Assembly (NCBI RefSeq): GCF_900187885.1
Contig: NZ_FYEK01000028.1
Coordinates: forward strand, 1-64,000
Direction: 5' to 3'
Origin: Thermoflexus hugenholtzii JAD2
GTDB lineage: Bacteria; Chloroflexota; Anaerolineae; Thermoflexales; Thermoflexaceae
Length of the DNA: 64,000 nucleotides
Part shown: piece after piece, positions 1 to 64,000 of the stretch
Layout of the letters: the number at the start of each line of letters is the position of its first letter
Position numbering within the stretch: the stretch's first letter is position 1
Position numbers and translations under genes: made by a program
Notes under the pieces: generated by a model
What the model was told of the DNA's origin: nothing
What the model saw: the letters and a program-made list of their open reading frames with translations, nothing else
The model's database searches: none

Positions 1-48
1 CCCCACATTCACATGCGGCTTCGCCCGCACAAACACCGCCTTCGACAT
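1..48 (-). CDS. tuf: Elongation factor Tu, N-terminal 16 codons only
   Basis: Only the first 16 codons lie in the window. They read MSKAVFVRAKPHVNVG, the highly conserved EF-Tu N-terminus just before the G1 loop. EF-Tu is the cytoplasmic GTPase that delivers aminoacyl-tRNA to the ribosome. The ATG (46-48, complement) is preceded by an AGGAGG ribosome binding site at about 55-60. The gene follows fusA by about 48 bp on the same strand, the normal order of the str operon. The rest of the gene lies outside the window, so its integrity cannot be judged. Confidence 0.93.
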   Translation of the reverse strand, partial: MSKAVFVRAKPHVNVG

Positions 49-96
49 CGCTCGCCTCCTTATAAATGTTCTGAGTTCTGAGACAAATCGCCCGGA

Positions 97-2196
97 TTAT
101 CGACCGACGGGCTTCTTTTCGCCGGCGCGGATGATCCCCTCCGCGATGTGGGGCGGCACCTCGGCATAGTGGTCGAACTCCATGGAGAAGGTGCCGCGGC
201 CCTGGGTGATGGAGCGCAGGGTGGTGGCGTATCCGAACATCTCGGCCAGGGGGACCAGGGCGCGGATGGACTGGATGCCTTTCCCCCGGTTCTCGATCCC
301 CTGGATCTGGGCCCGGCGGGAGGAGAGATCTCCGACTACGTCCCCGGTGTAAATCTCCGGAACGATCACCTCCACCCGCATGATGGGCTCCAGGAGGACG
401 GGAGCGGCCTTCTCGGCGGCGTTGCGCAGGGCCAGGGAGGCTGCCACCTTGAAGGCCATCTCCGAGGAGTCCACCTCGTGGTAAGACCCGCCCACCAAGG
501 TGGCCCGGATGTCGGTTAGGGGATACCCGGCCAGCACCCCGGCCTCCATGGCCTCGATCAGGCCCTTCTCGATGGCCGGGATGAATTCCTTCGGGATGAT
601 GCCGCCCACTGTGGCATCAATGAACTCGAAGCCCTTACCCCGCTCCAGAGGCTCGAAGTCGATGACCACGTGCCCATACTGGCCTCGGCCGCCCGTCTGC
701 CGCACGAAACGCCCCTCCACGCCCTTCACCGGCCGAGTGAACGTCTCCCGATAAGCCACCCGTGGGCGCCCCACATTTGCCTGCACCCGGAACTCCCGCT
801 TCATCCGCTCGATGAGCACCTCCAGATGCAGCTCACCCATCCCGGAGATGATGGTCTGACCGGTCTCCGGATCCATACGGACCCGGAAGGTAGGGTCCTC
901 TTCGGACAGCTTGCGCAGGGCCTCGCTCAGGCGGTCCTGATCGGCCAGGGTCTTGGGCTCGATGGCCACCGAGACCACGGGCTCCGGGAAGGTGATGCTC
1001 TCCAGGATGATGGGAGCCTCCGGATCGCAGAGGGTGTCCCCCGTGAAGGTGTCCTTCAGCCCCAGGGTGGCCGCGATATCTCCGGCGTAGACCTCCTTGA
1101 TCTCCTCCCGACGGTCCGCGTGCATCCGGAGGACGCGGCCGACCCGCTCCCGCTTGTTCCCGCGGGTGGAGTTGGTGATCTGCTGGCCGGCGGTGATCTT
1201 CCCGGAGTAGACCCGGAAATAGACCAGGCGGCCCACATAAGGATCTGTGACCACCTTGAAGACCAGGGCGGCCAGGGGGGCCTCGTCGGAGGCAGGCCGG
1301 GCTTCCTCCTGGCCGGTGAGGGGGTTGACGCCCTTCACCGGCGGGATGTCCACCGGGGAAGGCAGGTAATCGACGATGGCGTCCAGCAGGGGCTGGATGC
1401 CCTTGTTGCGAAGGGCCGAGCCGCACAGCACCGGGACCAGCTTCCCGGTGATGGTGGCCCGGCGAAGAGCTGCCCGCAGCTCCTCGGTGGAGATGGGCTC
1501 CCCCTCCAGGTATTTCACGGTGAGGGCATCGTCGGTCTCCGCGATCCGCTCCACCAATGTCTCCCGGGCTCGCTCCGCCTCCTCCCGGAGCTCCGGGGGG
1601 ATCGGCTCATAAACCATCTGAGTTCCCAGCTCGTCGACCCAATAGATCGCCCGCATCTCCAGCAGATCGATCACCCCCCGGAAGTCCGCCTCGGCCCCGA
1701 TGGGCAGCTGGATGGGGACGGGGTTCGCCCCCAGGCGGTCCCGGATCATCCCGATGGTGTTCCAGAAATCCGCCCCCACCCGATCCATCTTGTTCACGAA
1801 ACAGATGCGGGGCACCCCATACCGGTCCGCCTGGCGCCAGACCGTTTCGGACTGGGGCTCCACTCCGTGGACGGCGTCGAAAACGACGACACCCCCGTCC
1901 AGCACACGCAGGCTCCGTTGGACCTCGGCGGTGAAGTCGATGTGCCCGGGGGTGTCGATGATGTTGATCTGGTGTTCCCGCCAGTAACAGGCCACGGTGG
2001 CCGCGGTGATGGTGATCCCCCGCTCCCGCTCCAACTCCATGTAATCCGTCACCGTGGTCCCCTCATCCACGGAGCCCAGCTTGTAGGTCCGCCCGGTGTA
2101 AAACAGGATCCGCTCTGTCGTCGTGGTCTTGCCGGCGTCGATATGGGCGATGATTCCGATATTTCGGATTTTCTCAATCGGGACTTCCCGTGGCAT
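97..2196 (-). CDS. fusA: Elongation factor G
   Basis: EF-G is the ribosomal translocation GTPase; 699 residues is the usual family length. The G1 P-loop AHIDAGKT is at residues 17-24 and the G3 motif DTPGH follows. The later segments of domains III-V are intact up to the C-terminus [16 protein letters not shown] chose the ATG at 2196 ([14 protein letters not shown]) because a GGGGAGG Shine-Dalgarno lies about 10 nt upstream; an in-frame start 20 codons earlier has no family support. The gene sits between rpsG and tuf on the same strand, so it is most likely expressed from the promoter upstream of rpsG. Confidence 0.97.
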
Positions 2197-2389
2197 CTTC
2201 TCAGATCCTCCCCGATCAGCCGAGCTCCCTCTGAAATGTTCTCCGTGATCCAGCAATCATACCCGCGGCGGAGGCGCTTTTCGGGCCACCGCCCCTGAGA
2301 TCTTCTCCCCTGCTGGCGGGAAGCGCGCCGGTTGTTCAGCGGCAGGGTCACGGCCCCTGGGCCGTCGCGCCTGCCGCGCCCTGCGGGTC

Positions 2390-2411
2390 CGGTTCCTGGC
2401 TCTCGGAACCG
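2390..2411 (-). terminator. Hairpin immediately after rpsG
   Basis: A perfect 7-bp inverted repeat (CGGTTCC, 8-nt loop, GGAACCG) begins 2 nt after the rpsG stop codon, in the 216-bp rpsG-fusA gap. There is no T-run, so it is more likely a partial terminator, an attenuator or an mRNA 3'-end stabiliser than a full terminator. fusA and tuf have no other obvious promoter in the gap. Confidence 0.35.
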
Positions 2412-2412
2412 C

Positions 2413-2880
2413 TCACCAGCGGTAGTGAGCGAAGGCGCGGTTGGCCTCGGCCATGCGATGGGTGTCCTCACGCTTCTTGACGGCTGCCCCGGCCCCGTTG
2501 GCCGCATCGATGAGCTCGGCGGCCAGCTTCTCGATCATGGACTTGCCCGGGCGCTCCCGGGCGGCGTTCACGATCCAGCGCAGGGCCAGGCTGACCTGGC
2601 GATCCGGCGGCACCTCCAGAGGGATCTGATACGTGGCGCCGCCGACCCGGCGGGGCCGGACCTCGAGGAGAGGCTTGGTGTTGGCCAGGGCCTTCTCGAA
2701 GATCTCCATGGCCGGCCGGCCGGTGCGGCGCTCGATCAGGTCGAAGGCGCCGTAGACAATCCGCATCGCCAGGCTCTTCTTGCCGTTCATCATCACCTTG
2801 TTGATGAGCTTGGCGACCAGGACGCTGTTGTAACGAATGTCCGGCGCGATTTCCCGTTTGGGCGCACGACCCCGTCGCAT
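2413..2880 (-). CDS. rpsG: 30S ribosomal protein S7
   Basis: This 155-residue protein is full length for S7, the primary 16S rRNA 3'-domain binder. It contains the conserved [15 protein letters not shown] stretch near residue 25, the block [15 protein letters not shown], and the C-terminal [18 protein letters not shown]. The ATG at 2880 ([14 protein letters not shown]) is the family-standard start; a longer frame to 2943 is not. It heads the rpsG-fusA-tuf operon. rpsL (S12), normally just upstream, is absent: a roughly 560-bp gap and then the divergent glpX gene lie there. Confidence 0.97.
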
Positions 2881-3079
2881 CGTCCTCCTTCCTGCAGGTC
2901 CGGGTTTCCGATCCGAATATCTGCCAGGGGATGAGGCTCCCACCCCAGAGGATCACACCGCACATACATCGGATCCAGCCGCCGATGCGGCCCAGGCCGC
3001 CGGCGCGCGGAACGTCCCCGCGGCCGGACGGCGAAAAGAGGATCCCGGGGAAGCGCCCGCCTGGCAGACGCAACACAAG

Positions 3080-3108
3080 ATTATAACGAGGGGGAAAGGG
3101 ATTGTCAA
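3080..3108 (-). promoter_or_regulatory. Consensus sigma-70-type promoter for rpsG-fusA-tuf
   Basis: On the minus strand TTGACA (3103-3108) and TATAAT (3080-3085) are separated by exactly 17 bp. This is a perfect match to the housekeeping promoter consensus and the best promoter in the window. It lies about 200 nt upstream of the rpsG start, leaving a leader long enough for ribosomal-protein feedback structure, though I did not identify one. Confidence 0.85.
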
Positions 3109-3150
3109 ACTCCATTCGCGCGGCCGGCTCACGGGTATGTCCCGAGATCA

Positions 3151-3176
3151 TAGGACAACTGCTCGCAGTTGTCCTA
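3151..3176. repeat. 26-bp palindromic intergenic repeat
   Basis: A perfect inverted repeat with 11-bp arms (TAGGACAACTG / CAGTTGTCCTA) and the loop CTCG. The core GCTCGCAGTTG recurs at 51057-51084. The outer TAGG(G)-C pattern resembles two other palindromes at 20064-20088 and 26933-26960. It looks like a dispersed REP-like element rather than a terminator, because no T-run follows on either strand. Confidence 0.65.
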
Positions 3177-3446
3177 CAAAGCAGCCAGGCCCGACAAAAT
3201 TGGAACACACCCCGCGCGGACACTGTGCCGGGAGATCGTCGCCCGATGGGGCGGCCGGAAAGGCGCAACGTCCATCCCGGGAACGGGAAGGAGTATATCC
3301 CCGCCGGAGGGGCCTCTTCGATGCCCAAACTCGGCCCACGGCCCCGGGGTGCTGCTCCCTCCAGCCCATTCCACACCCGGGGCGTGGATTCACATCCTCT
3401 TATACAATGAGCGGATGGAGGGATAGACCAACCGGTGAGGATCCCG

Positions 3447-4457
3447 ATGGCTCAGGAACCCGATCGCAACCTGGCCCTGGAGCTAGTGCGGGTGACGGAG
3501 GCCGCTGCCTTGGCCGCCGGCCGCTGGATGGGCCGGGGGGATCGCGAGGCTGCGGACCGCGCCGCCGTGGAGGCGATGCGCCTCATGCTCCGCTCCATCG
3601 ACATGGACGGCGTTGTAGTGATCGGCGAGGGGGAGAAGGACGAAGCCCCGATGCTTTACAACGGCGAGCGCATCGGCAACGGCCGCCCCCCTCAAGTTGA
3701 CGTCGCCGTCGATCCCATTGATGGAACCCGGCTGCTGGCGCTGGGGCGGCCCGGGGCCCTGGCGGTGATCGCCCTCTCGGAGCGGGGGACCATGTTCAGC
3801 CCGGGCCGCATCGTCTATATGTCTAAGCTGGCCGTGGGGCCCGAGGCCCGGGAGGCCATCGACTTGGACGCGCCGGTCGCTGAGAACCTGCGCCGCATCG
3901 CCCGGGCGAAGGGGAAGGACATCGATGACCTTACGGTAGTGATCCTGGACCGCGACCGCCACGCAGATCTGATCCGTGAGGTCCGGGCCGCTGGGGCGCG
4001 GATCAAGCTGATCCCCGATGGGGATGTCTCCGCTGCCCTGATGACCGCCTTCCCGGACTCCGGGATCGATGTGCTGATGGGGATCGGTGGCTCCCCGGAG
4101 GGGGTGATCGCCGCCGCTGCCCTGAAATGCCTGGGTGGGGAGATCCAAGCCCGGCTCTGGCCGCGGAACGAGGAGGAACGTCGCTTCGCCGCTGAGATGG
4201 GCTATGATCTCCGCCGCATCCTCACCGCCGACGACCTGGTTCGGGGCGACAACATCTTCTTCGCGGCCACGGGGATCACCGATGGGGAGATCCTGCGGGG
4301 GGTCCGCTACACCGGGGCCGGGGCGCGGACGCACTCCCTGGTCATGCGCTCTCGATCCGGGACCATCCGGTTCGTCGAGGCCCATCACCGCTGGGACAAA
4401 TTGATGCGGATCAGCGGTTACCCATACGATCGAGGCGCAGGCGAAGCCCCTCGATGA
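3447..4457 (+). CDS. glpX: Class II fructose-1,6-bisphosphatase
   Basis: GlpX hydrolyses fructose-1,6-bisphosphate to fructose-6-phosphate in gluconeogenesis, in the cytoplasm. The 336-residue protein shows the class II signatures: the metal-binding loop GEGEKDEAPM at residues 60-69, DPIDGT at 89-94, and the glycine-rich GIGGSPEGV in the C-terminal half. I chose the ATG at 3447 because a GGTGAGG ribosome binding site lies 6 nt upstream; a GTG at 3435 falls inside that site. The last 47 bp overlap the 3' end of the convergent SanA/YdcF-like gene. Confidence 0.93.
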   Translation: MAQEPDRNLALELVRVTEAAALAAGRWMGRGDREAADRAAVEAMRLMLRSIDMDGVVVIGEGEKDEAPMLYNGERIGNGRPPQVDVAVDPIDGTRLLALGRPGALAVIALSERGTMFSPGRIVYMSKLAVGPEAREAIDLDAPVAENLRRIARAKGKDIDDLTVVILDRDRHADLIREVRAAGARIKLIPDGDVSAALMTAFPDSGIDVLMGIGGSPEGVIAAAALKCLGGEIQARLWPRNEEERRFAAEMGYDLRRILTADDLVRGDNIFFAATGITDGEILRGVRYTGAGARTHSLVMRSRSGTIRFVEAHHRWDKLMRISGYPYDRGAGEAPR

Positions 4458-5025
4458 GGGCGCTGAGGGAGGCGGGGATCTCCCGGAGGCTCCACCATAT
4501 CGCCCGGTTCCCGTAGGTTGAGCGATCCGCCGCCAGCCCCACGGCGTCGATGCCGGCCGACGCGCACAGCCAGAGGGCGCGATCGAGATGGAAACGCTGG
4601 CTGACCACCACGGCCCGGGTCACGCCGAAGACCTCCCGGGCCCGCCGGCATGAGTCCAGGGTCCGCATGCCCTCGGGGTCCAACCGGAGGGCGGCATCCG
4701 GGACGCCCAGGCGCAAGGCCAGGCGGCGCATGGCCTCCGGCTCGTTGTAGTAAGGGGAGGAGCGGCCGTCTCCGCTGAGCAGCAGGAGCTCGACCTTCCC
4801 GAGGTGATAGAGGGCGGCCCCGGCCCGAACCCGGTCGGCCAGCACGGCAGTGGGGGAGCCGTCAGCGCGCAGGCCGGCCCCCAGGATGAGGGCCGCCGGC
4901 CGGGATGGAACCTCCTCCGGCCGTTCGTAGATCCGATGGCGGCTGTAGAGCCCCAGGAAGAACCGGGCGGCCACCGGCGTCGCCGCGATCAGGGCGATCA
5001 ACACGCCCACGTATCCCCAGCGCAT
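4411..5025 (-). CDS. SanA/YdcF-like membrane-anchored protein (DUF218)
   Basis: This 204-residue protein has one N-terminal transmembrane segment (residues 4-24) and a DUF218-type domain: a conserved start around AALILGAGLRADGSPT, the LLLSGDGRSS loop, the pairing SPYYNEPEAM, and the VVVSQRFHLDRAL block. SanA/YdcF proteins are linked to envelope integrity or vancomycin tolerance in other bacteria, but their biochemical role is not settled. The ATG is preceded by GGGGAGAGGGAG. It is convergent with glpX and overlaps it by 47 bp. Nothing in the context narrows its function. Confidence 0.82.
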   Translation of the reverse strand: MRWGYVGVLIALIAATPVAARFFLGLYSRHRIYERPEEVPSRPAALILGAGLRADGSPTAVLADRVRAGAALYHLGKVELLLLSGDGRSSPYYNEPEAMRRLALRLGVPDAALRLDPEGMRTLDSCRRAREVFGVTRAVVVSQRFHLDRALWLCASAGIDAVGLAADRSTYGNRAIWWSLREIPASLSALIEGLRLRLDRMGNR

Positions 5026-5188
5026 CTCCCTCTCCCCAGGATACGGGAAACGGCCTCTGAATCCACAGGGAGCCCCCCGGAGGGCCCCGGACTTTCGAAC
5101 TATCCTCTCCTACGGATCCCGGAGGTAAGATGATGAGGGATCCTAACCCGGAGAGATATCATACCGGATCTTCGAGAGGAGAGAGCCC

Positions 5189-7015
5189 GTGGAGGTGTTC
5201 TCCCTCACGGCCGTCTGGCTGACGCTGATCCTGTTGCTGATGGCCGGCCTGCTGATGAGCGGGGCGCTGCGGCCCGATCTGGCGGCCCTGATCCTGGCCC
5301 TTGGGCTTTCCTTTAGCGGTCTGCTCTCGCCGCAGGAGGCCTTCAGCGGGTTCAGCCGCTCCGCCGTCATCGCGCTGATCGCGCTGTTCATCCTCACCGC
5401 CGGCCTGAACCGCACGGGAGTCTCCCGGGCGCTGGGGGAGCGTCTGAGCCGATGGGCGGGGGATTCCCCCGGGCGGCTGGTGGCCGGGATGACGCTGCTC
5501 AGCGCGTCGCTCTCCCTGGCCATGAACTCGGTGACCGCGGCGGCGGTGGTCATGCCGATGGCCGTTCAGGCCGCCCGGCGGATCGGCCTGGCCCCTTCCC
5601 GCATCCTCATCCCCATCGCCTACGGCGCGCTGCTCGGGGGGATGCCGACCCTCTTCACCACCGCCAACCTGCTCCTCAGCGGGCTGATGCGGGACCACTA
5701 CGGCCGATCCCTGACCATGCTGGATTTCATCCGGGCAGGTCTGCTCCCAGCCGCCCTGGGGTTGCTCTGGGTGATCGGGGTGACCTGGCGCACCCTCCCG
5801 GAACGCTCTCCGGCAGGACAGCTGATGCGCTTGCACCGGCTGAACCGGGAGCTGGCGGAGCTCTACGGCCTCCAGGATGGGCTGGTGGAGCTTCTGGTCG
5901 AGCCGGATTCGCCGCTCTGTGGGCTCTCCCTGGTGGAGAGCCAGCTGGCTTCCCGACACAGCGTGACGGTCATCGGGATCCGCCGTAAAGGGCACCTCCT
6001 CCTTTCCCCGTCCAGCTCGGAGAGTTTGCAGGCCGGGGATGTGCTGCTGGTCGCTGCCGGCCCGGAGGGCACAGCACCCTTCGAGCAGGCCCTCCGGGAC
6101 CTGGGGCTGCGTCCTCTTCCCCGCCCGGTCTCCCCCCAGGTGCTGGAGGAAGGAGAAGCCGGCCTGATGGAGATCCTCCTCTCCCCCCATACCACCCTCA
6201 TCGGTCGGACGCTGCGAGAGCTCCGGTTCCGGGAGCGCTATGGGCTGCAGGTCCTGGCCATCTGGCGGGAGGGGCAGCCGCTTCGGGCCCGGCTGGCGGA
6301 CGAACGTCTCCGCTTCGGCGATGCCCTCCTGGTTTACGGCCCGTGGGAGCGTATCCGCCTGCTCCAGGGCGATCCCGAGTTCATTGTCTTGCAATCCAAC
6401 GGGGAACCGTTGCGGACCTCCCGCCGCATCCCGGCCATCGTGATCATGGCGGGGGTGATCCTGGCCTCGGCCTTGACGTCCCGCTCGGTGGCCGAGGTGA
6501 CGATGGCCGGGGCGGTGCTGATGATCCTGGCGGGATGTCTGACGATGGAGGAAGCGTATCGGGCCATCGAGTGGCCCACGGTGTTCATGGTGGCCGGGCT
6601 GCTGCCCCTCTCCATTGCCATGACGCGCACCGGGGCCGCGGAGGAGCTGGGGACGGTGCTGCTGTATGGTCTGGCGGGGGCACCTCCCTGGGTCAGCGTG
6701 CTGGTCTTTACCGGGATCGCCGCCGCCCTCACCCAGGTGCTCTCGGCTTCGGTCACTGCCGTGGTGTGGGGGCCCATTGCCCTGCGGGCGGCCGCGACCC
6801 TGGGCGTCCCGCCGGCGGAGATGGGGCTGGCGGTGGCCCTGGCGACCTCGGCGGCGTTCCTCACCCCCATGGCCCATCCGGCCAACGCCCTCGTGATGGG
6901 CGCCGGCGGTTACCGACCCCGGGATTTCCTGCGAGCCGGATGGCCGCTCTGGCTGCTCTCGGTCGGGGCGATCACAGCATCGACGGTGGGGTGGGGACTG
7001 GGACTTCCCCGGTGA
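5189..7015 (+). CDS. SLC13/DASS-type permease with two TrkA-C domains
   Basis: A 608-residue inner-membrane transporter. The first membrane half (residues about 1-205) contains the conserved AMNSVTAAAVVMPMA element and is followed by two RCK-C (TrkA-C) regulatory domains (about 220-300 and 325-400). A second membrane half has the matching GIAAALTQVLSASVTAVVWG element. This order is typical of SLC13 permeases of unknown substrate: sulfate, dicarboxylates and other anions are all possible. The start is a GTG at 5189 with a GAGAGGAGAG site just upstream; no ATG fits as well. It overlaps the 3' end of the convergent FmdE gene by 44 bp. Confidence 0.85.
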   Translation: MEVFSLTAVWLTLILLLMAGLLMSGALRPDLAALILALGLSFSGLLSPQEAFSGFSRSAVIALIALFILTAGLNRTGVSRALGERLSRWAGDSPGRLVAGMTLLSASLSLAMNSVTAAAVVMPMAVQAARRIGLAPSRILIPIAYGALLGGMPTLFTTANLLLSGLMRDHYGRSLTMLDFIRAGLLPAALGLLWVIGVTWRTLPERSPAGQLMRLHRLNRELAELYGLQDGLVELLVEPDSPLCGLSLVESQLASRHSVTVIGIRRKGHLLLSPSSSESLQAGDVLLVAAGPEGTAPFEQALRDLGLRPLPRPVSPQVLEEGEAGLMEILLSPHTTLIGRTLRELRFRERYGLQVLAIWREGQPLRARLADERLRFGDALLVYGPWERIRLLQGDPEFIVLQSNGEPLRTSRRIPAIVIMAGVILASALTSRSVAEVTMAGAVLMILAGCLTMEEAYRAIEWPTVFMVAGLLPLSIAMTRTGAAEELGTVLLYGLAGAPPWVSVLVFTGIAAALTQVLSASVTAVVWGPIALRAAATLGVPPAEMGLAVALATSAAFLTPMAHPANALVMGAGGYRPRDFLRAGWPLWLLSVGAITASTVGWGLGLPR

Positions 7016-7607
7016 GCGGGATCGGCTCCAGGGCGGTGTAGTACGGGGCTTCCGCGCACGCCCGGCAGAGGACCTCGCCGTCCCGCACGATCTCCCGCCC
7101 GTCGTTGATGCCCTCGCCGCAGCGCGCGCAGAAGACCCGACGGATCGGATGGCCAGGCAGATCCTCCGGAGGGATCTCCACCCGGACCCACCGGGCGTAG
7201 AAGAGGTCTTCGTCGGGCATGATGCGATAGGCGTGGCGTTGGGCAGCGGCCCGGCTGAGGCCCGGGGGGGCCAGATGCAGGGCCGTCTCGCGGGCATCAT
7301 CCCGGGCCACAATCCGCACCGCCCGACCGGTCCGGGTGTCCACGAAAGTGGCGGCAGCCTTCCCGTAGTCGATGTGCTTGAGGGTCCGCCGCCCAAGCCG
7401 GCAACCGGTGACGGTGGCGATGGCGTCGGTCAGGCAGCGGTCGATCTCCACATAGACGATGAGCCGACGGCGATCCGCGGGGTCCTCGGGGTTCAAGCCC
7501 AGCAACCGGCATCCCAGGAGGGCCATTCGGACGCCGAGGATCTGGCCCGGGCAGAGGTGACCGTGGAACGCGGCGGCCTCTTCCAGCCATTCGTCAAGGG
7601 TGCGCAT
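6972..7607 (-). CDS. FmdE-family protein with C-terminal zinc ribbon
   Basis: A 211-residue protein. The FmdE domain begins at residue 2 with the hallmark FHGHLCPGQILG and continues through the YVEIDRCLTDAI and TGCRLGRRTLK blocks. The C-terminus holds a CxxC...CxxC zinc ribbon (FCARCGEGIND...VLCRACAEAPYY). FmdE proteins are named after formylmethanofuran dehydrogenase, but bacterial homologs are of uncertain function, often linked to Mo/W enzymes. The ATG at 7607 has a GAGG site. An alternative ATG at 7649 overlaps the tatA stop codon (TGATG), adding 14 residues and suggesting coupling. It is convergent with the SLC13 permease. Confidence 0.83.
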   Translation of the reverse strand: MRTLDEWLEEAAAFHGHLCPGQILGVRMALLGCRLLGLNPEDPADRRRLIVYVEIDRCLTDAIATVTGCRLGRRTLKHIDYGKAAATFVDTRTGRAVRIVARDDARETALHLAPPGLSRAAAQRHAYRIMPDEDLFYARWVRVEIPPEDLPGHPIRRVFCARCGEGINDGREIVRDGEVLCRACAEAPYYTALEPIPLTGEVPVPTPPSML

Positions 7608-7648
7608 GGCGTGCCTCGTCAGGGATCCAGAGGCGATTGTGTCCCCCA

Positions 7649-7828
7649 TCACGAAGGCTTGTCCGGCTTCGTCTCCCCTTTTTCCTCCTCCGAGGTCAGA
7701 CCGCGCCGGAACTCCCGGATGCTCTGGCCGAGCTCCCGGGCCAGGTTGCTCAAGCGGCCGGGGCCGAAGAGCAGCAAGGCGATCAGGAGGATGATGATCA
7801 GCTCGGTTGGTCCCAGACGGAACGGCAT
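7649..7828 (-). CDS. tatA: Twin-arginine translocase subunit TatA/TatE
   Basis: This 59-residue protein has the TatA layout: a short N-terminus, one hydrophobic helix (LIIILLIALLLF), the conserved FGPGRL hinge, an amphipathic helix (LARELGQSIREF) and a charged tail. It would form the pore of the Tat system exporting folded proteins. I chose the ATG at 7828 because GGAGG lies 6 nt upstream; the ATG four codons earlier would use that same sequence as coding. No tatC is nearby. It is co-directional with the FmdE gene and touches it, so the two probably share a transcript. Confidence 0.9.
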   Translation of the reverse strand: MPFRLGPTELIIILLIALLLFGPGRLSNLARELGQSIREFRRGLTSEEEKGETKPDKPS

Positions 7829-7946
7829 CTCGGCCTCCATTACGCAATGTGAGCCTCCCCGCGGGGATCGCGCGGGGACCCTTTTCCATCATACGTCAGC
7901 CGGCCTGGGGAGGAAACCCAGGGGCTCCCTAGGAGGATAGGCCCGG

Positions 7947-7979
7947 AGCCGGACGGACGCGGAGAACGCCTGTCCGGCT
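7947..7979 (-). terminator. Hairpin downstream of pdhC
   Basis: An 8-bp perfect inverted repeat (AGCCGGAC / GTCCGGCT) with a 17-nt loop lies about 30 nt after the pdhC stop. It has no T-run, so it is a candidate Rho-dependent or 3'-processing structure only. Confidence 0.35.
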
Positions 7980-8008
7980 TCCGGGGCTGAAGCGGGAGAA
8001 CGCGGTGC

Positions 8009-9274
8009 CTATTCCACCAGAAGGAGGAGAGGGTTCTCCAGATAGCGCCGGAAGACCTGGAGGAAGCGGGCCACCTCGGCGCCGTCGGTCACCCGGTGGT
8101 CCGCCGACACGGTCACCTTCATGCGCTGCCCGATGGCGAGCTGCCCGTTCTTCACCACGGGCACCTCCCGGACGCTTCCGACGGCCATGATGGCGGCTTC
8201 CGGGGGATTGATGATGGCGATGAAGTGCTCCACGTCGAACATCCCCAGGTTGCTGACGGTGAAGACGCTGCCCTCAATGTCCTCGGGGCGCACCTTCCCG
8301 CTTCGGGCCCGTTCCACCAACTCCTTGCTCTCACGGGCGATCTGGGCCAGGGGCTTGCGATCGGCGTCCCGCAGGACCACGGTGATCAACCCCTCCTCCA
8401 GGGCCACGGCGATGCCGATGTGGATGGCTTCGTGGCGGACGATCCCACCCTCTTGGTAGGAAGAACGCAGGGCAGGGAACTCCCGAAGGGCCAGGGCGGC
8501 GGCCTTCACCACCATATCGTTCACGGTCACCTTTCCCCGCTCCCCCAGCGCCTCGTTGATCCGCGCCCGCCAGGCCATGGCTTCATCCATGTCCACCTCG
8601 ACCGTGACATAGAAATGGGGCGCCGTCTGCTTGCTGGCAGTCATCCGCCGGGCGATGGCCTGTCGCAACGGGTTGACAGGCACCGCGGTGGGCGCGGGCG
8701 TGGGAACCGGGGCGGGCACTGGGGTGGGGATGGGCGCGGCGGCCGGCGGAGGCGGGGCAGCGGCCGGCGTGCGGGCTTGGAGGTAGCGATCCACGTCGCG
8801 CTTGACCACCCGCCCCCCCGGGCCGGTGCCGGAGATCTCCCGCAGGTCGATGCCGGCCTCCCGGGCCAATCGACGGGCCAGGGGGGAGGCCTTCACCCGC
8901 CCGCCGGGAGGCGGGGTGGGCGCCCCAACCGGAGCCGGCGCAGGCGCGGGTGGAGGAGGGGTGCCGGGCGCAGGGGTCGGGAGTGGAGGCCCCTCCCGGA
9001 CGGCCGGGGCTGTGGCGGGGGCTTCCACCAGCTCATCCGGGGCGGCGATGATGGCGATGGGCGTGCCCACCGGCACCGTCGTCCCCTCCTCGATCAGCAC
9101 AGCCTTCAGGACCCCGGAGGCCGGCGCCTCGAACTCGATGTTCACCTTCTCCGTCTCGATCTCCGCCAGGGGCTCGCCCGCCTTCACCGGCTCCCCCACC
9201 TTCTTCAGCCAGCGCAGCAGCTTCCCTTCCACCATATCGAAGCCCATCTTGGGCATCGTCACCGTCGTCGCCAT
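8009..9274 (-). CDS. pdhC: 2-oxoacid dehydrogenase E2 (dihydrolipoyl acyltransferase)
   Basis: This 421-residue E2 core of a pyruvate or branched-chain 2-oxoacid dehydrogenase transfers the acyl group from lipoyl to CoA. One N-terminal lipoyl domain carries the lipoylated lysine K43 in the motif ETEKVN. A Pro/Ala-rich linker is followed by the peripheral-subunit binding domain (about 125-165, ASPLARRLAREAGIDL), a second Pro/Ala linker and the catalytic domain ending near the active site ADHRVTDG. The ATG has a GGGAGG site. It is the last gene of pdhA-pdhB-pdhC. No lpd (E3) gene is in the window. Sequence alone does not fix the 2-oxoacid used. Confidence 0.92.
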   Translation of the reverse strand: MATTVTMPKMGFDMVEGKLLRWLKKVGEPVKAGEPLAEIETEKVNIEFEAPASGVLKAVLIEEGTTVPVGTPIAIIAAPDELVEAPATAPAVREGPPLPTPAPGTPPPPAPAPAPVGAPTPPPGGRVKASPLARRLAREAGIDLREISGTGPGGRVVKRDVDRYLQARTPAAAPPPPAAAPIPTPVPAPVPTPAPTAVPVNPLRQAIARRMTASKQTAPHFYVTVEVDMDEAMAWRARINEALGERGKVTVNDMVVKAAALALREFPALRSSYQEGGIVRHEAIHIGIAVALEEGLITVVLRDADRKPLAQIARESKELVERARSGKVRPEDIEGSVFTVSNLGMFDVEHFIAIINPPEAAIMAVGSVREVPVVKNGQLAIGQRMKVTVSADHRVTDGAEVARFLQVFRRYLENPLLLLVE

Positions 9275-9301
9275 CCCGGAACCTCCCGCCCGGCGTGTTC
9301 C

Positions 9302-10273
9302 TCAGCGCAACAGGAGCTTCACCGCCTTCACCACATCCTCCGGCCAGGGAAGGACCGCCCGCTCATGATGCTTGTTGTAGGGGTGCGGGACCTCGCGGCT
9401 GCCCAGGCGCATCACCGGGGCGTCCAGCTCATCGAAGGCATGCTCCTGGATGCGGGCGGCGACCTCAGCGCCCACGCCGAAGGAGCGCCACTCCTCGGTA
9501 ACCACCAGGGCCCGATGGGTCTTGGCTACGGATTCATATACCGGTTCCATATCCAACGGGCGCAACGTGCGCAGGTCCACCACCTCCACCTCGATGCCCT
9601 CCCGGGCCAGCTGCTCCGCCGCCTGCAGGCTGGCCTGCAGCATCCGCCCGTAGGTCACGATGGTGCAATCCCGCCCGACGCGTTTGATTTCGCTTTTGCC
9701 GATGGGGACGACGTAATCCCCTTCAGGGACCTCGCCGCGCACCGGGTAGAGGGCGGTGTGCTCGATGTAGATCACCGGGTCCTCGTCCCGCAGGGCGGCC
9801 TTCAGCATCCCCTTAGCGTCGTAGGGGGTGCCGGGGTAGACCACCTTCAGGCCCGGCACGTAGGCGAAATAGACCTCGAAGGTTTGGGAGTGGGTGGCAG
9901 CCAGCTGGCCCCAGCCCGCCGGCACCCGGATCACCAGAGGCACCTTGAACTGGCCGCCGAACATGTAGGACATCTTGGCCGCGTGGTTGACGATCTGATC
10001 CAGGGCCAGGAGGATGAAATTGATGGTCATGATCTCCGCGACCGGGCGCAGGCCGCCCAGGGCCGCCCCCAGGGCCACCCCCACGATGGCCGACTCCGCG
10101 ATGGGGGTGTCTCGCACCCGTTCCTCCCCGAACTCCTCGTAGAGGCCGCGGGTCACCGCATAGGTCCCCCCATAGGCTCCCACATCCTCTCCCATGATGA
10201 ACACCCGGCGGTCCCGCTGCATCTCCTCCCGCAGGGCCTGCCGGATCGCCTCACGGATGGTCATCACCGGCAT
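9302..10273 (-). CDS. pdhB: 2-oxoacid dehydrogenase E1 beta subunit
   Basis: A 323-residue transketolase-like beta subunit that pairs with the upstream alpha subunit to decarboxylate a 2-oxoacid using TPP. Visible family blocks are MGEDVGAYGGTYAVTRGL near the N-terminus, the ESAIVGVALGAALGGLRPV region, the potassium/TPP-proximal GGQFKVPLVIRVPAGWG, and the C-terminal LGSREVPHPYNKHHE. A GGAGG site lies 7 nt before the ATG at 10273; an internal ATG three codons later is the alternative. It is 27 bp from pdhC and 23 bp from pdhA, so the three are one operon. Confidence 0.93.
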   Translation of the reverse strand: MPVMTIREAIRQALREEMQRDRRVFIMGEDVGAYGGTYAVTRGLYEEFGEERVRDTPIAESAIVGVALGAALGGLRPVAEIMTINFILLALDQIVNHAAKMSYMFGGQFKVPLVIRVPAGWGQLAATHSQTFEVYFAYVPGLKVVYPGTPYDAKGMLKAALRDEDPVIYIEHTALYPVRGEVPEGDYVVPIGKSEIKRVGRDCTIVTYGRMLQASLQAAEQLAREGIEVEVVDLRTLRPLDMEPVYESVAKTHRALVVTEEWRSFGVGAEVAARIQEHAFDELDAPVMRLGSREVPHPYNKHHERAVLPWPEDVVKAVKLLLR

Positions 10274-10296
10274 CGCGTGCCCTCCATGGCGGCGGA

Positions 10297-11370
10297 TCAG
10301 GATCCTGAGGATTGATCCCAGAGCCGGAGGAAGCGCTCATCGCCCCGCCAGTCCCCCACTGGGTTGGCGTAGATGAAGTCGTAGAGCTCCTCCAAGGGCG
10401 GATCCGGGCTCTCCTCAGCGAAGCGCATCACCTCCTCCATCTCTCGCTCCACTTCCTCGTGGATCGCGTCCAGCTGGGCCTCCGGGATCCCCTCGACCTC
10501 GATGAGGTGCCGGCGGAAGCGCTGGATGGGATCCCGCTGCTTCCACTGCTCGACTTCTTCTTTGGTTCGATAGAGCTCGGGGTCGGCGACGGAGTGGCCC
10601 TGGAAGCGGTAGCAGAGGGCCTCGAGGAAATAGGGGCCGTTGCCAGCGCGGGCCCACTCCACAGCGCGGGTCGCCGCTTCGTAGACGGCCAGGACGTCCA
10701 TGCCGTCGACCCGCTCGGCGGGAATGTTCGCCATGCAGGCCTTCTTGTAGACTTCCGTGACCGCAGAGGCCTTCTCGATGGCCACGCCCATCCCATAGAG
10801 GTTGTTCTCGCAGAGGAAGACCACAGGGGTCTTCCAGAGGGCAGCCATGTTCAGGGCCTCGTAGAACTCTCCGATGTCCGTAGCCGCATCGCCGAAGATG
10901 GCCATCACCACGCGTGGCTCCCCCAGATAGCGGGCGGCGAAGCCCAGGCCCACGGCCATGGGCAGGTGCCCGCCCACGATGGCGTGCCCGCCCCAGAAGT
11001 TATGTTCCCGGCTGGCGAAGTGCATGGAGCCCCCGCGGCCCCGGCTGCACCCGGTGACTTTCCCATACAGCTCCGCCATCAGGACGCGGGGATCCAGCCC
11101 CCGGGCGATGGCGTGGCCGTGATCCCGATAGTGCGTGAGGAGGTGGTCCTCCGGGCGGAGGGTGGCAATGGCGCCCACCGCCACGGCCTCCTCGCCGATG
11201 TAGAGGTGCAGGAAGCCGGCGATCTTCCCCTGCTGATACGCGATGCGAGCCAGCTCCTCAAAGCGGCGGATCAGGACCATCTGGCGATAGAAGGAGAGCT
11301 TGGTCGCCACGTCAAGCGCCGCGGCCGGCGCTGCAGCCTTCGCGGTGTTTCCTTTCCCACGACCGCTCAT
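10297..11370 (-). CDS. pdhA: 2-oxoacid dehydrogenase E1 alpha subunit
   Basis: The 357-residue TPP-binding alpha subunit. The TPP motif runs from GDAATDIGEFYEAL to CENN. GHAIVGGHLPMAVGLGFA and the phosphorylation-loop region YRFQGHSVADPELYRTK are also present. The N-terminus has an Ala-rich unstructured stretch (about 10-20). A longer open frame reaches 11796, but the ATG at 11370 has a GGGGAGG site 5 nt away and the family homology begins here. An extended -10 element lies about 80 nt upstream. It is the first gene of the pdhA-pdhB-pdhC operon and is divergent from grpE. Confidence 0.94.
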   Translation of the reverse strand: MSGRGKGNTAKAAAPAAALDVATKLSFYRQMVLIRRFEELARIAYQQGKIAGFLHLYIGEEAVAVGAIATLRPEDHLLTHYRDHGHAIARGLDPRVLMAELYGKVTGCSRGRGGSMHFASREHNFWGGHAIVGGHLPMAVGLGFAARYLGEPRVVMAIFGDAATDIGEFYEALNMAALWKTPVVFLCENNLYGMGVAIEKASAVTEVYKKACMANIPAERVDGMDVLAVYEAATRAVEWARAGNGPYFLEALCYRFQGHSVADPELYRTKEEVEQWKQRDPIQRFRRHLIEVEGIPEAQLDAIHEEVEREMEEVMRFAEESPDPPLEELYDFIYANPVGDWRGDERFLRLWDQSSGS

Positions 11371-11445
11371 CCGGGACCTCCCCTTATGTGCGCTCGATTC
11401 GACCGGACGTCCTGGGGGCTCACCCCAATTTTGCAATTCGGTGTG

Positions 11446-11454
11446 ATTATAACA
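11446..11454 (-). promoter_or_regulatory. Extended -10 promoter for pdhA
   Basis: The minus strand reads TGTTATAAT, an extended -10 (TGnTATAAT) that can work without a good -35; no TTGACA-like hexamer lies 16-18 bp upstream. It leaves a leader of about 75 nt before pdhA. The same 9-mer occurs upstream of ffh. Confidence 0.6.
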
Positions 11455-11498
11455 TATCGGGTGCAACGGGGTCCGATTTTGCCGGCCTGGGCTCTGAC

Positions 11499-11512
11499 GC
11501 CCCGAATGGGGC
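11499..11512. promoter_or_regulatory. Inverted repeat in the grpE upstream region
   Basis: GCCCC-GAAT-GGGGC, a 14-bp palindrome, lies just before an AT-rich TTAAAATTAAAT stretch (11517-11528) that may hold the grpE -10. It could be an operator or a small hairpin. It is not a CIRCE element. Confidence 0.25.
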
Positions 11513-11596
11513 CGGGTTAAAATTAAATCCCGGGCGGAGCGCTTGGGTTTTCCCTCCGCCCCGATTCGATCCATCTCCGATGGAGGAGGTGGTCCC

Positions 11597-12211
11597 GTGG
11601 AGGAGCCCAAGGAGACGATGGCGGAGAGCGCGGAGGAGAACACGGCCCCCACGATGTCCCCGGAGGCCCCGGCGGCGGAAGCCGAGGTCTCCCTCATGGA
11701 ACAGCTGGATGCGCTGCGGAAAGAGCTGGAGCAGGTCCGGGCCCAAGCCCAGGAATACCTGGAGGGCTGGCAGCGGGAGCGGGCGGCCTTCGCCAACTAC
11801 CGCAAGCGGGTGGAGGCCGAACGGGCCCAGTTCGCCGCGGAGGCCACCGCCCTCTTCATCCACAAGCTGCTGCCGATCCTGGACGATTTCGAGCGGGCGC
11901 TGCGGACCCTCCCGGACAACCTGCGGCATCTCACCTGGGTGGAAGGGGTGGCCCTGATCTACCGCAAGCTGCAGCTGGCCCTGGAATCGGAGGGCGTGCG
12001 GCCCATCGAGGTGAAGCCCGGCGATCCCTTCGACCCGATGCTGCACGAAGCGGTGCTCTACGAGCCGGCCGAGGGATTCGAGGACGGACAGATCGTGGAG
12101 GAGCTGCAGCGCGGCTACAAGCTGGGCGACCGGGTGCTGCGGCCGACCCTGGTGAAGGTCGCCCGCAAGGTCGAGCCCGGGCCGGAACCCTCAGCCGCAG
12201 AGGGCGGATAA
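11597..12211 (+). CDS. grpE: Nucleotide exchange factor GrpE
   Basis: A 204-residue GrpE. An acidic, Ala/Glu-rich N-terminus is followed by a long coiled coil (about 40-110, containing EQVRAQAQEYLEGWQRERA and FANYRKRVE), then the beta-domain with the family motif HEAVLYEPAEGFEDGQIVEE. It ejects ADP from DnaK in the cytoplasm. I chose the GTG at 11597 because a GGAGGAGGT site lies 6 nt upstream; the frame is open to 11543 but has no better start. It overlaps no neighbour and is followed by dnaJ after 6 bp. No dnaK is nearby. Confidence 0.92.
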   Translation: MEEPKETMAESAEENTAPTMSPEAPAAEAEVSLMEQLDALRKELEQVRAQAQEYLEGWQRERAAFANYRKRVEAERAQFAAEATALFIHKLLPILDDFERALRTLPDNLRHLTWVEGVALIYRKLQLALESEGVRPIEVKPGDPFDPMLHEAVLYEPAEGFEDGQIVEELQRGYKLGDRVLRPTLVKVARKVEPGPEPSAAEGG

Positions 12212-12217
12212 GGCGCC

Positions 12218-13342
12218 ATGGCGACTTTCCGGAAGGACTACTACGAGATCCTCGGCGTCCCGCGCAACGCCACGCTGGAGGAGATCAAGCAGGCCTACCG
12301 ACGGCTGGCCCGCCAGTATCACCCGGATGTCAACAAGTCGCCGGACGCCGAGGAGAAATTCAAAGAAATCAACGAGGCCTACGCCGTCCTCTCCGACGAG
12401 GAGAAGCGACGGATCTATGACATGTACGGCCACGCCGGGCTGGAAGGGCGGGGGCTGCGCCCGGAGCCGGCGGACTTCACGGATCTCTTCGCCGATCTCT
12501 TCGAGGATCTCTTCGGGTTCGGGGTCCGGACGCGGGCGCGACGGGCGCCCCGGCGGGGCGCGGACCTTCAGACCGAGGTCACGCTGACGTTCGAAGAGGC
12601 CGCCCGGGGCGTGGAGAAGGATGTGGAGGTCGTCCGCCACGAGCTATGCCCGCGCTGCCGGGGGAACGGCGCGGAGCCCGGGACCGGCCCGGCCCGCTGC
12701 CCGACCTGCGGCGGCATCGGCGAGGTGCGGCGGGTGAGCCAGTCCTTCCTGGGCTCTTTCGTCCAGGTCACCACCTGCCCGACCTGCCAGGGGGCCGGCG
12801 AGGTGATCGCCACCCCATGTCGGGAGTGCGGCGGGGAAGGGCGCGTGCTCACCCGTCGTCGCCTCGCCGTCCGCATCCCGGCCGGCGTGGACGACGGGAT
12901 GCAGATCCGCATCCCTGGGGAGGGGGAGCCCGGGGAGAACGGGGGGCCGCCGGGCAACCTCTATGTCCAGGTTAAAGTCCAGCCCCATCCCTACTTCCGG
13001 CGCCGGGGGGATGACCTGATCGTCCAAGTGGCGATCAACGTGGCCCAGGCGGCCCTGGGGGATCGCATCCCGGTCCCCACCCTGGAAGGAGAGGAGCGGG
13101 TGGAGATCCCACCGGGGACCCAGCCGGGGCATGTGATCCGGCTGCGGGGGCGGGGCATCCCCCACCTGCGGCGCAACGGCCGTGGGGACCTGCTGGTGGT
13201 CGTCCAGGTGGAGGTCCCCACGCGCCTCACCCCGGAGCAGCGACGGCTCTTCCAGGAGCTGGCGCGCACCCTTCCGACGGGGGGCGCGCAGAAACCGGAG
13301 AAAGGGTTCCTGGAGCGCCTGCGGGAGCTTCTCAGCGGATAA
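12218..13342 (+). CDS. dnaJ: Type I (class A) chaperone DnaJ
   Basis: This 374-residue DnaJ stimulates the DnaK ATPase. The J-domain occupies residues 5-70 with HPD at 35-37. Four zinc-binding repeats follow: [24 protein letters not shown] and CRECGGEG. Then come the two C-terminal substrate domains. The linker between the J-domain and the zinc domain is short and poor in Gly/Phe (about residues 68-110, rich in Asp-Leu-Phe repeats), unlike the classic G/F region. It forms an operon with grpE and prmA. Confidence 0.94.
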
Positions 13343-13357
13343 GCAGGGGCGCATCCC

Positions 13358-14290
13358 ATGCGCTGGCTGGAGATCTCGGTGCGGGTGCCCACGGAGCTGG
13401 CGGACAACATCGCGGAGATCCTCTCCCGCTACGCGCCGAACGGCATCGCTTACGATTACGGCCCCGTGGAGGCGGACGACACGGACTGGGAACGTCCCCG
13501 CCGGCCCCCGCCGGTGCTCACGCTGCGGGCCTACCTGCCGATGATCGGGGACTGGGAGGCCGCGCGGCAACGCATTGAGGAGGGGTTCTGGCATCTGCGT
13601 CAGATTCTCCCCTTCCCCCCGCCGCAGTTCCGGGAGCTGGATGAGACCGCGTGGGAAGAAGCGTGGAAAGCCCACTACGATGTGCTGCGGGTGGGCCCCT
13701 TCGTGATCAAGCCGAGCTGGCGGACCGCGCGGCTGGAGCCGGGGGATGTGCTCATCGAGCTGGATCCGGGAATGGCCTTCGGGACCGGCACCCATCCCAC
13801 CACGCGGATGTGCCTGCAGGCCCTGGCGGAGTGGCTCCGGCCCGGGGATCAGGTCCTGGATCTGGGCACCGGGTCCGGGATCCTGGCCATCGCCGCTGCC
13901 CGGCGGGGGGCAGGCCGGGTGTGGGCGCTGGACATCGACCCGGTGGCCGTGCAGGTGGCGCGGGAGAACGTGGAGCGCAATGGGGTGGCCGACCGGGTGG
14001 AGGTCCTCCAGGGCTCCCTGGAGGAGGCCCGCGCCCTGGGGGAGCGGTTCGATGGGATCGTGGCCAACATCGTGGCCCCGGTGATCGGCCGTTTCTGTGA
14101 GCAAGGGATCGCCGACCTGCTGCGGCCGGGGGGATGGATCGTGGTCTCAGGGTTCTTCCAGGGGGAGCAGGAAGGGACCGTCCGTCAGGCCCTGGAGGCC
14201 GCCGGCCTCACCGTGGCGCGCCGCTGGGCCGAGGAGAGCTGGGTCGCCCTGGGGGCGCGGCGGGAGATGGCGGCGGGCTACGCGCCCTGA
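13358..14290 (+). CDS. prmA: Ribosomal protein L11 methyltransferase
   Basis: The 310-residue PrmA has an N-terminal substrate-binding domain and a class I SAM-methyltransferase domain. It carries the PrmA signature DPGMAFGTGTHPTTRMCL (about residues 131-148), then SAM motif I VLDLGTGSGILAIAAA, the ALDIDPVAVQVA acidic loop, and the catalytic NIVAPVI. It trimethylates ribosomal protein L11. It is 15 bp downstream of dnaJ, an association seen in many bacteria. The last 13 bp overlap the convergent restriction endonuclease gene. Confidence 0.93.
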   Translation: MRWLEISVRVPTELADNIAEILSRYAPNGIAYDYGPVEADDTDWERPRRPPPVLTLRAYLPMIGDWEAARQRIEEGFWHLRQILPFPPPQFRELDETAWEEAWKAHYDVLRVGPFVIKPSWRTARLEPGDVLIELDPGMAFGTGTHPTTRMCLQALAEWLRPGDQVLDLGTGSGILAIAAARRGAGRVWALDIDPVAVQVARENVERNGVADRVEVLQGSLEEARALGERFDGIVANIVAPVIGRFCEQGIADLLRPGGWIVVSGFFQGEQEGTVRQALEAAGLTVARRWAEESWVALGARREMAAGYAP

Positions 14291-14973
14291 CCCGAGCCTT
14301 CGCCAGCTTCCGCGCGAAGCCGCCCGAGCTCCTCCCGGATCGTCTCCACCACTTCCTCATTCCAAATCCGCTTCCGACCGCCCTTCTCCGTGATGGAGAA
14401 CACCACAAAGACCTTCCCACCCTGCTCCTGCTGGAAACGCGCATGGGATCGCTCCATCCACTCGTGCCATCTGTGGGCCTCCGGGGCCTGCTGATAAGTG
14501 ATAGGCTTCACCTGGATCCCCACCGCCTTATTCCCAACAGGGATGTAAAAATCTACATTGTAGCGACGATCCCATTCGTCCGGAGCGGGCAAAATCTCCA
14601 CACCCAGCCTTTCCTGCAGCTGCTCATAGATCGTCTTCTTCTCTGTGACATAGCCCTCGAAAGTCCGTCGGATTACCACGTCATGCACGTAATCCAAACA
14701 GTCTTTTTCTGTGATCTGATCGATTTCAGCTCGGAGCTGCTCGCTGATCTTCACGTAGAGCCTGCGAGCGACCTCCGCGAGATGCTCCCGCATATCATGG
14801 CCCAGAAGAGGGCCTTCTGGACGGACGTTCTCGAAGTAATAGCGCTCCCAGTCCTCCAGGGTGCGTGGAGCACAGGCTCGGATCGATTCGGACAGCCGGC
14901 CGACATAGCGAGGGCGGTTGAACTGCCAGCGGTTGAAGGCGATGTTCAGCACCCATTCTTTAGAGGATCGCAT
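14278..14973 (-). CDS. MjaI-family type II restriction endonuclease (predicted)
   Basis: A 231-residue protein I recognise as MjaI-like from the N-terminal block NRWQFNRPRYVGRLSESIR, ITEKDCLDYVHDVVIRRTFEGY, and the likely nuclease core PAPDEWDRRYNVDFYI...VGIQVKPITYQQAP. In that core D/E-x-K acidic residues could bind metal. MjaI cuts CTAG; the same specificity here is inference. The ATG at 14973 lies inside the end of the methyltransferase gene (14-nt overlap) with a GGAGGAG site 7 nt upstream, so it is probably co-translated after its protective partner. It overlaps prmA by 13 bp at the 3' end. Confidence 0.75.
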   Translation of the reverse strand: MRSSKEWVLNIAFNRWQFNRPRYVGRLSESIRACAPRTLEDWERYYFENVRPEGPLLGHDMREHLAEVARRLYVKISEQLRAEIDQITEKDCLDYVHDVVIRRTFEGYVTEKKTIYEQLQERLGVEILPAPDEWDRRYNVDFYIPVGNKAVGIQVKPITYQQAPEAHRWHEWMERSHARFQQEQGGKVFVVFSITEKGGRKRIWNEEVVETIREELGRLRAEAGEGSGQGA

Positions 14974-16222
14974 TCCGTCGCTCCTCCGCGGCGAGGAACC
15001 GCTCGCGATACCGGTGGGAGATCGAGCGATCGGCATCCGCCAGCCCCATCTCGATCATCTTGCGGTTCACGAAAAGCCGATTCGTCAGATAGAGATAAGC
15101 CGGCATCGGAGCGTTTTTCTCTTCAGGAGGCTGATCGAAGCGCAGGTGGACGGGCTTGCCCAACACGAACTTTCGCAAATAATGGATCGCCGCCTCACGG
15201 CGCTCCGGAGGCACCCGGATTCCCAGCAGCTGCACCACCAGCCCGTTCTGGAGCTGCAGGGTATGTTCATCCAGGACCGCCACCACTCGGAAGGTGACCT
15301 CTTCATCGAATCGCAGGGGGCCGGGGTCCACCCGCGGCTGGGCGTCCTTCACGCGGGGGATGTAATCCGGAGGCGGATCGACCGGCGGCGGTTCCTGCTC
15401 CCGCCGGAGGATCCGCACCGAGGGCGCGAACAACGCCGGCGCATGAAGGCCCAGCTTCTGGCGGATGATCGGCTCGAAGGCCGGCTGGATCTCATAGCCG
15501 ATGGCCTTCCGACCCAGGTCGAGGGCCACCTTCACCGTCGTGCCGCTGCCCAGGAAGGGATCCAGCACGGTCTCTCCAACGAACGAGAACATCCGGATCA
15601 GCCGGCGAGGCAGCTCGTCCGGGAACATGGCCTCGTGAAGGGTCTGGCGCTCGCCGCCGAAAGACCAGTGGCCGCTGAAGAAAGCCTTCCATTCCTCGCG
15701 CGTCATCCGGGAGGCTTCGCGGATCTCCGCGGGAACCGGCTCCGGCCGACCGGGCTTTTTGAACAGCAGGATGAACTCATAATCCAGCTCCACGATCCCG
15801 TTCGGCGGATAGGGGAAGGAGCCCATGACCACCGCCCCGCCGGTGGTGCGCATCGTGGTTTTCTTCTGCCAGATGATCGCGCCCATGTAGTCGAAGCCGA
15901 TGACCTCGCACTGGGCGATGATCTCCGCATGGAGCGGGATCACTTTATACTGGCCGTAAACCACGGCCCGCGCGAACTGATCCCCGATGTTGATGCACAG
16001 ACGGCGACCCGGCCGCAAGACCCGCCATGCCTCCCGCCAGACCCGGCTGAGATCCATTAAATACTCGTGAAGGGTTTGCCCGTAGCCGATCTGGCCCTTT
16101 ACGCCGTAGTCCTTGATATGCCAGTATGGGGGGGAGGTGACGATGAGATCCACGCTCTCATCCGCCACCTCCGCCATGTTCCGGCTGTCCCCGATGATGA
16201 TCAGGGCTTCCGCATCCATCAT
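14960..16222 (-). CDS. DNA (cytosine-N4-type) methyltransferase fused to an SNase-like domain
   Basis: 420 residues. Residues 1-255 are a beta-group DNA methyltransferase: catalytic TSPPYW at 29-34, then the target region, then SAM motif I FLGSGTT at 223-229 and IGYEIQP. SPPY favours N4-cytosine modification. Residues about 309-420 match a staphylococcal-nuclease fold (VAVLDEHTLQLQNG, LVVQLLGIRVPPE, VHLRFDQPPEEK, FVNRKMIEMGLADAD), but the positions of catalytic Arg35 and Arg87 hold Q331 and a non-Arg residue, so it is probably inactive. Its partner is the MjaI-like endonuclease. The ATG has a GAGGAG site; a second ATG follows directly. Confidence 0.85.
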   Translation of the reverse strand: MMDAEALIIIGDSRNMAEVADESVDLIVTSPPYWHIKDYGVKGQIGYGQTLHEYLMDLSRVWREAWRVLRPGRRLCINIGDQFARAVVYGQYKVIPLHAEIIAQCEVIGFDYMGAIIWQKKTTMRTTGGAVVMGSFPYPPNGIVELDYEFILLFKKPGRPEPVPAEIREASRMTREEWKAFFSGHWSFGGERQTLHEAMFPDELPRRLIRMFSFVGETVLDPFLGSGTTVKVALDLGRKAIGYEIQPAFEPIIRQKLGLHAPALFAPSVRILRREQEPPPVDPPPDYIPRVKDAQPRVDPGPLRFDEEVTFRVVAVLDEHTLQLQNGLVVQLLGIRVPPERREAAIHYLRKFVLGKPVHLRFDQPPEEKNAPMPAYLYLTNRLFVNRKMIEMGLADADRSISHRYRERFLAAEERRNAIL

Positions 16223-16309
16223 CGCGCTCCTCGAAGTTCATCCCACCCAAGCCCGGGAAGCGTCCGCGGCTCCCTCTATAATGATAAACTGGGCTCTTGA
16301 GGGACCGCC

Positions 16310-16338
16310 GTCGTGGCTAAAGCCGCTCCTACAGACGA
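16310..16338. repeat. GGAGCGGCTTTAGCC-type dispersed repeat remnant
   Basis: The sequence TCGTGGCTAAAGCCGCTCCT and its flank form an imperfect palindrome centred on GGCTAAAGCC. It resembles short intergenic repeats seen in many GC-rich bacteria. It lies just before the methyltransferase start at 16350. No second copy was found in the window. Confidence 0.4.
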
Positions 16339-16349
16339 GGGAAAACAGA

Positions 16350-17006
16350 ATGGTCATTTCACCCTTATCGAAATGGACCTTTGCTCTGTTGCAGGCCTTC
16401 TTCCACTGGCTGTATCACGGAGGGGCGTGGGCCTACGATGGGGTGGCAGCGCTGGCCTCGATGGGGCGCTGGACGCGCTGGGTGACCCGGGCCCTAGACG
16501 AAGTGGAAGGAACTTGGGTGCTGGAGCTCGGCCACGGCCCGGGGCATCTCCTCGCCGCGATGGCCCGCCAGGGCCTCCGCCCCGTCGGCCTGGATCCCTC
16601 CCCGGCGATGGGGCAGCGCGCCCGCCGGCGGACAGGTTCGTCTGTCCCCTTGGTGCGGGGACGCGCGCAAGCCCTCCCCTTCCGGGACGAGGTCTTCGAC
16701 ACGGTGGTGGCCACCTTCCCCGCTCCCTTCATCCGAGATCCTCGCACTTGGCAGGAGGCGGCCCGGGTGGTGCGCCCCGGAGGGCGCGTGGTGGTCCTGT
16801 TCGCCGCCCATCCCCCACTCTCTCTCGTCGGGCTCCCCTGGCGATGGCTCTACCGCCTGGCCGGGCTTCAACCTCCTAAAGGCCTTCTGGGGGCCTTTCT
16901 GCATGACCCGGCCCGACAGGCGGGGCTCGAAGTCGAGCCCTGGACGTTCCCCGATGGCGGCTGGACCCTCCACGGGATCCTCGCCCGCCGGCCTTCCCGC
17001 CCCTGA
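16350..17006 (+). CDS. Class I SAM-dependent methyltransferase
   Basis: A 218-residue methyltransferase of unknown substrate. After a hydrophobic, aromatic N-terminus come SAM motif I VLELGHGPGHLLAAMA, the acidic loop GLDPSPAM, motif II region LPFRDEVFDTVVATFP, and the UbiE-like block WQEAARVVRPGGRVVVLF. I chose the ATG at 16350, with a GAGG site 10 nt upstream; the frame is open much further upstream but that part crosses a repeat and the divergent methyltransferase promoter region. A TATAAT lies at 16277-16282 without a clear -35. Confidence 0.78.
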   Translation: MVISPLSKWTFALLQAFFHWLYHGGAWAYDGVAALASMGRWTRWVTRALDEVEGTWVLELGHGPGHLLAAMARQGLRPVGLDPSPAMGQRARRRTGSSVPLVRGRAQALPFRDEVFDTVVATFPAPFIRDPRTWQEAARVVRPGGRVVVLFAAHPPLSLVGLPWRWLYRLAGLQPPKGLLGAFLHDPARQAGLEVEPWTFPDGGWTLHGILARRPSRP

Positions 17007-17434
17007 GCGCGCGCCTGACTTTTTGATTCGTCGCAGCGAGTGACCGACATTCCGCACTCAAATGGTGTCCAAACCGCATTTTCCACAATAGTGCCCCTTA
17101 ATAAATGTCCTTATCTTGGTTCCTTTACCAGCCCCCCGCTGGCCTGCCTGCGATCCTCGGGACGGAAGACCTCTCCGCCTTCGATTGCTCGATGCCAGCG
17201 GGGACTCCGGTTGGGCCTACCCACCGCCGCCCGTTGCCTCACCAGCCCCCGCCCGCCGTTGGGCCTCTCTCCGAAGGGAACGGAGCGCTTCCGGATGGCC
17301 AGTCACCCCACCGACGTGCCCTTCCCGCAGCGCCCACCGCCCGAACAGCCACCGGCTTCCTTCCTGCCCCAGGCCAGGTAACAATGCCCTCTGCCCGAAC
17401 GCGCCCCGCGCTCCCTTCTGGCCGACTCCCGGAT
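17007..17434. other. Gene-free junction region
   Basis: I see no supported gene here. The first part (to about 17110) is AT-richer and includes GGTGTCCAAACCGC; the rest is GC-rich and rich in simple CCG/CCC stretches. Open frames on both strands lack family resemblance. The base composition changes sharply near 17435, where the AT-rich cassette relic begins, so this may be the boundary of an insertion. Confidence 0.5.
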
Positions 17435-17905
17435 TTAACTGATAGATTCCTCACTGCCCAGGTCACTAACGTGGATAGTGATTTGCATCCAACTATCGCG
17501 CGCCAATTCTCCCAAAAGTTTTACTGCGATGGGACTTTCGGATGGTAAACAGAACTTCTTAAATATATCAGCTATTGGCAAAACTTCTCGCACAACACCT
17601 ATACTTTCAACTTTTTCGCCTTCTTGGGGATGACAAGCCCGTATAGATATCTTCCAGCCATGACGAAGACGCTCGTGGCGTTCTGCCACACGACGCGCAT
17701 ATTCTTCTGCGCTGCTGATCTCTACTTGCTGAAGGATACTATTCACACAGTCGTGAACTGGCCAAGGCTAGCCCAGGGAGTCAAAAAAGACTTTAGAACC
17801 GCAATCACAACTGAAGTAGAACACCTTTGCTCCGCGGTGTGGACATCTGGTGGGATAGGTGCGTGCCTTGCACCACCACCCCTGAGTAGGCTCATGATAG
17901 AGCAT
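17435..17905 (-). pseudogene. Disrupted zinc-ribbon-like cassette gene (in-frame TAG)
   Basis: An ATG at 17903-17905 opens a frame that encodes a small CxC-type metal-binding N-terminus (CPHRG...FSCDCGSKVFFDSLG), meets TAG at 17768-17770, and continues in the same frame as PWPVHDC and a further 104 codons up to TAA at 17435-17437. Read as one unit it is a protein of about 156 residues with one nonsense codon. The ATG lies only 22 bp after the attC-like site, as in an integron cassette. The downstream 103 residues could still be made from a GTG at 17746. I do not recognise the family. Lower GC than the flanks suggests transfer. Confidence 0.6.
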
Positions 17906-17926
17906 ATTCGGCTCCGATCAATGCTG

Positions 17927-18006
17927 GCCCAACGATCTGCACATCAGCCGTCGCGAAGCGAGCGCGAAGCGCGAGCGAAGCGGTCGGCTGGATGCGCGGG
18001 TTAGCA
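17927..18006 (-). other. Integron attC-like recombination site
   Basis: Read on the minus strand, this 80-bp imperfect inverted repeat begins TGCTAAC and ends GTTGGGC. The end matches the attC R' consensus GTTRRRY; the start matches RYYYAAC only in part. The inner arms CCGCGCATCCAGCCGACCG and CGACGGCTGATGTGCAG pair with bulges, as in attC hairpins, and a CTTCGC-rich loop lies between them. A decayed gene stops 8 bp before it (TGA at 18014-18016) and another starts 22 bp after it, the spacing of gene cassettes. No integron integrase is in the window. Confidence 0.6.
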
Positions 18007-18013
18007 CAACTTT

Positions 18014-18656
18014 TCACTCTTTTGTATAGGCTATTCCTTTGATAATGCTTCGAATGATCTTAAACGCTTTCTCACCGTTTTCATTGTGAACTACGACGAG
18101 GTAGTAATCACTTGTTTCATCAAGGAGATCAAGTTTCGCGGTGAGCTAAGGAGTCTCAAGAGGTATTCCAAGTTGTTTTAATAGCTCAAACTCGTCTTTA
18201 CTTCCCATAAATTGCACTATTTTCAGTTTGCCAGGGCCAATCAAACAGACAGATTAGGGACCAACGGGAACAGGATTGGCATATATCTTAACGCCAAAGT
18301 ATAAGGTTGCAAGCATCAACCCCGACACCCCATACAAAACTGCTAGTCCCAAGTATAGGTTTAATTGCTGGAGAACACTCGGTTCACTGAGCATCCACCC
18401 CGCAAAATACTACTGACACTGGGAACAGAGCTATTCCGATCACCGATAGTATCCATAAGTAAAACGATGCCCCTTGCTCAACTCGCAAAATGCGATGCCA
18501 AAGGTGTTTTGACCAGTTACGAAAGCACTGGTTGTAGTATAGTAGGGCAAACAATAGCAGAGTAATGGTGCTGATAGCTAATCTGATTTGCAAGCTGGAA
18601 AGAGATCGAACAGGGAAGAGGAAAGCACAAGCAGACAAAACACCGAGAACGACCAC
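18014..18656 (-). pseudogene. Decayed membrane-protein gene (frameshift plus two stops)
   Basis: From 18656 down, the frame encodes hydrophobic helices (LRLAISTITLLLFALLYYNQ is typical) and ends at TGA 18384. A second frame, joined by one base at the C4/G4 run at 18398-18401, continues with WMLSEPSVLQQLNLYLGLAV and another helix, then passes TAA (18254-18256) and TAG (18146-18148) before a natural end at TGA 18014-18016, next to attC. So one ancestral protein of roughly 210 residues or more carries three lesions. Its N-terminus may be truncated at the junction with the FAD gene. The family is unknown. Confidence 0.6.
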
Positions 18657-18714
18657 CGTAAGAGAGGCTAAGAAGTTTAGGCCAACGGCAAGATACTTGG
18701 CCTTGAGTAAAAAA

Positions 18715-20043
18715 TTACCCCCGCAGCACCCGCCACAGGATGCCTGGCCGCATCAGGCTCTGGGGTGGGGCCAGGAGCGAGGCCACGTCGTTGAAGGCCC
18801 GAGCCACGACCGGATCATGGTGCGCCGTCCGGTGCAGCCGCGCCATGTAGGCGTTGATAAAGCGGATGGAGGCCGTGCGCCTGCCTTCCGCCTCCGGGAA
18901 GCGCAGGTCGCCGCTGACGACGATCTGCCAGGGCATGTCAATGCTCCTGGCTGCGCGCCGGAAGAAGCGCCACCACAGCTGTTCGGTGCCCTGGCGCAAC
19001 GCCTGCTGCAAATCCAATGCTTCCATGGCCGCCACGGACATCCCCTGGCCGTAGATGGGGTTGAAACTGCAGATGGCATCTCCGAAAACCAGAAATCCCT
19101 CCGGGAAGCTGGACAACCTCTCGTAGTGCCGGCGCAGGCTGGCTTTGAAGCGGTAGGTGACGATGTCCGACAGGGGCTCGGCATCTTTGATGACGTTGTA
19201 AACCTCCGGCGCGGCCAGGCTTTGGGCAAAGGCCAAAAAACCCGCTTCGTCCGCAGGCGGATAATCGCCGAGATTTCCAACCAGGCCGACGATCCACCGC
19301 TCGCCCTCCTGCGCCAGGATCACCCCGCCGCGTTTCAAGTGCGGCGGCTGAGGGGTGATGAGCGCCACTTTGGCGCCGTTCAGATGCTCCGGCCGACGGC
19401 GGTAAAGGCGGGTGCTGTAGCCGACGTTGATGGTGACTTGCTCCTCCTGCGGCGGCGCATAGCCCATCTCTGCCAGCCATTTGGGCGCCCGGGAACCGCG
19501 GCCGCCGGCATCCACCACCAGGTCGGCCTCCAGCACCTCCTCGGCGCTGCCTTCTGCCCGCCGTAGCAGGCGCACCCCGCGCACCCGGCTGACGCGTTCC
19601 GACGGCACCAGCCCCAGCGCATCGCACTGTTCGATGGCCCGCACATTGGGCAGGGCCAGCAGCCGCTGCCGCACGTAGCCTTCCAACAGCGGACGGCTGA
19701 CCGCCAGCGCGCCGAGACGGCCGTCTTCATTCGTGAAGCGGGCGTGATAGCCGCCGCCGTCGAACCAGATCAGCTCCTTCTCGGGCCGGTCGAGGAACGG
19801 CGCGCCCCGCGCCATCAGGTCGGCGATCAGGCCGGGGAACATCTCCTCCAGAATTTTGCTGCCCCGCAGCAGCAGCACGTGGAGGTGGCGGCCCTGGGGC
19901 ACCCCTTTGCGGTTTTCGCCCATGGGGGGGAAGGCATCCCGCTCGATGAGGGTGACCTGCTCGAAGAAATCGGCCAGGGCGCGGGCGGCGAGCAGCCCGC
20001 CCATGCTGGCCCCGATGACAATGGCGTGTTTTCGATTCGACAT
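18715..20043 (-). CDS. FAD-dependent monooxygenase/oxidoreductase
   Basis: A 442-residue flavoprotein of the p-hydroxybenzoate-hydroxylase fold. The N-terminal Rossmann motif is HAIVIGASMGGLLAARALA (residues about 6-24) with the ERD ribose-binding acid, a middle DLVVDAGGRGSRAP, and the FAD-binding GFLVFGDAICSFNPIYGQGM (DG/GD motif). The substrate is unknown. It is the last gene of the five-gene accessory operon, 41 bp after the hydrolase; a palindromic repeat sits in that gap. The ATG at 20043 lies at the start of the homology. The junction with the AT-rich relic begins immediately after its stop. Confidence 0.82.
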   Translation of the reverse strand: MSNRKHAIVIGASMGGLLAARALADFFEQVTLIERDAFPPMGENRKGVPQGRHLHVLLLRGSKILEEMFPGLIADLMARGAPFLDRPEKELIWFDGGGYHARFTNEDGRLGALAVSRPLLEGYVRQRLLALPNVRAIEQCDALGLVPSERVSRVRGVRLLRRAEGSAEEVLEADLVVDAGGRGSRAPKWLAEMGYAPPQEEQVTINVGYSTRLYRRRPEHLNGAKVALITPQPPHLKRGGVILAQEGERWIVGLVGNLGDYPPADEAGFLAFAQSLAAPEVYNVIKDAEPLSDIVTYRFKASLRRHYERLSSFPEGFLVFGDAICSFNPIYGQGMSVAAMEALDLQQALRQGTEQLWWRFFRRAARSIDMPWQIVVSGDLRFPEAEGRRTASIRFINAYMARLHRTAHHDPVVARAFNDVASLLAPPQSLMRPGILWRVLRG

Positions 20044-20063
20044 GATGACCTCCGTCTGAAAAT

Positions 20064-20088
20064 GGACGACCCGCCGGGTCGTCCCTAC
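20064..20088. repeat. GACGACCC-type palindromic repeat in an operon gap
   Basis: GGACGACCC-GCC-GGGTCGTCC is a perfect 9-bp-arm palindrome followed by CTAC. It resembles GTAGGG(G)CGACC palindromes elsewhere in the window (26933-26960, 51057-51084). It lies inside the 41-bp gap between two operon genes, so it may affect mRNA stability or relative expression of the last gene. Confidence 0.6.
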
Positions 20089-20945
20089 TGTGTCTGTTTC
20101 TGCAAGAAGGGGATGAGGGCTCCGGCGACGGCTTCGGGGTCGTCGGCAAAGGGCCAGTGGCCGCTCTCCTCCAGGATCACGATCTGGGCGCGGGGGAAGA
20201 ACGCCCGCTGACGCTCGGCGAAATGCACCGGCACGAAGGGGTCGGCCGCGCCCCAGATGACCAGGGCCGGCACGTCCAATTGTCGGAAGAGCGGACCGAG
20301 CACGTCGGCCATCCGCCCGGGGTTGTCGGTGGCCCGGTAGAGGCGCAGCACCGCCCGCTTCGTGCCCCAGTCCAGGTCGCGGTACATGCGGTCCACCGTG
20401 GCCCTGGGCAGGCCGCGAGGGCTGCTGCGCTGGATGAGAAAACCGAACCCGAAGCGGGTGGTGGTGGCCTGGAAGAGCTCGCCCAGGATGGGCGTGCGCC
20501 AGATGCGGGCCAGAGAGTGCCAGCGGTAGCCGGGCATGATGCCGATGTTGATCAGCGCCACGCTGGCCAGCCGTTGGGGATGTTGCGCCGCCCAGGTCAG
20601 ACCCCACGGCCCGCCGAAGTCGTGCAGCACCAGGTGCGCTCGCTCGATCCCCAGGTGGCCGAGGATGCCATCCAGGTGCCGGGCGTAGCCTTCTACGGTG
20701 TAGTTGAAGTCCTCCGGCTTGTCGGCCTGGCCGAAGCCGGGCATGTCCGGGGCCACGGCGCGGGCAAAGGCGCCCACCCGGCCCAGCAGGTCGCGCCAGT
20801 CCTCCGAGGAGCCGGGGTTGCCGTGGACGAAGACCACCGCTTCCTCGCTCTGGCGGTCGCCGCTGGCCAGATAGGGGGAGCGGACGCCCTGGAAGACGAC
20901 CTCACCTTTCTGTACCTCAGCTTGTGTGGTCGTTGCAGCACGCAT
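20085..20945 (-). CDS. Haloalkane dehalogenase-like alpha/beta hydrolase
   Basis: A 286-residue alpha/beta hydrolase. The oxyanion segment VFVHGNPGSS, the nucleophile elbow LVLHDFGGPWGL (Asp nucleophile, as in haloalkane dehalogenases and epoxide hydrolases) and the catalytic His in EESGHWPFADDPEAV are all present. The cap region lies between. Haloalkane dehalogenase, epoxide hydrolase and C-C hydrolase are all possible; the Asp nucleophile argues against an esterase. The ATG at 20945 has a GGAGG site 6 nt upstream; an ATG two codons earlier is the alternative. It starts 2 bp after the SnoaL-like gene ends. Confidence 0.83.
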   Translation of the reverse strand: MRAATTTQAEVQKGEVVFQGVRSPYLASGDRQSEEAVVFVHGNPGSSEDWRDLLGRVGAFARAVAPDMPGFGQADKPEDFNYTVEGYARHLDGILGHLGIERAHLVLHDFGGPWGLTWAAQHPQRLASVALINIGIMPGYRWHSLARIWRTPILGELFQATTTRFGFGFLIQRSSPRGLPRATVDRMYRDLDWGTKRAVLRLYRATDNPGRMADVLGPLFRQLDVPALVIWGAADPFVPVHFAERQRAFFPRAQIVILEESGHWPFADDPEAVAGALIPFLQKQTQ

Positions 20946-20947
20946 CC

Positions 20948-21376
20948 TCATCCTCCTTCCCCCCAGGCCGCCCGGAAGTTCGGCCCGGTGTCGAAGATGA
21001 AATCCTGGATGTGTACCGCCTTGCCCCGCCGCAGGGTAGTCACGGTGACGCCGCTGTTGTGACCCTGCCGTCCATCGCGGTTGACGACCTCCACGTCCCA
21101 GCGGGTGGCGACCACGTTGTCCCCCGTCATGTCGAACAGGTTGGCCACCGCCACGCGGCGCACGGTAAAGCGCAGGGTGGGGAACTGCGCGAAGAACTGC
21201 TCGAACCAGCGCGCCACCGCCTCCTTGCCGCTGTGCACGCCGCTGGCGCGCACGTCGCCGGGGAAGATGAAGGTGACGTCGTCGGCGAAGTTTGCCAACA
21301 CCGCCTTCAGGTCGTGGCGGTTGAAGGCCTGATAGATCTCGGGGATTTTGCGTTGAGCCAGCCAGGCGCCGATCAT
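20948..21376 (-). CDS. SnoaL/NTF2-like protein
   Basis: A small (142-residue) NTF2-like fold protein with the typical pattern IPEIYQAFNRHDLKAVLANF, FIFPGDVRASGVHSGKEAVA and WDVEVVNRDGRQGHNSGVTV. Relatives include polyketide cyclases, isomerases and dehydratases acting on small hydrophobic substrates, as well as unassigned proteins. The ATG at 21374-21376 overlaps the stop of the upstream epimerase gene (ATGA), so it is translationally coupled. Its setting between an epimerase and a hydrolase suggests a step in the same pathway. Confidence 0.78.
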   Translation of the reverse strand: MIGAWLAQRKIPEIYQAFNRHDLKAVLANFADDVTFIFPGDVRASGVHSGKEAVARWFEQFFAQFPTLRFTVRRVAVANLFDMTGDNVVATRWDVEVVNRDGRQGHNSGVTVTTLRRGKAVHIQDFIFDTGPNFRAAWGEGG

Positions 21377-22419
21377 CGCTGCCTTCCTCCTGACTGGATT
21401 TCGAGGCGTGCCGCCACGCCCTCTTGCAGACAGGCCGGCTTGTTCGTGAGCCAGCCCTGCTGCCAGTAATAGTCCAGGGTCCTGGCGATGGCCTCTTCCA
21501 GCGGGGTGTAGCGCAGGCCCAGTTCCCGCTCGGCTTTGGAGCCGTCCACCCACGTGCCGTGGGCCAGCATGGATACAACATCGCGCGGCAGGTCGGGCGG
21601 GCGTCCGGTCAGCCGGGCAGCCAGTTCCTGCAAATTGGCCACAACTCGACCGACAAACAGCGGCCCCACCGGCGGCGGCTTCACCCCGGCCAGCCGGCAG
21701 GTTTCCCGCAGGAAATCGGCAGTATCCACGTTGTAGGCGCTCAAAATGTGGCGTTCGCCAGGACGGCCCTTCTCCGCCGCCAGCAGGTGGCCCTGGACCA
21801 CGTCGTCGATGTACACGTAGCTGACACGGCCGCGGAAAAGCATCGGTTGCCTGCCAGTCACGGCCCTGAGCATGAGGTCGCCTACCGATTTCAGCGGGCC
21901 GGGGCCGAAGATGCCGGCGGGATTGAGGATGACCACCGGCAACCCCTGGCGCGCGAAATCCTGGGCGACCTGTTCGGCGCGGTATTTGGCCTCTTCGTAG
22001 GTGTGTACAAAATAGCCCCGGTGGGGTGTCTCTTCGTTTCCCACCTGGCCCCGGGGCTCGCCGATGGTGAAGCTGGTGCTGGTGTAGATGACCCGCCGGA
22101 TGCCTTTTGCCTGGGCCGCGGCCAACACGTTGCGGGTGCCTTCCACGGCCGTGCGCTTCAAGAGTGCCTTGTCCGGCGTCCAGAATTCGTAGATGGCAGC
22201 GACGTGGTAGAGGGTGTCGCATCCGTCCAGCGCCTGTTCCACCGACGCTTGGTCGAGAATGTCGCCGGTGACGATCTCGACCCCCAGTCGGACCAGGTCC
22301 TCGGTGCGGCTGGTCTTACGAGCCAGCACTCGCACCCGTTCGCCGCGCCGGCGAAGCGCCCGCACCAGCGCGCCGCCTACGTAGCCTGTGCCTCCGGTTA
22401 CCAGCGTCGTCATGGTCAT
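21373..22419 (-). CDS. NAD(P)-dependent epimerase/reductase (extended SDR)
   Basis: A 348-residue extended short-chain dehydrogenase. The Rossmann motif is VTGGTGYVGGALVRAL (residues about 7-22). The active-site Ser/Thr (TSTSFTIGEP) is followed by a YxxxK (Y...EEAKYRAEQ) and NPAGIFGPG, as in dihydroflavonol-reductase-like and sugar-epimerase-like SDRs. The C-terminal block is DGSKAERELGLRYTPLEEAI. The start overlaps the methyltransferase stop by 4 bp (ATGA). The substrate is unknown; it could reduce or epimerise the pathway intermediate. Confidence 0.84.
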   Translation of the reverse strand: MTMTTLVTGGTGYVGGALVRALRRRGERVRVLARKTSRTEDLVRLGVEIVTGDILDQASVEQALDGCDTLYHVAAIYEFWTPDKALLKRTAVEGTRNVLAAAQAKGIRRVIYTSTSFTIGEPRGQVGNEETPHRGYFVHTYEEAKYRAEQVAQDFARQGLPVVILNPAGIFGPGPLKSVGDLMLRAVTGRQPMLFRGRVSYVYIDDVVQGHLLAAEKGRPGERHILSAYNVDTADFLRETCRLAGVKPPPVGPLFVGRVVANLQELAARLTGRPPDLPRDVVSMLAHGTWVDGSKAERELGLRYTPLEEAIARTLDYYWQQGWLTNKPACLQEGVAARLEIQSGGRQR

Positions 22420-23264
22420 GCCTCACTTCCCTGCGTTTTGCGCGCCCAGGCGGCGACCATGGGCGGGGTCACCAGCGTGCACCCCTTCTCCACCGCCTCC
22501 TGCCGCATGCGCTCGACCAGGGTGTCCACCTGCACCTCGTCGGCCGTGGCGACGCCGACCTGCTGCATCAGCGGCAGCAGGGTGCGGGTCAACTGCTCGA
22601 TCCAGGCATAGATGGCCGAGTCGGGCCCGTTTTCGTAGCGGAGCATGGCGATGGTCTGGGCGCCGGGCAGCCCGGCCTGCTCGAAAATGCGCCGGAGTTT
22701 CGCGCCGCAGCGCGTGTCCACACCGAGACGGGTGAGGGTCTGGGTGATGCGGGTGGCGGCAGCCACGTAGGTGTCGCAGAAGGGATCGCACATCACCGCC
22801 GGGGGCGGGGTTACCGGGGTATCCAGCTCTTGAAAGGCGACGATGCCGCCCGGCTTGACGAAGGTGAGCAGCCGCCGCAGCACTGCGGCCGGATCGGGAA
22901 AGTACATCAGCACCAGCCGGCCGATGAGGGCGTCCACCGGCTCGCCGTCGAGTTGGAAATGGGCCAGGTCGGCAGCGATGAAACGCACATTCTGCAATCC
23001 GGCTGCCTGCGCCCGCCCTTGGGCGTAGCCGATGGCCTCCGGCGCCTTGTCCACGCCGATCACCGCGCCCTGCGGCCCGACCAGTTTGGCTGCCAGAAAC
23101 GAGACATCGCCGGCGCCGCAGCCCACGTCCAGCACCCGCATGCCGGGGGCCAGGCCGGCCTTGAGCAGCATGTGCTCGGTCATCTCGCCGAAGAAGCGGC
23201 CCTGCTGGACCAGCCGCTCCAGCTCTTCCTGGGTGTGTCCCAGGGCATAATCGTTCGTCTGCAT
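22416..23264 (-). CDS. Class I SAM-dependent methyltransferase (UbiE-like)
   Basis: A 282-residue methyltransferase. SAM motif I is VLDVGCGAGDVSFLAA (residues about 44-59), then IGVDKAPEAIGYA, AADLAHFQLDGEPVDALIG, and the FVKPGGIVAFQELD block. A GGAGG site precedes the ATG. This is the first gene of the coupled five-gene minus-strand operon; a weak TATATT -10 (23293-23298) lies about 30 nt upstream. The regulator gene upstream ends in its own terminator, so the operon probably has its own promoter in the 23265-23348 gap. Confidence 0.83.
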   Translation of the reverse strand: MQTNDYALGHTQEELERLVQQGRFFGEMTEHMLLKAGLAPGMRVLDVGCGAGDVSFLAAKLVGPQGAVIGVDKAPEAIGYAQGRAQAAGLQNVRFIAADLAHFQLDGEPVDALIGRLVLMYFPDPAAVLRRLLTFVKPGGIVAFQELDTPVTPPPAVMCDPFCDTYVAAATRITQTLTRLGVDTRCGAKLRRIFEQAGLPGAQTIAMLRYENGPDSAIYAWIEQLTRTLLPLMQQVGVATADEVQVDTLVERMRQEAVEKGCTLVTPPMVAAWARKTQGSEA

Positions 23265-23348
23265 CTCGCACCTCCATTGAAGATTTGTTCACAATATAGT
23301 GCGGGCGATTGCTGAATTGCCAGACGAACTGGTGCCGAATTTCTGCCC

Positions 23349-23383
23349 AAAAAAGGCGGCCACGTTGAATCTGACCGCCTTTT
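23349..23383 (-). terminator. Rho-independent terminator of the regulator gene
   Basis: The minus strand reads AAAAGGCGG, a 15-nt loop, CCGCCTTTT with further T's: a 9-bp stem with a run of six T's, 36 nt after the regulator stop codon. This is the clearest intrinsic terminator in the window. It separates the regulator transcript from the five-gene operon. Confidence 0.75.
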
Positions 23384-23418
23384 CGGTGAGCCGATCTTAC
23401 GCGTTCCTGCCGAGAGAA

Positions 23419-25482
23419 TCAGGCGTCCGGGCCGTACAACTCCCGGTGCCAGAGCCAGTCGGTGACCCGTGCGATGCCTTTGTTCAGATGGTAGCGGTAG
23501 GTGTTGAAGGGCAGGCCGAGCCGTTCGGCGGCGGCTTCTTGGGTGGGGGCTGGCCGAAAGAACGTGAGGTCTAACGCCCGGTAGAATTTCTCGTCCTTCG
23601 GCGTGGCGGTCAGCGTGGCGGCGGCGTCCCGCAGCAGGGATTGCAGGTCCTCCGGGCCGGGGTTGGGGCCGGCGCTCTCCCGCAGGACCCGGGAACGCAG
23701 CAGGGGATTGCGGGCCAGGGCCTCCGGCCGATGGTAGTCGCGCAACGCCTGGCGCACGGCATCGGCGAACTCGGGCTGGGAGAGCACCAGCAGCGGCGGC
23801 GGAGCGGACTGCCCGACCGGCTCCGGCCTGAAGTCCAAATCCAGTTGTCGCTCCGCCATCTCCTCTCTCCAGACCGACAGCGGCTCGGCCCGCCAGTCGT
23901 GGGCGAAACCGCCGTAGCGCCGGCCGCCTACCTCGAAGTCGGCCTCCGCGACGCGGCGGAAGTTAATGTAGGCAAATACGCTCTCCCAGGCGGCCGGATC
24001 GGCCATGCAGCAGAAGGTCCAGGCCAGGTTGGGCGTGGTGAGCCAGGTGATCACGGTGTTCAAGGTGACCATGTTGTGAGTCAGAGGGGTCTGGTAGACC
24101 TCGCGGCCCATCCAGAAGCGGGCGATCTGGATGCGTTCGCCGGGGCGCAGGGGGCCGTAGCGCCGTACATACGCCCAGATGGCGCGCACGGCTGGGTCGG
24201 CCTGCTCGTCTTCCGGGGTGACGGTTTCCAGCAGGAGATTGGCGGCGAATCCCAGGGGTTGCGGTTCTGGCCCCCGGAACACAACGAAGGCCTGGGGCTG
24301 GCGCTGCAGCCAGTAGGCGGCAATCCGGGCCGACTGCGGCCCCTCGTGCTGCGCGACCATGGCCAGGATGTGGGGGTGATCCTGTGGGGTGATGGCATCC
24401 TGATAGACGCCGCCCAGGGTTCTCCAATCGTAGAAGGGTTTCATGGCCGGATGGTGACGCTGCAGAAAGATCAGGTCGGAGAAGGCCTGCTGACGGGCCA
24501 GGCCGCTGCTATTCCAGAAGCGATGGTTCAGGTGGCGTTGCACCTGGCGGTAGAGCTGTCGCCAGGCCTCCGGATTGCGCCAGCGCAGGTCGGTTTCCAC
24601 AATCTCTCGCACCAGGTCATGAGGGAAGATGCCCGCCGGGCCGGTCTCGATGAAGGACAGGCGGCGCAACCAGGCGAAGAGGCCGGGCGCGGCTTCCTCG
24701 CCCAGCACCTCGGCCAGCAAGGCTTCGGTGGTCACCCGGGCCAGGGCACAGGCTTCCAAGGCCTGACGATGGTGGGGGGTGGGCACGTCTTGCATGAACC
24801 GCTCCACCAGCAGGTGGAGTACATCTGGGGCGTGTTCCAGGCTGATCTCTTCTGCCCTGGTGGCGCCCAGCGCCAGCCAGTCGGCTAGCAAGACCAGGGC
24901 CAGAGGGTGACCATAAGCCACGTCCAGGACGGCTTCCTGCAGCGGCTGCGGTACGCCTAGGGTCGTCAGTAGTTGGCGGCTTTCTTCGGGGCGCAGGTTG
25001 CGTAGGGAGACGATGCGGGCCAGGCCACGCCAGGCCGGGTCGGTGCGCCAAGGTTCGGTGGGGGGATTGCGGCCGGCGATGATCACCAACACGTGCGCCG
25101 GCAAGGCCGGTAGGAATCTTTCGCGCAGCCAGTCGTCCAGGGGCGCCAGGCGTTCGTAAGTGTCGAGCAACAGCACGGCCGGCGGCAAGGCCGTCAAGCG
25201 CTCCAGACTCAGGTGGCCTTCGCCGCCCCCGGTTTGCGCGGAAAGCGCCAGCAGAAAACTTTGCGGCGAGGGATCAAGATCGCGAGCATCCAGGTGGAAG
25301 ATCCTACGTCCACTTTCGACGGCAATCTGCGCGTATGCGTGCAGTAGGGTTGTCTTGCCTACGCCGCCGGGGCCGAAGAGATACAGCACGGAGAATGGCG
25401 CTTCGTCGGCCTCTAGCGCCTGCCGAAACAACTCCAGCTCGGCAGCTCGGCCGACGAACGAATGTAACCGGGCCCGCGCCAT
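23419..25482 (-). CDS. STAND-type ATPase transcriptional regulator
   Basis: A 687-residue signal-transduction ATPase. The NTPase domain starts at the Walker A GPGGVGKTT (37-45), with a Walker B VLLLDTYERL and the sensor-like VLVIIAGRNPP; a winged-helix/linker segment follows. A long central region of unknown fold lacks TPR repeats I can count. The C-terminus (PTQEAAAERLGLPFNTYRYH) is a predicted helix-turn-helix. Such MalT/AfsR-like proteins activate adjacent operons after sensing a ligand. The start has no good ribosome binding site, and an IS1-like element begins 40 bp upstream. It has its own terminator before the operon. Confidence 0.72.
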   Translation of the reverse strand: MARARLHSFVGRAAELELFRQALEADEAPFSVLYLFGPGGVGKTTLLHAYAQIAVESGRRIFHLDARDLDPSPQSFLLALSAQTGGGEGHLSLERLTALPPAVLLLDTYERLAPLDDWLRERFLPALPAHVLVIIAGRNPPTEPWRTDPAWRGLARIVSLRNLRPEESRQLLTTLGVPQPLQEAVLDVAYGHPLALVLLADWLALGATRAEEISLEHAPDVLHLLVERFMQDVPTPHHRQALEACALARVTTEALLAEVLGEEAAPGLFAWLRRLSFIETGPAGIFPHDLVREIVETDLRWRNPEAWRQLYRQVQRHLNHRFWNSSGLARQQAFSDLIFLQRHHPAMKPFYDWRTLGGVYQDAITPQDHPHILAMVAQHEGPQSARIAAYWLQRQPQAFVVFRGPEPQPLGFAANLLLETVTPEDEQADPAVRAIWAYVRRYGPLRPGERIQIARFWMGREVYQTPLTHNMVTLNTVITWLTTPNLAWTFCCMADPAAWESVFAYINFRRVAEADFEVGGRRYGGFAHDWRAEPLSVWREEMAERQLDLDFRPEPVGQSAPPPLLVLSQPEFADAVRQALRDYHRPEALARNPLLRSRVLRESAGPNPGPEDLQSLLRDAAATLTATPKDEKFYRALDLTFFRPAPTQEAAAERLGLPFNTYRYHLNKGIARVTDWLWHRELYGPDA

Positions 25483-25521
25483 TCGGTCGGCGAAACCAGA
25501 GGAAGTGGGTTCCTGACTCGT

Positions 25522-26693
25522 CGGTAGTCTCCCTATTTCGTGTTGGTGACATCAGGGGCCACAACCGTCATTAGCAGCTCTTTAACAGTCCAGATATGAT
25601 CAGTCAAGCCAGCCGCCATCGCGGGTGAGCGTGGCTGCCACCGGCCTCGTCCGTTGCCCGCCTCGATGCGCAACGTTTTGACAGAGCGGGTCAGGTTGTA
25701 AACCCAATCTTCCCAGGCACAGGAGGCCTCGAGCATCTCCCGTCTCTTGGAAAAGGAGAGGGTCTTGCGCACCAGCCTCCCGTTCATCTGCCGGGACGTC
25801 AAATGCGTGCGCTCGACATAGGCGGTATGCTCACCAAGAAGATTAAGAACCTCTTCCGGGTCACCGTAGACCACTTTGATGGTGATCCCCTTCCAGCGGT
25901 TCCCGGAACGATTCTTTATCACCTGGAGGTAGTGCCAGTCGGGTTGGGCTTGCCTGCGCCTGGGCCTTCGACCTCGCCCCGCATATTTAGGTGCCTTTCC
26001 CCAAGTCTTGACCATCGCTTCCCTATAGCTTCCCTCCCCATCGCTGGCTATGGCAGGTGGAGAATCCGGATGACCACGGGCCTTGAGCTTAGCCATCAAA
26101 GCTGTGGCGACTTCACCCTCCTCCTTCCCAATGGCTCTTCCTACCCGCAGCCGCGTGTCGATGTCGATGATGGTGCCCCGCCAGAAGGTGCCTCGCTCTT
26201 CCTCTTCGAGATGCCCCCTTTCCCCCTTGTGACCGACATACGTCCAAAGGGCATCCAGTTGAGCGCGCGTTAGATGATAATTGGCCAATAGTAGCGCTTC
26301 GATCTCTTCGACATGCTTGGCTGCCTCCTTCAGCCAGTCTAAAACCGTCTCTTCCTTAATCCCTTTGACCCTATGAATGGCTGCCAGACTGCTTCGTTCC
26401 GCTAACCATGCCAGGCACTCAAGGATGGTCTCTTGGGAATGGTGGCGTCCGTAGAACACGGTCCCTTTAGTTTGGACAAAGGTCTTGCTACAAGTCTTGC
26501 ATCGGTAGCGTTGCGTGCCCTTCTGGGTCCGACCGAACTTGATGATATTGCCATGACCAACCTTGCCGTAATCTGGACAATCTTGGTTCCAGCAGAAGGA
26601 ACCGGGCGAAACCAATCGTGGGTGCTGCATTTGCGCCCTCCAATCGTCTGATGTGAAATTATTATACACCAACACGATTGAGGGAGACTACCG
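25522..26693 (-). mobile_element. IS1-like insertion sequence
   Basis: A 1172-bp element bounded by imperfect inverted repeats of about 27 bp: CGGTAGTCTCCCT-N4-CGTGTTGGTG at the left and its complement at the right (26667-26693). It encodes one transposase. I found no direct target duplication: the flanks differ. It lies about 40 bp upstream of the STAND regulator start and may have separated that gene from its original promoter. Confidence 0.85.
25533..26630 (-). CDS. IS1-family transposase, single-frame (InsA-InsB-like)
   Basis: A 365-residue transposase. The N-terminus has a zinc ribbon ([10 protein letters not shown]...[10 protein letters not shown]) and an HTH segment like InsA. The DDE core includes LDALWTYVG (first Asp), the DGEGSYREA region, and the C-terminal block of the IS1 type [20 protein letters not shown]. 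The ATG at 26630 has a GGAGGG site; a GTG at 26675 overlaps the inverted repeat. Everything needed for transposition seems intact, and no frameshift is required, unlike classic IS1. Confidence 0.85.
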
Positions 26694-27142
26694 GGATGTG
26701 CATACGACAATGATCCGCGCCCACGTCCTCCAGCGCGGTGGCCTGGCGGTGCGCAGTCCGCTGGATTTTTAAGAAGTCTGGAGTAACCGATGGACCTCCT
26801 CTGTGTCGCCCCGATTGGCGTGGAGACCGGCTTCTGGCGATGCCGAGATCATCGCTAAGGGCGATTTCTTAAACTTTATCCCAGAGGGGGGAGATTTGTC
26901 AAACGCAATCGCAGGAAAGGCAGGGCTTTCCAGTAGGGGCGACCGGCCGGTCGCCCCTACCGGGCACGCATATTCGAAACCTGTCGACCAGGAACCGATC
27001 CCCCAGCGCCCTTATCCGCCTCGCATCTGGAAAAACCGGAAAGCCCTGAAGGAAAGGCCAGGCCACCTCTTCTCCCCTTCGTCGGATCTGGGCCGAGAGG
27101 GGTGATGCGGATCAACGGATCGAGTGGATCATCTGAGCGATT
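26694..27142. other. Gene-free region between the IS and the metal transporter
   Basis: About 450 bp without a supported gene. It includes a short open stretch just after the IS ([20 protein letters not shown]) that may be a relic of an interrupted gene, a perfect 28-bp palindrome (26933-26960) and the region past the metal-permease stop. The + strand frame encoding GDAEIIAKGDFLNF has no recognised homology. Confidence 0.5.
26933..26960. repeat. 28-bp perfect palindrome GTAGGGGCGACCGG...
   Basis: GTAGGGGCGACCGGCCGGTCGCCCCTAC is a full palindrome (two 14-bp arms, no loop). The same design with variations occurs at 20064-20088 and 51057-51084. Palindromes of this kind occur in many Chloroflexota and cyanobacterial genomes as dispersed repeats. 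No gene or terminator is linked to it. Confidence 0.75.
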
Positions 27143-28276
27143 TCACCGCAACAGGAACACCCACTCTCCTTCCACCAGGGCTTCCCGGGCCGCCTGACGC
27201 CCCGCCTCTGTCAGGCGGAGGCATTCCCCCTCCCGGATCACCCACCCCGCCTCCTCCGCCCGCCGGATCACCGCAGCCGTGAAGCCGGGCTTCCAGCGCA
27301 GATGCGTCGGGAGATGGGCGAGGGCGCACTCCTCCGCTTCCGCCGGGGTGCCTTCGTGGCTCAGCAGATGGACCGCCAACAGCTGCTGGGCCAGGCGCCA
27401 GCGCCGCTGCGCCGCCAGGCGGCGCCGGGCGATCCACCCGTGGCGCGGCCCCCCGATCCAAGCCAGGGCGAACAGGAGGCCTCCCGTCGTCGCCATAGCC
27501 CCCGCGATGGAGACATCGAAGGCATGGGCAAGGCCGTATCCACCCATCGCCATCGCCACCCCCAGCCCGATGGACCCGAGGAGCATACGGCCCAGGCGAT
27601 CGGTCAGAAGATAAGCGGTCGCCGAAGGCGCCACCAGCATCGCCACCACCAGCACCACCCCGGCGACGTCGAAAGCCGCCACCACCGTCAGGGAGGTCAG
27701 GGCCATCCACGCGTAGTGCAACCCGGCCGGCCGGAACCCGAAGACCTGGGCGAGATCGGGATCGAAGGCGGCCAGCTGGAGCTCCTTGTAGAAAGCCAAG
27801 ACGAAAACGACCTGCAGGCTAAGCAGGGTCCCCATCACCCAGGCGCCCCGAGGCCCCAGATCCCATCCGCCCCACGTCAGGCGATCGAAGGGCGCAAAGG
27901 CCAGCTCCCCCAGCAGGACCGCATCGAGATCCAGGTGGATGGAGCCCGCGCCGCGGGCGATCAGCACCACCCCCAGGCTGAACATCGCCGGGAACACCAA
28001 GCCGATGGCTGCGTCCTCCTTGAGCCGCCCGCTCCGCAACAGGGCGTCCACCAGCCCCACCGTCAACACTCCGGCGCCGGCGGCCCCGAGGAGCAGCAGC
28101 GGGGAGCGGAGGTCCCGGACGATCAGGAAAGCCGCCACGATCCCCAGGAGGATCGAATGGCTGATGGCGTCGCCGATGAGGACCATCCGGCGCAGCAGTA
28201 GGAAGGCCCCCGGCAGGGCGCAGGCGGCCCCGGCCAGGGCAGCCACCAGCATGATCTCAACCTGCGGGGCGAGCAT
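27143..28276 (-). CDS. Zinc/manganese ABC permease with C-terminal winged-helix domain
   Basis: 377 residues. About 1-275 form a membrane permease of the ZnuB/TroC family with 8-9 helices and the conserved ...VVAAFDVAGVVLVVAMLVAPSA block; residues about 290-377 form a winged-helix domain of the DtxR/MntR type (LLSHEGTPAEAEECALAHLP, the RRAEEAGWVIREGECLRLTEAG wing). Such permease-regulator fusions are known in this transporter family. It is the last gene of the operon and overlaps permease B by 20 bp. Confidence 0.85.
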   Translation of the reverse strand: MLAPQVEIMLVAALAGAACALPGAFLLLRRMVLIGDAISHSILLGIVAAFLIVRDLRSPLLLLGAAGAGVLTVGLVDALLRSGRLKEDAAIGLVFPAMFSLGVVLIARGAGSIHLDLDAVLLGELAFAPFDRLTWGGWDLGPRGAWVMGTLLSLQVVFVLAFYKELQLAAFDPDLAQVFGFRPAGLHYAWMALTSLTVVAAFDVAGVVLVVAMLVAPSATAYLLTDRLGRMLLGSIGLGVAMAMGGYGLAHAFDVSIAGAMATTGGLLFALAWIGGPRHGWIARRRLAAQRRWRLAQQLLAVHLLSHEGTPAEAEECALAHLPTHLRWKPGFTAAVIRRAEEAGWVIREGECLRLTEAGRQAAREALVEGEWVFLLR

Positions 28277-29147
28277 GGGACTTCCTCCGGTGCAGATACC
28301 AACGGCGCAGAAGCCCCCGGCGCGGCGCGATCAGGAGGGAAAGCAAGGCGATCCCACAAGCCCAGAGAACGATCAGGGGTCCCGTGGGCAGCCGGCCGAT
28401 CTCCGCGCTCATCAGCGTCCCCAGCCCGCCGGAGAGGGCGCCGAACCCTCCGGCGAGGACCACCATCCGCTCCAGACGATCCGTCCACTGGCGGGCGGCA
28501 GCCGCCGGGGCCACCAGCAGCGCGCTCACCAGCACCACCCCCACCGCCGGCAGGCCGATCGCTACGGTCAGCACCATGAGCGCGGCGAGGAGCAGCTCCA
28601 GGGCTCCTACCGGCAGGCCGCAGGCTTTCGCGAAGACCGGATCGAAGGCGAGGAGTTTCCATTCCTTCCACAGGAGGATCAGGAGGGTGAGGACGAGGAG
28701 GGCTACCAGGGCGATGGCCGCCACATCCCGTCGGAGCATCGTCGCGGCCTGTCCGAAGAGGAAGCGATCCAGGCCGGCCTGGGCCGCCGTCGGCCGCTGC
28801 TGGGCCACCGTGAGCCCCACGATCCCCATCCCGAAGAACACGGAGAGGACCAGGCCCAGGGCCGCGTCCGGCTTGATGCGGGAGCGCCGGGGGATCTGCA
28901 CGGCGAGGAGGGCGCCGATCCCAGCGGAGAGGGCCGCCCCGAGGAGCAAGGGCGGAAGCTCCCGACTGCCGGTGATCAGGAAAGCGAGGACGAGGCCGGG
29001 CAGGGCCGCGTGGCTCATCACATCCCCGATCAGGCTCTCCCGGCGGAGCACAGCGAAGACCCCCAGGGCCCCCGCCACCCCGCCCAGCAGGCTGGAACCC
29101 AGGGCAACCGTCCAGAACGTGGGATCCCGAAACAGTTCCGGAACCAT
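28257..29147 (-). CDS. Zinc/manganese ABC transporter permease
   Basis: A 296-residue ZnuB/TroC/MntB-type permease with about nine hydrophobic helices. The family core AIGLPAVGVVLVSALLVAPAAAA is visible, as is the N-terminal VLRRESLIGDVMSHAALPG. It would form the metal channel together with permease A, the ATPase and the solute-binding protein. The ATG at 29147 follows a GGAGGGG site; the frame is open further upstream but crosses the ATPase gene. No fused regulator is present here, unlike permease A. Confidence 0.85.
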   Translation of the reverse strand: MVPELFRDPTFWTVALGSSLLGGVAGALGVFAVLRRESLIGDVMSHAALPGLVLAFLITGSRELPPLLLGAALSAGIGALLAVQIPRRSRIKPDAALGLVLSVFFGMGIVGLTVAQQRPTAAQAGLDRFLFGQAATMLRRDVAAIALVALLVLTLLILLWKEWKLLAFDPVFAKACGLPVGALELLLAALMVLTVAIGLPAVGVVLVSALLVAPAAAARQWTDRLERMVVLAGGFGALSGGLGTLMSAEIGRLPTGPLIVLWACGIALLSLLIAPRRGLLRRWYLHRRKSHARPAG

Positions 29148-29188
29148 TCCACCCCTCCGGGGGATGGCGTCTCTGCCCCATGCGCGCC

Positions 29189-29935
29189 TTATAGGAGAGC
29201 GACCGGAAGACCGGCGACCGCTCCCTGATAGGTCCGGCGCAGGTTCTCCACGGTGAAGGCCTGGGCCACCGGCCCCCAGGCGACACAACGGACGTTGAGG
29301 AGGGTCACCCAATCGAAATAGGCCGGCACGGTCTGGAGATCGTGGTGCACCACCACGACGGTCCGGCCGGCCTCCTGGAGGCGCTGCAGAACCGCCACCA
29401 GGGCCTGTTCGGTAACCGCATCCACGCCGGCGAAGGGCTCGTCCATCAGGTAGAGATCGGCATCCTGAGCCAGGGCCCGGGCCACGAACACCCGCTGCTG
29501 CTGTCCGACGGAGAGCTCGCCGATCTGCCGGTCGGCCAGGTGGTCCATTCCCACCTGGGCCAAGGCCTCCAACGCCCGCTCCCGATCCGCCGGGCCCGGC
29601 CGGCGGAACCAGCCCAGGTGGGCATAGCGGCCCATCAACACCACATCCAGGACCGTGGCCGGGAAATCCCAGTCCACCGCGGTGCGCTGGGGGACGTAGC
29701 CGACCCGGCGGCGGACCTCCGCGGGAGGGTGCCCGAACAGGGTGATGGATCCGGAAACCGGACGGACCAGGCCCATCAGGGCCCGCAGGAGCGTGGTCTT
29801 CCCGGCCCCGTTGGGGCCGACCACCGCCATCCGCACCCCTCGGGGAACCCGCCAGTCCACATCCCACAGGGCCGGGCGATCCCCATACATCACGGTGAGA
29901 TCCTCCACCTCGATCGCCCACTCCTCCCCGATCAT
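29189..29935 (-). CDS. Zinc/manganese ABC transporter ATP-binding protein
   Basis: A 248-residue ATPase of the metal importer. Walker A is [12 protein letters not shown] (about 40-51), the Q-loop VGYVPQR, signature [18 protein letters not shown], Walker [14 protein letters not shown], and the H-loop [11 protein letters not shown]. The start overlaps the stop of the solute-binding protein gene (ATGA), so translation is coupled. It is 42 bp from permease B. Confidence 0.9.
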
Positions 29936-30897
29936 CGCCGTTCCTCCGAAGGCAAAGGCTCCAGCAGCCCACGGATGATGGTCTCCAGGTTGTAGCGCAT
30001 CATCCCCGCATACGTGCCCTGCGGGGAGTTGGGGTCTCCCAGGGCATCGGAATACAGCGGCCCGAGGACCCGCACCGCCCATCCGCGCGCCCGCACCGCC
30101 TCCTGAACGGCCTCCAAATAGCGGAAGGGCACGCTGGTCTCCACAAAGATCGCCCGGATCCGCCGGCGGGCGATGAAATCGGCAAGATCCTGGACGTCCG
30201 CCAGGCCCGCCTCCGCAGCGGTGCTGATCCCCTGAAGGCCGCGGACCTCGAAACCGTAAGCCCGACCGAAGTAACCGAAGGCATCGTGGGAGGTGATCAG
30301 CACCCGCTGCTCGGGAGGGATCCGCGCCACCTCCGAGCGGATCCAGGCGTCCAGATCCTCCAGCTCGCGCTGGTAGGCCTGCAGCCGGGTCGCGTAGAGA
30401 TCGGCGTGGGCGGGATCGAGATCCCTCAACGCCTGCGCCACCGCCTCCGCCGCCCGCATCCAGAGGCGGACGTCGAACCAGATGTGGGGATCGGGGGTGC
30501 CCTCGAACCCTGGAGGATAGCGGAGATCCTCCGGGGGGATGGCCTCCCCAACGGCGACCACCGGGGCCCAGCGGGACATCCCGGCCAGGACGTCGGCCAT
30601 GCGAGCCTCCAGATGCAGGCCGTGGTAAACGATCAGATCCGCCCGCATCAGCTTCCACACGTCGCTCTCCCGCGCCTTGTAGAGATGGGGATCCACCCCC
30701 GGCCCCATCAGCGCGGCCACCTCCACCCGATCGCCCCCGATCCGCCGAACCAGGTCCGCGACCAGGGTGGTGGTGGCCACCACGCGGATGGGACGCTGCG
30801 CCAGCTCCGCCGCGCGGGCCCGCCGCTCCGCCGGAGCGCAGGCGACGATCCCGCTCACCGCCAGCACGAGCCAGAGCGCCCACCCGCCCCACCGCAT
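29932..30897 (-). CDS. Metal ABC transporter solute-binding lipoprotein (ZnuA/TroA-like)
   Basis: The protein begins with a lipoprotein signal peptide with lipobox VSGIVAC. Its metal-ligand candidates are His in [11 protein letters not shown], His in PDPHIWFD, His in [10 protein letters not shown] and Asp in YSDALGD. Three His plus Asp resembles ZnuA/TroA rather than the Mn-type Glu set, but manganese cannot be excluded. I give the ATG at 30897; a GTG at 30918 with a GGAGGG site would add 7 residues. The promoter overlaps a DtxR-like palindrome, so metal repression is likely. Confidence 0.85.
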
Positions 30898-30948
30898 TCC
30901 CTTCAACTCCCCACCCACGGCGCCCTCCGAGGCGATCGTCCGAACAAG

Positions 30949-30977
30949 ATTTTAGGCTTTCCTAAAATCAGCGTCAA
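30949..30977 (-). promoter_or_regulatory. Promoter of the metal-transport operon, overlapped by a DtxR-like operator
   Basis: On the minus strand TTGACG (30972-30977) and TAAAAT (30949-30954) are 17 bp apart. The perfect inverted repeat TTTTAGG-CTTT-CCTAAAA (30950-30967) spans the -10 and spacer. This palindrome resembles operators of DtxR/MntR-type metal repressors, though not an exact consensus. Metal-loaded repressor bound here would block RNA polymerase. Confidence 0.7.
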
Positions 30978-31143
30978 GCACCTCGATCCGTCCTCTCTTC
31001 TCCGAGCGCCGGCGAACCGCAGAGATGAGGATGTGTGCGCGTCGCCCGTTCCTCCCCTTGCCTCCGGGGGCTATTGCCCGCAACATTAAAGAGGGGCGCG
31101 TTCTCCTCCTGCGCGTCCGCATCCTCCCGGGAGGAAGCGAGCG

Positions 31144-32787
31144 ATGTCCAGCGTGCATGGGGGACGGCTGGCGGCGAAGGCCTTGAAGGCGGCCGGTGTG
31201 GAGGTGATCTTCACCCTGTGCGGCGGCCACATCCTGCCCATCTACGACGGCTGCCTGGACGAAGGGATCCGGATCATCGATATGCGCCACGAGCAGGCGG
31301 CGGTCCACGCTGCCGATGCCTGGGCCCGCCTGACCGGACGGCCGGGCGTGGCGGTGGTCACCGCGGGGCCGGGGGTGACCGACAGCGTCACCGGGGTGGC
31401 CAACGCCTTCCGGGCCAACAGCCCGGTGCTGGTCATCGGCGGGCAGGGGCCCTTCGCCCAGCTGGGCCGTGGGTCGCTGCAGGAGATGGACCACGTGGCG
31501 GTGATGCGGCCGATCACCAAATGGGCCGGCGCAGTCTACGAAACCGAGCGGATCCCGGAGTTCATCGAGGTGGCCCTGCGCCACGCCTGGAGCGGGCGCC
31601 CCGGCCCCGTCTTCCTGGAGATCCCCTTGGACGTGTTGTTCCGCTTCGTGGACGAGCGGCACGTGAACTTCCCCCGTTTCGACCGCCCTGTGCCGCGGCC
31701 CGGGCCGGCGAAGGCAGCCCTGGAGCAGGCGGTGGGGATGCTGGGCGAGGCCGAGCGCCCGGTGGTGATGGCCGGGAGCGCGGTCCGCTGGTGCAACGCC
31801 TACAGCGCCCTGGCCCGCTTCGTGGCCGACCTCGACCTCCCGCTGTTCACCAACGGCATGGCTCGCGGGACGCTGCCGCCGGACTCCCCCCAGTTTTTCC
31901 AGCACGCCCGCCGGAAGGCCTTCGCGCAGACGGATCTGCTCATCCTGGTTGGCGGGGAATTCGACTTCCGGCTGCGGTTCGGGCAGGAGATCGCCGCCAC
32001 CGCCCGGGTCATCCACGTGGACCTGGAGCCCACGGTGATCGGCCATAACCGCCCGGTGGACTTGGGGCTGGTGGGGGACATCGGGGAGATCCTAGAGGCG
32101 TGGCGCCAGGGCATGCAGGCGCGCTTCCCCGGCCGGCGCTTCACGGCGTGGCGCGAGGCGCTGCGGGCCGTCGAAGCGGAGCAGGCCGCCTTCTGGGAGC
32201 AAGGGAAGGACGCGACGGACGTCCCCATCCACCCGCTGCGGTTGTGCCACGAGCTGGCCCGCTTCATCGACGAGCGGACCATCGTCATCGGGGACGGAGG
32301 GGATATCGTGGCGGCAGCCTCCCGGGTCCTCCCGGTCTACCGCCCGGAGAACTGGATGGATCCGGGGCCCTTCGGCTGTCTGGGGATCGGGGCGCCCTTC
32401 GCCATCGCCGCCCAGCTGGCTTATCCGGACCGCCGGGTGCTGGTGCTGTTCGGGGACGGGGCCTTCGGCTTCAACGGGTTCGAGTTCGACACCGCGGTCC
32501 GCTTCGGGTTGCCGATCATGAGCGTGGTGGCCAACGACGCGGCCTGGAGCCAAATCCGGCGGCCCCAGATCGAGATGCTGGGGGAAGCCCGGGCGGTGGC
32601 CACCGCGCTCGCGCCCACCCGCTATGACCGGGTGGTGGAAGCCCTCGGGGGATACGGGGAGCTGGTGGAGCGGCCGGAGGAGATCCGGCCCGCCCTGGAG
32701 CGGATGGCCGCGGCCCGCCGCCCGGCCTGTCTGAACGTCCGCACCCAGCCTCTGCCGCCGGGCGTGCTCTCCGCTCGGTATTTCTAA
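31144..32787 (+). CDS. Thiamine-pyrophosphate-dependent enzyme (acetolactate synthase-like)
   Basis: A 547-residue TPP enzyme of the acetolactate synthase/oxalyl-CoA decarboxylase type. The N-terminal domain carries the catalytic Glu in IDMRHEQAAVHAADAWAR and the GPGVTDSVTGVANA stretch; the C-terminal domain has the TPP motif GDGAFGFNGFEFDTAV followed by VANDAAW. The exact substrate cannot be read from sequence; 2-hydroxyacyl-CoA lyase, oxalyl-CoA decarboxylase and acetolactate synthase-like proteins remain possible. It begins with a GGGAGGAAG site. There is no ilvN-like partner nearby. Confidence 0.83.
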   Translation: MSSVHGGRLAAKALKAAGVEVIFTLCGGHILPIYDGCLDEGIRIIDMRHEQAAVHAADAWARLTGRPGVAVVTAGPGVTDSVTGVANAFRANSPVLVIGGQGPFAQLGRGSLQEMDHVAVMRPITKWAGAVYETERIPEFIEVALRHAWSGRPGPVFLEIPLDVLFRFVDERHVNFPRFDRPVPRPGPAKAALEQAVGMLGEAERPVVMAGSAVRWCNAYSALARFVADLDLPLFTNGMARGTLPPDSPQFFQHARRKAFAQTDLLILVGGEFDFRLRFGQEIAATARVIHVDLEPTVIGHNRPVDLGLVGDIGEILEAWRQGMQARFPGRRFTAWREALRAVEAEQAAFWEQGKDATDVPIHPLRLCHELARFIDERTIVIGDGGDIVAAASRVLPVYRPENWMDPGPFGCLGIGAPFAIAAQLAYPDRRVLVLFGDGAFGFNGFEFDTAVRFGLPIMSVVANDAAWSQIRRPQIEMLGEARAVATALAPTRYDRVVEALGGYGELVERPEEIRPALERMAAARRPACLNVRTQPLPPGVLSARYF

Positions 32788-32824
32788 AGGCTCCGGCTTC
32801 ACTGCCTCAAGGGGAGGGTTCGGG

Positions 32825-33691
32825 ATGCGGGTGCTTCTCACCGGCGGCACGGGCATGCTGGGACGCGCGATCCGGGAGGTCTGGGGGTCGCAGCCAGGGG
32901 TCGAGCTCCTCGCCCCGCCCCGCGCGGAGCTCGACCTCGCCCATCCACCCCAGATCTTCGATGCCGTTTCGCGCATCCGCCCCGAGGTGATCCTTCACGC
33001 CGCCGCCATCGCCGACGTCGACCGTTGCGAGGCCAACCCCGACCTGGCGTTCCGGGTGAACACGGTGGGGACCGCCTGTTTGGCGGCGGCCGCCCAGAGG
33101 ATCGGCGCTACCCTGATCTTCATCAGCACCGACTATGTGTTCGACGGCACCAAGGGAACCCCCTACACGGAGTTCGACCGGCCCAACCCGGTCAACGTCT
33201 ACGGATGGAGCAAACTGCAGGCGGAGGAGTATGTGCGGACGCTGTGTCCCCGCCACTTCGTGGTGCGCACAGCGTGGCTCTTCGCCCCCTGGGGACAACA
33301 CTTCGTCACCCACACGGTGGAACGGATCCGGAAGGGGGAGCCTGTGGGGGGGATCGCCCAGACCAGCTCCCCCACCTTCGTCCTGGACCTCGCCCAGGCC
33401 CTGCTCCGCCTGCTGGAGTATCCGGCCTACGGGCTGTATCACATCGCCAATCACGGGGCGGTCTCCCGCTATGAGATGGCTCGGACCATCCTGGCGATGT
33501 TGGGGCGGGATCCGGAGGAGGCCGTGCGGCTCTCGGGGATCTCCGGCCGGCGGGCTCCCCGCCCCGATCGCAGCCCCCTGCGCAATTACGTGCTGGAGCT
33601 GCAGGGCCGGGACCCCATGCGGCCGTGGACGGAGGCCCTGGCGGAGTGCCTGGAGCGGATGGGGCTCCGGGTGCGCCATCTCTCGTCCTGA
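32825..33691 (+). CDS. rfbD: dTDP-4-dehydrorhamnose reductase-like SDR
   Basis: A 288-residue RmlD-family SDR that makes dTDP-L-rhamnose from the 4-keto intermediate (or a related reduction). The nucleotide motif TGGTGMLGRAI, the substrate block NTVGTACLAAAA, the active site ISTDYVFDGTKG, and the YGWSKLQAEEYV (YxxxK) are visible, then the RTAWLFAPWG region. It is 37 bp downstream of the TPP enzyme gene. No rmlA/B/C is in the window, so the exact sugar is uncertain. Confidence 0.8.
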   Translation: MRVLLTGGTGMLGRAIREVWGSQPGVELLAPPRAELDLAHPPQIFDAVSRIRPEVILHAAAIADVDRCEANPDLAFRVNTVGTACLAAAAQRIGATLIFISTDYVFDGTKGTPYTEFDRPNPVNVYGWSKLQAEEYVRTLCPRHFVVRTAWLFAPWGQHFVTHTVERIRKGEPVGGIAQTSSPTFVLDLAQALLRLLEYPAYGLYHIANHGAVSRYEMARTILAMLGRDPEEAVRLSGISGRRAPRPDRSPLRNYVLELQGRDPMRPWTEALAECLERMGLRVRHLSS

Positions 33692-33727
33692 GCAGGAGCC
33701 TATACAACCCGATAGGAGAGGACCCGA

Positions 33728-34189
33728 ATGGGCTTGAAAGAACGGTTGCAAGAAGACCTGAAAGCAGCGATGCGGGCGGGGGACGAGCCGCGCAAGACCG
33801 CCATTCGCATGGCGCTGCTGGCCATCCGGATGGCGGAGGTGGAGGCCGCTCGCCCCTTAAGCGAGGACGAGATCCTGAGGGTGCTCCAGAACGAGGTGAA
33901 GCGGCGCCGCGAGGCCCTGGCGGAGCTGGAGAAGGCGAACCGGCCGGACCGGCTGGCGGCGGAGCAGGCGGAGCTGGAGGTCCTGCTCTCCTACCTCCCG
34001 CAGCCTCTCACCCGGGAGGAGATCGAAGCCATGGCCCGGGAGGTGATTGCGGAGGTCGGCGCCGCCACGCCCGCCCAGCTGGGAGAAGTGATGAAGCGGC
34101 TGATGCCCCGGGTCCGCGGCCGAGCGGATGGCCGGGAGGTGCAGGAGATCGTGCGCCGTCTGCTCTCCGGGCCGTCCGCCGGCTCGTGA
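33728..34189 (+). CDS. yqeY: GatB/YqeY domain-containing protein
   Basis: A 153-residue YqeY-like protein. The N-terminal helical part (LKAAMRAGDEPRKTAIRM) and the C-terminal block (VLLSYLPQPLTREEIEAMAR, PAQLGEVMKRLMPRVRGRAD) match the tail domain of GatB that binds tRNA. Its physiological role as a stand-alone protein is unclear. It has an AGGAGAGG site and lies 36 bp after the reductase gene. Confidence 0.88.
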   Translation: MGLKERLQEDLKAAMRAGDEPRKTAIRMALLAIRMAEVEAARPLSEDEILRVLQNEVKRRREALAELEKANRPDRLAAEQAELEVLLSYLPQPLTREEIEAMAREVIAEVGAATPAQLGEVMKRLMPRVRGRADGREVQEIVRRLLSGPSAGS

Positions 34190-34213
34190 TCCCATCGGTT
34201 CATCGCCCGCCGA

Positions 34214-34972
34214 TTATCGCAGCTCCCAGGTCACCTCAATCTCCACCGCGATCTCCAGCTCCCCGGCCGCGACGGGGACAGCGGCTGCCTCGGCGGCCAT
34301 CCGGGCCATGGGGACCGGGATGGGGCGTGCGAAGGAAACCTCCCGGACCATCCGCACGGGCCCCAGCTGGGCCCCCAGGGCGGCCGCCAGGGTCTGGGCC
34401 CGGGCCTTCGCGTCTTCGGCGGCCAGCCGCCGCGCCTCCATCGCCAGGCGGTCCGGGCTCCCGATCCGGAAGGCGATCCCCTCCACTCGGTTCGCCCCGG
34501 CCGCCACGGCGGCATCCACCCCGGCGCCTACCGCCTCCAGATCCCGGAAGATCGCGGTGTAAACGTGGACGACCCGATACACCCGAGGGCCGATGGGCCG
34601 GCCGGTTTGCGGATCCCGGGGCTCCTCGAACTGGATCTGGAAGGAGGCGGTCTGGATGTCGTTCTCCGCCACCCCATGGGCCTTCAAGGCGTCCAGCACC
34701 GCGGCGGCCCGCTGGTTGTTCTCGGCCAGGGCGGAGGCCAGGGTTTCCCCGGACGTCTCCACCCCCAGGGTGACGACCGCCTGATCCGGTCGCGCCCGCA
34801 CGGTCCCCACCCCGTTCACCGTCAGCGTGCGCGGGCTCGCCTCTGTTCCCTGAGAACGCACGGCCTGGGCCGATGGCCCCACCGGCACCCCTGCTCCGGG
34901 CGCGGAGGGATTCGTCCGGCACGCGGCCAGCAGGATCCCCCCCACGACCCCCAGCCATCGCCAGCGGTTCAT
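34214..34972 (-). CDS. SIMPL-domain (DUF541) lipoprotein
   Basis: A 252-residue lipoprotein: an N-terminal signal peptide with the lipobox LLAAC (around residue 18), an Ala/Pro-rich spacer, and a SIMPL/DUF541 domain with the pattern LTVNGVGTVRARPDQAVVTL and GVAENDIQTASFQIQ. The family is exported or periplasmic; its function is unknown (oxidative-stress links in E. coli YggE). The ATG has a GGAGG site. Confidence 0.85.
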   Translation of the reverse strand: MNRWRWLGVVGGILLAACRTNPSAPGAGVPVGPSAQAVRSQGTEASPRTLTVNGVGTVRARPDQAVVTLGVETSGETLASALAENNQRAAAVLDALKAHGVAENDIQTASFQIQFEEPRDPQTGRPIGPRVYRVVHVYTAIFRDLEAVGAGVDAAVAAGANRVEGIAFRIGSPDRLAMEARRLAAEDAKARAQTLAAALGAQLGPVRMVREVSFARPIPVPMARMAAEAAAVPVAAGELEIAVEIEVTWELR

Positions 34973-35093
34973 ATCCGCCTCCTGATCCCATCGGGATGTA
35001 AGATGAAATTCACTTCGGCATCCGGAGGAAAGACGTTCCGGATCGCCCCTCGGTTCCCAGCCCCCCGGACGACCCCGGAGGGTGGAAGGAGCC

Positions 35094-36680
35094 TCAGCGA
35101 GCGAACCCCGAGGGGCGGGCGACGAGGCGGGTCAGCGCCCCAAGGGTCAGGAGATAGATCAACGTCCCAAGGCCTCCGACGGCGAGGAGGTGAAGGGCTT
35201 CGCCGGTGGTGGAATGGGGGAGAGGAAGCCGGGCCCATGCCATGGAGATGCCCAGCGCCATCATCAGGGAGGCGACGAGGACGCGGAGGGCCAGCCGGGA
35301 CAGGCCGTAGGGGCGCATCGAACCCACCTGGCGGAGCAGCAGGACCCCCATGATCGCCGCATGGGCGGCCCACTGCACCGAATTGGCCACCGCCAGGTCG
35401 GTCACCTGCAGAGGCCGGAACAGCGTGGGGGCCATGGCGGCCGCGAGGTAGATCCCCACGTTGCAGATCAGCCCCACCAGGGCGGGGGTGAAGGTGTCCT
35501 GCCGGGCGTAGAAGGCGAACACCAACGGCTGATCGACGGCGGCGAAGATCAGGCCGGGCAGGTAGCCCCGCAGCACCCCGGCCACCACCGCCGTGTCTGT
35601 AGCGGTGAAGCGGCCGTGCTCGAAGAGGAGGGCGATCACGGGCTCGGCCAGCACATACAGGCCGAAGGCGGCGGGGATGATCAGGATCAGCACCATCCGC
35701 AACCCGGCGGCCAGGGTGCTCCGGAAAGGCTCCAGATCCCCCCTCCCCTGGCGGGCCTCCACGCTGAGGCGGGAGAGGCGGGGGAGGATAGCCACGGAGA
35801 TAGCGGTCACCACCAGCCCCAGGGGGAACTGGATCAACGTGGTAGCGTAGCGCATCCAAGCGATGCTGTTGGGGCCGGTGCGGGAGGCCAGATGGTAGCT
35901 CAGCAGGATGGCGACCTGATTGACCGCCAACCCGAACACGACGGGAAGGTAAAGGCGCAGGATCCGCCGCAAGGCGGGATGATACACGGAGGGGCGGGGC
36001 CACAGGCCATGCAGGCCAGGCAGCTGCAATAGCACCTGGGCGATGGCGCCCAGGACCATCCCCAGGGCCAGGGCAAACACCCCGATGCGCGGCCCCAGCA
36101 GGAGGGCGGCCATGACGATGGCGGCGTTGAAGGCGGCCGCGGTGAAGGCCGGCAGGGTGAACCGCTGGAACGCCTGCAAGAGCCCGCCGATGACCCCGGC
36201 GGCGGCGAGGAACCACACCGCCAGAACCGTCAGGCGCAGGAGGTCCGCTGTCAGATCCAGCAGATCGGGATCCAGGCCCCCGGCTAACAGCCACGCGACC
36301 GGCTTGGCCCCGATCTCCACCAGAAGCACCACCGCCCCGATGATCCACCCGGCCCAGACCAGGACCGCGCCGGCCAGACGCCGGAGCTCCTGAGGCTGAT
36401 CCGCATATTCCCGGAACACCGGGATCAGGGCGGAGCTGACCATGCCCCCGACCAGAAGGTCATACAGCTGGACGGGAACCACCGCTGCGGCCTCGAAGGC
36501 GCTCAGCGGCCCGCTGGACCCGAACAGCCCGCTCTTGACCGTCTCGCGCAGCAGGCCGATCAGGCGGCTGGCGACGTTGCCCGCGGCGATGATCAGCGCA
36601 TCCCGGGCCAGAAGGACCGTCTCCGCCTCCCGCCCGGCCATCTGTCGGATCCGCCTGCGGAACCGTTCCCACCGGTCCAT
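35094..36680 (-). CDS. murJ: Lipid II flippase MurJ
   Basis: A 528-residue MviN/MurJ membrane protein with about 14 hydrophobic helices. Conserved segments include SRLIGLLRETVKSGLFG near the N-terminus, the central cationic AFYARQDTFTPALVGLICNV and the earlier LLVGGMVSSALIPVFREYAD. MurJ flips lipid II for peptidoglycan synthesis. It is divergent from the histidine-kinase-like gene. No other mur gene is close. Confidence 0.9.
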   Translation of the reverse strand: MDRWERFRRRIRQMAGREAETVLLARDALIIAAGNVASRLIGLLRETVKSGLFGSSGPLSAFEAAAVVPVQLYDLLVGGMVSSALIPVFREYADQPQELRRLAGAVLVWAGWIIGAVVLLVEIGAKPVAWLLAGGLDPDLLDLTADLLRLTVLAVWFLAAAGVIGGLLQAFQRFTLPAFTAAAFNAAIVMAALLLGPRIGVFALALGMVLGAIAQVLLQLPGLHGLWPRPSVYHPALRRILRLYLPVVFGLAVNQVAILLSYHLASRTGPNSIAWMRYATTLIQFPLGLVVTAISVAILPRLSRLSVEARQGRGDLEPFRSTLAAGLRMVLILIIPAAFGLYVLAEPVIALLFEHGRFTATDTAVVAGVLRGYLPGLIFAAVDQPLVFAFYARQDTFTPALVGLICNVGIYLAAAMAPTLFRPLQVTDLAVANSVQWAAHAAIMGVLLLRQVGSMRPYGLSRLALRVLVASLMMALGISMAWARLPLPHSTTGEALHLLAVGGLGTLIYLLTLGALTRLVARPSGFAR

Positions 36681-36830
36681 GTCAGTCTCCGCGCCGGATT
36701 CGGCGGGCGCACAGATACCCCCTGGGACACCTTCCCCATTTTACGCGCAGGCCGAAGCGCGTTCCGCCCTCCGGACGCTCCGCCTACCCGAGCCCCACGG
36801 AAAAGCACGTGGCCCTGGTCTGCAATTTGG

Positions 36831-36858
36831 TTGTTTCCACCTAAAAGGATGTTAAAAT
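36831..36858 (+). promoter_or_regulatory. Promoter of the kinase-like gene
   Basis: TTGTTT (36831-36836) and TAAAAT (36853-36858) are 16 bp apart, about 100 nt upstream of the start at 36959. It lies in the AT-richest part of the murJ/kinase-like intergenic region. Confidence 0.5.
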
Positions 36859-36958
36859 AGTTCCGAACAGGCGCGACGTCTGCTGCAGTGGAAGCGTCCT
36901 TGCCCGGGTTGGGATCTTCCGGCGATTCGGTATCCCAGTGTTTTCGAGGAGCGCCGCG

Positions 36959-37894
36959 ATGGGGCACCCGTATCTCACACCGGATGAATGGCTCTCCCGG
37001 CTGGAGCAGCAGGTCCTCTCCGCCTTTCGAGAGCTCCGGGAGTTGTATGAGCAGGAGAGAGCCCGGCGGGAAGAGCTGGAGCGTGCCTACCGGCGGTTGA
37101 AGGATCTGGACGAGCTGAAGACAACCTTCGTGGCCCGCGCGGGCGCGGAGCTCCGCCAGCCCCTGGGGCTGGTGATCGGCTTCCTGGAAGCGGCCCTCGG
37201 CCAGCTTCCATCTTCAGGGATGCCGGACATCGCGGCGATGTTAGAGGGGGCCTTGCGAGGCGCTTATCGGCTGCTGGAATACATCGCTCCTCTCACCGCC
37301 TTTGCGGAGTTACACCGCCAGCCGACGGCTTTTGTGGAGCCTCTTCCGCTGGGCCAGCTGATCCATGATCTGCTCCGGGCGGAGCAGCCGACCCTCGCCG
37401 AGCGTTCGACGGAGATCCGTCTGGATCTGAGCGAGGAGGCGGAGAACACTCGCGTCGATGGACCTTATGGGGCTTACATCCTGCGCACCTTACTGGATTT
37501 CCTTTTCGCCGCTCGTCGAGAGGGAGGCCCTCTGGAGATCCGCGCCCGGATCCGGGAATCCGTCCTGCTGGTAGAACTGGTCGATCCCACTCTCCGCCTC
37601 CCGGCGGAGACGCTGGCCTGGCTGAACGAAGGGGCCGCCGGGATCTCCGGGCCACAACCCGCTCGCCCCCGGGTGGATCCCGCGGTGCTGGGCCTAGCGA
37701 TCACCCGGAGGGCCGCTCAGGCCTTAGGCGGCGATCTCTTCCTCCAGAGCGAGGGGGACCAGGGGATCACCCTGAGCGTCCTGCTCCCGGCCCGCCCCCT
37801 GGGGGTGGAGGATCAAATCGCCCTGCTCAGCCAGGCCCTGGAACGCCTTCCCTCTTCCGAGCCCCAGCGGCCAAGCCCCAGGGTCCCCGAGTAG
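36959..37894 (+). CDS. Histidine-kinase-like protein lacking the phospho-acceptor His
   Basis: 311 residues: a charged coiled coil (about 10-60, ARREELERAYRRLKDLDELK), then a HisKA-like helical pair whose core reads FVARAGAELRQPLGLVIGF, and a degenerate HATPase_c-like domain. In kinases this site is normally S-H-E-L-R-x-P; here it is G-A-E-L-R, so no His to phosphorylate. The N-box Asn is also missing (LRTLLDFLFAARR). It may be a pseudokinase, a dimerisation or sensor partner, or a decayed gene. The ATG at 36959 has GAGGAG 8 nt upstream. Confidence 0.72.
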   Translation: MGHPYLTPDEWLSRLEQQVLSAFRELRELYEQERARREELERAYRRLKDLDELKTTFVARAGAELRQPLGLVIGFLEAALGQLPSSGMPDIAAMLEGALRGAYRLLEYIAPLTAFAELHRQPTAFVEPLPLGQLIHDLLRAEQPTLAERSTEIRLDLSEEAENTRVDGPYGAYILRTLLDFLFAARREGGPLEIRARIRESVLLVELVDPTLRLPAETLAWLNEGAAGISGPQPARPRVDPAVLGLAITRRAAQALGGDLFLQSEGDQGITLSVLLPARPLGVEDQIALLSQALERLPSSEPQRPSPRVPE

Positions 37895-37981
37895 AAGCTC
37901 CGCCGAGGCCCTTCGAGGATGGGGAGACCGCATCGCCGGTGGGGGGAGAAGTCTCTCCCCCCACCGGGGTGTCCGACGCCT

Positions 37982-39505
37982 TCAGACGCCCATCGGGAGG
38001 GCGGAGGAGCGGAGCGAAGGCGTCTCCGTCTCTACTCGCAGAGCGGGGAGGACCATCAGGGGGCCCAGGCCGCGTTCCAGGGTGATTTGGGCCGACTCCT
38101 CGGGCTGCAGATAGTCCTTGAGCACCTCCACGATCACCTCCGGATCGGCCTCCCCGCAGGTGAACACGTCCACGGCTACGTAGGCGTATTCCGGCCAGGC
38201 GTGGAGGGAGATGTGGGACTCCGCCAGCAGCACCAAGGCGGAGAACCCATCCGGGACGAAGCGGTGGATTTTCATGTTCAGCAGGGTGGCGCCGGCCCGA
38301 CGCACTGCGTGCTCCAGGACCTGCTTCAGCCCGCGCAGGGGCTCCCGGTTCCGGCATTTCCAGAACTCGGCGATGATGTGCCGGCCCAGGGTGAGCTGGG
38401 TGGGGAATGGGGTGGGCGCGGGGGTCATCACCGAGGCAGTGATGGCCATATCCACATCCGGGCTGCGCCACACCTGATCGATGGCGTCCTCGTCCTCATA
38501 AAGCTCCCGCCCTCCCTCGATGACGTAGTCCTCCGGCGGCTGGAACTCCGGCAGCGTCTCCACCCGGAAGAAGGTCGAGCGATACCATGGCGTCCGTGCC
38601 GGGCGGGCGAAGGGCGGCAGATCCGGGATGGGCTGCTCGTCCGGGTCCTCCCAGTTGGCATAGAGACTGAAGTCCGGCAGGATGTGGGTGAAGGTGATGG
38701 CGTGCCGGCTGAGGAGCTCCCGCTGCCACACGTGCCACTTGCCGATGTTGGACTCGATGCGGGTGATGCCGAAGTAGCCCGCATGCCCCTCCCCTTTCCG
38801 CAGGCACATGAAGCCCTTCTCCAGGAAGAGCAGCAGGCCGTGCTCGGTCTCGGTCGGGTCGGTGAGGAAAGTGTCGAAGCGGCCGAGCAGCTCGGTGGGG
38901 AGGCGCTCGGTGAGGCTGCGGCAGTAGACGGTGATGTTCAGGCCGGCCCGGCGGGCGGCCTGTTCGATGAAGTCGCAAAGGCGGCGGTCGATCTCAATCA
39001 CCACGACCGAGCGGGGTAACCCGGTCAGGGCCAGGGCCAGGCTGGCCAGGTCGTCATCGCCCAGCACGATGATGTCTTTGCCCTCCACATCCCCCTGGGC
39101 GACCATGAGGGCGACCCGCCGCATCACCGAGTCGATGGTCTGATAGCCCTGGTCGTAGGCCGCCAGAGGCTCCGGACGGCCCTGGGCCAGCTCCGCGTAG
39201 CGCCGGGTCACTTCCGCGAAGAAGCCCAGGTCCACCCCGGTCCCCCCGCAGGCGGCGCAGCGGATCTCGGGGGCCACCTGAACGCCCAGCTCCCGGGCCA
39301 GGGCCTGGCCGCGGTCCGTTAGATGCAGGCGCTGCCCGTCGAAGGCCAGGAGTCCGTGACGGAGCAGTTGCTGGACGCCCTCCACCACTCGTGGAAAGGG
39401 AAGCCCGGCGGTGCCGGCGGCCTGCCAGGGATCCCCCTCCCGCACGATGGCGCGCAGGAGGCGAGCCAGCTCCGAGCGCCCCAGGGTCAGGATCTCCCCC
39501 GCCAT
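37982..39505 (-). CDS. Fused BpsA (N4-bis(aminopropyl)spermidine synthase)-S-adenosylmethionine decarboxylase
   Basis: A 507-residue fusion. Residues about 1-350 are BpsA-like: an N-terminal winged-helix part, the zinc-like CAACGGTG (83-90), and the catalytic-region GDDD (149-152) in IIVLGDDDLASLALAL. Residues about 371-480 are a bacterial SpeH AdoMet decarboxylase: LGRHIIAEFWKC, then ESHISLHAWPEYAYVAVDVF (starting 429), where Ser433 is the predicted self-cleavage site giving the pyruvoyl cofactor. Decarboxylated AdoMet from one half is the aminopropyl donor of the other, so they may channel. Branched polyamines stabilise nucleic acids in thermophiles. The ATG has a GGAGG site. Confidence 0.82.
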   Translation of the reverse strand: MAGEILTLGRSELARLLRAIVREGDPWQAAGTAGLPFPRVVEGVQQLLRHGLLAFDGQRLHLTDRGQALARELGVQVAPEIRCAACGGTGVDLGFFAEVTRRYAELAQGRPEPLAAYDQGYQTIDSVMRRVALMVAQGDVEGKDIIVLGDDDLASLALALTGLPRSVVVIEIDRRLCDFIEQAARRAGLNITVYCRSLTERLPTELLGRFDTFLTDPTETEHGLLLFLEKGFMCLRKGEGHAGYFGITRIESNIGKWHVWQRELLSRHAITFTHILPDFSLYANWEDPDEQPIPDLPPFARPARTPWYRSTFFRVETLPEFQPPEDYVIEGGRELYEDEDAIDQVWRSPDVDMAITASVMTPAPTPFPTQLTLGRHIIAEFWKCRNREPLRGLKQVLEHAVRRAGATLLNMKIHRFVPDGFSALVLLAESHISLHAWPEYAYVAVDVFTCGEADPEVIVEVLKDYLQPEESAQITLERGLGPLMVLPALRVETETPSLRSSALPMGV

Positions 39506-39526
39506 CGTTCACCTCCTTTCCCCGGA

Positions 39527-39550
39527 ATGTTGACGGCGCCTTCCGGCGCC
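39527..39550. repeat. GGCGCC palindromes near the BpsA-SpeH ribosome binding site
   Basis: Two adjacent GGCGCC blocks in ACGGCGCCTTCCGGCGCCC can pair with each other. They lie about 20-40 nt upstream of the GGAGG site of the fusion gene, where they could form an mRNA structure that hides or exposes the start region. No data test this. Confidence 0.35.
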
Positions 39551-39594
39551 CGGAAGCGGAGACGGCTCCGCACGCACCGTCCCCTTACAAAGCA

Positions 39595-39670
39595 AATAGG
39601 CAGCACGGGTTCCGCACCCGGCATCATCGGAAGTCCCGACGCATGCCCAAAGCCGGAACGGCTGCCTATT
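39595..39670 (-). ncRNA. Structured leader element upstream of the BpsA-SpeH fusion
   Basis: In the minus-strand transcript the ends AATAGGCAGC and GCTGCCTATT pair perfectly (10 bp). Inside, GTTCCG pairs with CGGAAC, GGCAT with ATGCC, and TCGG with CCGA, giving a long, bulged hairpin of about 76 nt. It lies between the promoter and the coding region. It could be a polyamine- or SAM-sensing element, an attenuator or simply a stable leader; I do not match it to a known riboswitch class. Confidence 0.5.
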
Positions 39671-39748
39671 GAGTTGTCGCTTGCCTCAACGCAGCGCGAC
39701 TTCGCACAAACCCGGCCGGCTCCCATTGCCGGTCCGCAAATCTCAATT

Positions 39749-39777
39749 ATAGCAAAATGCGCGCGGGAGAACAACCT
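39749..39777 (-). promoter_or_regulatory. Promoter of the BpsA-SpeH gene
   Basis: On the minus strand TTGTTC and TGCTATAAT (the extended -10 form) are 17 bp apart. The leader from here to the start codon is about 240 nt, unusually long for this window. Confidence 0.65.
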
Positions 39778-40100
39778 GGGCTTGCTGGGCCGCTTGCTGC
39801 GCTGAGGTTTAGAAACGAGTTGGGATGAGGACAAGGGCCTGATTCACCCTGATACTCGCCCCCATTTCCCGGAACGGTAGCGATCGCCTGGTCTGTCCAT
39901 CACCTTTATGTCCCAACCTTAAAGGCGCAGATAAGAGGAGGCAGGCAGCCCAAACAGCACTCAGACTCTTCGGTTTTCCCGCCACAAGCGAATCTGGGCC
40001 GCCGCCTCGAGCATCCGCAAGCGTAAGCGATTACCCCGCCCTGGAGAGAGGATGATACGAGACCTTCAGCCTCGTTCAGAAAACGATTGGGCCTGAGTTG

Positions 40101-41225
40101 CTACCAATTGCGCAGAACAAGAGGCAGGTAAATCTGAAAACCAGGATGGCCGTGATGATCTGGATACAGATCGGGCGCGGAGAGCGCCAGATCGATTCGC
40201 AGCCCACTACTCCATGCCAGGGCTCCGATCAATATCAGCCCCAACAAGATCCCCACAGCCAAACCGTGATCCCGATCCTCCCACCACCTTCGATTCCTCT
40301 CCAGAGTCTCTATCCCCAGCGCCACCATCCCTGAGATCATCCACACCAACACCTGCACTCCACCGTGAAAGGCAAAGAAGTTCGAAGCAGCAGTGATGTA
40401 ACGGGCCTCGGCAGGGGTCAAGAAGATGTGATGTAACAGCGGCAACTCCAGATAGGCCATCGCCGCCCCAGCCAGCCATATCTCCCAACCTCGTATGGGC
40501 GGGGCGTCCCAGAAAGCCCGCCATCGCGCCAGCCCCAGCAACCCTATCCCGCTGCTCAACAGTCCTGCGAGAACCATCCATGCTGCGACCTCCGGCTGGG
40601 CTAACCCCAAACCGGGCAGCTCCACCACTCGCAACCCCAGCAGCAACGGGGTTATCACCATCCCATACCCCAGCCGGGTCAGCCCTCGAGTCGGATCCCA
40701 AGCCATCCCCTTCGCCAGCCATAACCCCACGGCCAGACCAGCCAGGGTCAGACCGGCCACCTCCAGTCCTACCTTTATGGGAAGAGATGGCACACCCCCC
40801 CAGGCCACTATCGGAGGGATGCCCAGACCGAGCGGACTCACCGCTGTCAACCAGACCCCCAGCGCAGAAGGCGCGCTTACGGGGAGAAGGCGGCGCCGGG
40901 CGAAAACACCCCAAGTGCCGTAAAGAAAGAGCATGAAATCCATCACGGCGCCTGCCGCCACCAGCCCGCTCATCCGATAACGGCCTAGCGTTCGCTCATC
41001 CAGGGGGAGCGCTCCCATATGCCCGTAGAGGAAGAGACGAGAGCGGTCTGCATGGGTAAACCACTCCCAGAAAAGAAGCAGGAGCCCCACCGCAATCACC
41101 CCCCCCAGAACCACCGAGGGGAACGTGAACACCGTCCGAATTCGGCTCCGAATCCCCTTCACCAACCTGTATCCCACTCTCGCCGAAAGCATTGTCCTTT
41201 TTTGTTTAAAGCTTACATGATGCAT
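40101..41225 (-). CDS. Multi-pass membrane protein with LPLVLRNW tail (unknown function)
   Basis: A 374-residue protein with about nine to ten hydrophobic segments and no recognised family. After the last membrane helix there is a soluble stretch (DLYPDHHGHPGFQ) and the C-terminal end IYLPLVLRNW. The same kind of ending occurs in the neighbouring propeller protein. The start at 41225 has GGAGTAATTAA; an ATG at 41192 with AAGGA is an alternative. The upstream gap is AT-rich and probably contains a promoter. The nearest genes give no functional clue beyond the shared tail. Confidence 0.6.
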   Translation of the reverse strand: MHHVSFKQKRTMLSARVGYRLVKGIRSRIRTVFTFPSVVLGGVIAVGLLLLFWEWFTHADRSRLFLYGHMGALPLDERTLGRYRMSGLVAAGAVMDFMLFLYGTWGVFARRRLLPVSAPSALGVWLTAVSPLGLGIPPIVAWGGVPSLPIKVGLEVAGLTLAGLAVGLWLAKGMAWDPTRGLTRLGYGMVITPLLLGLRVVELPGLGLAQPEVAAWMVLAGLLSSGIGLLGLARWRAFWDAPPIRGWEIWLAGAAMAYLELPLLHHIFLTPAEARYITAASNFFAFHGGVQVLVWMISGMVALGIETLERNRRWWEDRDHGLAVGILLGLILIGALAWSSGLRIDLALSAPDLYPDHHGHPGFQIYLPLVLRNW

Positions 41226-41300
41226 TTAATTACTCCTTCAAATTAGTTTTTGCGCATATCTAAAACATATAAGATCTTGTAAGATATCTGTAGGTTGCCC

Positions 41301-43472
41301 TCACCGTCCCCGAAGGATAAGGGGAAGCCAGAGGCGGCGGGTCAAGGCCCGCTCCTCGATCCAGACCAGACGGTTGTCCCCCTCATGGCTGAGGACGGCG
41401 ATCCCCCTCTCCGGATCGAAAACCATGTCTCGGGGATAGATCCCGGTGGTCAGCTGCGTCCACACCTGCGGACCCCTTAAAACCGCGACCTGCGTCTCCC
41501 CGGCCACATAGGCCAGCCCGCTGCGGGGGCTCACCCAAATCCGAAGGGGCTCAAAAGGAAGCGTGACCGTAGCCACCCGGTCTGTCCCGCTCAGCACCGC
41601 AACCCGCTGGGTGCCGCTCAGGGCCACATAGACCCACGGCCCCCCGGGGTCCGTCGCCAGGGCCACCGGTACCCCCTCCACCCCGATGGAGATCACCGGA
41701 GTAGAACCCGAGAGGATCCAGAGGGTCCCGGTGGGACCGAGCCCGGACCCCACATACGCCCGGCCAGTGCCCGGGTGGGCGGCCAGGGCCCGCAATGGAT
41801 ACATCCCGATCACCGTCGTCAGCCACGGCGAGGTGGTCACCGGCGTCGTGAGGGAGAGGACGGCCACCTGCCCGATTCCTCCCACGTAGAGATAACCGTG
41901 CGCGGGATCCACCGCCAGATCCCGAACTGGCCCTGCGAGCCCTCCTTCGATCGGCAGGCTGAAGATCTCAGTGCCTGTGATCGCGTAAATCTCGTCCACA
42001 TAATAAGAGTCCTTGCCGCCGAAGATCACCCCGTGGTGCGGGTCCGCCCGCAGAACACTGATGCCGGAGGGGAGGGAACGTGTGAGCCAGCCTTCCCCCT
42101 GCCAGATCCAGAGCCACACGCTCCACGGGAGCGCCACATAGGCCCAACCGGTCCCCGGATCAGCCTCCAGCCGCCGCTCCTGGGGCAGGAGGATCGGATA
42201 GCTCCACGGCAAGAACGCAGTGGAAGTCACCACCTCCGTCCCTGAGAGCACATCGAAACGGCCTGTGAAGAGATCCAGAACGTAAAGCCGGCCATCGGGG
42301 GACCGCGCCAGGGAGCCCAGGCCGAAACCGTTCGGATACTCCGCCACAGGGACCGTCCGGCTGAGCACCAGCAGGTCGGAGGGCAGGGACCCCCCAAGGC
42401 TGTCTCCCCATCCGACCACATACACCCAGCCGTCCTCGTGGGGGAAGATCTGCCGGGGGCGCACCGGCATGGAGATCACGTTCAGCAGGGTGAGATCCCG
42501 GGAGAACACGTGGATCTGTTGCGAGAAAAAGGCCCCGGCCACAATCTCCCCCGTGCGCGGGATTACTGCGATGGGATTGTCGCCTTGGGGGAAGGGAACG
42601 CGCGTGATCACCTCCGTCCGGGAGAGGACGGTAATCCAGTCCGGACTCAGGTGGGTCAGATAGGCCCGTTCGCTGTCCGGATCAGGGGCGAAATCGAAGG
42701 TCCCGGTGACGGCAAGGGAGGCAAGCACCGTCCGCCCGTTCAGGACCTTCAACTCACCCTGGCTACCTACATAGGTGAGACGGCTGTAGGGATGATATTC
42801 GATCCAGCGAAGCATACCGGTCATCGTAAAGGTCCCCACCCGCTGGGTCCCGCTGAGGATCCAGACTTCGGGGTTAGGCCCGTAACTGTTGACGCCCACG
42901 TAAACATCCCCGCTCTCCGGATGCGGAGCGAGGGGCCCGGCGCTTGGGGTACTCGCTATGGTCAGGACCGTCGTCCCGGTGATCACCGCCAAATGCGTGG
43001 AGATCGGTGGGTAAGGAACGCTTTGCATCGTGACATAAAGCAGCTGGGTTCGGGGGTGGAGGACGATCCCGGTCACCGTGTAGGGGAGCGTCACCTGCCC
43101 CACAGGCGTCGTCCCGCTCATGATCACCACCGAGCGCCCCTCCGCCCGGAACCAGCGCGGGGTCTGGGCGTGGAAGCCTATGTCGCAAGAGCCAGGCTGG
43201 ATGCTCCGGAGCTCCGCCCCCTGAAGGGTCATCCAGCCCCCATTGCGGCAGACCCACACCTCCCCGGAGACCGGATGAACCCCCAGGACGCCGGGAAACA
43301 TCCCTGCCCCCGGGCGCAGAAAGCGCTCAGCTGTGATCACGGGGACCACCGGATCAGAGAGGGGAGCGCTGGCGAGGACAGGCCCGATAGGGGAAGTGGG
43401 CTGCAGGGCGATGAGGGCGATCCCCAGGAGGAGGCCGCCGGCGATCAGCATGCATATCCAGAGGACCCGCAT
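41301..43472 (-). CDS. Secreted beta-propeller-like protein with LPLILRGR tail
   Basis: A 723-residue exported protein: an N-terminal signal segment (MRVLWICMLIAGGLLLGIALIAL region, then an AxA-like site), and many repeats of a YVGxxGxVxVL-type blade such as GYLYVGGIGQVAVLSLTTPV and TGRAYVGSGLGPTGTLWILS, each about 40-45 residues. They resemble YncE/NHL-type propellers. The end is RRLWLPLILRGR. The start follows GGAGGGAAGG. No catalytic residues are obvious; it may be a surface-exposed binding protein. Confidence 0.75.
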   Translation of the reverse strand: MRVLWICMLIAGGLLLGIALIALQPTSPIGPVLASAPLSDPVVPVITAERFLRPGAGMFPGVLGVHPVSGEVWVCRNGGWMTLQGAELRSIQPGSCDIGFHAQTPRWFRAEGRSVVIMSGTTPVGQVTLPYTVTGIVLHPRTQLLYVTMQSVPYPPISTHLAVITGTTVLTIASTPSAGPLAPHPESGDVYVGVNSYGPNPEVWILSGTQRVGTFTMTGMLRWIEYHPYSRLTYVGSQGELKVLNGRTVLASLAVTGTFDFAPDPDSERAYLTHLSPDWITVLSRTEVITRVPFPQGDNPIAVIPRTGEIVAGAFFSQQIHVFSRDLTLLNVISMPVRPRQIFPHEDGWVYVVGWGDSLGGSLPSDLLVLSRTVPVAEYPNGFGLGSLARSPDGRLYVLDLFTGRFDVLSGTEVVTSTAFLPWSYPILLPQERRLEADPGTGWAYVALPWSVWLWIWQGEGWLTRSLPSGISVLRADPHHGVIFGGKDSYYVDEIYAITGTEIFSLPIEGGLAGPVRDLAVDPAHGYLYVGGIGQVAVLSLTTPVTTSPWLTTVIGMYPLRALAAHPGTGRAYVGSGLGPTGTLWILSGSTPVISIGVEGVPVALATDPGGPWVYVALSGTQRVAVLSGTDRVATVTLPFEPLRIWVSPRSGLAYVAGETQVAVLRGPQVWTQLTTGIYPRDMVFDPERGIAVLSHEGDNRLVWIEERALTRRLWLPLILRGR

Positions 43473-43985
43473 CCTTCCCTCCAGATCTTCCGGTTTGCTC
43501 GGGGACCGATGCCCCAGTAGGGAAATCCAGTATCACATCGCCCCGCGATTTCCGCCAGGTGGGCCGCCGGCGCGGGAAGGCGATCCCCCGGACGGATCTC
43601 CTACCAGGAGGAGGACCTGGGTTAACATTGTAATGAGGTGCCGGTTGAGGGAAGGCGCCCGCTTGTGCGTCGAATGAATTCGCCCTCGGAAGGCCTTCGG
43701 CCGATGGTCGGCCTGCGCCGACCAAAAAGGTATTCTTTGCGTCGGTGTAGACCGACACCTGGCGCGCAAGCGTCTTGAGAGGCCGATCTCAATCGGCGTG
43801 AAGGAACGGGCGATGCCGGCCTCTCGGCGCTCCCCTGCCCCAGCGGGCCCTCCAAGGAAGGCCGAGGGACGAATTCGTGTATTCGCGCCCTGATTCGTGG
43901 ATGGCTGGCAACAGGGGACGAGGCGGATCGCTGCAAAGGAGGCCTTCCCGCATGGCTTCAGACCGAACCTGGAGACACCGCGCCT
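43473..43985. other. Gene-free region with an inverted copy of the 117-bp repeat
   Basis: No supported gene in this 513-bp stretch. It contains a diverged, inverted copy of the 117-bp element (43690-43797) and a further CGAATTCGTG-type inverted motif (43868-43902). The region leads to mgsA, with no clear promoter. Confidence 0.5.
43690..43797 (-). repeat. 117-bp structured repeat, inverted copy
   Basis: On the minus strand it reads GCCGATTGAGATCGGC-like, then GCGCGCC, GTCGG...CCGAC, GGTCGG...CCGACC and GGCCGAAGGCC blocks, the same order of short palindromes as in the tandem copies at 56889-57113. It is somewhat more diverged. It lies upstream of mgsA. Confidence 0.65.
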
Positions 43986-44360
43986 ATGCCTAAGCGGATC
44001 GCGATCATCGCCCACGACGGCAAGAAAGGGGAGCTGGTCGAATGGGCCCGGCGGGAGCGGGAGCGCCTGGCCCGGCATCAGCTGGTGGCCACCGCCACCA
44101 CCGGGCGCACCCTTCAGGAAGCCCTGGGGCTGGAGGTGGCCTGCGTCCGCTCCGGCCCCCAGGGCGGGGATGCCCAGATCGCCGCGATGGTGGTGGAAGG
44201 CCGGATCGACGCGGTGATCTTCCTGGTCGATCCCCTCTACGCCCATCCCCACGAGCCGGACATTCGCACGGTGATGCGCCTGTGCAACGTCCACAACGTC
44301 CCCCTGGCCACCAACCTGGCCACCGCCTCGATGGTGCTGCGCGGCCTGGAGGAGGAATGA
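43986..44360 (+). CDS. mgsA: Methylglyoxal synthase
   Basis: A 124-residue MgsA that converts dihydroxyacetone phosphate to methylglyoxal. It contains IAIIAHDGKKGELVEWA (phosphate-binding His/Lys region), VRSGPQGGDAQIAAMV (with the catalytic Asp in GGD), and FLVDPLYAHPHEPDI with VHNVPLATNLATA. The length is normal. The stop overlaps the start of the TPR gene (ATGA), which suggests coupling. A good ribosome binding site is not evident. Confidence 0.92.
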   Translation: MPKRIAIIAHDGKKGELVEWARRERERLARHQLVATATTGRTLQEALGLEVACVRSGPQGGDAQIAAMVVEGRIDAVIFLVDPLYAHPHEPDIRTVMRLCNVHNVPLATNLATASMVLRGLEEE

Positions 44361-45538
44361 CCCGACGCCGGCGCTGGATCCTCTGGCTGGTCCTCGATCT
44401 CTTAGCGCTGGCCGCCCTGTTCGGAGTGGACTGGCAGCTGCGGACGGGAGGGCGCGCGTCCACCGTGGCTGCGACACCCACCCCGACCCTCTCCGCCGCG
44501 CACTACGCCCGTCGGGCGGAGGCCGCCTATCAGGGGGGAGATCTCCGGAGCGCGGAGGAAGGCTACCGCCTCGCCCTGGCCCTGGAGCCGGAGAACCCGG
44601 CGCGCTACCCCCCGCTGATCCGCCTCCTGGCCTTCACCAACCGCCTGGAGGAAGCCGCCGCCTGGCTGGAGCGAGGCCGCCGGCTGGCTCCGGAGGATCC
44701 GCGCCTTCTTGGGATGGCGGCGTTGATCCTGGACTGGCAGGGGAAGATCCCCGAGGCGATCCAGGCTGGGGAACAGGCCGTGGCCCGCCTGCCCGGCGAG
44801 GCCGCTTTCCACGCCTATCTGGCGGAAGCCTACGCCGACGCCCATCGCCCGCAGGCCGCCCTGGCCGCCGCCCAGAAAGCCCTGAGCCTGGCCCCGGATT
44901 CGCCGGACGCCCACCGGGCCCTGGGCTACGTCTACGAGACCCTGGGGCGCTATGCGGAGGCGATGGCGGCCTATCGAGAGGCCCTGCGTCGGGATCCGCT
45001 GATGGTGGTGACCTGGCTCGCCCTGGGGCGCAACGCCATGGTCCTCGGGCAGACCGCCGCCGCCCTGGACGCCTTCCAGCGGGCCGCCGCCCTGCGGCCG
45101 GAGGACCCACGGGTTCTGGACGAGCTGGGCTGGCTGTATTACAACCTGGGCCGGCTGGAGGAGGCGGAACAAACCTTGAGGAAGGCCCGGGAACAAGACC
45201 CGGACGACTGGCGGCTTCTGTATCACCTGGGGGTCACCCTCTACGCCCGGCGGAAGTATGAGGAGGTGGTGGACACAAACCATCTGCCGCGGGGGATCGT
45301 CCGGCTGCAGGCTGTCCTCCAGGCAGAGGGGAAAACCTGCGCCCCGGAGACGCTGCCGACAGAGCCGCGCTGCGCCCGCCTGGTGGAGATGGCCTACCTG
45401 CTGGGCCTCTCCCACTACTATCTGGGGGACTGCGCCGCCGCGCGCCCCTGGCTGGAGCAGGCCCTCGCCATCTCCCCTCAAGAGGAAAACGCTCGGCGTG
45501 GCCTCCGGTGGTGCGAGGGTCAATCACCCACACCTTGA
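44357..45538 (+). CDS. TPR-repeat membrane-anchored protein
   Basis: 393 residues: one N-terminal transmembrane segment (WILWLVLDLLALAALFGV) and then about eight TPR motifs, e.g. YRLALALEPENPARYPPLIR and AYREALRRDPLMVVTWLALG. It probably faces outside the cytoplasm as a protein-protein scaffold. Its start overlaps mgsA by 4 bp. A GT-C glycosyltransferase follows; a shared role in surface sugars is possible but unproven. Confidence 0.8.
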   Translation: MTRRRRWILWLVLDLLALAALFGVDWQLRTGGRASTVAATPTPTLSAAHYARRAEAAYQGGDLRSAEEGYRLALALEPENPARYPPLIRLLAFTNRLEEAAAWLERGRRLAPEDPRLLGMAALILDWQGKIPEAIQAGEQAVARLPGEAAFHAYLAEAYADAHRPQAALAAAQKALSLAPDSPDAHRALGYVYETLGRYAEAMAAYREALRRDPLMVVTWLALGRNAMVLGQTAAALDAFQRAAALRPEDPRVLDELGWLYYNLGRLEEAEQTLRKAREQDPDDWRLLYHLGVTLYARRKYEEVVDTNHLPRGIVRLQAVLQAEGKTCAPETLPTEPRCARLVEMAYLLGLSHYYLGDCAAARPWLEQALAISPQEENARRGLRWCEGQSPTP

Positions 45539-45559
45539 GGGAGCTACACCGAAGCACCT

Positions 45560-47743
45560 ATGCGCGAACACTCACCGCCTCGGATCATAAGCCATAGCCA
45601 GGCCCCAGGGAAGCGATGTTGCGCCCTGGGGGCTCCGCTGGGGACCCTCCTGATCGCCTTCACCTTCTACCTGCTCGGGCTGCCTGCGTCCTTTGTCCAC
45701 AACGATGAAGCCCATGGGGCCATTGTGCTGATCTACGATCTCCCGGGCACCCTGGCCGCCGTGGCCCGGGACAGCCATCCGCCGCTCTATTACCTCGTGC
45801 TCTGGGGGTGGCTCCGCTTGGTCCCGCATCCGTTCGCCCTCAAGTTCGCATCGCCGTTCTTCGCATTGCTGGCGCTGGCCCTCACCTACCGCCTGGTGGC
45901 GGAGGCCGCCGGGCGTCGGGCCGCCGCAGGGGCGATGCTCCTGATGGCCTTCAACCCGCTGTTCTTCGCCCTGGCCACCCTGGGCCGGATGTATCCGATG
46001 GCCATCGCCGCCGCCGCCCTGGGGTTCCGGCAGGCCCTCCGCCGGCGCGATGGCAGCTGGCTGCTCAGCGCCTGGGCCCTGACCCTCACCCACTTTTACG
46101 GCCTCCTTTTCCTCCCGGCCCAGCGCCTGCTGATCCCGGGATGGCGCCCCCGGCTCCGAGAGCTGGGCCGGATGGCCCTGGCCCTCCTCCCCATCGCCGG
46201 GTGGTCCCTCTGGGCCCTCGGCCCCTCCATGGCTCACACCGTCCGCACCCTGTCCCGCATCCCGGTTCGTCCCACCCCCCCGGAGGTCCTGGCCAACCTG
46301 ATGGGCGCCCTGGGGATCGGGATCGGGGCGGACGGGCGGCTGGGGATGCTGGGGGCCCTTGCCGTCGCCCTGGGGATCCTGGCCTCATGGCGGGCCCGAC
46401 GCCTCTGGGCCGCGATGGCGCTGCCCGTGGGCCTGGGGCTCCTCCTCACCCTGCGCTTCCCTTTCTACGCGGCCCGCTATTTCGCCCCCCTCCTCCCGCT
46501 TTACGCCTGGGCCCTGGCCGCCGGTGGGGCGGCGCGGCGGCGCGCGCTGTGGCTCCTGCTGCTGAGCCTGGGGCTCTACGGGATCGGACGGACATGGGCG
46601 GTTTACGCCAACGCACCGATCTACGCCGAGGCCCAGCGGGAGCTCTACGCCACCCTCTTCGAAACGGCCCATCCGACGGACCGGATCGCCTTCCACGGCT
46701 ACTGGAACCAGGCGGAGATGGCCCTGTTCTACCCGGAGACCCGTCCGCGTCTGCTCCCGCTGGAGGCGATCCCTCCGGCGGGCTCTGCGCTTCCGACGCG
46801 CACCTGGGTGGTGGGCGTCACCTTCTTCCAGGACCTCTATCGGCCGGTCATCGAGGCCCTCGCTCGGGAGGGGCCCTTTGACATCCACACTTGGTATCCA
46901 ATGGCGGAGGTCTTCCGTTTCGTCCCATGGGAGGAGCCCGCGCCGTGGCGGCCGGCCGGGGTTCGTTTCGAGCAGGGGATCGTCCTGGAAGCGGTGGCCT
47001 GGCTGGACCCGGTCACGGACCCGGGCGGGAGCATCCGGGTGGGGCTGCGCTGGCGAGCGGAGCGCATCCCTGAAGGGCGTTACGTGGTCTTCCTTCATCT
47101 ATGGGATGAGCAGGGGCGCTACCGGGCCGGCGTCGATCGAGAGCCGGATCCCTCCACCTCCGAATGGCAGCCCGGGCAGATCGTCACCCAGACCCTGGCC
47201 CTCGCGGCCCCGCCGTTCCTGCCGGCCGGCCGCTATCGCCTGATGGTGGGGCTTTACGAGCGCCTGGACTCCGGCTGGCGGCGCCTGCGCACGGCGGAGG
47301 GCGCGGAGGCCTGGCAGATCGGGGAAGCGGAGATCCGCCCCCGCCTCGGGAACGCCCGCGTCCCCGGTGTTCCCCTGCCGGGCGGGATCACCGTCCGGCC
47401 GCAGGGGGCATGGCGGACGACCATCGATGGGACCCCACGGTGGCGGGTGCATCTCCTCTGGCAGACGGACCGCCCGCTCCCGGATGACACCCATCGCCTC
47501 TGGATCCGGGGTCCGGACGGAACGATGCGGCCCCTGGATCCCCCGGAGGGATGGTTTCCGGGATCGCGGATTGCCGGCGAGGAGGCCGCGGAGATCTGGG
47601 AATGGCGGGAGCCGCTCCCCCCGGGGCGTTATCAGGTTTTCTGGGAGGGTGGGGGTCTCTTCCCCCTCTTCGCCTTCCGGATCCCTCTGGAGGGCTACCG
47701 GTGGGATTACGACTGGATCTTCCGGAACCGTCTTCCCTGGTAG
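45560..47743 (+). CDS. GT-C family (GT39-like) membrane glycosyltransferase
   Basis: A 727-residue protein. Roughly residues 25-360 form a multi-pass GT-C core with the acidic motif FVHNDEAHGAI in the first loop and DSHPPLYYLVLWGWLRL nearby, as in PMT_2/ArnT-like enzymes using lipid-linked sugars. The C-terminal half (about 440-727) is soluble beta-rich with two repeat-like segments (e.g. RYVVFLHLWDEQG, RYRLMVGLYERLD). The donor and acceptor are unknown. It starts 21 bp after the TPR gene. Confidence 0.8.
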   Translation: MREHSPPRIISHSQAPGKRCCALGAPLGTLLIAFTFYLLGLPASFVHNDEAHGAIVLIYDLPGTLAAVARDSHPPLYYLVLWGWLRLVPHPFALKFASPFFALLALALTYRLVAEAAGRRAAAGAMLLMAFNPLFFALATLGRMYPMAIAAAALGFRQALRRRDGSWLLSAWALTLTHFYGLLFLPAQRLLIPGWRPRLRELGRMALALLPIAGWSLWALGPSMAHTVRTLSRIPVRPTPPEVLANLMGALGIGIGADGRLGMLGALAVALGILASWRARRLWAAMALPVGLGLLLTLRFPFYAARYFAPLLPLYAWALAAGGAARRRALWLLLLSLGLYGIGRTWAVYANAPIYAEAQRELYATLFETAHPTDRIAFHGYWNQAEMALFYPETRPRLLPLEAIPPAGSALPTRTWVVGVTFFQDLYRPVIEALAREGPFDIHTWYPMAEVFRFVPWEEPAPWRPAGVRFEQGIVLEAVAWLDPVTDPGGSIRVGLRWRAERIPEGRYVVFLHLWDEQGRYRAGVDREPDPSTSEWQPGQIVTQTLALAAPPFLPAGRYRLMVGLYERLDSGWRRLRTAEGAEAWQIGEAEIRPRLGNARVPGVPLPGGITVRPQGAWRTTIDGTPRWRVHLLWQTDRPLPDDTHRLWIRGPDGTMRPLDPPEGWFPGSRIAGEEAAEIWEWREPLPPGRYQVFWEGGGLFPLFAFRIPLEGYRWDYDWIFRNRLPW

Positions 47744-47807
47744 TCGCTTCGCCACGGGGGATGGCAAAATAGGAAGGAATCGCACGCGGGAAGCCAAGGA
47801 GGGCGCG

Positions 47808-49268
47808 CTGAACGCGGATTCCGGGACGGCGCTGCGCTTCTTCGCCGGACTGGTCTACTACACGCTGGGGCTGATCCTCCTTCTGCAGTCCCGAGGCCAG
47901 AGCCGGCTCCGTCTGGCCCGCAGCCTCCCCTGGCTGGCGGGGTTTGGCCTCCTTCACGCTCTTTACGAGTGGAGCGGGGTTTTCTCCTCGCCCGACCTTG
48001 CCCCGTCGGGGGAGCTTCTGGCCCTCACCCGGACGATGGTCCTCGCCTTGGCCTTCCTGTGCTTGTTCGAGTTCGGGGCGGACATTGTGGCCCCGCTGGG
48101 CCCCCGCTGGCGATGGCTGCGCTCCCTCGGGTGGGGCCTGTTCCTGACCTGGGGAAGCGTGACCCTGCTTCTCAGCCTCCTCCCTCAGCCCCTGCCCGCC
48201 TGGCGGATGGATATTGAGGCCGCCGCCCGGCTCCTCCTGGGCTTCCCCGGCGGGATGCTCACCGCTTACGCCCTGCGCCGCCACACCTTCCACCTGCTCG
48301 TTCCCCTGGCCCGTCCCCATATCATCAGCATGCTGCGCATGGCCGGCCTCGCCATCGCCGCCTACAGCGTCCTGGCCGGGCTGATCGGACCGGCGGAGAT
48401 TTTCCCTCCGCTGAGCGAAGCGACGCTGGAGCGTTTCCTCGGAGTCCCGGTGTTCCTGCTGCGCAGCCTGGCCGGCATCGTGCTGGTCGGAGGGATGCTG
48501 CGGGCTCTGGAGATCTTCGAGATCGAGCTGAGCAGCCGGCTGGGCAGCCTGGAGGAAGCTCAGATCCTGGCCAGCGAGCGGGAACGGATGAGCCGGGAGC
48601 TGCACGACCGCACCCTCCAGATGATCTACGGCGCCGGGCTCCTGCTCCGCAACCTCCAGACCCAGATGGAGCCCGCCCAGGCTGCCACCCTCGACCCGGT
48701 CATCCGCATGCTGGACCAGGCGGTGCAGAGCCTGCGGGAGATCCTGCAGGAATGGCAGGCCCGTCCGGCCATGGCCAGCCTGGTGGATGGGATGGAGCGG
48801 CTGATCCGCGAATACGGGCTCCCCGCCCTGATGGACGTGGAGACCGACTGGCAGATCCCGGCCGACGCCCAGCTCCCTCCGACCCAGCTCCGCCACATCC
48901 TGGCCATCGTCTCCGAGGCCCTGAGCAACGTGGTTCGCCACGCCCGCGCCCGCCGCGTCCGCATCGCCGCGGCGCTGAAGGACGGGCGCCTGCAGATCCG
49001 CATCGCTGACGATGGTCGGGGCTTCGGGCCGGAGGCCCAGCCCGGCTTCGGCCTGCGCAACATGGAAGAGCGCGCGCACCTCCTGAACGGGCGTCTGGAG
49101 ATCCAGAGCCAGCCCGGCCTGGGGACCACTGTGATCTTAGAGATCCCGTGGGGAGGGATCCGTCGGGGGGACCTCTATCGTCCTCTGCGAGCGGGCCAGC
49201 CCCAGCCGGAGGAACAGGAGGGGCGCCCCGGCGGTCACGTAGAGGCCAACCAGGAGGTAGCGGAATAA
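47808..49268 (+). CDS. NarL-type histidine kinase, probable CTG start
   Basis: A 486-residue membrane kinase. It has about seven hydrophobic helices (residues 10-240), then a HisKA_3 helix with SRELHDRTLQMIYGAGLLL (the phospho-acceptor His), an Asn box (EALSNVVRHARARRVRIA) and DDGRGFGPEAQPGFGLRN ATP-binding segment. I place the start at CTG 47808, preceded by AAGGAGGG; no ATG, GTG or TTG in frame with a ribosome binding site occurs near. The next in-frame ATG would remove half of the membrane part. The 3' end overlaps the PAP2 gene by 132 bp. No paired response regulator is adjacent. Confidence 0.75.
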   Translation: MNADSGTALRFFAGLVYYTLGLILLLQSRGQSRLRLARSLPWLAGFGLLHALYEWSGVFSSPDLAPSGELLALTRTMVLALAFLCLFEFGADIVAPLGPRWRWLRSLGWGLFLTWGSVTLLLSLLPQPLPAWRMDIEAAARLLLGFPGGMLTAYALRRHTFHLLVPLARPHIISMLRMAGLAIAAYSVLAGLIGPAEIFPPLSEATLERFLGVPVFLLRSLAGIVLVGGMLRALEIFEIELSSRLGSLEEAQILASERERMSRELHDRTLQMIYGAGLLLRNLQTQMEPAQAATLDPVIRMLDQAVQSLREILQEWQARPAMASLVDGMERLIREYGLPALMDVETDWQIPADAQLPPTQLRHILAIVSEALSNVVRHARARRVRIAAALKDGRLQIRIADDGRGFGPEAQPGFGLRNMEERAHLLNGRLEIQSQPGLGTTVILEIPWGGIRRGDLYRPLRAGQPQPEEQEGRPGGHVEANQEVAE

Positions 49269-50090
49269 CCGGAGCCCGGGCATCCCGGCGGCCTCCCCGA
49301 AGAGGCCGGTGAAGGCCATCCCCAGAAGAACATAAACCGCTCCCAGGCTGACCAGGCCGAGCGCGAGCCGGATGCCGCGCTGCATCCACGCTCCTCCGGG
49401 ATCCAATCCCCCAGAGGTCTGGGATTCCACGAGGACCCCCCAGGCCATCCCCAGCCAGGCGCCCAGCGGCACGGCGGTCTCCCGGGTGGGGTGGAGGAGG
49501 AACAACGCCAGGACCGCCCCAGCAGCCAGGGTCGCTTTCGAAAGGGCGGAATGAGGAAGGCGCCGAACCAGCCCGGGGAACAGACGCAGGGTTGCCAGCG
49601 CCACCAGAGCCCCGACGGCCCAGCCGGCCACCACATCGTGCGGGAAGTGCACGCCCAGGACGATGCGGGAGAGGCCGACGAGCAGGATGAGGAGAACCGC
49701 GAAGAAGGTGAAGGGCCCGCTGCGGATCATCCCGGCCAGGGTCCCCCACATGGCCGCCGCGTTCAGCGCGTGCCCGCTGGGCAACCCGTAGCCCAGGGCC
49801 TCCCCGCCCGGCAGCCACACCTGCACCCGGTCGGGCGCGACCTGGAAAGGCCGGGGCATGGCGAAGAGGTCCTTGAGGACGAACGTGAGATAGGCTCCCA
49901 GCAACAATGCCGTGGCGGCGTAAAGCGCTTCCCGCTTCCGGTAGCCCCAGAGCAACGCGGCGAGGATAAGCAGGAAAGCCTGCTCCTCCCCCAGCCCGGT
50001 GATCGCCCGCCACAGCGGGAGGGCCCAGGGCGGCTGGAGCGCCTGCAGCGCAACGATCCCCTCGATTTGCCAGTGGATCCAGTCGGGCAT
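49137..50090 (-). CDS. PAP2-family phosphatase
   Basis: A 317-residue membrane phosphatase. The PAP2 motifs are KDLFAMPRP, GLPSGHALNAA and LSRIVLGVHFPHDVVAG, each with the expected Arg/His. Its C-terminus has two or more extra membrane helices. It may dephosphorylate lipid phosphates such as undecaprenyl pyrophosphate or phosphatidate. It is convergent with the kinase gene and overlaps its 3' end by 132 bp. Confidence 0.85.
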   Translation of the reverse strand: MPDWIHWQIEGIVALQALQPPWALPLWRAITGLGEEQAFLLILAALLWGYRKREALYAATALLLGAYLTFVLKDLFAMPRPFQVAPDRVQVWLPGGEALGYGLPSGHALNAAAMWGTLAGMIRSGPFTFFAVLLILLVGLSRIVLGVHFPHDVVAGWAVGALVALATLRLFPGLVRRLPHSALSKATLAAGAVLALFLLHPTRETAVPLGAWLGMAWGVLVESQTSGGLDPGGAWMQRGIRLALGLVSLGAVYVLLGMAFTGLFGEAAGMPGLRLFRYLLVGLYVTAGAPLLFLRLGLARSQRTIEVPPTDPSPRDL

Positions 50091-50229
50091 CCCTTTCCTC
50101 CGGGAGAGATGAAGCAGCTTCCGAGGCGCCTCTATGCACGATCCTTCTCCGCACGCGCACCGCTATAGTATCATGGATAGTTGAGGGAAATCGAGCCTTC
50201 CATACGCTGTGTGCGGAAAGGAGGTTCCT

Positions 50230-50919
50230 ATGGCCGTTCGGGTCACCTGGTATGGCCACGCGGCGTTCCTCCTGGAGAGCGATGGCAAGCGCATCCTCAT
50301 CGATCCTTTCCTGAGCGGCAACCCCCTGGCTCCGGTGAAGGCCGAGGAGGTGCAGGCCGATGTCATCATCATCACCCACGGCCACGCCGATCACGTGGGC
50401 GACGCGGTGGACATCGCCCGGCGGACCGGCGCGCTGGTGATCAGCAACTATGAGATCACCTCGTGGTTCCAGAGCAAGGGGGTGCAAAACGTCTGGGCGC
50501 TGCACATCGGCGGAGGCCGGGATTTCGACTTCGGCCGCGTCAAGCTGACCCCCGCCCTCCACGGCTCCGTCCTTCCGGATGGCGCCTATGGGGGGAACCC
50601 GGCGGGCGTCCTCCTGTATCTGGGCAAGCACCGCATCTACCATGCCGGCGACACCGGGCTCTTCGGGGATATGAAGCTGATCGGCGCGGAGAAGCTGGAC
50701 CTGGCCCTGCTGCCCATCGGGGACAACTTCACCATGGGGCCCGCCGACGCCCTCCAGGCCGTCCGCCTGCTGAAGCCGAAGGTGGTCATCCCCATGCACT
50801 ACAACACCTGGGAGCTGATCCAGCAGGACCCCCATGCCTGGGCCCGGAAGGCGAAGGCGGCGGTGAAGGGCCTCAAGGTGGTGGTGCTGGAGCCCGGCGG
50901 GACCTTCGAGCTGAAATGA
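50230..50919 (+). CDS. UPF0173-family metallo-hydrolase
   Basis: A 229-residue metallo-beta-lactamase-fold protein. The metal motif is IIITHGHADHVGDAVDIA (HxHxDH), followed by GDTGLFGDMKLIG, and PKVVIPMHYNTWELI. It matches UPF0173 members, whose substrate is unknown. The ATG at 50230 has AAAGGAGG 7 nt upstream; an earlier ATG at 50209 is not needed. A strong GC hairpin follows the stop after about 35 nt. Confidence 0.87.
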   Translation: MAVRVTWYGHAAFLLESDGKRILIDPFLSGNPLAPVKAEEVQADVIIITHGHADHVGDAVDIARRTGALVISNYEITSWFQSKGVQNVWALHIGGGRDFDFGRVKLTPALHGSVLPDGAYGGNPAGVLLYLGKHRIYHAGDTGLFGDMKLIGAEKLDLALLPIGDNFTMGPADALQAVRLLKPKVVIPMHYNTWELIQQDPHAWARKAKAAVKGLKVVVLEPGGTFELK

Positions 50920-50953
50920 GAAAACCCGCGTCGATGTGGCCCAGTTCCTCTCG

Positions 50954-50986
50954 GAGCCGGCGGGCCCTTCGGGAGCCCGCCGGCTC
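50954..50986 (+). terminator. Strong GC hairpin after the UPF0173 gene
   Basis: A perfect 12-bp stem (GAGCCGGCGGGC / GCCCGCCGGCTC) with a 9-nt loop. No T-run follows, so it may be a Rho-dependent or bidirectional 3' end shared with the convergent FemAB genes. Confidence 0.5.
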
Positions 50987-51056
50987 TGCTCTCGGGGCCT
51001 TCCGGGTTTCCCGGGCAGGTGATTGCTTTCGGCCACATGATTCGGCCACATGACAT

Positions 51057-51084
51057 GTAGGGCGACCGCTCGCAGTTGCCCTAC
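51057..51084. repeat. 28-bp GTAGGGC... palindromic repeat
   Basis: GTAGGGCGACCG-CTCG-CAGTTGCCCTAC, imperfect in two arm positions. It shares CGCTCGCAGTTG with 3151-3176. It touches the end of the FemAB-like gene (51081). Confidence 0.6.
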
Positions 51085-52181
51085 GTAGGGCCTCCCCCTT
51101 CTATCCGGCGCCAGTAGCGGCGGCGCAACCATGCCAGGTAGCGGGGGATCAGCTCGGTGTAAAGCCGGTAGAGAAGCGGCCGGACGGGGTAATCCCAGGT
51201 CCCGATGAAGCGCACATAGCGTCCCCCGAACCCCCGCTTGAAGCGATATACTCCCCACATGGGGTCTGACTCCACGGGCTCGGCCGGTGCTCCCCAGAAG
51301 TCATACCGGCGGCATCCGACCGAGCGGGCCCAGCGGATGGCTTCCCACTGCAGGCGGTGGTTCGGCATCTTGTCCCGGTGGCGGTCCCGCGAGGCGCCGT
51401 AGAAATACCAGGCGATGGGCCCGAAGCGATAGAGGATCACCATCGCCACCGGCTCCCCGCCCACCTCGGCCAGGAGCGGCCGGGCGCAACCCGCCTCGTA
51501 GAACATCCCCCAGGCTTGCCGGTAGTAAGCCCGCGGTCGGATCACGAAGCGATCCCGCCGCGCCGTCTCCGCGTAGAGGTCGTAAAGCAGGTCGAAGGCC
51601 TCCGGGCCCACCGGCCGCACCGTCACGCCCTTGCGCTCGGCCAGGCGGATGTTGTAGCGGGTCTTGGGATGCATCCCGCGCAGCAAGGTCTCCTCATCCG
51701 CCTCCAGGTCCAGCCACAGGCTGGCGGGGAACTGCACCGACTCGGCGGCCGGCCGCCACCTGCGACGCAAAAGGATAGTTTTCAAGGGGGCAGCCACCGG
51801 AGCCCGCGGCCCCTCCTCCGCGGGGCCCTCCGCCTCCACCACCTCGGGGTCGATCCGCAAGAGGATCCCCCGACTCCGGCGGGCCAGCGCCTCCAGGTCC
51901 CGGAGGACGGCTTCCGCCGCTTCTTCATCGGCCGGATCCATCAGAGGCCCTCGGGGAATATAGAGCAGGCGGAACAGGCCCAGGCGGTCCTCCCGGCACA
52001 GAACCTGGGCGGCCGCCCGCACCCGTCCGCCCGCGTCCACCCAGAGCCAGCGCATGGGCCGCCAGCCATAAAGGGCCTTGAAGGCCCCCCACGTCCAGCT
52101 CTGGAGGATATGGGGGAAAGGCAATTGGAGCAGCGCTTGATCCCAGGCCCGTGAATCCTCGATCGGGAGGGAGCGGATCAT
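51081..52181 (-). CDS. FemAB-family aminoacyltransferase (copy 1)
   Basis: A 366-residue protein with the FemAB/lipid II interpeptide-bridge fold. Conserved blocks are MHPKTRYNIRLAERKGV, YGASRDRHRDKMPNHRLQWE, the CRRYDFWGAP block and GVYRFKRGFGGRYVRF near the C-terminus. In known relatives these enzymes add amino acids from aminoacyl-tRNA to lipid II. The acceptor here is unknown. The ATG at 52181 overlaps the stop of copy 2 (ATGA). Other GNAT-like roles are possible. Confidence 0.8.
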   Translation of the reverse strand: MIRSLPIEDSRAWDQALLQLPFPHILQSWTWGAFKALYGWRPMRWLWVDAGGRVRAAAQVLCREDRLGLFRLLYIPRGPLMDPADEEAAEAVLRDLEALARRSRGILLRIDPEVVEAEGPAEEGPRAPVAAPLKTILLRRRWRPAAESVQFPASLWLDLEADEETLLRGMHPKTRYNIRLAERKGVTVRPVGPEAFDLLYDLYAETARRDRFVIRPRAYYRQAWGMFYEAGCARPLLAEVGGEPVAMVILYRFGPIAWYFYGASRDRHRDKMPNHRLQWEAIRWARSVGCRRYDFWGAPAEPVESDPMWGVYRFKRGFGGRYVRFIGTWDYPVRPLLYRLYTELIPRYLAWLRRRYWRRIEGGGPT

Positions 52182-53272
52182 GCCCGGATCAGCCTCCGAA
52201 GCAAGCGGTAGAGCCGGGGGCGATAGACGCGATCGAAGGCGCCCGCCCAGCGGACGATGCGGCCGCCGAACCCCCGCTTGAAGCGATACACGCCCCACAG
52301 CCCATCCCGGCGGGCCATAAACTGAGCCTCCAGGATCTCCGGCTCCTCATCCGGGATCCCCCACAGGTCATACAGGCGGCATCCCCGCGCCTTCGCCCAG
52401 CGCATCGCCGTCCACTGAAGGGCGTAGGTGGGCATCTTCTCCCGGTGGCGGTCTCCCGAGGCGCCGTAGAAATACCAGGCTCGCTCTCCCCAGGCGAAGG
52501 CCATCAGCCCAGCCAGAGGCTCCTCCTCATAGTAAGCCAGCCAGAGGCGGGCCAGATGAGGGACGAAGCGTTCGTAGGCGGCGCGATAATACGCGAAGGT
52601 GTGGATGGCGAAGCGATCCCGCTCCGCTGTCCGCCGAAGCAGCTCGTAAAACCGGGGGAGATCCTCCGGCCCAGCCTCCCGCACCCTCACGCCCTTGCGC
52701 TCGGCCAGGCGGATGTTATAGCGGGTCTTGGGATGCATCCGCTGCAGCAGGGCCTCCTCCTCTCCCTCGAGGGAGACGAGGATGGTCCGCCGGGGCTGCA
52801 CCGGCGGGGCAGGCTGGAATCCGAAGGCGAGAAGGTCCAGGGTGAGCTCCCCCTCGGCCGCGTCGGGCTCCAGGCGCAGGTAGAGGGCCCGGACCTCCCG
52901 GGCCAGGTGGTCCAGGGCGCTCTGCAAGCAGCGGAAGACCTCCGGGCGTTGCCAGTCCCCCACCGGCCCTTTCGGAACGTAGAGGATGGAAAAGCCCAGG
53001 GGGAGGGAGCGGATCAGAACCTGCAGGCCGGCGCGGGGGAAGCCGTCCTCGATCACCAGCCACCGGCGGGCCTGCCAGCCGAAGCCCGCCTTCAACGCGG
53101 CCCAGGGGGCGGTCTGGAGGATGTGCGCCTCCGGATGGGCTTCCAGGAAGGCCATCCAGGCTTCCCTATCTACCTCCCGGATGCTCATCCCCTCCAGCGC
53201 GCAACTGCCCCCTGGAGGGACCACCAACCCGCTGTGCGGCTCAGGCTCCCGGTGAGGCCAGCGTTCCGTCAT
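52178..53272 (-). CDS. FemAB-family aminoacyltransferase (copy 2)
   Basis: A 364-residue paralog of the downstream gene, with the same blocks (MHPKTRYNIRLAERKGV, YGASGDRHREKMPTYALQW, GVYRFKRGFGGRIVRW). Residues 1-28 before MSIREVDREAW are Pro/His-rich and may be a non-homologous start. I use the ATG at 53272 because it overlaps the response-regulator stop (ATGA); the ATG at 53188 is an alternative with GGAGGGG. Coupling of the pair suggests sequential addition of residues to a peptide bridge. Confidence 0.8.
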   Translation of the reverse strand: MTERWPHREPEPHSGLVVPPGGSCALEGMSIREVDREAWMAFLEAHPEAHILQTAPWAALKAGFGWQARRWLVIEDGFPRAGLQVLIRSLPLGFSILYVPKGPVGDWQRPEVFRCLQSALDHLAREVRALYLRLEPDAAEGELTLDLLAFGFQPAPPVQPRRTILVSLEGEEEALLQRMHPKTRYNIRLAERKGVRVREAGPEDLPRFYELLRRTAERDRFAIHTFAYYRAAYERFVPHLARLWLAYYEEEPLAGLMAFAWGERAWYFYGASGDRHREKMPTYALQWTAMRWAKARGCRLYDLWGIPDEEPEILEAQFMARRDGLWGVYRFKRGFGGRIVRWAGAFDRVYRPRLYRLLRRLIRA

Positions 53273-53958
53273 CCGAGGGCGAACCGGTAACCGTGGCCGC
53301 GCTCCGTCAGCAAAAAGCGCGGCTGATCAGGGTCCGGCTCGATCCGCTGGCGGAGGCGCCAGATATACCATTTGACGTTCTGGGGATCCACGCTGCCATC
53401 GGGCCAGACGTTCCGGGCGATCTCCTCGGGGCTGAGGGTTTGCCCCGCCCGCTCCGCTAAGTAGCACAGCAGACGGTGTTCCGTCTCGGTCAACAGCCGC
53501 TCCTCCCCATGCAGGATCACCCGGGGATACTGGGGATCGATGAGCAGGGCGCCCTCCCCAAACCGCCAGTAGATCCGTTTACCGGGCGGCGGCAGGCGAA
53601 CCCGGCGCAGGTGGGCATCGATGCGGGCCAGGAGCTCCTCCATCGAGAAAGGCTTGACAATGTAGTCATCGGCGCCCAGCTTCAACCCCTCCACCCGTTC
53701 CTCCACAGCGGCGCGGGCGGTCAGGATCAGGATGGGCACCGTGGAGACCGCCCGGATCTGCCGGCAGACCTCCAGCCCATCGATATCGGGAAGCATAAGG
53801 TCCAGGATCACCAGGTCCGGCTGGTGCTCCTGGAACTTCTGCCAGCCCTCCGTGCCGTTGAAGGCCAAGATCACCTGGAAGCCCCGCCGCTCCAGGAAAC
53901 GACGGATGAGTTCCGCCAGCTCGACCTCATCCTCCACCACCAGGATCGTCTCCGCCAT
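53269..53958 (-). CDS. OmpR-family response regulator
   Basis: A 229-residue regulator. Receiver domain: ETILVVEDEVELAELIRRFL with the acidic pocket, LVILDLMLPDIDGLEV (the phosphorylated Asp), LTARAAVEERVEGLKLGADD and the Lys in YIVKPFSMEELLARI. Effector domain: winged helix with LLTETEHRLLCYLAERAG and NVKWYIWRLRQRIEPDPD. The ATG at 53958 has GGGGAGGG. No kinase gene is adjacent; the FemAB pair overlaps downstream. Confidence 0.92.
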   Translation of the reverse strand: MAETILVVEDEVELAELIRRFLERRGFQVILAFNGTEGWQKFQEHQPDLVILDLMLPDIDGLEVCRQIRAVSTVPILILTARAAVEERVEGLKLGADDYIVKPFSMEELLARIDAHLRRVRLPPPGKRIYWRFGEGALLIDPQYPRVILHGEERLLTETEHRLLCYLAERAGQTLSPEEIARNVWPDGSVDPQNVKWYIWRLRQRIEPDPDQPRFLLTERGHGYRFALG

Positions 53959-54120
53959 CCGCGCCCTCCCCGCGCAGAGATCGAAGGGTCCCGGGAAACA
54001 CTCCATCCATCATCAGCTTCCAGTATGACATAAGGCACGGAGTTTGAGCAAGGTTAGCCAGCGGAACCCCGAAATCCTGGCTCGCTTAATCTCTGGAAAG
54101 GAAGGACCGGAGGCCCGGCC

Positions 54121-54657
54121 TCACGCCTCCTCCGCCTCATCGAGGAGTCCGGGCATGGGCCAGATCACCATCCGATTGGCTTCGACGTCGATCTCCCGGA
54201 CCACATCCCGGATGGCCGGAATGAGGACCTCCCCGAAGGGGCCCAGGACGACATACACGTCGTTGGCTCGGGTGTAGAGGATCTCCTTCACGCGCCCCAG
54301 GTATACCCCTTCGGTGGTGTAGACGTCCATGTCCAGGATCTCGTGCTCATAGAATTCCCCCGGCGGGAGCGGGACAGCCTCTTCCCGGTCGATCAGCACC
54401 AGACGCCCCCGCAACGCCTCCGCCGCCTCCCGCGTCTCGCATCCGGGCAACCGCATGAGGACCATCCCCTTGTAATACCGGAAGCGAACCCCCTCGTAGG
54501 GGATGGCCTCTTCCCCGATGTAGACCCGCTTGAGCCGCTTCAGCTGCTCGGGGAAATCCGTGAGGATCTCCAGCTTCATCTCGCCCCGGACCCCCCAGGG
54601 GCGGGCGATCCGGGCCACGGCGAGGAAACGGGGGAGCGGCTTCCGCATCGCGGACAA
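54121..54657 (-). CDS. rimM: Ribosome maturation factor RimM
   Basis: A 178-residue RimM, needed for 30S maturation. The N-terminal RimM domain carries FLAVARIARPWGVRGEMKLEI, then VVLGPFGEVLIPAIRDVVRE in the PRC-like C-terminal domain. The first ATG and one three codons later are both possible. It follows khpA at the same strand with a 15-bp gap. trmD does not follow, unlike the classic rpsP-rimM-trmD-rplS order; 110 bp of intergenic DNA leads to the response regulator. Confidence 0.92.
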   Translation of the reverse strand: MSAMRKPLPRFLAVARIARPWGVRGEMKLEILTDFPEQLKRLKRVYIGEEAIPYEGVRFRYYKGMVLMRLPGCETREAAEALRGRLVLIDREEAVPLPPGEFYEHEILDMDVYTTEGVYLGRVKEILYTRANDVYVVLGPFGEVLIPAIRDVVREIDVEANRMVIWPMPGLLDEAEEA

Positions 54658-54672
54658 CCCCGGGCCGGCTGT

Positions 54673-54906
54673 TCACTCCAGAGGCTCGATTCGCAGATCC
54701 ACCTTCCGATGCGGAGGGGCTGCGGCCCGCATGACCTGACGGATGGCCTCCGCCAGATGCCCCTCCCGGCCGATCAGGCGTCCCATCTCGCCAGGCGGCG
54801 CCTTCAGAATGTAACGGATCACCGGCCCCCGGCGCAGCTCTCGGATCTGCACCGCGGAGGGATCGTCCAGCAGGGCCCGGACGATGAACTCCAGGAAGGC
54901 CCGCAT
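54673..54906 (-). CDS. khpA: KH-domain RNA-binding protein KhpA
   Basis: A 77-residue KH-domain protein. The GxxG loop region is LIGREGHLAEAIRQVMRAA, flanked by KAPPGEMGR. KhpA (UPF0109) pairs with KhpB in some bacteria and affects RNA and cell envelope regulation. It lies between rpsP and rimM, the usual location. Confidence 0.9.
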   Translation of the reverse strand: MRAFLEFIVRALLDDPSAVQIRELRRGPVIRYILKAPPGEMGRLIGREGHLAEAIRQVMRAAAPPHRKVDLRIEPLE

Positions 54907-54915
54907 CGCAGCCTC

Positions 54916-55248
54916 TCAGCGGGTGGAGGTGCGGGTGCCGGCCTCCAGGGCTGTGGCCTCCGCGACCAGCGCCTCCAGCGGCTCGCCGGCCTTCAGCCGC
55001 TCAAAGCGGGCCAGCGTCCCCGTCTTGCGGAACAGGATCCGCACCGCCTCCGTGGGCTGGGCGCCTACCCGCAACCAGTAGAGGGCACGGGCCTCGTTCA
55101 CCACGATGGTCTCCGGCTCCGTGCGGGGATTGTAATGCCCGATGATCTCGATGAACTTCCCATCCCGCGGCGCCCGCGAATCCGCCACGACGATCCGATA
55201 AGTGGGTTCATGCTTCTTCCCCATGCGTTGCAATCGGATCCGAACCAT
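54916..55248 (-). CDS. rpsP: 30S ribosomal protein S16
   Basis: A 110-residue S16 with the family start [35 protein letters not shown] and [20 protein letters not shown] blocks; it has a C-terminal extension rich in Ala and Thr. The ATG at 55248 has GAGAGGTGGAG. It lies 98 bp downstream of ffh. Confidence 0.93.
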
Positions 55249-55346
55249 CTCCACCTCTCGAGGGATGAAGTTTTCATCGGGACAACCCTGGGGTCGTCCC
55301 GTTCCTGAGCCAGGATGTCAGGGACACAGCTGGTTGCGCCCGGGCC

Positions 55347-56669
55347 TCAACGGAAAAACGGGAAAGGGAAGCCGCCGCGGCCGGCTTTCATCTGCTTCAT
55401 CAGGCGCTGGAGCTGGCGGAACTCGTTGAGCAGCTGGTTGACCTCCTGCACGGTGGTCCCGCTGCCCCGGGCGATCCGCCGCTTGCGGCTGGCGTTCAGG
55501 ATCTCCGGGTTGCGCCGTTCCTCCGGCGTCATCGAGTTAATGATGGCCTCGATACGTTTGAACTGTCGATCCGCCTCCTCCGGCGAGAGCATGCGGGCCA
55601 TCTGACCGTAGCCGGGCAGCAGCTCCAGCAGCTGGGAGAGCGGCCCCATCTTCCGCAACATCCGCAGCTGTTCCCGGAAATCCTCCAGGGTGAACTCAGC
55701 CCGGCTTAGCTTGCGGGCCATCTCAGCCGCCTTCTCCGCCTCCACCGCCTCCTGGGCCCGCTCGATCAACGCGAGCACATCCCCCATGCCCAGGATCCGG
55801 GAGGCCAGCCGCTCCGGCTGGAACGGCTCCAGCTGATCCGGCTTCTCCCCCACCCCGATGAACTTGATGGGGACCCCGGTCACCGCGCGGATGCTGATGG
55901 CCGCCCCGCCCCGCGCATCCCCATCCAGCTTGGTGAGGATGAGGCCGGTCAAGCTCAGCCGCCGATGAAAAGCCTCCGCCGCCCGGACGGCATCCTGACC
56001 GGTCATCGCGTCGACCACCAGCAGGATCTCCTCCGGCCGGATGGCCGCCCGGATGGCCTCCAGCTCCGCCATCATCTCCTCATCGATGTGCAGCCGACCC
56101 GCTGTGTCCAGGATCACCAGGGTGTGTCCGTGATCCCGGGCGAACCGCATGGCGCGGCGGGCGATGTCCACCGGGTTCGCCTCCGGCCCTTCCCGGTAGA
56201 CCGGGATGTTCAGCTGCTTGCCCAGGAGCTCCAGCTGATCGATGGCCGCCGGGCGGTAGACGTCGGCCGCCACCAGCAGGGGGCGCTGGCCGGCCTTCCG
56301 CATGCGCAGGGCCAGCTTCGCCGCCGTAGTGGTCTTGCCCGATCCCTGCAACCCGACCAGCATCACCCCGTGGGGCGGGGAGCCCGCGAGATGGAGGGGG
56401 GCCGGGCTGCCCAGGGTTTTCACCAGTTCCTCGTAGACGATCTTGACCACCTGCTGGGCTGGGGTGAGGCTCCGCAACACCTCGGCCCCCACCGCCCGCT
56501 CTCGGACCCGCGCCAGGAAGTCGCGGACCACGGTGTAATGGACATCGGCCTCCAGGAGGGCCAGGCGGATCTCCCGCAGCGCCGCGTCCACGTCGGCCTC
56601 GGTGAGCACCCCCCGCCGCCCCAGGCGGTCGAAGATCTGCTGGAATTTCTGGGTCAGCCCCTCAAACAT
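55347..56669 (-). CDS. ffh: Signal recognition particle protein Ffh
   Basis: A 440-residue Ffh. N domain (residues about 1-90), G domain with LVGLQGSGKTTTAAKLALRM (G1), DTAGRLHIDEEMM (G3), TKLDGDARGGAA (G4), and a C-terminal M domain with Met-rich helices (LRMLRKMGPLSQLLELLPG, TPEERRNPEIL). It binds signal sequences and the 4.5S RNA. I use the ATG at 56669 (MFEGLTQKFQQIF) as the family start; 17 codons upstream are open but not conserved. An extended -10 lies about 65 nt upstream. Confidence 0.95.
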   Translation of the reverse strand: MFEGLTQKFQQIFDRLGRRGVLTEADVDAALREIRLALLEADVHYTVVRDFLARVRERAVGAEVLRSLTPAQQVVKIVYEELVKTLGSPAPLHLAGSPPHGVMLVGLQGSGKTTTAAKLALRMRKAGQRPLLVAADVYRPAAIDQLELLGKQLNIPVYREGPEANPVDIARRAMRFARDHGHTLVILDTAGRLHIDEEMMAELEAIRAAIRPEEILLVVDAMTGQDAVRAAEAFHRRLSLTGLILTKLDGDARGGAAISIRAVTGVPIKFIGVGEKPDQLEPFQPERLASRILGMGDVLALIERAQEAVEAEKAAEMARKLSRAEFTLEDFREQLRMLRKMGPLSQLLELLPGYGQMARMLSPEEADRQFKRIEAIINSMTPEERRNPEILNASRKRRIARGSGTTVQEVNQLLNEFRQLQRLMKQMKAGRGGFPFPFFR

Positions 56670-56731
56670 TCTGTGATCTTTCCCGCTCAAGAGTTCCGGA
56701 GCAAAGATCCCCCTCGCCAACCCAGAGGAAG

Positions 56732-56740
56732 ATTATAACA
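56732..56740 (-). promoter_or_regulatory. Extended -10 promoter of ffh
   Basis: TGTTATAAT on the minus strand, an exact extended -10 (TGnTATAAT), identical to the one before pdhA. No good -35 is present. It lies 63 nt upstream of the ffh start and presumably drives ffh-rpsP-khpA-rimM. Confidence 0.6.
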
Positions 56741-56888
56741 CAAGCGCGGATCGATCTACGGGTTCGCGCCGCCGCCCATGCATCGAGGCACGGATGGGTC
56801 TATGCGCCTTCATCGGGGAGGCTCGCCGGGATGGCGATCGCACCGATGGGAACTCGGCCCCCCATAGACGCCCCGTGCCGGCCTTTGC

Positions 56889-57113
56889 GCCGATTGAAAT
56901 CGGCCTTCATCGGCGCTTCGCGCCAGGCGTCGGCCTCCGCCGACACAGACGCAAAGAATGCCTTTTTCGGTCGGCCTGCGCCGACCGTCGGCCGCAGGCC
57001 TTCACGCCGATTGAAATCGGCCTCCACAGGCGCTTCGCGCCAAGCGTCGGCCTTCGCCGACGCAAAGAACCCCTTCTCGGTCGGTGCAGGTCGACCGCTG
57101 GCCGCAGGCCTTC
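56889..57113 (+). repeat. Tandem pair of a 117-bp structured repeat
   Basis: Two copies start at 56889 and 57006 (period 117 bp). Each reads GCCGATTGAAATCGGC, a GGCGCTTCGCGCC block, GCGTCGGCC...GCCGACGC-like arms, GCAAAGAA, CGGTCGG...and GGCCGCAGGCCTT. Each copy holds about five short hairpins. A diverged inverted copy is at 43690-43797. They are not CRISPR units, because the whole unit is conserved without unique spacers. Confidence 0.75.
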
Positions 57114-57160
57114 CGAGGCCGGATTCATCCGGCGCGTCCCACCAGAGGGGTCAGGAACGT

Positions 57161-58573
57161 TCAGAGGGTCACCCCTCCCAACAGGAACCAGAGGAAGCCT
57201 AGGAGGAGCGTGCCCAGGCCAGAGATCAGCACGGAGGCGCGCACCCAGGGATAGCGAGCCGGGAGACGAAGGGGCTCCGGCCGGCCCATCCACATGGCCA
57301 CCACCACCCGCAGGTAGAAATACGCGGAGATCACCGTGGTGATCACCCCGATGAGGACCAGGGCCGTCCACCCGGCCTGCCAGGCCGCCGCGAACAGCAG
57401 CAGTTTGGCGAAAAAGCCCGCCGTCGGCGGCACCCCGATGAGGGAGAGCATGAAAAGCGCCATGGCCGCTCCCATCCCCGGGGCGCGGCGGGCCACCCCC
57501 GCGTAGGCCTCAAAGGAGTGATCCTCCCCCTCGGGGCCTGCCATGCTCACCGCCACCGCGAAGGCCCCCAGGGTGGCGAAGGCGTAAGCCAGCAGGTAGA
57601 ACACCACGCCCGGCAGCGCCAGCGACGGCTCCCCCAGCAGGCCCAGGAGCAGATACCCGGCATGGGCGATGCTGGAATAGGCCATCATCCGCTTGAAGTC
57701 GGATTGCATGAGGGCAACGATGTTGCCCACCAGCATGGTCGCCGCAGCCATCCACGCCAGCGGCCCCGCCCAGAGAGCCGCTGCCGGCGCCAGACCTGTA
57801 AGGAGCACCCGGGCCAGGGCGGCGACGGCCGCGGTCTTGGTCGCCGCAGCCATAAACCCCGTCACCGGCGTGGGCGCCCCCTCATACACATCCGGCGTCC
57901 ACAGATGGAAAGGGACCGCCGCCACTTTGAAGCCGAGGGCCACCAGCAGGAGCGCCCCGCCGATCCAGACCAGGGGCCGGGCCGCGGGATCCGGCCGCTC
58001 CAGCCATGCGGCCAGGTCCCGCAAGTTCGTCACGCCCGTCCCGGCAAAGATCAGGGCGATCCCGAACACCAGGAAGGCCGAGGCGAAGGCCCCCAGCAGG
58101 AAATACTTGAGGGCCGCTTCCTCCGATTCGGCCCGGGGCCGGGCGAAGCCCGTCAGCACATACAGGGGAAACGACAGCCACTCCAAGGCCAGGAACACGA
58201 TGAGCAGATCCCCGGCCACCGCCATCAGCAGCATGCCGGCGGAGGCCAGCAACAGGAGCGCGTAATACTCCCCGCGCTCCAGCCCCCGATCCACTAAATA
58301 ATGGCGCGACAGCAGGATGGCCATCCCGGTCCCGAGCAGAACGGCCAGGCTGAACCAGAAGGCCGGGCGATCCCACACGACCATCCGATGGAACCCCTCG
58401 ACGGGCCCCTCGCCGGCCAGGGCGAGGGTGACCCCCAGCCCCGCTCCGGTGATCCCCAGGGCCCCCCAGGCCATCCCATGGGCCGATCCCGGACGCCGGA
58501 AGGCTTCCACGAGGAGCAACCCCAGCGCCCCCGCCGTCAGGACGATCGTCGGCCACAGCGGTGTCCACACCAT
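57161..58573 (-). CDS. nuoN: NADH-quinone oxidoreductase subunit N
   Basis: A 470-residue antiporter-like membrane subunit with about 14 helices. The family motif is YEGAPTPVTGFMAAATKTAA, with MMAYSSIAHAGYLLLGLLG in a later helix. It is one of the three proton-pumping subunits of complex I. It lies 21 bp after nuoM and is the last gene of the nuo operon in this window; the tandem repeat follows. Confidence 0.92.
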   Translation of the reverse strand: MVWTPLWPTIVLTAGALGLLLVEAFRRPGSAHGMAWGALGITGAGLGVTLALAGEGPVEGFHRMVVWDRPAFWFSLAVLLGTGMAILLSRHYLVDRGLERGEYYALLLLASAGMLLMAVAGDLLIVFLALEWLSFPLYVLTGFARPRAESEEAALKYFLLGAFASAFLVFGIALIFAGTGVTNLRDLAAWLERPDPAARPLVWIGGALLLVALGFKVAAVPFHLWTPDVYEGAPTPVTGFMAAATKTAAVAALARVLLTGLAPAAALWAGPLAWMAAATMLVGNIVALMQSDFKRMMAYSSIAHAGYLLLGLLGEPSLALPGVVFYLLAYAFATLGAFAVAVSMAGPEGEDHSFEAYAGVARRAPGMGAAMALFMLSLIGVPPTAGFFAKLLLFAAAWQAGWTALVLIGVITTVISAYFYLRVVVAMWMGRPEPLRLPARYPWVRASVLISGLGTLLLGFLWFLLGGVTL

Positions 58574-58594
58574 CCCCAGTCCCCTCGCTGGATC

Positions 58595-60118
58595 TCAACG
58601 CATCGCGAGCGCCGCCCCGGCCAGGGCGGCCAGCGTCTGCTGCACCGAAGCCTGCATCGCCGCGAAGAAGGGATGCGGATAAAGCCCAATGAACACAATC
58701 AACGCCAGGAGCGGCGCCATGATCGCCAGCTCCCGCCCGCTGAGATCCGGCAGCCCCTGCCAGCGCTCCGGCAGCGGACCATGCAACACCCGCAGGATCA
58801 TCGTCAGGATGTAGACCGCCGCCAGCACCACTCCGAAGGCCGCCAGGATCGTCAGCGCGCGGGCTGCCGTCCCCAGGGCCGTGGATCCGAAAGCGCCCAG
58901 CAGGATCAGGAACTCCCCCACGAAGCCGTTGAGGCCGGGCAGCCCCATGGAGGAGAACCCCACCACCATCAGAATCCCACCATACAGCGGCAGCACCTTC
59001 CACAGCCCCCCCAGCTCCCGGAAGTCCCGCGTGTGGGTGCGCTCATACAGCATCCCCACCAGCAGGAACAGCCCCCCGGTGCTCAGACCGTGGTTGACCA
59101 TCTGGAGCAGCGCCGCCTGCACCCCCAGGGGGTTCAGGGCGGAAAGCCCCAGCATCACGAACCCCATATGAGAGACGCTGGAGAAGGCCACCAGGCGCTT
59201 GAAGTCCTCCTGGGCGTAAGAGGCCAGGGCCCCGTAGAGGATAGCCACCACCGCCAGGATGGCGATGGGGAGAGCGAGATCCTGAGCCGCGGCCGGGAAG
59301 AGCGTGAAGTTCCACCGCAGGAACCCGTAGGCGCCCATCTTCAGCAACAGGGCGGCCAAGATCACCGACCCGGCCGTCGGGGCCTCCACATGGGCGTCCG
59401 GGAGCCACGAATGGAAGGGCCACATGGGTACCTTGATGGCGAAGGCCAGCCCGAAGGCCAGAAAGAGCCAGCGCTGGACCTCCGGGGCGAGCAGCGGGGA
59501 AAGCCGCACGGCCATCCATTGGGGATCGAAGGTCCCCGTCCCGGTCAGCGGGCGGGAGAGGAGCCAGAGGGCCACGATGGCCACCAGCATGAACACCGAG
59601 CCGGCCATCGTGTAGAGGAAGAACTTCACCGCCGCATACACCCGCCGCGGGCCGCCCCAGATCCCGATGAGCAGCGTCATGGGCACCAGGGTGAATTCCC
59701 AGAAGATGTAAAACAGCAAGAGGTCCAGGGACAGGAACACCCCCAGCACCCCGGTCTCCAGGGCGAGCATCAACGCCATGTATTCCTTCACCCGCTCCTC
59801 GATCGTCCAGGAGGCGGCCAGGGCCAGAGGGAAGATCAGGGCGGTGAGCAGCACCAGCCACAGGCTGATCCCATCCACGCCCACCGTGTAAGAGGCGCCG
59901 ATGGCGGGTGCCCAGACCCAGCGCTCCACCAGCTGGGGCTCCGGATGGGAGAGATCCAAACGGGCCAGGGCCACCAGGGCCAGCCCTAGGGAGATCAGGC
60001 TGAACCCGAGGGCCGTCCACCGGATGGCCCTCGTTCGCTCCCGTGGGAGACCCAGGATCAGCAGGGCCCCGACCAGGGGGGTCATGAGGATCGCCGTCAA
60101 GATTGGAAACTCCCGCAT
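58595..60118 (-). CDS. nuoM: NADH-quinone oxidoreductase subunit M
   Basis: A 507-residue antiporter-like subunit of complex I. It has about 14 helices, the N-terminal FPLALAASWTIEERVKEYMA, the core HVEAPTAGSVILAALLLKMG and the AFSSVSHMGFVMLGLSA. The gap to nuoL is 57 bp. Orientation and order match nuoL-M-N. Confidence 0.93.
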   Translation of the reverse strand: MREFPILTAILMTPLVGALLILGLPRERTRAIRWTALGFSLISLGLALVALARLDLSHPEPQLVERWVWAPAIGASYTVGVDGISLWLVLLTALIFPLALAASWTIEERVKEYMALMLALETGVLGVFLSLDLLLFYIFWEFTLVPMTLLIGIWGGPRRVYAAVKFFLYTMAGSVFMLVAIVALWLLSRPLTGTGTFDPQWMAVRLSPLLAPEVQRWLFLAFGLAFAIKVPMWPFHSWLPDAHVEAPTAGSVILAALLLKMGAYGFLRWNFTLFPAAAQDLALPIAILAVVAILYGALASYAQEDFKRLVAFSSVSHMGFVMLGLSALNPLGVQAALLQMVNHGLSTGGLFLLVGMLYERTHTRDFRELGGLWKVLPLYGGILMVVGFSSMGLPGLNGFVGEFLILLGAFGSTALGTAARALTILAAFGVVLAAVYILTMILRVLHGPLPERWQGLPDLSGRELAIMAPLLALIVFIGLYPHPFFAAMQASVQQTLAALAGAALAMR

Positions 60119-60175
60119 CCCCTTTCGCTCCCGAGAGCAGATCGTCCGGTTTTGCCAGGGGGATCCGGCTCCCGC

Positions 60176-62101
60176 TCAGCGCAGTATGAGCAGCACGTAG
60201 AGCAGCAGGAAGACCGCGCCGAAGAGCACGGAGAGACCATACTGCCGCACGTAGCCGCTGCTCCAGCGGCGTGCCCAGGCGGCAGCCACTCCCACCAGGC
60301 GGGCCAGGCCGTTCACCGCCCCGTCGATCCCGTAAGGCTCCACCACCGTCGCCACCGCCCACGCCAGCCCCTGGAAGGGGCGGACGAACAGCGCATCGTA
60401 GACCTCATCCACGTAGAGCTTGCGGTTCAGGGCGGTGAAGAAGGCGCCGAGGGCCTTCTGCAAGGGATCCTCCACGCCCGCCGGCCAGGCTTGGGGACGG
60501 TAGATCGCCCATCCCGCCCCCACCCCCGCCAGGGCAATGAGGGTGGCCAGGGCGGCCTGCTCGGGATGGAAGGTGGGAGGATGCCCTGGCTCCAGCCAGG
60601 CGGCGAGCAGGCCCAGGCCGGGGGCGTTGATCCACCCCGCCACGATGGAGAAGAAGGCGAAGATCCCCAGCGGGGCCGTCATCACCGCCGGGCTCTCCTC
60701 GGCGTGGGCGGCCTCGGGGCTGCGGGGCGCGCCGGCGAACACCATCCACACCTGACGGGTCATATAGAAGGCGGTGAGGAAGGCTGCGGCGAGCAACAAC
60801 CCGTAAGCCAGGGCGGACCATCCCGCTGCTCCCCGGAGGGCGTTCAGGATCTCATCCTTGCTCCAGAACCCGGCCAGGGGCGGGATCCCGGCCAGGGCCG
60901 CCGCCCCGATCCCATAGGTCCAGGCGGTGGTCGGCATCCGCCGGGCCAGGCCGCCCATGCGACGCATGTCGTTCGGATCGAAGGGACCGGATCCCCCACC
61001 GTGATGGTGCGCGTGCTCCAGGGCGTGGATCACCGATCCCGCCCCCAGGAAGAGCAGCGCCTTGAAAAACGCATGGGTGCCCAGGTGGAAGATCGCCGCC
61101 GTGGTGGCCCCTGCTCCCGCCGCCGCCACCATATAGCCCAACTGGGAAATGGTGGAGAAAGCCAGAACCCGCTTGATATCGAACTGCCCCGCCGCGATCA
61201 GGGCCGCCCACAGGGCCGTGGCCGCCCCCACCACGACCACCACGCCTTGGGTCAGCGGGGCCGCGGCGAAGAGGGGATGGGCGCGGGCGATCAAATAGAC
61301 GCCTGCGGTGACCATGGTCGCCGCGTGGATCAGGGCGGAGACCGGCGTGGGGCCGGCCATGGCATCGGGCAACCAGACATAGAGGGGGATCTGGGCGCTC
61401 TTCCCCGTCACCCCCGCAAAAAGCAACAGCGTGATCAGTGTGAGCAGGCCCGCCTCCACCGTCCCCCGCTCCACCGCCTCAAAGACCGGCCCGTAGCGGA
61501 ACGTGCCGAAGGTCCAGAAGAGCAGCAGAAGGCCCACCGTGAACCCGAAGTCCCCAATCCGGTTCACGATGAAGGCCTTGCGCCCCGCCCATGCGTTGTA
61601 AGGCACCTCGAACCAGAAGCCGATCAGCAGATACGAACAGAGCCCCACCAGCTCCCAGCCCACGAAGAGGAGAAGGAAGTTGTCGGCCAGGACCAGGAGG
61701 AGCATCGAGGCCAGGAAGAGGTTGAGGAACATAAAAAAGCGGCGGATGTGGGGATCGCCCGCCATGTAGCCGATGGAGTAGATGTGGATCAGCGTCCCTA
61801 CCAGGGTCACGATCAGCGCCATCGCGGTGGAGAGGGGATCGAGGCGAAGCCCCACCTCGACCGCGAGCGGCGGGACGGCTGCCCAGCGGTAGAGGGAGAC
61901 CTCCACCAGACGGGCCTCCGCCGGGCGGGCCAGCAGGGCGGCGAAGACCAGGACCGAGACCCCAAAAGAGGCGGCAGCGGCCGCCGAGGCCACGATCCCG
62001 ACCGTGCGCTCTCGCGTCGGGCCGGTGGAGACCAAGTTGATCAAGAAGCCCAACAACGGGAAGGCGATGATCAGCCACGACCACCCGAACAGCGCGTCCA
62101 T
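60176..62101 (-). CDS. nuoL: NADH-quinone oxidoreductase subunit L
   Basis: A 641-residue subunit. It contains LLLFVGWELVGLCSYLLIGF, the antiporter core DAMAGPTPVSALIHAATMV, and HLGTHAFFKALLFLGAGSVI. The long C-terminal amphipathic helix region is present. I chose the ATG at 62101, with GGAGACGGGAG close upstream; a TTG six codons earlier is open. It is 73 bp after nuoK. Confidence 0.93.
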   Translation of the reverse strand: MDALFGWSWLIIAFPLLGFLINLVSTGPTRERTVGIVASAAAAASFGVSVLVFAALLARPAEARLVEVSLYRWAAVPPLAVEVGLRLDPLSTAMALIVTLVGTLIHIYSIGYMAGDPHIRRFFMFLNLFLASMLLLVLADNFLLLFVGWELVGLCSYLLIGFWFEVPYNAWAGRKAFIVNRIGDFGFTVGLLLLFWTFGTFRYGPVFEAVERGTVEAGLLTLITLLLFAGVTGKSAQIPLYVWLPDAMAGPTPVSALIHAATMVTAGVYLIARAHPLFAAAPLTQGVVVVVGAATALWAALIAAGQFDIKRVLAFSTISQLGYMVAAAGAGATTAAIFHLGTHAFFKALLFLGAGSVIHALEHAHHHGGGSGPFDPNDMRRMGGLARRMPTTAWTYGIGAAALAGIPPLAGFWSKDEILNALRGAAGWSALAYGLLLAAAFLTAFYMTRQVWMVFAGAPRSPEAAHAEESPAVMTAPLGIFAFFSIVAGWINAPGLGLLAAWLEPGHPPTFHPEQAALATLIALAGVGAGWAIYRPQAWPAGVEDPLQKALGAFFTALNRKLYVDEVYDALFVRPFQGLAWAVATVVEPYGIDGAVNGLARLVGVAAAWARRWSSGYVRQYGLSVLFGAVFLLLYVLLILR

Positions 62102-62174
62102 CTCCCGTCTCCGCTTCAAAGTGAAAAGGCCGGGTCCGGCCCCAGGATCCTCTCGATCCCGCAGATCTCGTCTC

Positions 62175-62477
62175 TCAGCCTTTCAGGCTGCGCAGCTCGT
62201 CCACATTCGTGGTCTGCCGGGTGCGGAAGATCGCTACCATCAAGGCCAGGCCCACCGCCACCTCAGCCGCAGCCACCGTCAACACGAAGAAGACGGCCAT
62301 CTGCCCCTCCAGCAGGCCGCGATACCGCGAGGCGGCCACGAAGGCCAAAGCGGCCGCGTTCAGCATCAGCTCCACGCACATAAACACGATCAGGGCGTTC
62401 CGCTGGATCAGGAACCCCACCGCCCCGATGCCGAAAAGCAGCGCGCTGAGGGCCAGATAGTGGGTCAGGGTGACCAT
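62175..62477 (-). CDS. nuoK: NADH-quinone oxidoreductase subunit K
   Basis: A 100-residue three-helix subunit. Two membrane Glu residues of the proton path sit in [16 protein letters not shown] and [18 protein letters not shown]. The family length is normal. It starts 3 bp after the nuoJ stop, so the two are probably coupled. Confidence 0.94.
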
Positions 62478-62480
62478 CCC

Positions 62481-62990
62481 TCAGCCTCCTGATCGCAGAT
62501 CCCGGGCCAGCACCACCACCCCGACCATGGCGATGAGCAACAGGATGGAGGTGATCTCGAAAGGAAGCACATGGGTCGTCAACAGCCGCGCTCCGATGGC
62601 GGCCGGATCCCCCAGGGGAGCCGGCGGGCTCCCGGCGGGGGCCAGCCCGGCCGGCGCCTGGAGAAAAGCGAACAGCGCCCCCCCGACCAGGACGATCCCC
62701 AGACCGACGGCCAGAGGGATCTGGGTGCGCAGACCGATGGCCCCGCCCACCCGCTCCGCCCCGAGCATCATGATCACGAAAAGGAAGAGAACCATCACCG
62801 CCCCGGCGTAGACCGCGATCTGCACCATCGCCACGAAGGGGGCGTTCAGGAGCAAATAGAAGATCGCCACGGTGATCAGGTTCAGCACCAGGAACAGGGC
62901 GCTGTGCACCGCGTTTCGGGTGAGGACCATCGCCAGAGCGGTGGCCACCGCGACCCCAGCCAGCACATAGAACGAGATCAGCTCCCCCAA
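62481..62990 (-). CDS. nuoJ: NADH-quinone oxidoreductase subunit J
   Basis: A 169-residue subunit with five predicted helices. The conserved stretch AIFYLLLNAPFVAMVQIAVY followed by AGAVMVLFLFVIMML is present. The loop between helices 4 and 5 is Pro/Ala-rich (APAGLAPAGSPPAPLGD). It lies 42 bp after nuoI and touches nuoK. Confidence 0.92.
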   Translation of the reverse strand: MGELISFYVLAGVAVATALAMVLTRNAVHSALFLVLNLITVAIFYLLLNAPFVAMVQIAVYAGAVMVLFLFVIMMLGAERVGGAIGLRTQIPLAVGLGIVLVGGALFAFLQAPAGLAPAGSPPAPLGDPAAIGARLLTTHVLPFEITSILLLIAMVGVVVLARDLRSGG

Positions 62991-63032
62991 CGTCGCCTCC
63001 CGGGATCGAGATCCGTCGAAAGCAGCGCCGCC

Positions 63033-63557
63033 TCACACCGGCTCGTTGACCAGCCCCTCCTCCCAGATGGAGCGCGTGCGCAGGGCCGGGTCCGTGGTCC
63101 GCTGAGGGGTGCCCGGGACCCCGGGGGGCGGCGGCACCAGCAGCTGCGCCTTGGTCACGATGAACGACTCCCGGGTGTAGCCGGCCGGCGGGATCTTATC
63201 CGTCAGCACGATAGCATTGGTCGGGCAGGCGTCCTCACAGTATCCGCAGAAGATGCACCGCAGCAGGTTGATCTCGTAAACGCGGGCGTAGCGCTCCCCC
63301 GGCGAGTAGCGCTCCTCGTCGGTGTTCTCCCCCGCCTCCACGTAGATGGCATCGGCCGGGCAGGCTGCGGCGCAGAGGGCGCAGCCGATGCAGCGCTCCA
63401 GGCCGTTGCTGTAGCGCCGCAGCTCGTGAACCCCCTTGAAGCGCGTGCGCAGGGGCCGCCGCACCTCTGGGTAAGGATAGGTCACCGGGCCCCGCAGGTT
63501 GGTCTGCAGGAACTCCTGCAACGTGGTCAGCAAACCTCGCAACAGCTCCGCCACCAT
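63033..63557 (-). CDS. nuoI: NADH-quinone oxidoreductase subunit I
   Basis: A 174-residue iron-sulfur subunit of the hydrophilic arm with two 4Fe-4S sites: CIGCALCAAACPADAI and CIFCGYCEDACPTNAI. The C-terminus has a Pro-rich extension (LVPPPPGVPGTPQ). It lies 28 bp after nuoH. Confidence 0.95.
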   Translation of the reverse strand: MVAELLRGLLTTLQEFLQTNLRGPVTYPYPEVRRPLRTRFKGVHELRRYSNGLERCIGCALCAAACPADAIYVEAGENTDEERYSPGERYARVYEINLLRCIFCGYCEDACPTNAIVLTDKIPPAGYTRESFIVTKAQLLVPPPPGVPGTPQRTTDPALRTRSIWEEGLVNEPV

Positions 63558-63585
63558 CGGTTCACCTCGCTTCCCGCCTTCCGGC

Positions 63586-64000
63586 TCATCCGATCAGCGC
63601 GATCACCACCGCCGTCCCCATCACGTTGGCCAGCGCCAGGGGCAGAAGCACCTTCCAGCCCAGCCCCATCAGCTGATCGTAGCGGATCCGCGGCAACGTG
63701 GCCCGGATCCAGATCAGGAGGAAGAGCAGCAGGATCACCTTAAGGGTAAAGTAAACCACCCCCAGGGCCGGGTAGAGATCCACCCAGGGCCCCAGGTAGC
63801 CTCCCAGGAAGAAGGTGGCCATCAGGGCGCTGAAGCCGATCATCTTGACGTATTCGGCCATGAAGAAGAGGGCGAACTTCATGCTGCTGTATTCCGTCAG
63901 ATAGCCAGCTGTCAGCTCCTGCTCCGCCTCCACCAGGTCAAAGGGAGCCCGCTTGATCTCCGCCAGGCCGGTGAGGAAGAAGATGACCGCCGCCAGGGGT
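63586..64000 (-). CDS. nuoH: NADH-quinone oxidoreductase subunit H (3' part)
   Basis: The window holds only the C-terminal 137 residues. The quinone-site loop [20 protein letters not shown] and [17 protein letters not shown] are visible, then a final membrane helix ([20 protein letters not shown]). The stop is at 63586-63588; the 5' end lies beyond position 64000. The nuo operon therefore continues upstream. Confidence 0.93.

Follow-up and report, generated by a model that had tools for sequence, protein, structure and literature searches.

The stretch of DNA analysed here (the window; 64,000 nucleotides of Thermoflexus hugenholtzii JAD2) carries, on its minus strand, an uninterrupted frame from 39505 to 37982 that encodes a protein of 507 residues [Table 1]. 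The protein comprises a complete branched-chain polyamine synthase (BpsA), a 30-residue disordered linker and a complete class 1b AdoMet decarboxylase (SpeD/SpeH). Pfam places BpsA_C (PF01861) at residues 98-341 (E 3e-67) and AdoMet_dc (PF02675) at residues 376-479 (E 3e-31; score 108.5, cut-off 25), and the NCBIfam model for adenosylmethionine decarboxylase, TIGR03330, is passed with 112.4 against a cut-off of 75.65. With phmmer, residues 13-341 align with T. kodakarensis BpsA (5xnc; 8e-72) and residues 372-480 with T. maritima SpeD (1tlu; 5e-24). AlphaFold models two domains with confidence (mean pLDDT of the whole model 80.5); the top Foldseek entries are BpsA (TMt 0.86), followed by T. maritima SpeD (TMt 0.87, rmsd 1.2). 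The winged-helix N-terminal part and the BpsA_C domain that are required of BpsA (EC 2.5.1.128) are both present; the first residues of the CAACGG, GDDD and ESH motifs are 83, 149 and 429, respectively. These results bear out the sequence-only reading that preceded this work in its claims that one intact frame of 507 codons carries BpsA-like and SpeH halves, that the former has CAACGG and GDDD, and that the two belong to a shared pathway. The neighbouring genes at 40101-41225 and 36938-37894 lack any Pfam match, and the product of the latter looks histidine-kinase-like by eye.

Table 1. Features of the BpsA-SpeD fusion gene and its leader (positions in the window).
Feature	Position	Strand	Basis or remark
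BpsA-SpeD fusion gene	37982..39505	minus	507 codons plus stop
N-terminal winged-helix part of BpsA, residues 1-97 (CAACGG 83-88)	39215..39505	minus	phmmer to 5xnc from residue 13; AlphaFold/Foldseek
BpsA catalytic domain, residues 98-341	38483..39214	minus	PF01861; residues mapped on T. kodakarensis BpsA
Disordered linker, residues 342-371, pLDDT <50	38393..38482	minus	AlphaFold; purifying selection
SpeD beta-chain portion, residues 372-429	38219..38392	minus	Pfam, phmmer, T. maritima mapping; S422 = T. maritima S55
SpeD alpha-chain portion, residues 430-480	38066..38218	minus	Ser430 predicted pyruvoyl precursor; H435, P438, E439, C450
Low-confidence C-terminal tail, residues about 480-507, less conserved	37985..38065	minus	AlphaFold; conservation
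Conserved structured leader, about 165 nt, upstream of the fusion start	39506..39670	minus	candidate cis-regulatory RNA
Shine-Dalgarno AAAGGAGGTGA in invariant ATTCCGGGGAAAGGAGGTGA	39509..39519	minus	ribosome site of the fusion gene
Leader hairpin III, GGCGCC-type, just 5′ of the ribosome site	39535..39550	minus	
Leader hairpin II	39558..39584	minus	conserved within Thermoflexus only
Leader hairpin I, AATAGGCAGC...GCTGCCTATT	39595..39670	minus	kept in Thermoflexus and in G030; without Rfam match

The search for proteins joining PF01861 to SpeD that the sequence-only reading had proposed did find relatives. Full fusions are present in nine of nine Thermoflexus genomes (86-100% identity) and in G030, a genome of another family (74% identity); six more occur in the genus g270, of a third family (499-523 residues, 45-48% identical over the aligned part), among 396 genomes of the class. 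The relatives that have names are Thermoflexus species and candidates, and the source genome itself belongs to Thermoflexus. With the fused frame in 16 genomes a frameshift or assembly artefact is ruled out, and the stop or frameshift between the halves about which the earlier reading had cautioned was looked for and is found in none of them. Across 400 genomes spread over the phylum, no near-full BpsA_C match was found outside Thermoflexus. Among the matches listed in plasmid records, only the SpeD half is represented, and none covers most of the query. Within Thermoflexus the dN/dS values are 0.07 for BpsA_C, 0.06 for the linker, and 0.09 and 0.04 for the SpeD chains; both halves and the linker are under strong purifying selection.

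The unfused arrangement is also found in the class. Five other genomes have a stand-alone BpsA, and in G475 (L091 1031-3921) bpsA, speD and speE are separate neighbours in a row on one strand, plausibly the precursor order of the fusion. In G016 (L087 7910-9417), a stand-alone bpsA overlaps the start of a gene for pyruvoyl-dependent arginine decarboxylase (PF01862). The g270 fusion is followed by one stand-alone BpsA gene (two in G612), and at loci L080-L085 the acidic cluster of the stand-alone BpsA is altered (FYFD.E vs ELYDDEE), which, at the level of sequence, suggests split acceptor roles. The upstream gene sampled beside a g270 fusion (G576, 683 residues), considered as a possible SpeA, is DNA polymerase PolX. 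In the tree of the BpsA half the bacterial fusion clade stands apart from T. kodakarensis and Thermus thermophilus BpsA; the fusions need 2 changes, and one clade is not rejected (p-AU 0.149). In the tree of the SpeD half they group weakly (57% of bootstraps); the fusion may have had a single origin.

In the BpsA half, D150-152, D216, E251, Y282 and Y308 match T. kodakarensis BpsA, equivalents of its D225, E259, Y290 and Y316 are present, and mapping indicates that all of its spermidine/dcAdoMet-site and catalytic residues are retained. The acidic tail of BpsA is the aminopropyl carrier, and the C-terminal region governs substrate choice (PMC12979288). Five acidic residues (334 and 337-340) of the Thermoflexus cluster ELYEDED 334-340 match T. 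kodakarensis BpsA; residue numbers in PMC12979288 are 2 lower than those counted from its printed alignment, and the match was made by the E..DDEE spacing. The cluster is weaker or partly reduced in the G030 and g270 fusions. Fold, GDDD and acidic C-terminal cluster are thus common to the fusion and the BpsA of T. kodakarensis and Thermus thermophilus (5xnc, 6j27/6j28). Known BpsA enzymes, however, stand alone and have this cluster as a free C-terminal tail, whereas in the fusion E334 and E337-D340 directly precede the linker, with SpeD beyond it. This internal position could alter catalysis.

In the SpeD half, alignment equates S422, E429, S430, H435, E439 and C450 with T. maritima S55, E62, S63, H68, E72 and C83, respectively, and E429/S430, H435 and C450 are kept in all fusions aligned. 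Also kept is the proline that tells true AdoMet decarboxylases apart from the arginine decarboxylases derived from SpeD: P438 in HAWPEY is taken to be the conserved proline of Fig. 8 in PMC10407285; P438 and the residue mapping disfavour the SpeD half as an arginine decarboxylase. The fusion has in common with the class 1b SpeD/SpeH of T. maritima (1tlu) the fold, the Glu-Ser cleavage site, the H68/C83 equivalents and the proline. It differs in that class 1b SpeD is normally a protein of ~115-150 residues on its own, while the beta chain of the fusion has BpsA at its N terminus.

Since the serine of ESH, Ser430, aligns with T. maritima Ser63, the predicted cleavage site is Glu429/Ser430. The sequence-only reading had placed it at Ser433, wrongly, as this is the second serine of ESHIS; its claim that self-processing would be needed does agree with a class 1b SpeD half that has a Glu-Ser site. 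The alpha and beta chains of class 1b SpeD fold together as a unit, and in the AlphaFold model the strands flanking the cut (420-427 and 430-437) lie in one domain. As BpsA is attached to the beta chain of such a unit, cleavage should not free it: rather than being released, as had been supposed for the N-terminal part, BpsA would stay tethered via the SpeD beta chain.

The leader upstream of the start is highly conserved. For hairpin I, identity is 94-95% between the more distant Thermoflexus members and 78% to G030, where third codon positions in the same comparisons reach about 63% and 48%, respectively, and identity falls sharply just upstream of the hairpin. Moreover, the leader folds better than shuffles (z -2.2). 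Among the loci examined, the motif precedes the fusion gene in Thermoflexus and G030 only, and not in g270. A search of Rfam with the leader returned no match at E up to 10 beyond a chance Xoo1 (16 bits vs 70 needed), and none reached gathering over the whole window. No pair has changed on both sides in the two genera, and since only these two were compared, the leader is regarded as a candidate RNA element. It resembles the spermidine riboswitch, a SAM-I variant (PMC10853860), in being a structured leader before polyamine genes, and differs from it in that, at that threshold, Rfam returns neither SAM-I nor any other riboswitch for it.

Of the 16 genomes with the fusion, 15, the source genome among them, have no other SpeD, and G612 has a second one. 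Thermoflexus has one separate SpeE (spermidine synthase; NF002010 just above cut-off), and a canonical SpeE is present in three g270 genomes (G460, G545 and G576). None was found in G030, where the only match is a 522-residue protein, weak and partial over the synthase domain; judged by gene content, BpsA may be the only aminopropyltransferase, and the only dcAdoMet user, of this genome. The source genome has three genes of the arginase/agmatinase family, and searches with PF02784, PF01276 and PF01862 found in it none of the known ornithine, arginine or carboxynorspermidine decarboxylase families; PF02784 is absent from all nine Thermoflexus genomes and from G030. Spermidine/putrescine transporter genes have been reported for T. 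hugenholtzii (PMC8129789), and hence putrescine, agmatine or spermidine may be imported. The habitat of Thermoflexus is geothermal springs (PMC8129789), and branched polyamines occur in geothermal settings (PMC12979288).

Retention of the residues discussed above, scores above cut-off for both families, purifying selection and the position as sole SpeD together support the reading of the fusion as a bifunctional enzyme that combines local dcAdoMet supply with coupled expression for branched-polyamine synthesis, to which we assign a probability of roughly 0.75. The cleavage, the activities, the product, the local supply and the benefit of fusing are what we infer from these data. Counting against this reading are the failure of the family searches to find a decarboxylase that could lead to spermidine, the internal position of the acidic cluster and its weaker form in the G030 and g270 fusions, and the missing canonical SpeE of G030. 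Self-cleavage of the SpeD half at Glu429/Ser430 would yield two chains: a 429-residue beta chain, made up of BpsA, the linker and SpeD beta, and a 78-residue alpha chain with a pyruvoyl start. This half would decarboxylate AdoMet to dcAdoMet. The BpsA half would load the aminopropyl group from dcAdoMet onto the acidic cluster 334-340 and move it to the inner nitrogen of spermidine, yielding N4-branched polyamines. Fusion would raise dcAdoMet near BpsA and keep both activities co-expressed at a set ratio, and excess dcAdoMet would leave the fusion and feed the separate SpeE. A more elaborate scheme, rather doubtful at present, has the acidic segment, tethered between the site that makes dcAdoMet and the site of transfer, acting as a delivery arm, and the leader RNA sensing a polyamine or AdoMet product and setting translation of the bifunctional enzyme.

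The sequence-only reading suggested donor channelling and matched stoichiometry; channelling as the main point is not supported. If channelling were obligate, dcAdoMet would pass from SpeD to BpsA without release, possibly via the acidic carrier segment adjoining the linker. The location of E334 and E337-D340 immediately before the linker to SpeD agrees with this, as do a linker as constrained as the folded domains and the possible role of BpsA as sole dcAdoMet user in G030. Yet the linker is predicted to be disordered, the stand-alone BpsA copies (one or two) beside the g270 fusion also need dcAdoMet, and Thermoflexus, G460, G545 and G576 combine a canonical SpeE with the fusion as sole AdoMet decarboxylase. 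Because this SpeE needs dcAdoMet, part of the donor must escape in Thermoflexus, and the strict form of channelling is improbable there. The identity of the acceptor is a different matter. The BpsA half might use agmatine, putrescine or a longer polyamine, so that the product would not be N4-bis(aminopropyl)spermidine: the bacterial fusion clade is separate from T. kodakarensis and Thermus thermophilus BpsA, the C-terminal region that sets substrate choice (PMC12979288) has more sequence after it here, and G030, lacking a canonical SpeE, may have a BpsA that acts on another acceptor. Retention of every spermidine-binding and catalytic residue of T. kodakarensis BpsA, and of the five-residue acidic pattern in Thermoflexus, makes such a change unlikely.

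Two further explanations concern the SpeD half and are both very improbable. It could have become an arginine or ornithine decarboxylase that gives agmatine or putrescine instead of dcAdoMet, a change known in Chloroflexota (PMC10407285) and one that would suit a genome in which PF02784, PF01276 and PF01862 were not found. However, the genome has no other SpeD to make the dcAdoMet on which its SpeE and BpsA depend, and this half keeps the diagnostic proline and passes the TIGR03330 equivalog cut-off. Alternatively, the activities could be made separately, with an internal start or proteolysis of the disordered linker freeing SpeD and the fused frame being incidental. Thermoflexus and G030 share a conserved Met360 immediately ahead of the SpeD domain. 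It has no ribosome site, which speaks against an internal start there, while the main start has an 11-nt one; the g270 fusions lack a Met at this position, and the linker is conserved.

No BpsA-SpeD fusion was found in the open full-text literature that was searched, and it is probably new to the literature. It joins a donor-making enzyme to a branched-polyamine synthase in a thermophile lineage, offers a single-protein system for testing local dcAdoMet supply and a BpsA working without a free carrier tail, and marks bacterial lineages whose branched polyamines have apparently been unexamined so far; to this is added an undescribed candidate leader RNA on a polyamine gene. SpeD-SpeDC fusions (PMC10407285) likewise hold a self-cleaving SpeD with AdoMet decarboxylase activity within a larger chain, as predicted here, although there the partner, instead of BpsA, is an ornithine decarboxylase that derives from SpeD and carries a second pyruvoyl group. 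Another parallel is provided by the fusions of Ca. Pelagibacter, a delta-proteobacterium and Krumholzibacteria, in which AdoMet decarboxylase and aminopropyltransferase also share one chain, both halves are active, and whose AdoMet decarboxylase-SpeE type is ancestral to animal spermine synthase (PMC11107197, PMC12803844). In these the SpeD half is N-terminal and the transferase belongs to the SpeE family, whereas here an unrelated transferase, BpsA, is N-terminal, SpeD is C-terminal and a different product is expected. Judged from its domains, the BpsA-SpeD fusion is therefore a protein that would work like the Pelagibacter and animal spermine synthase type without being a member of it, its order being reversed and its transferase drawn from the BpsA family.
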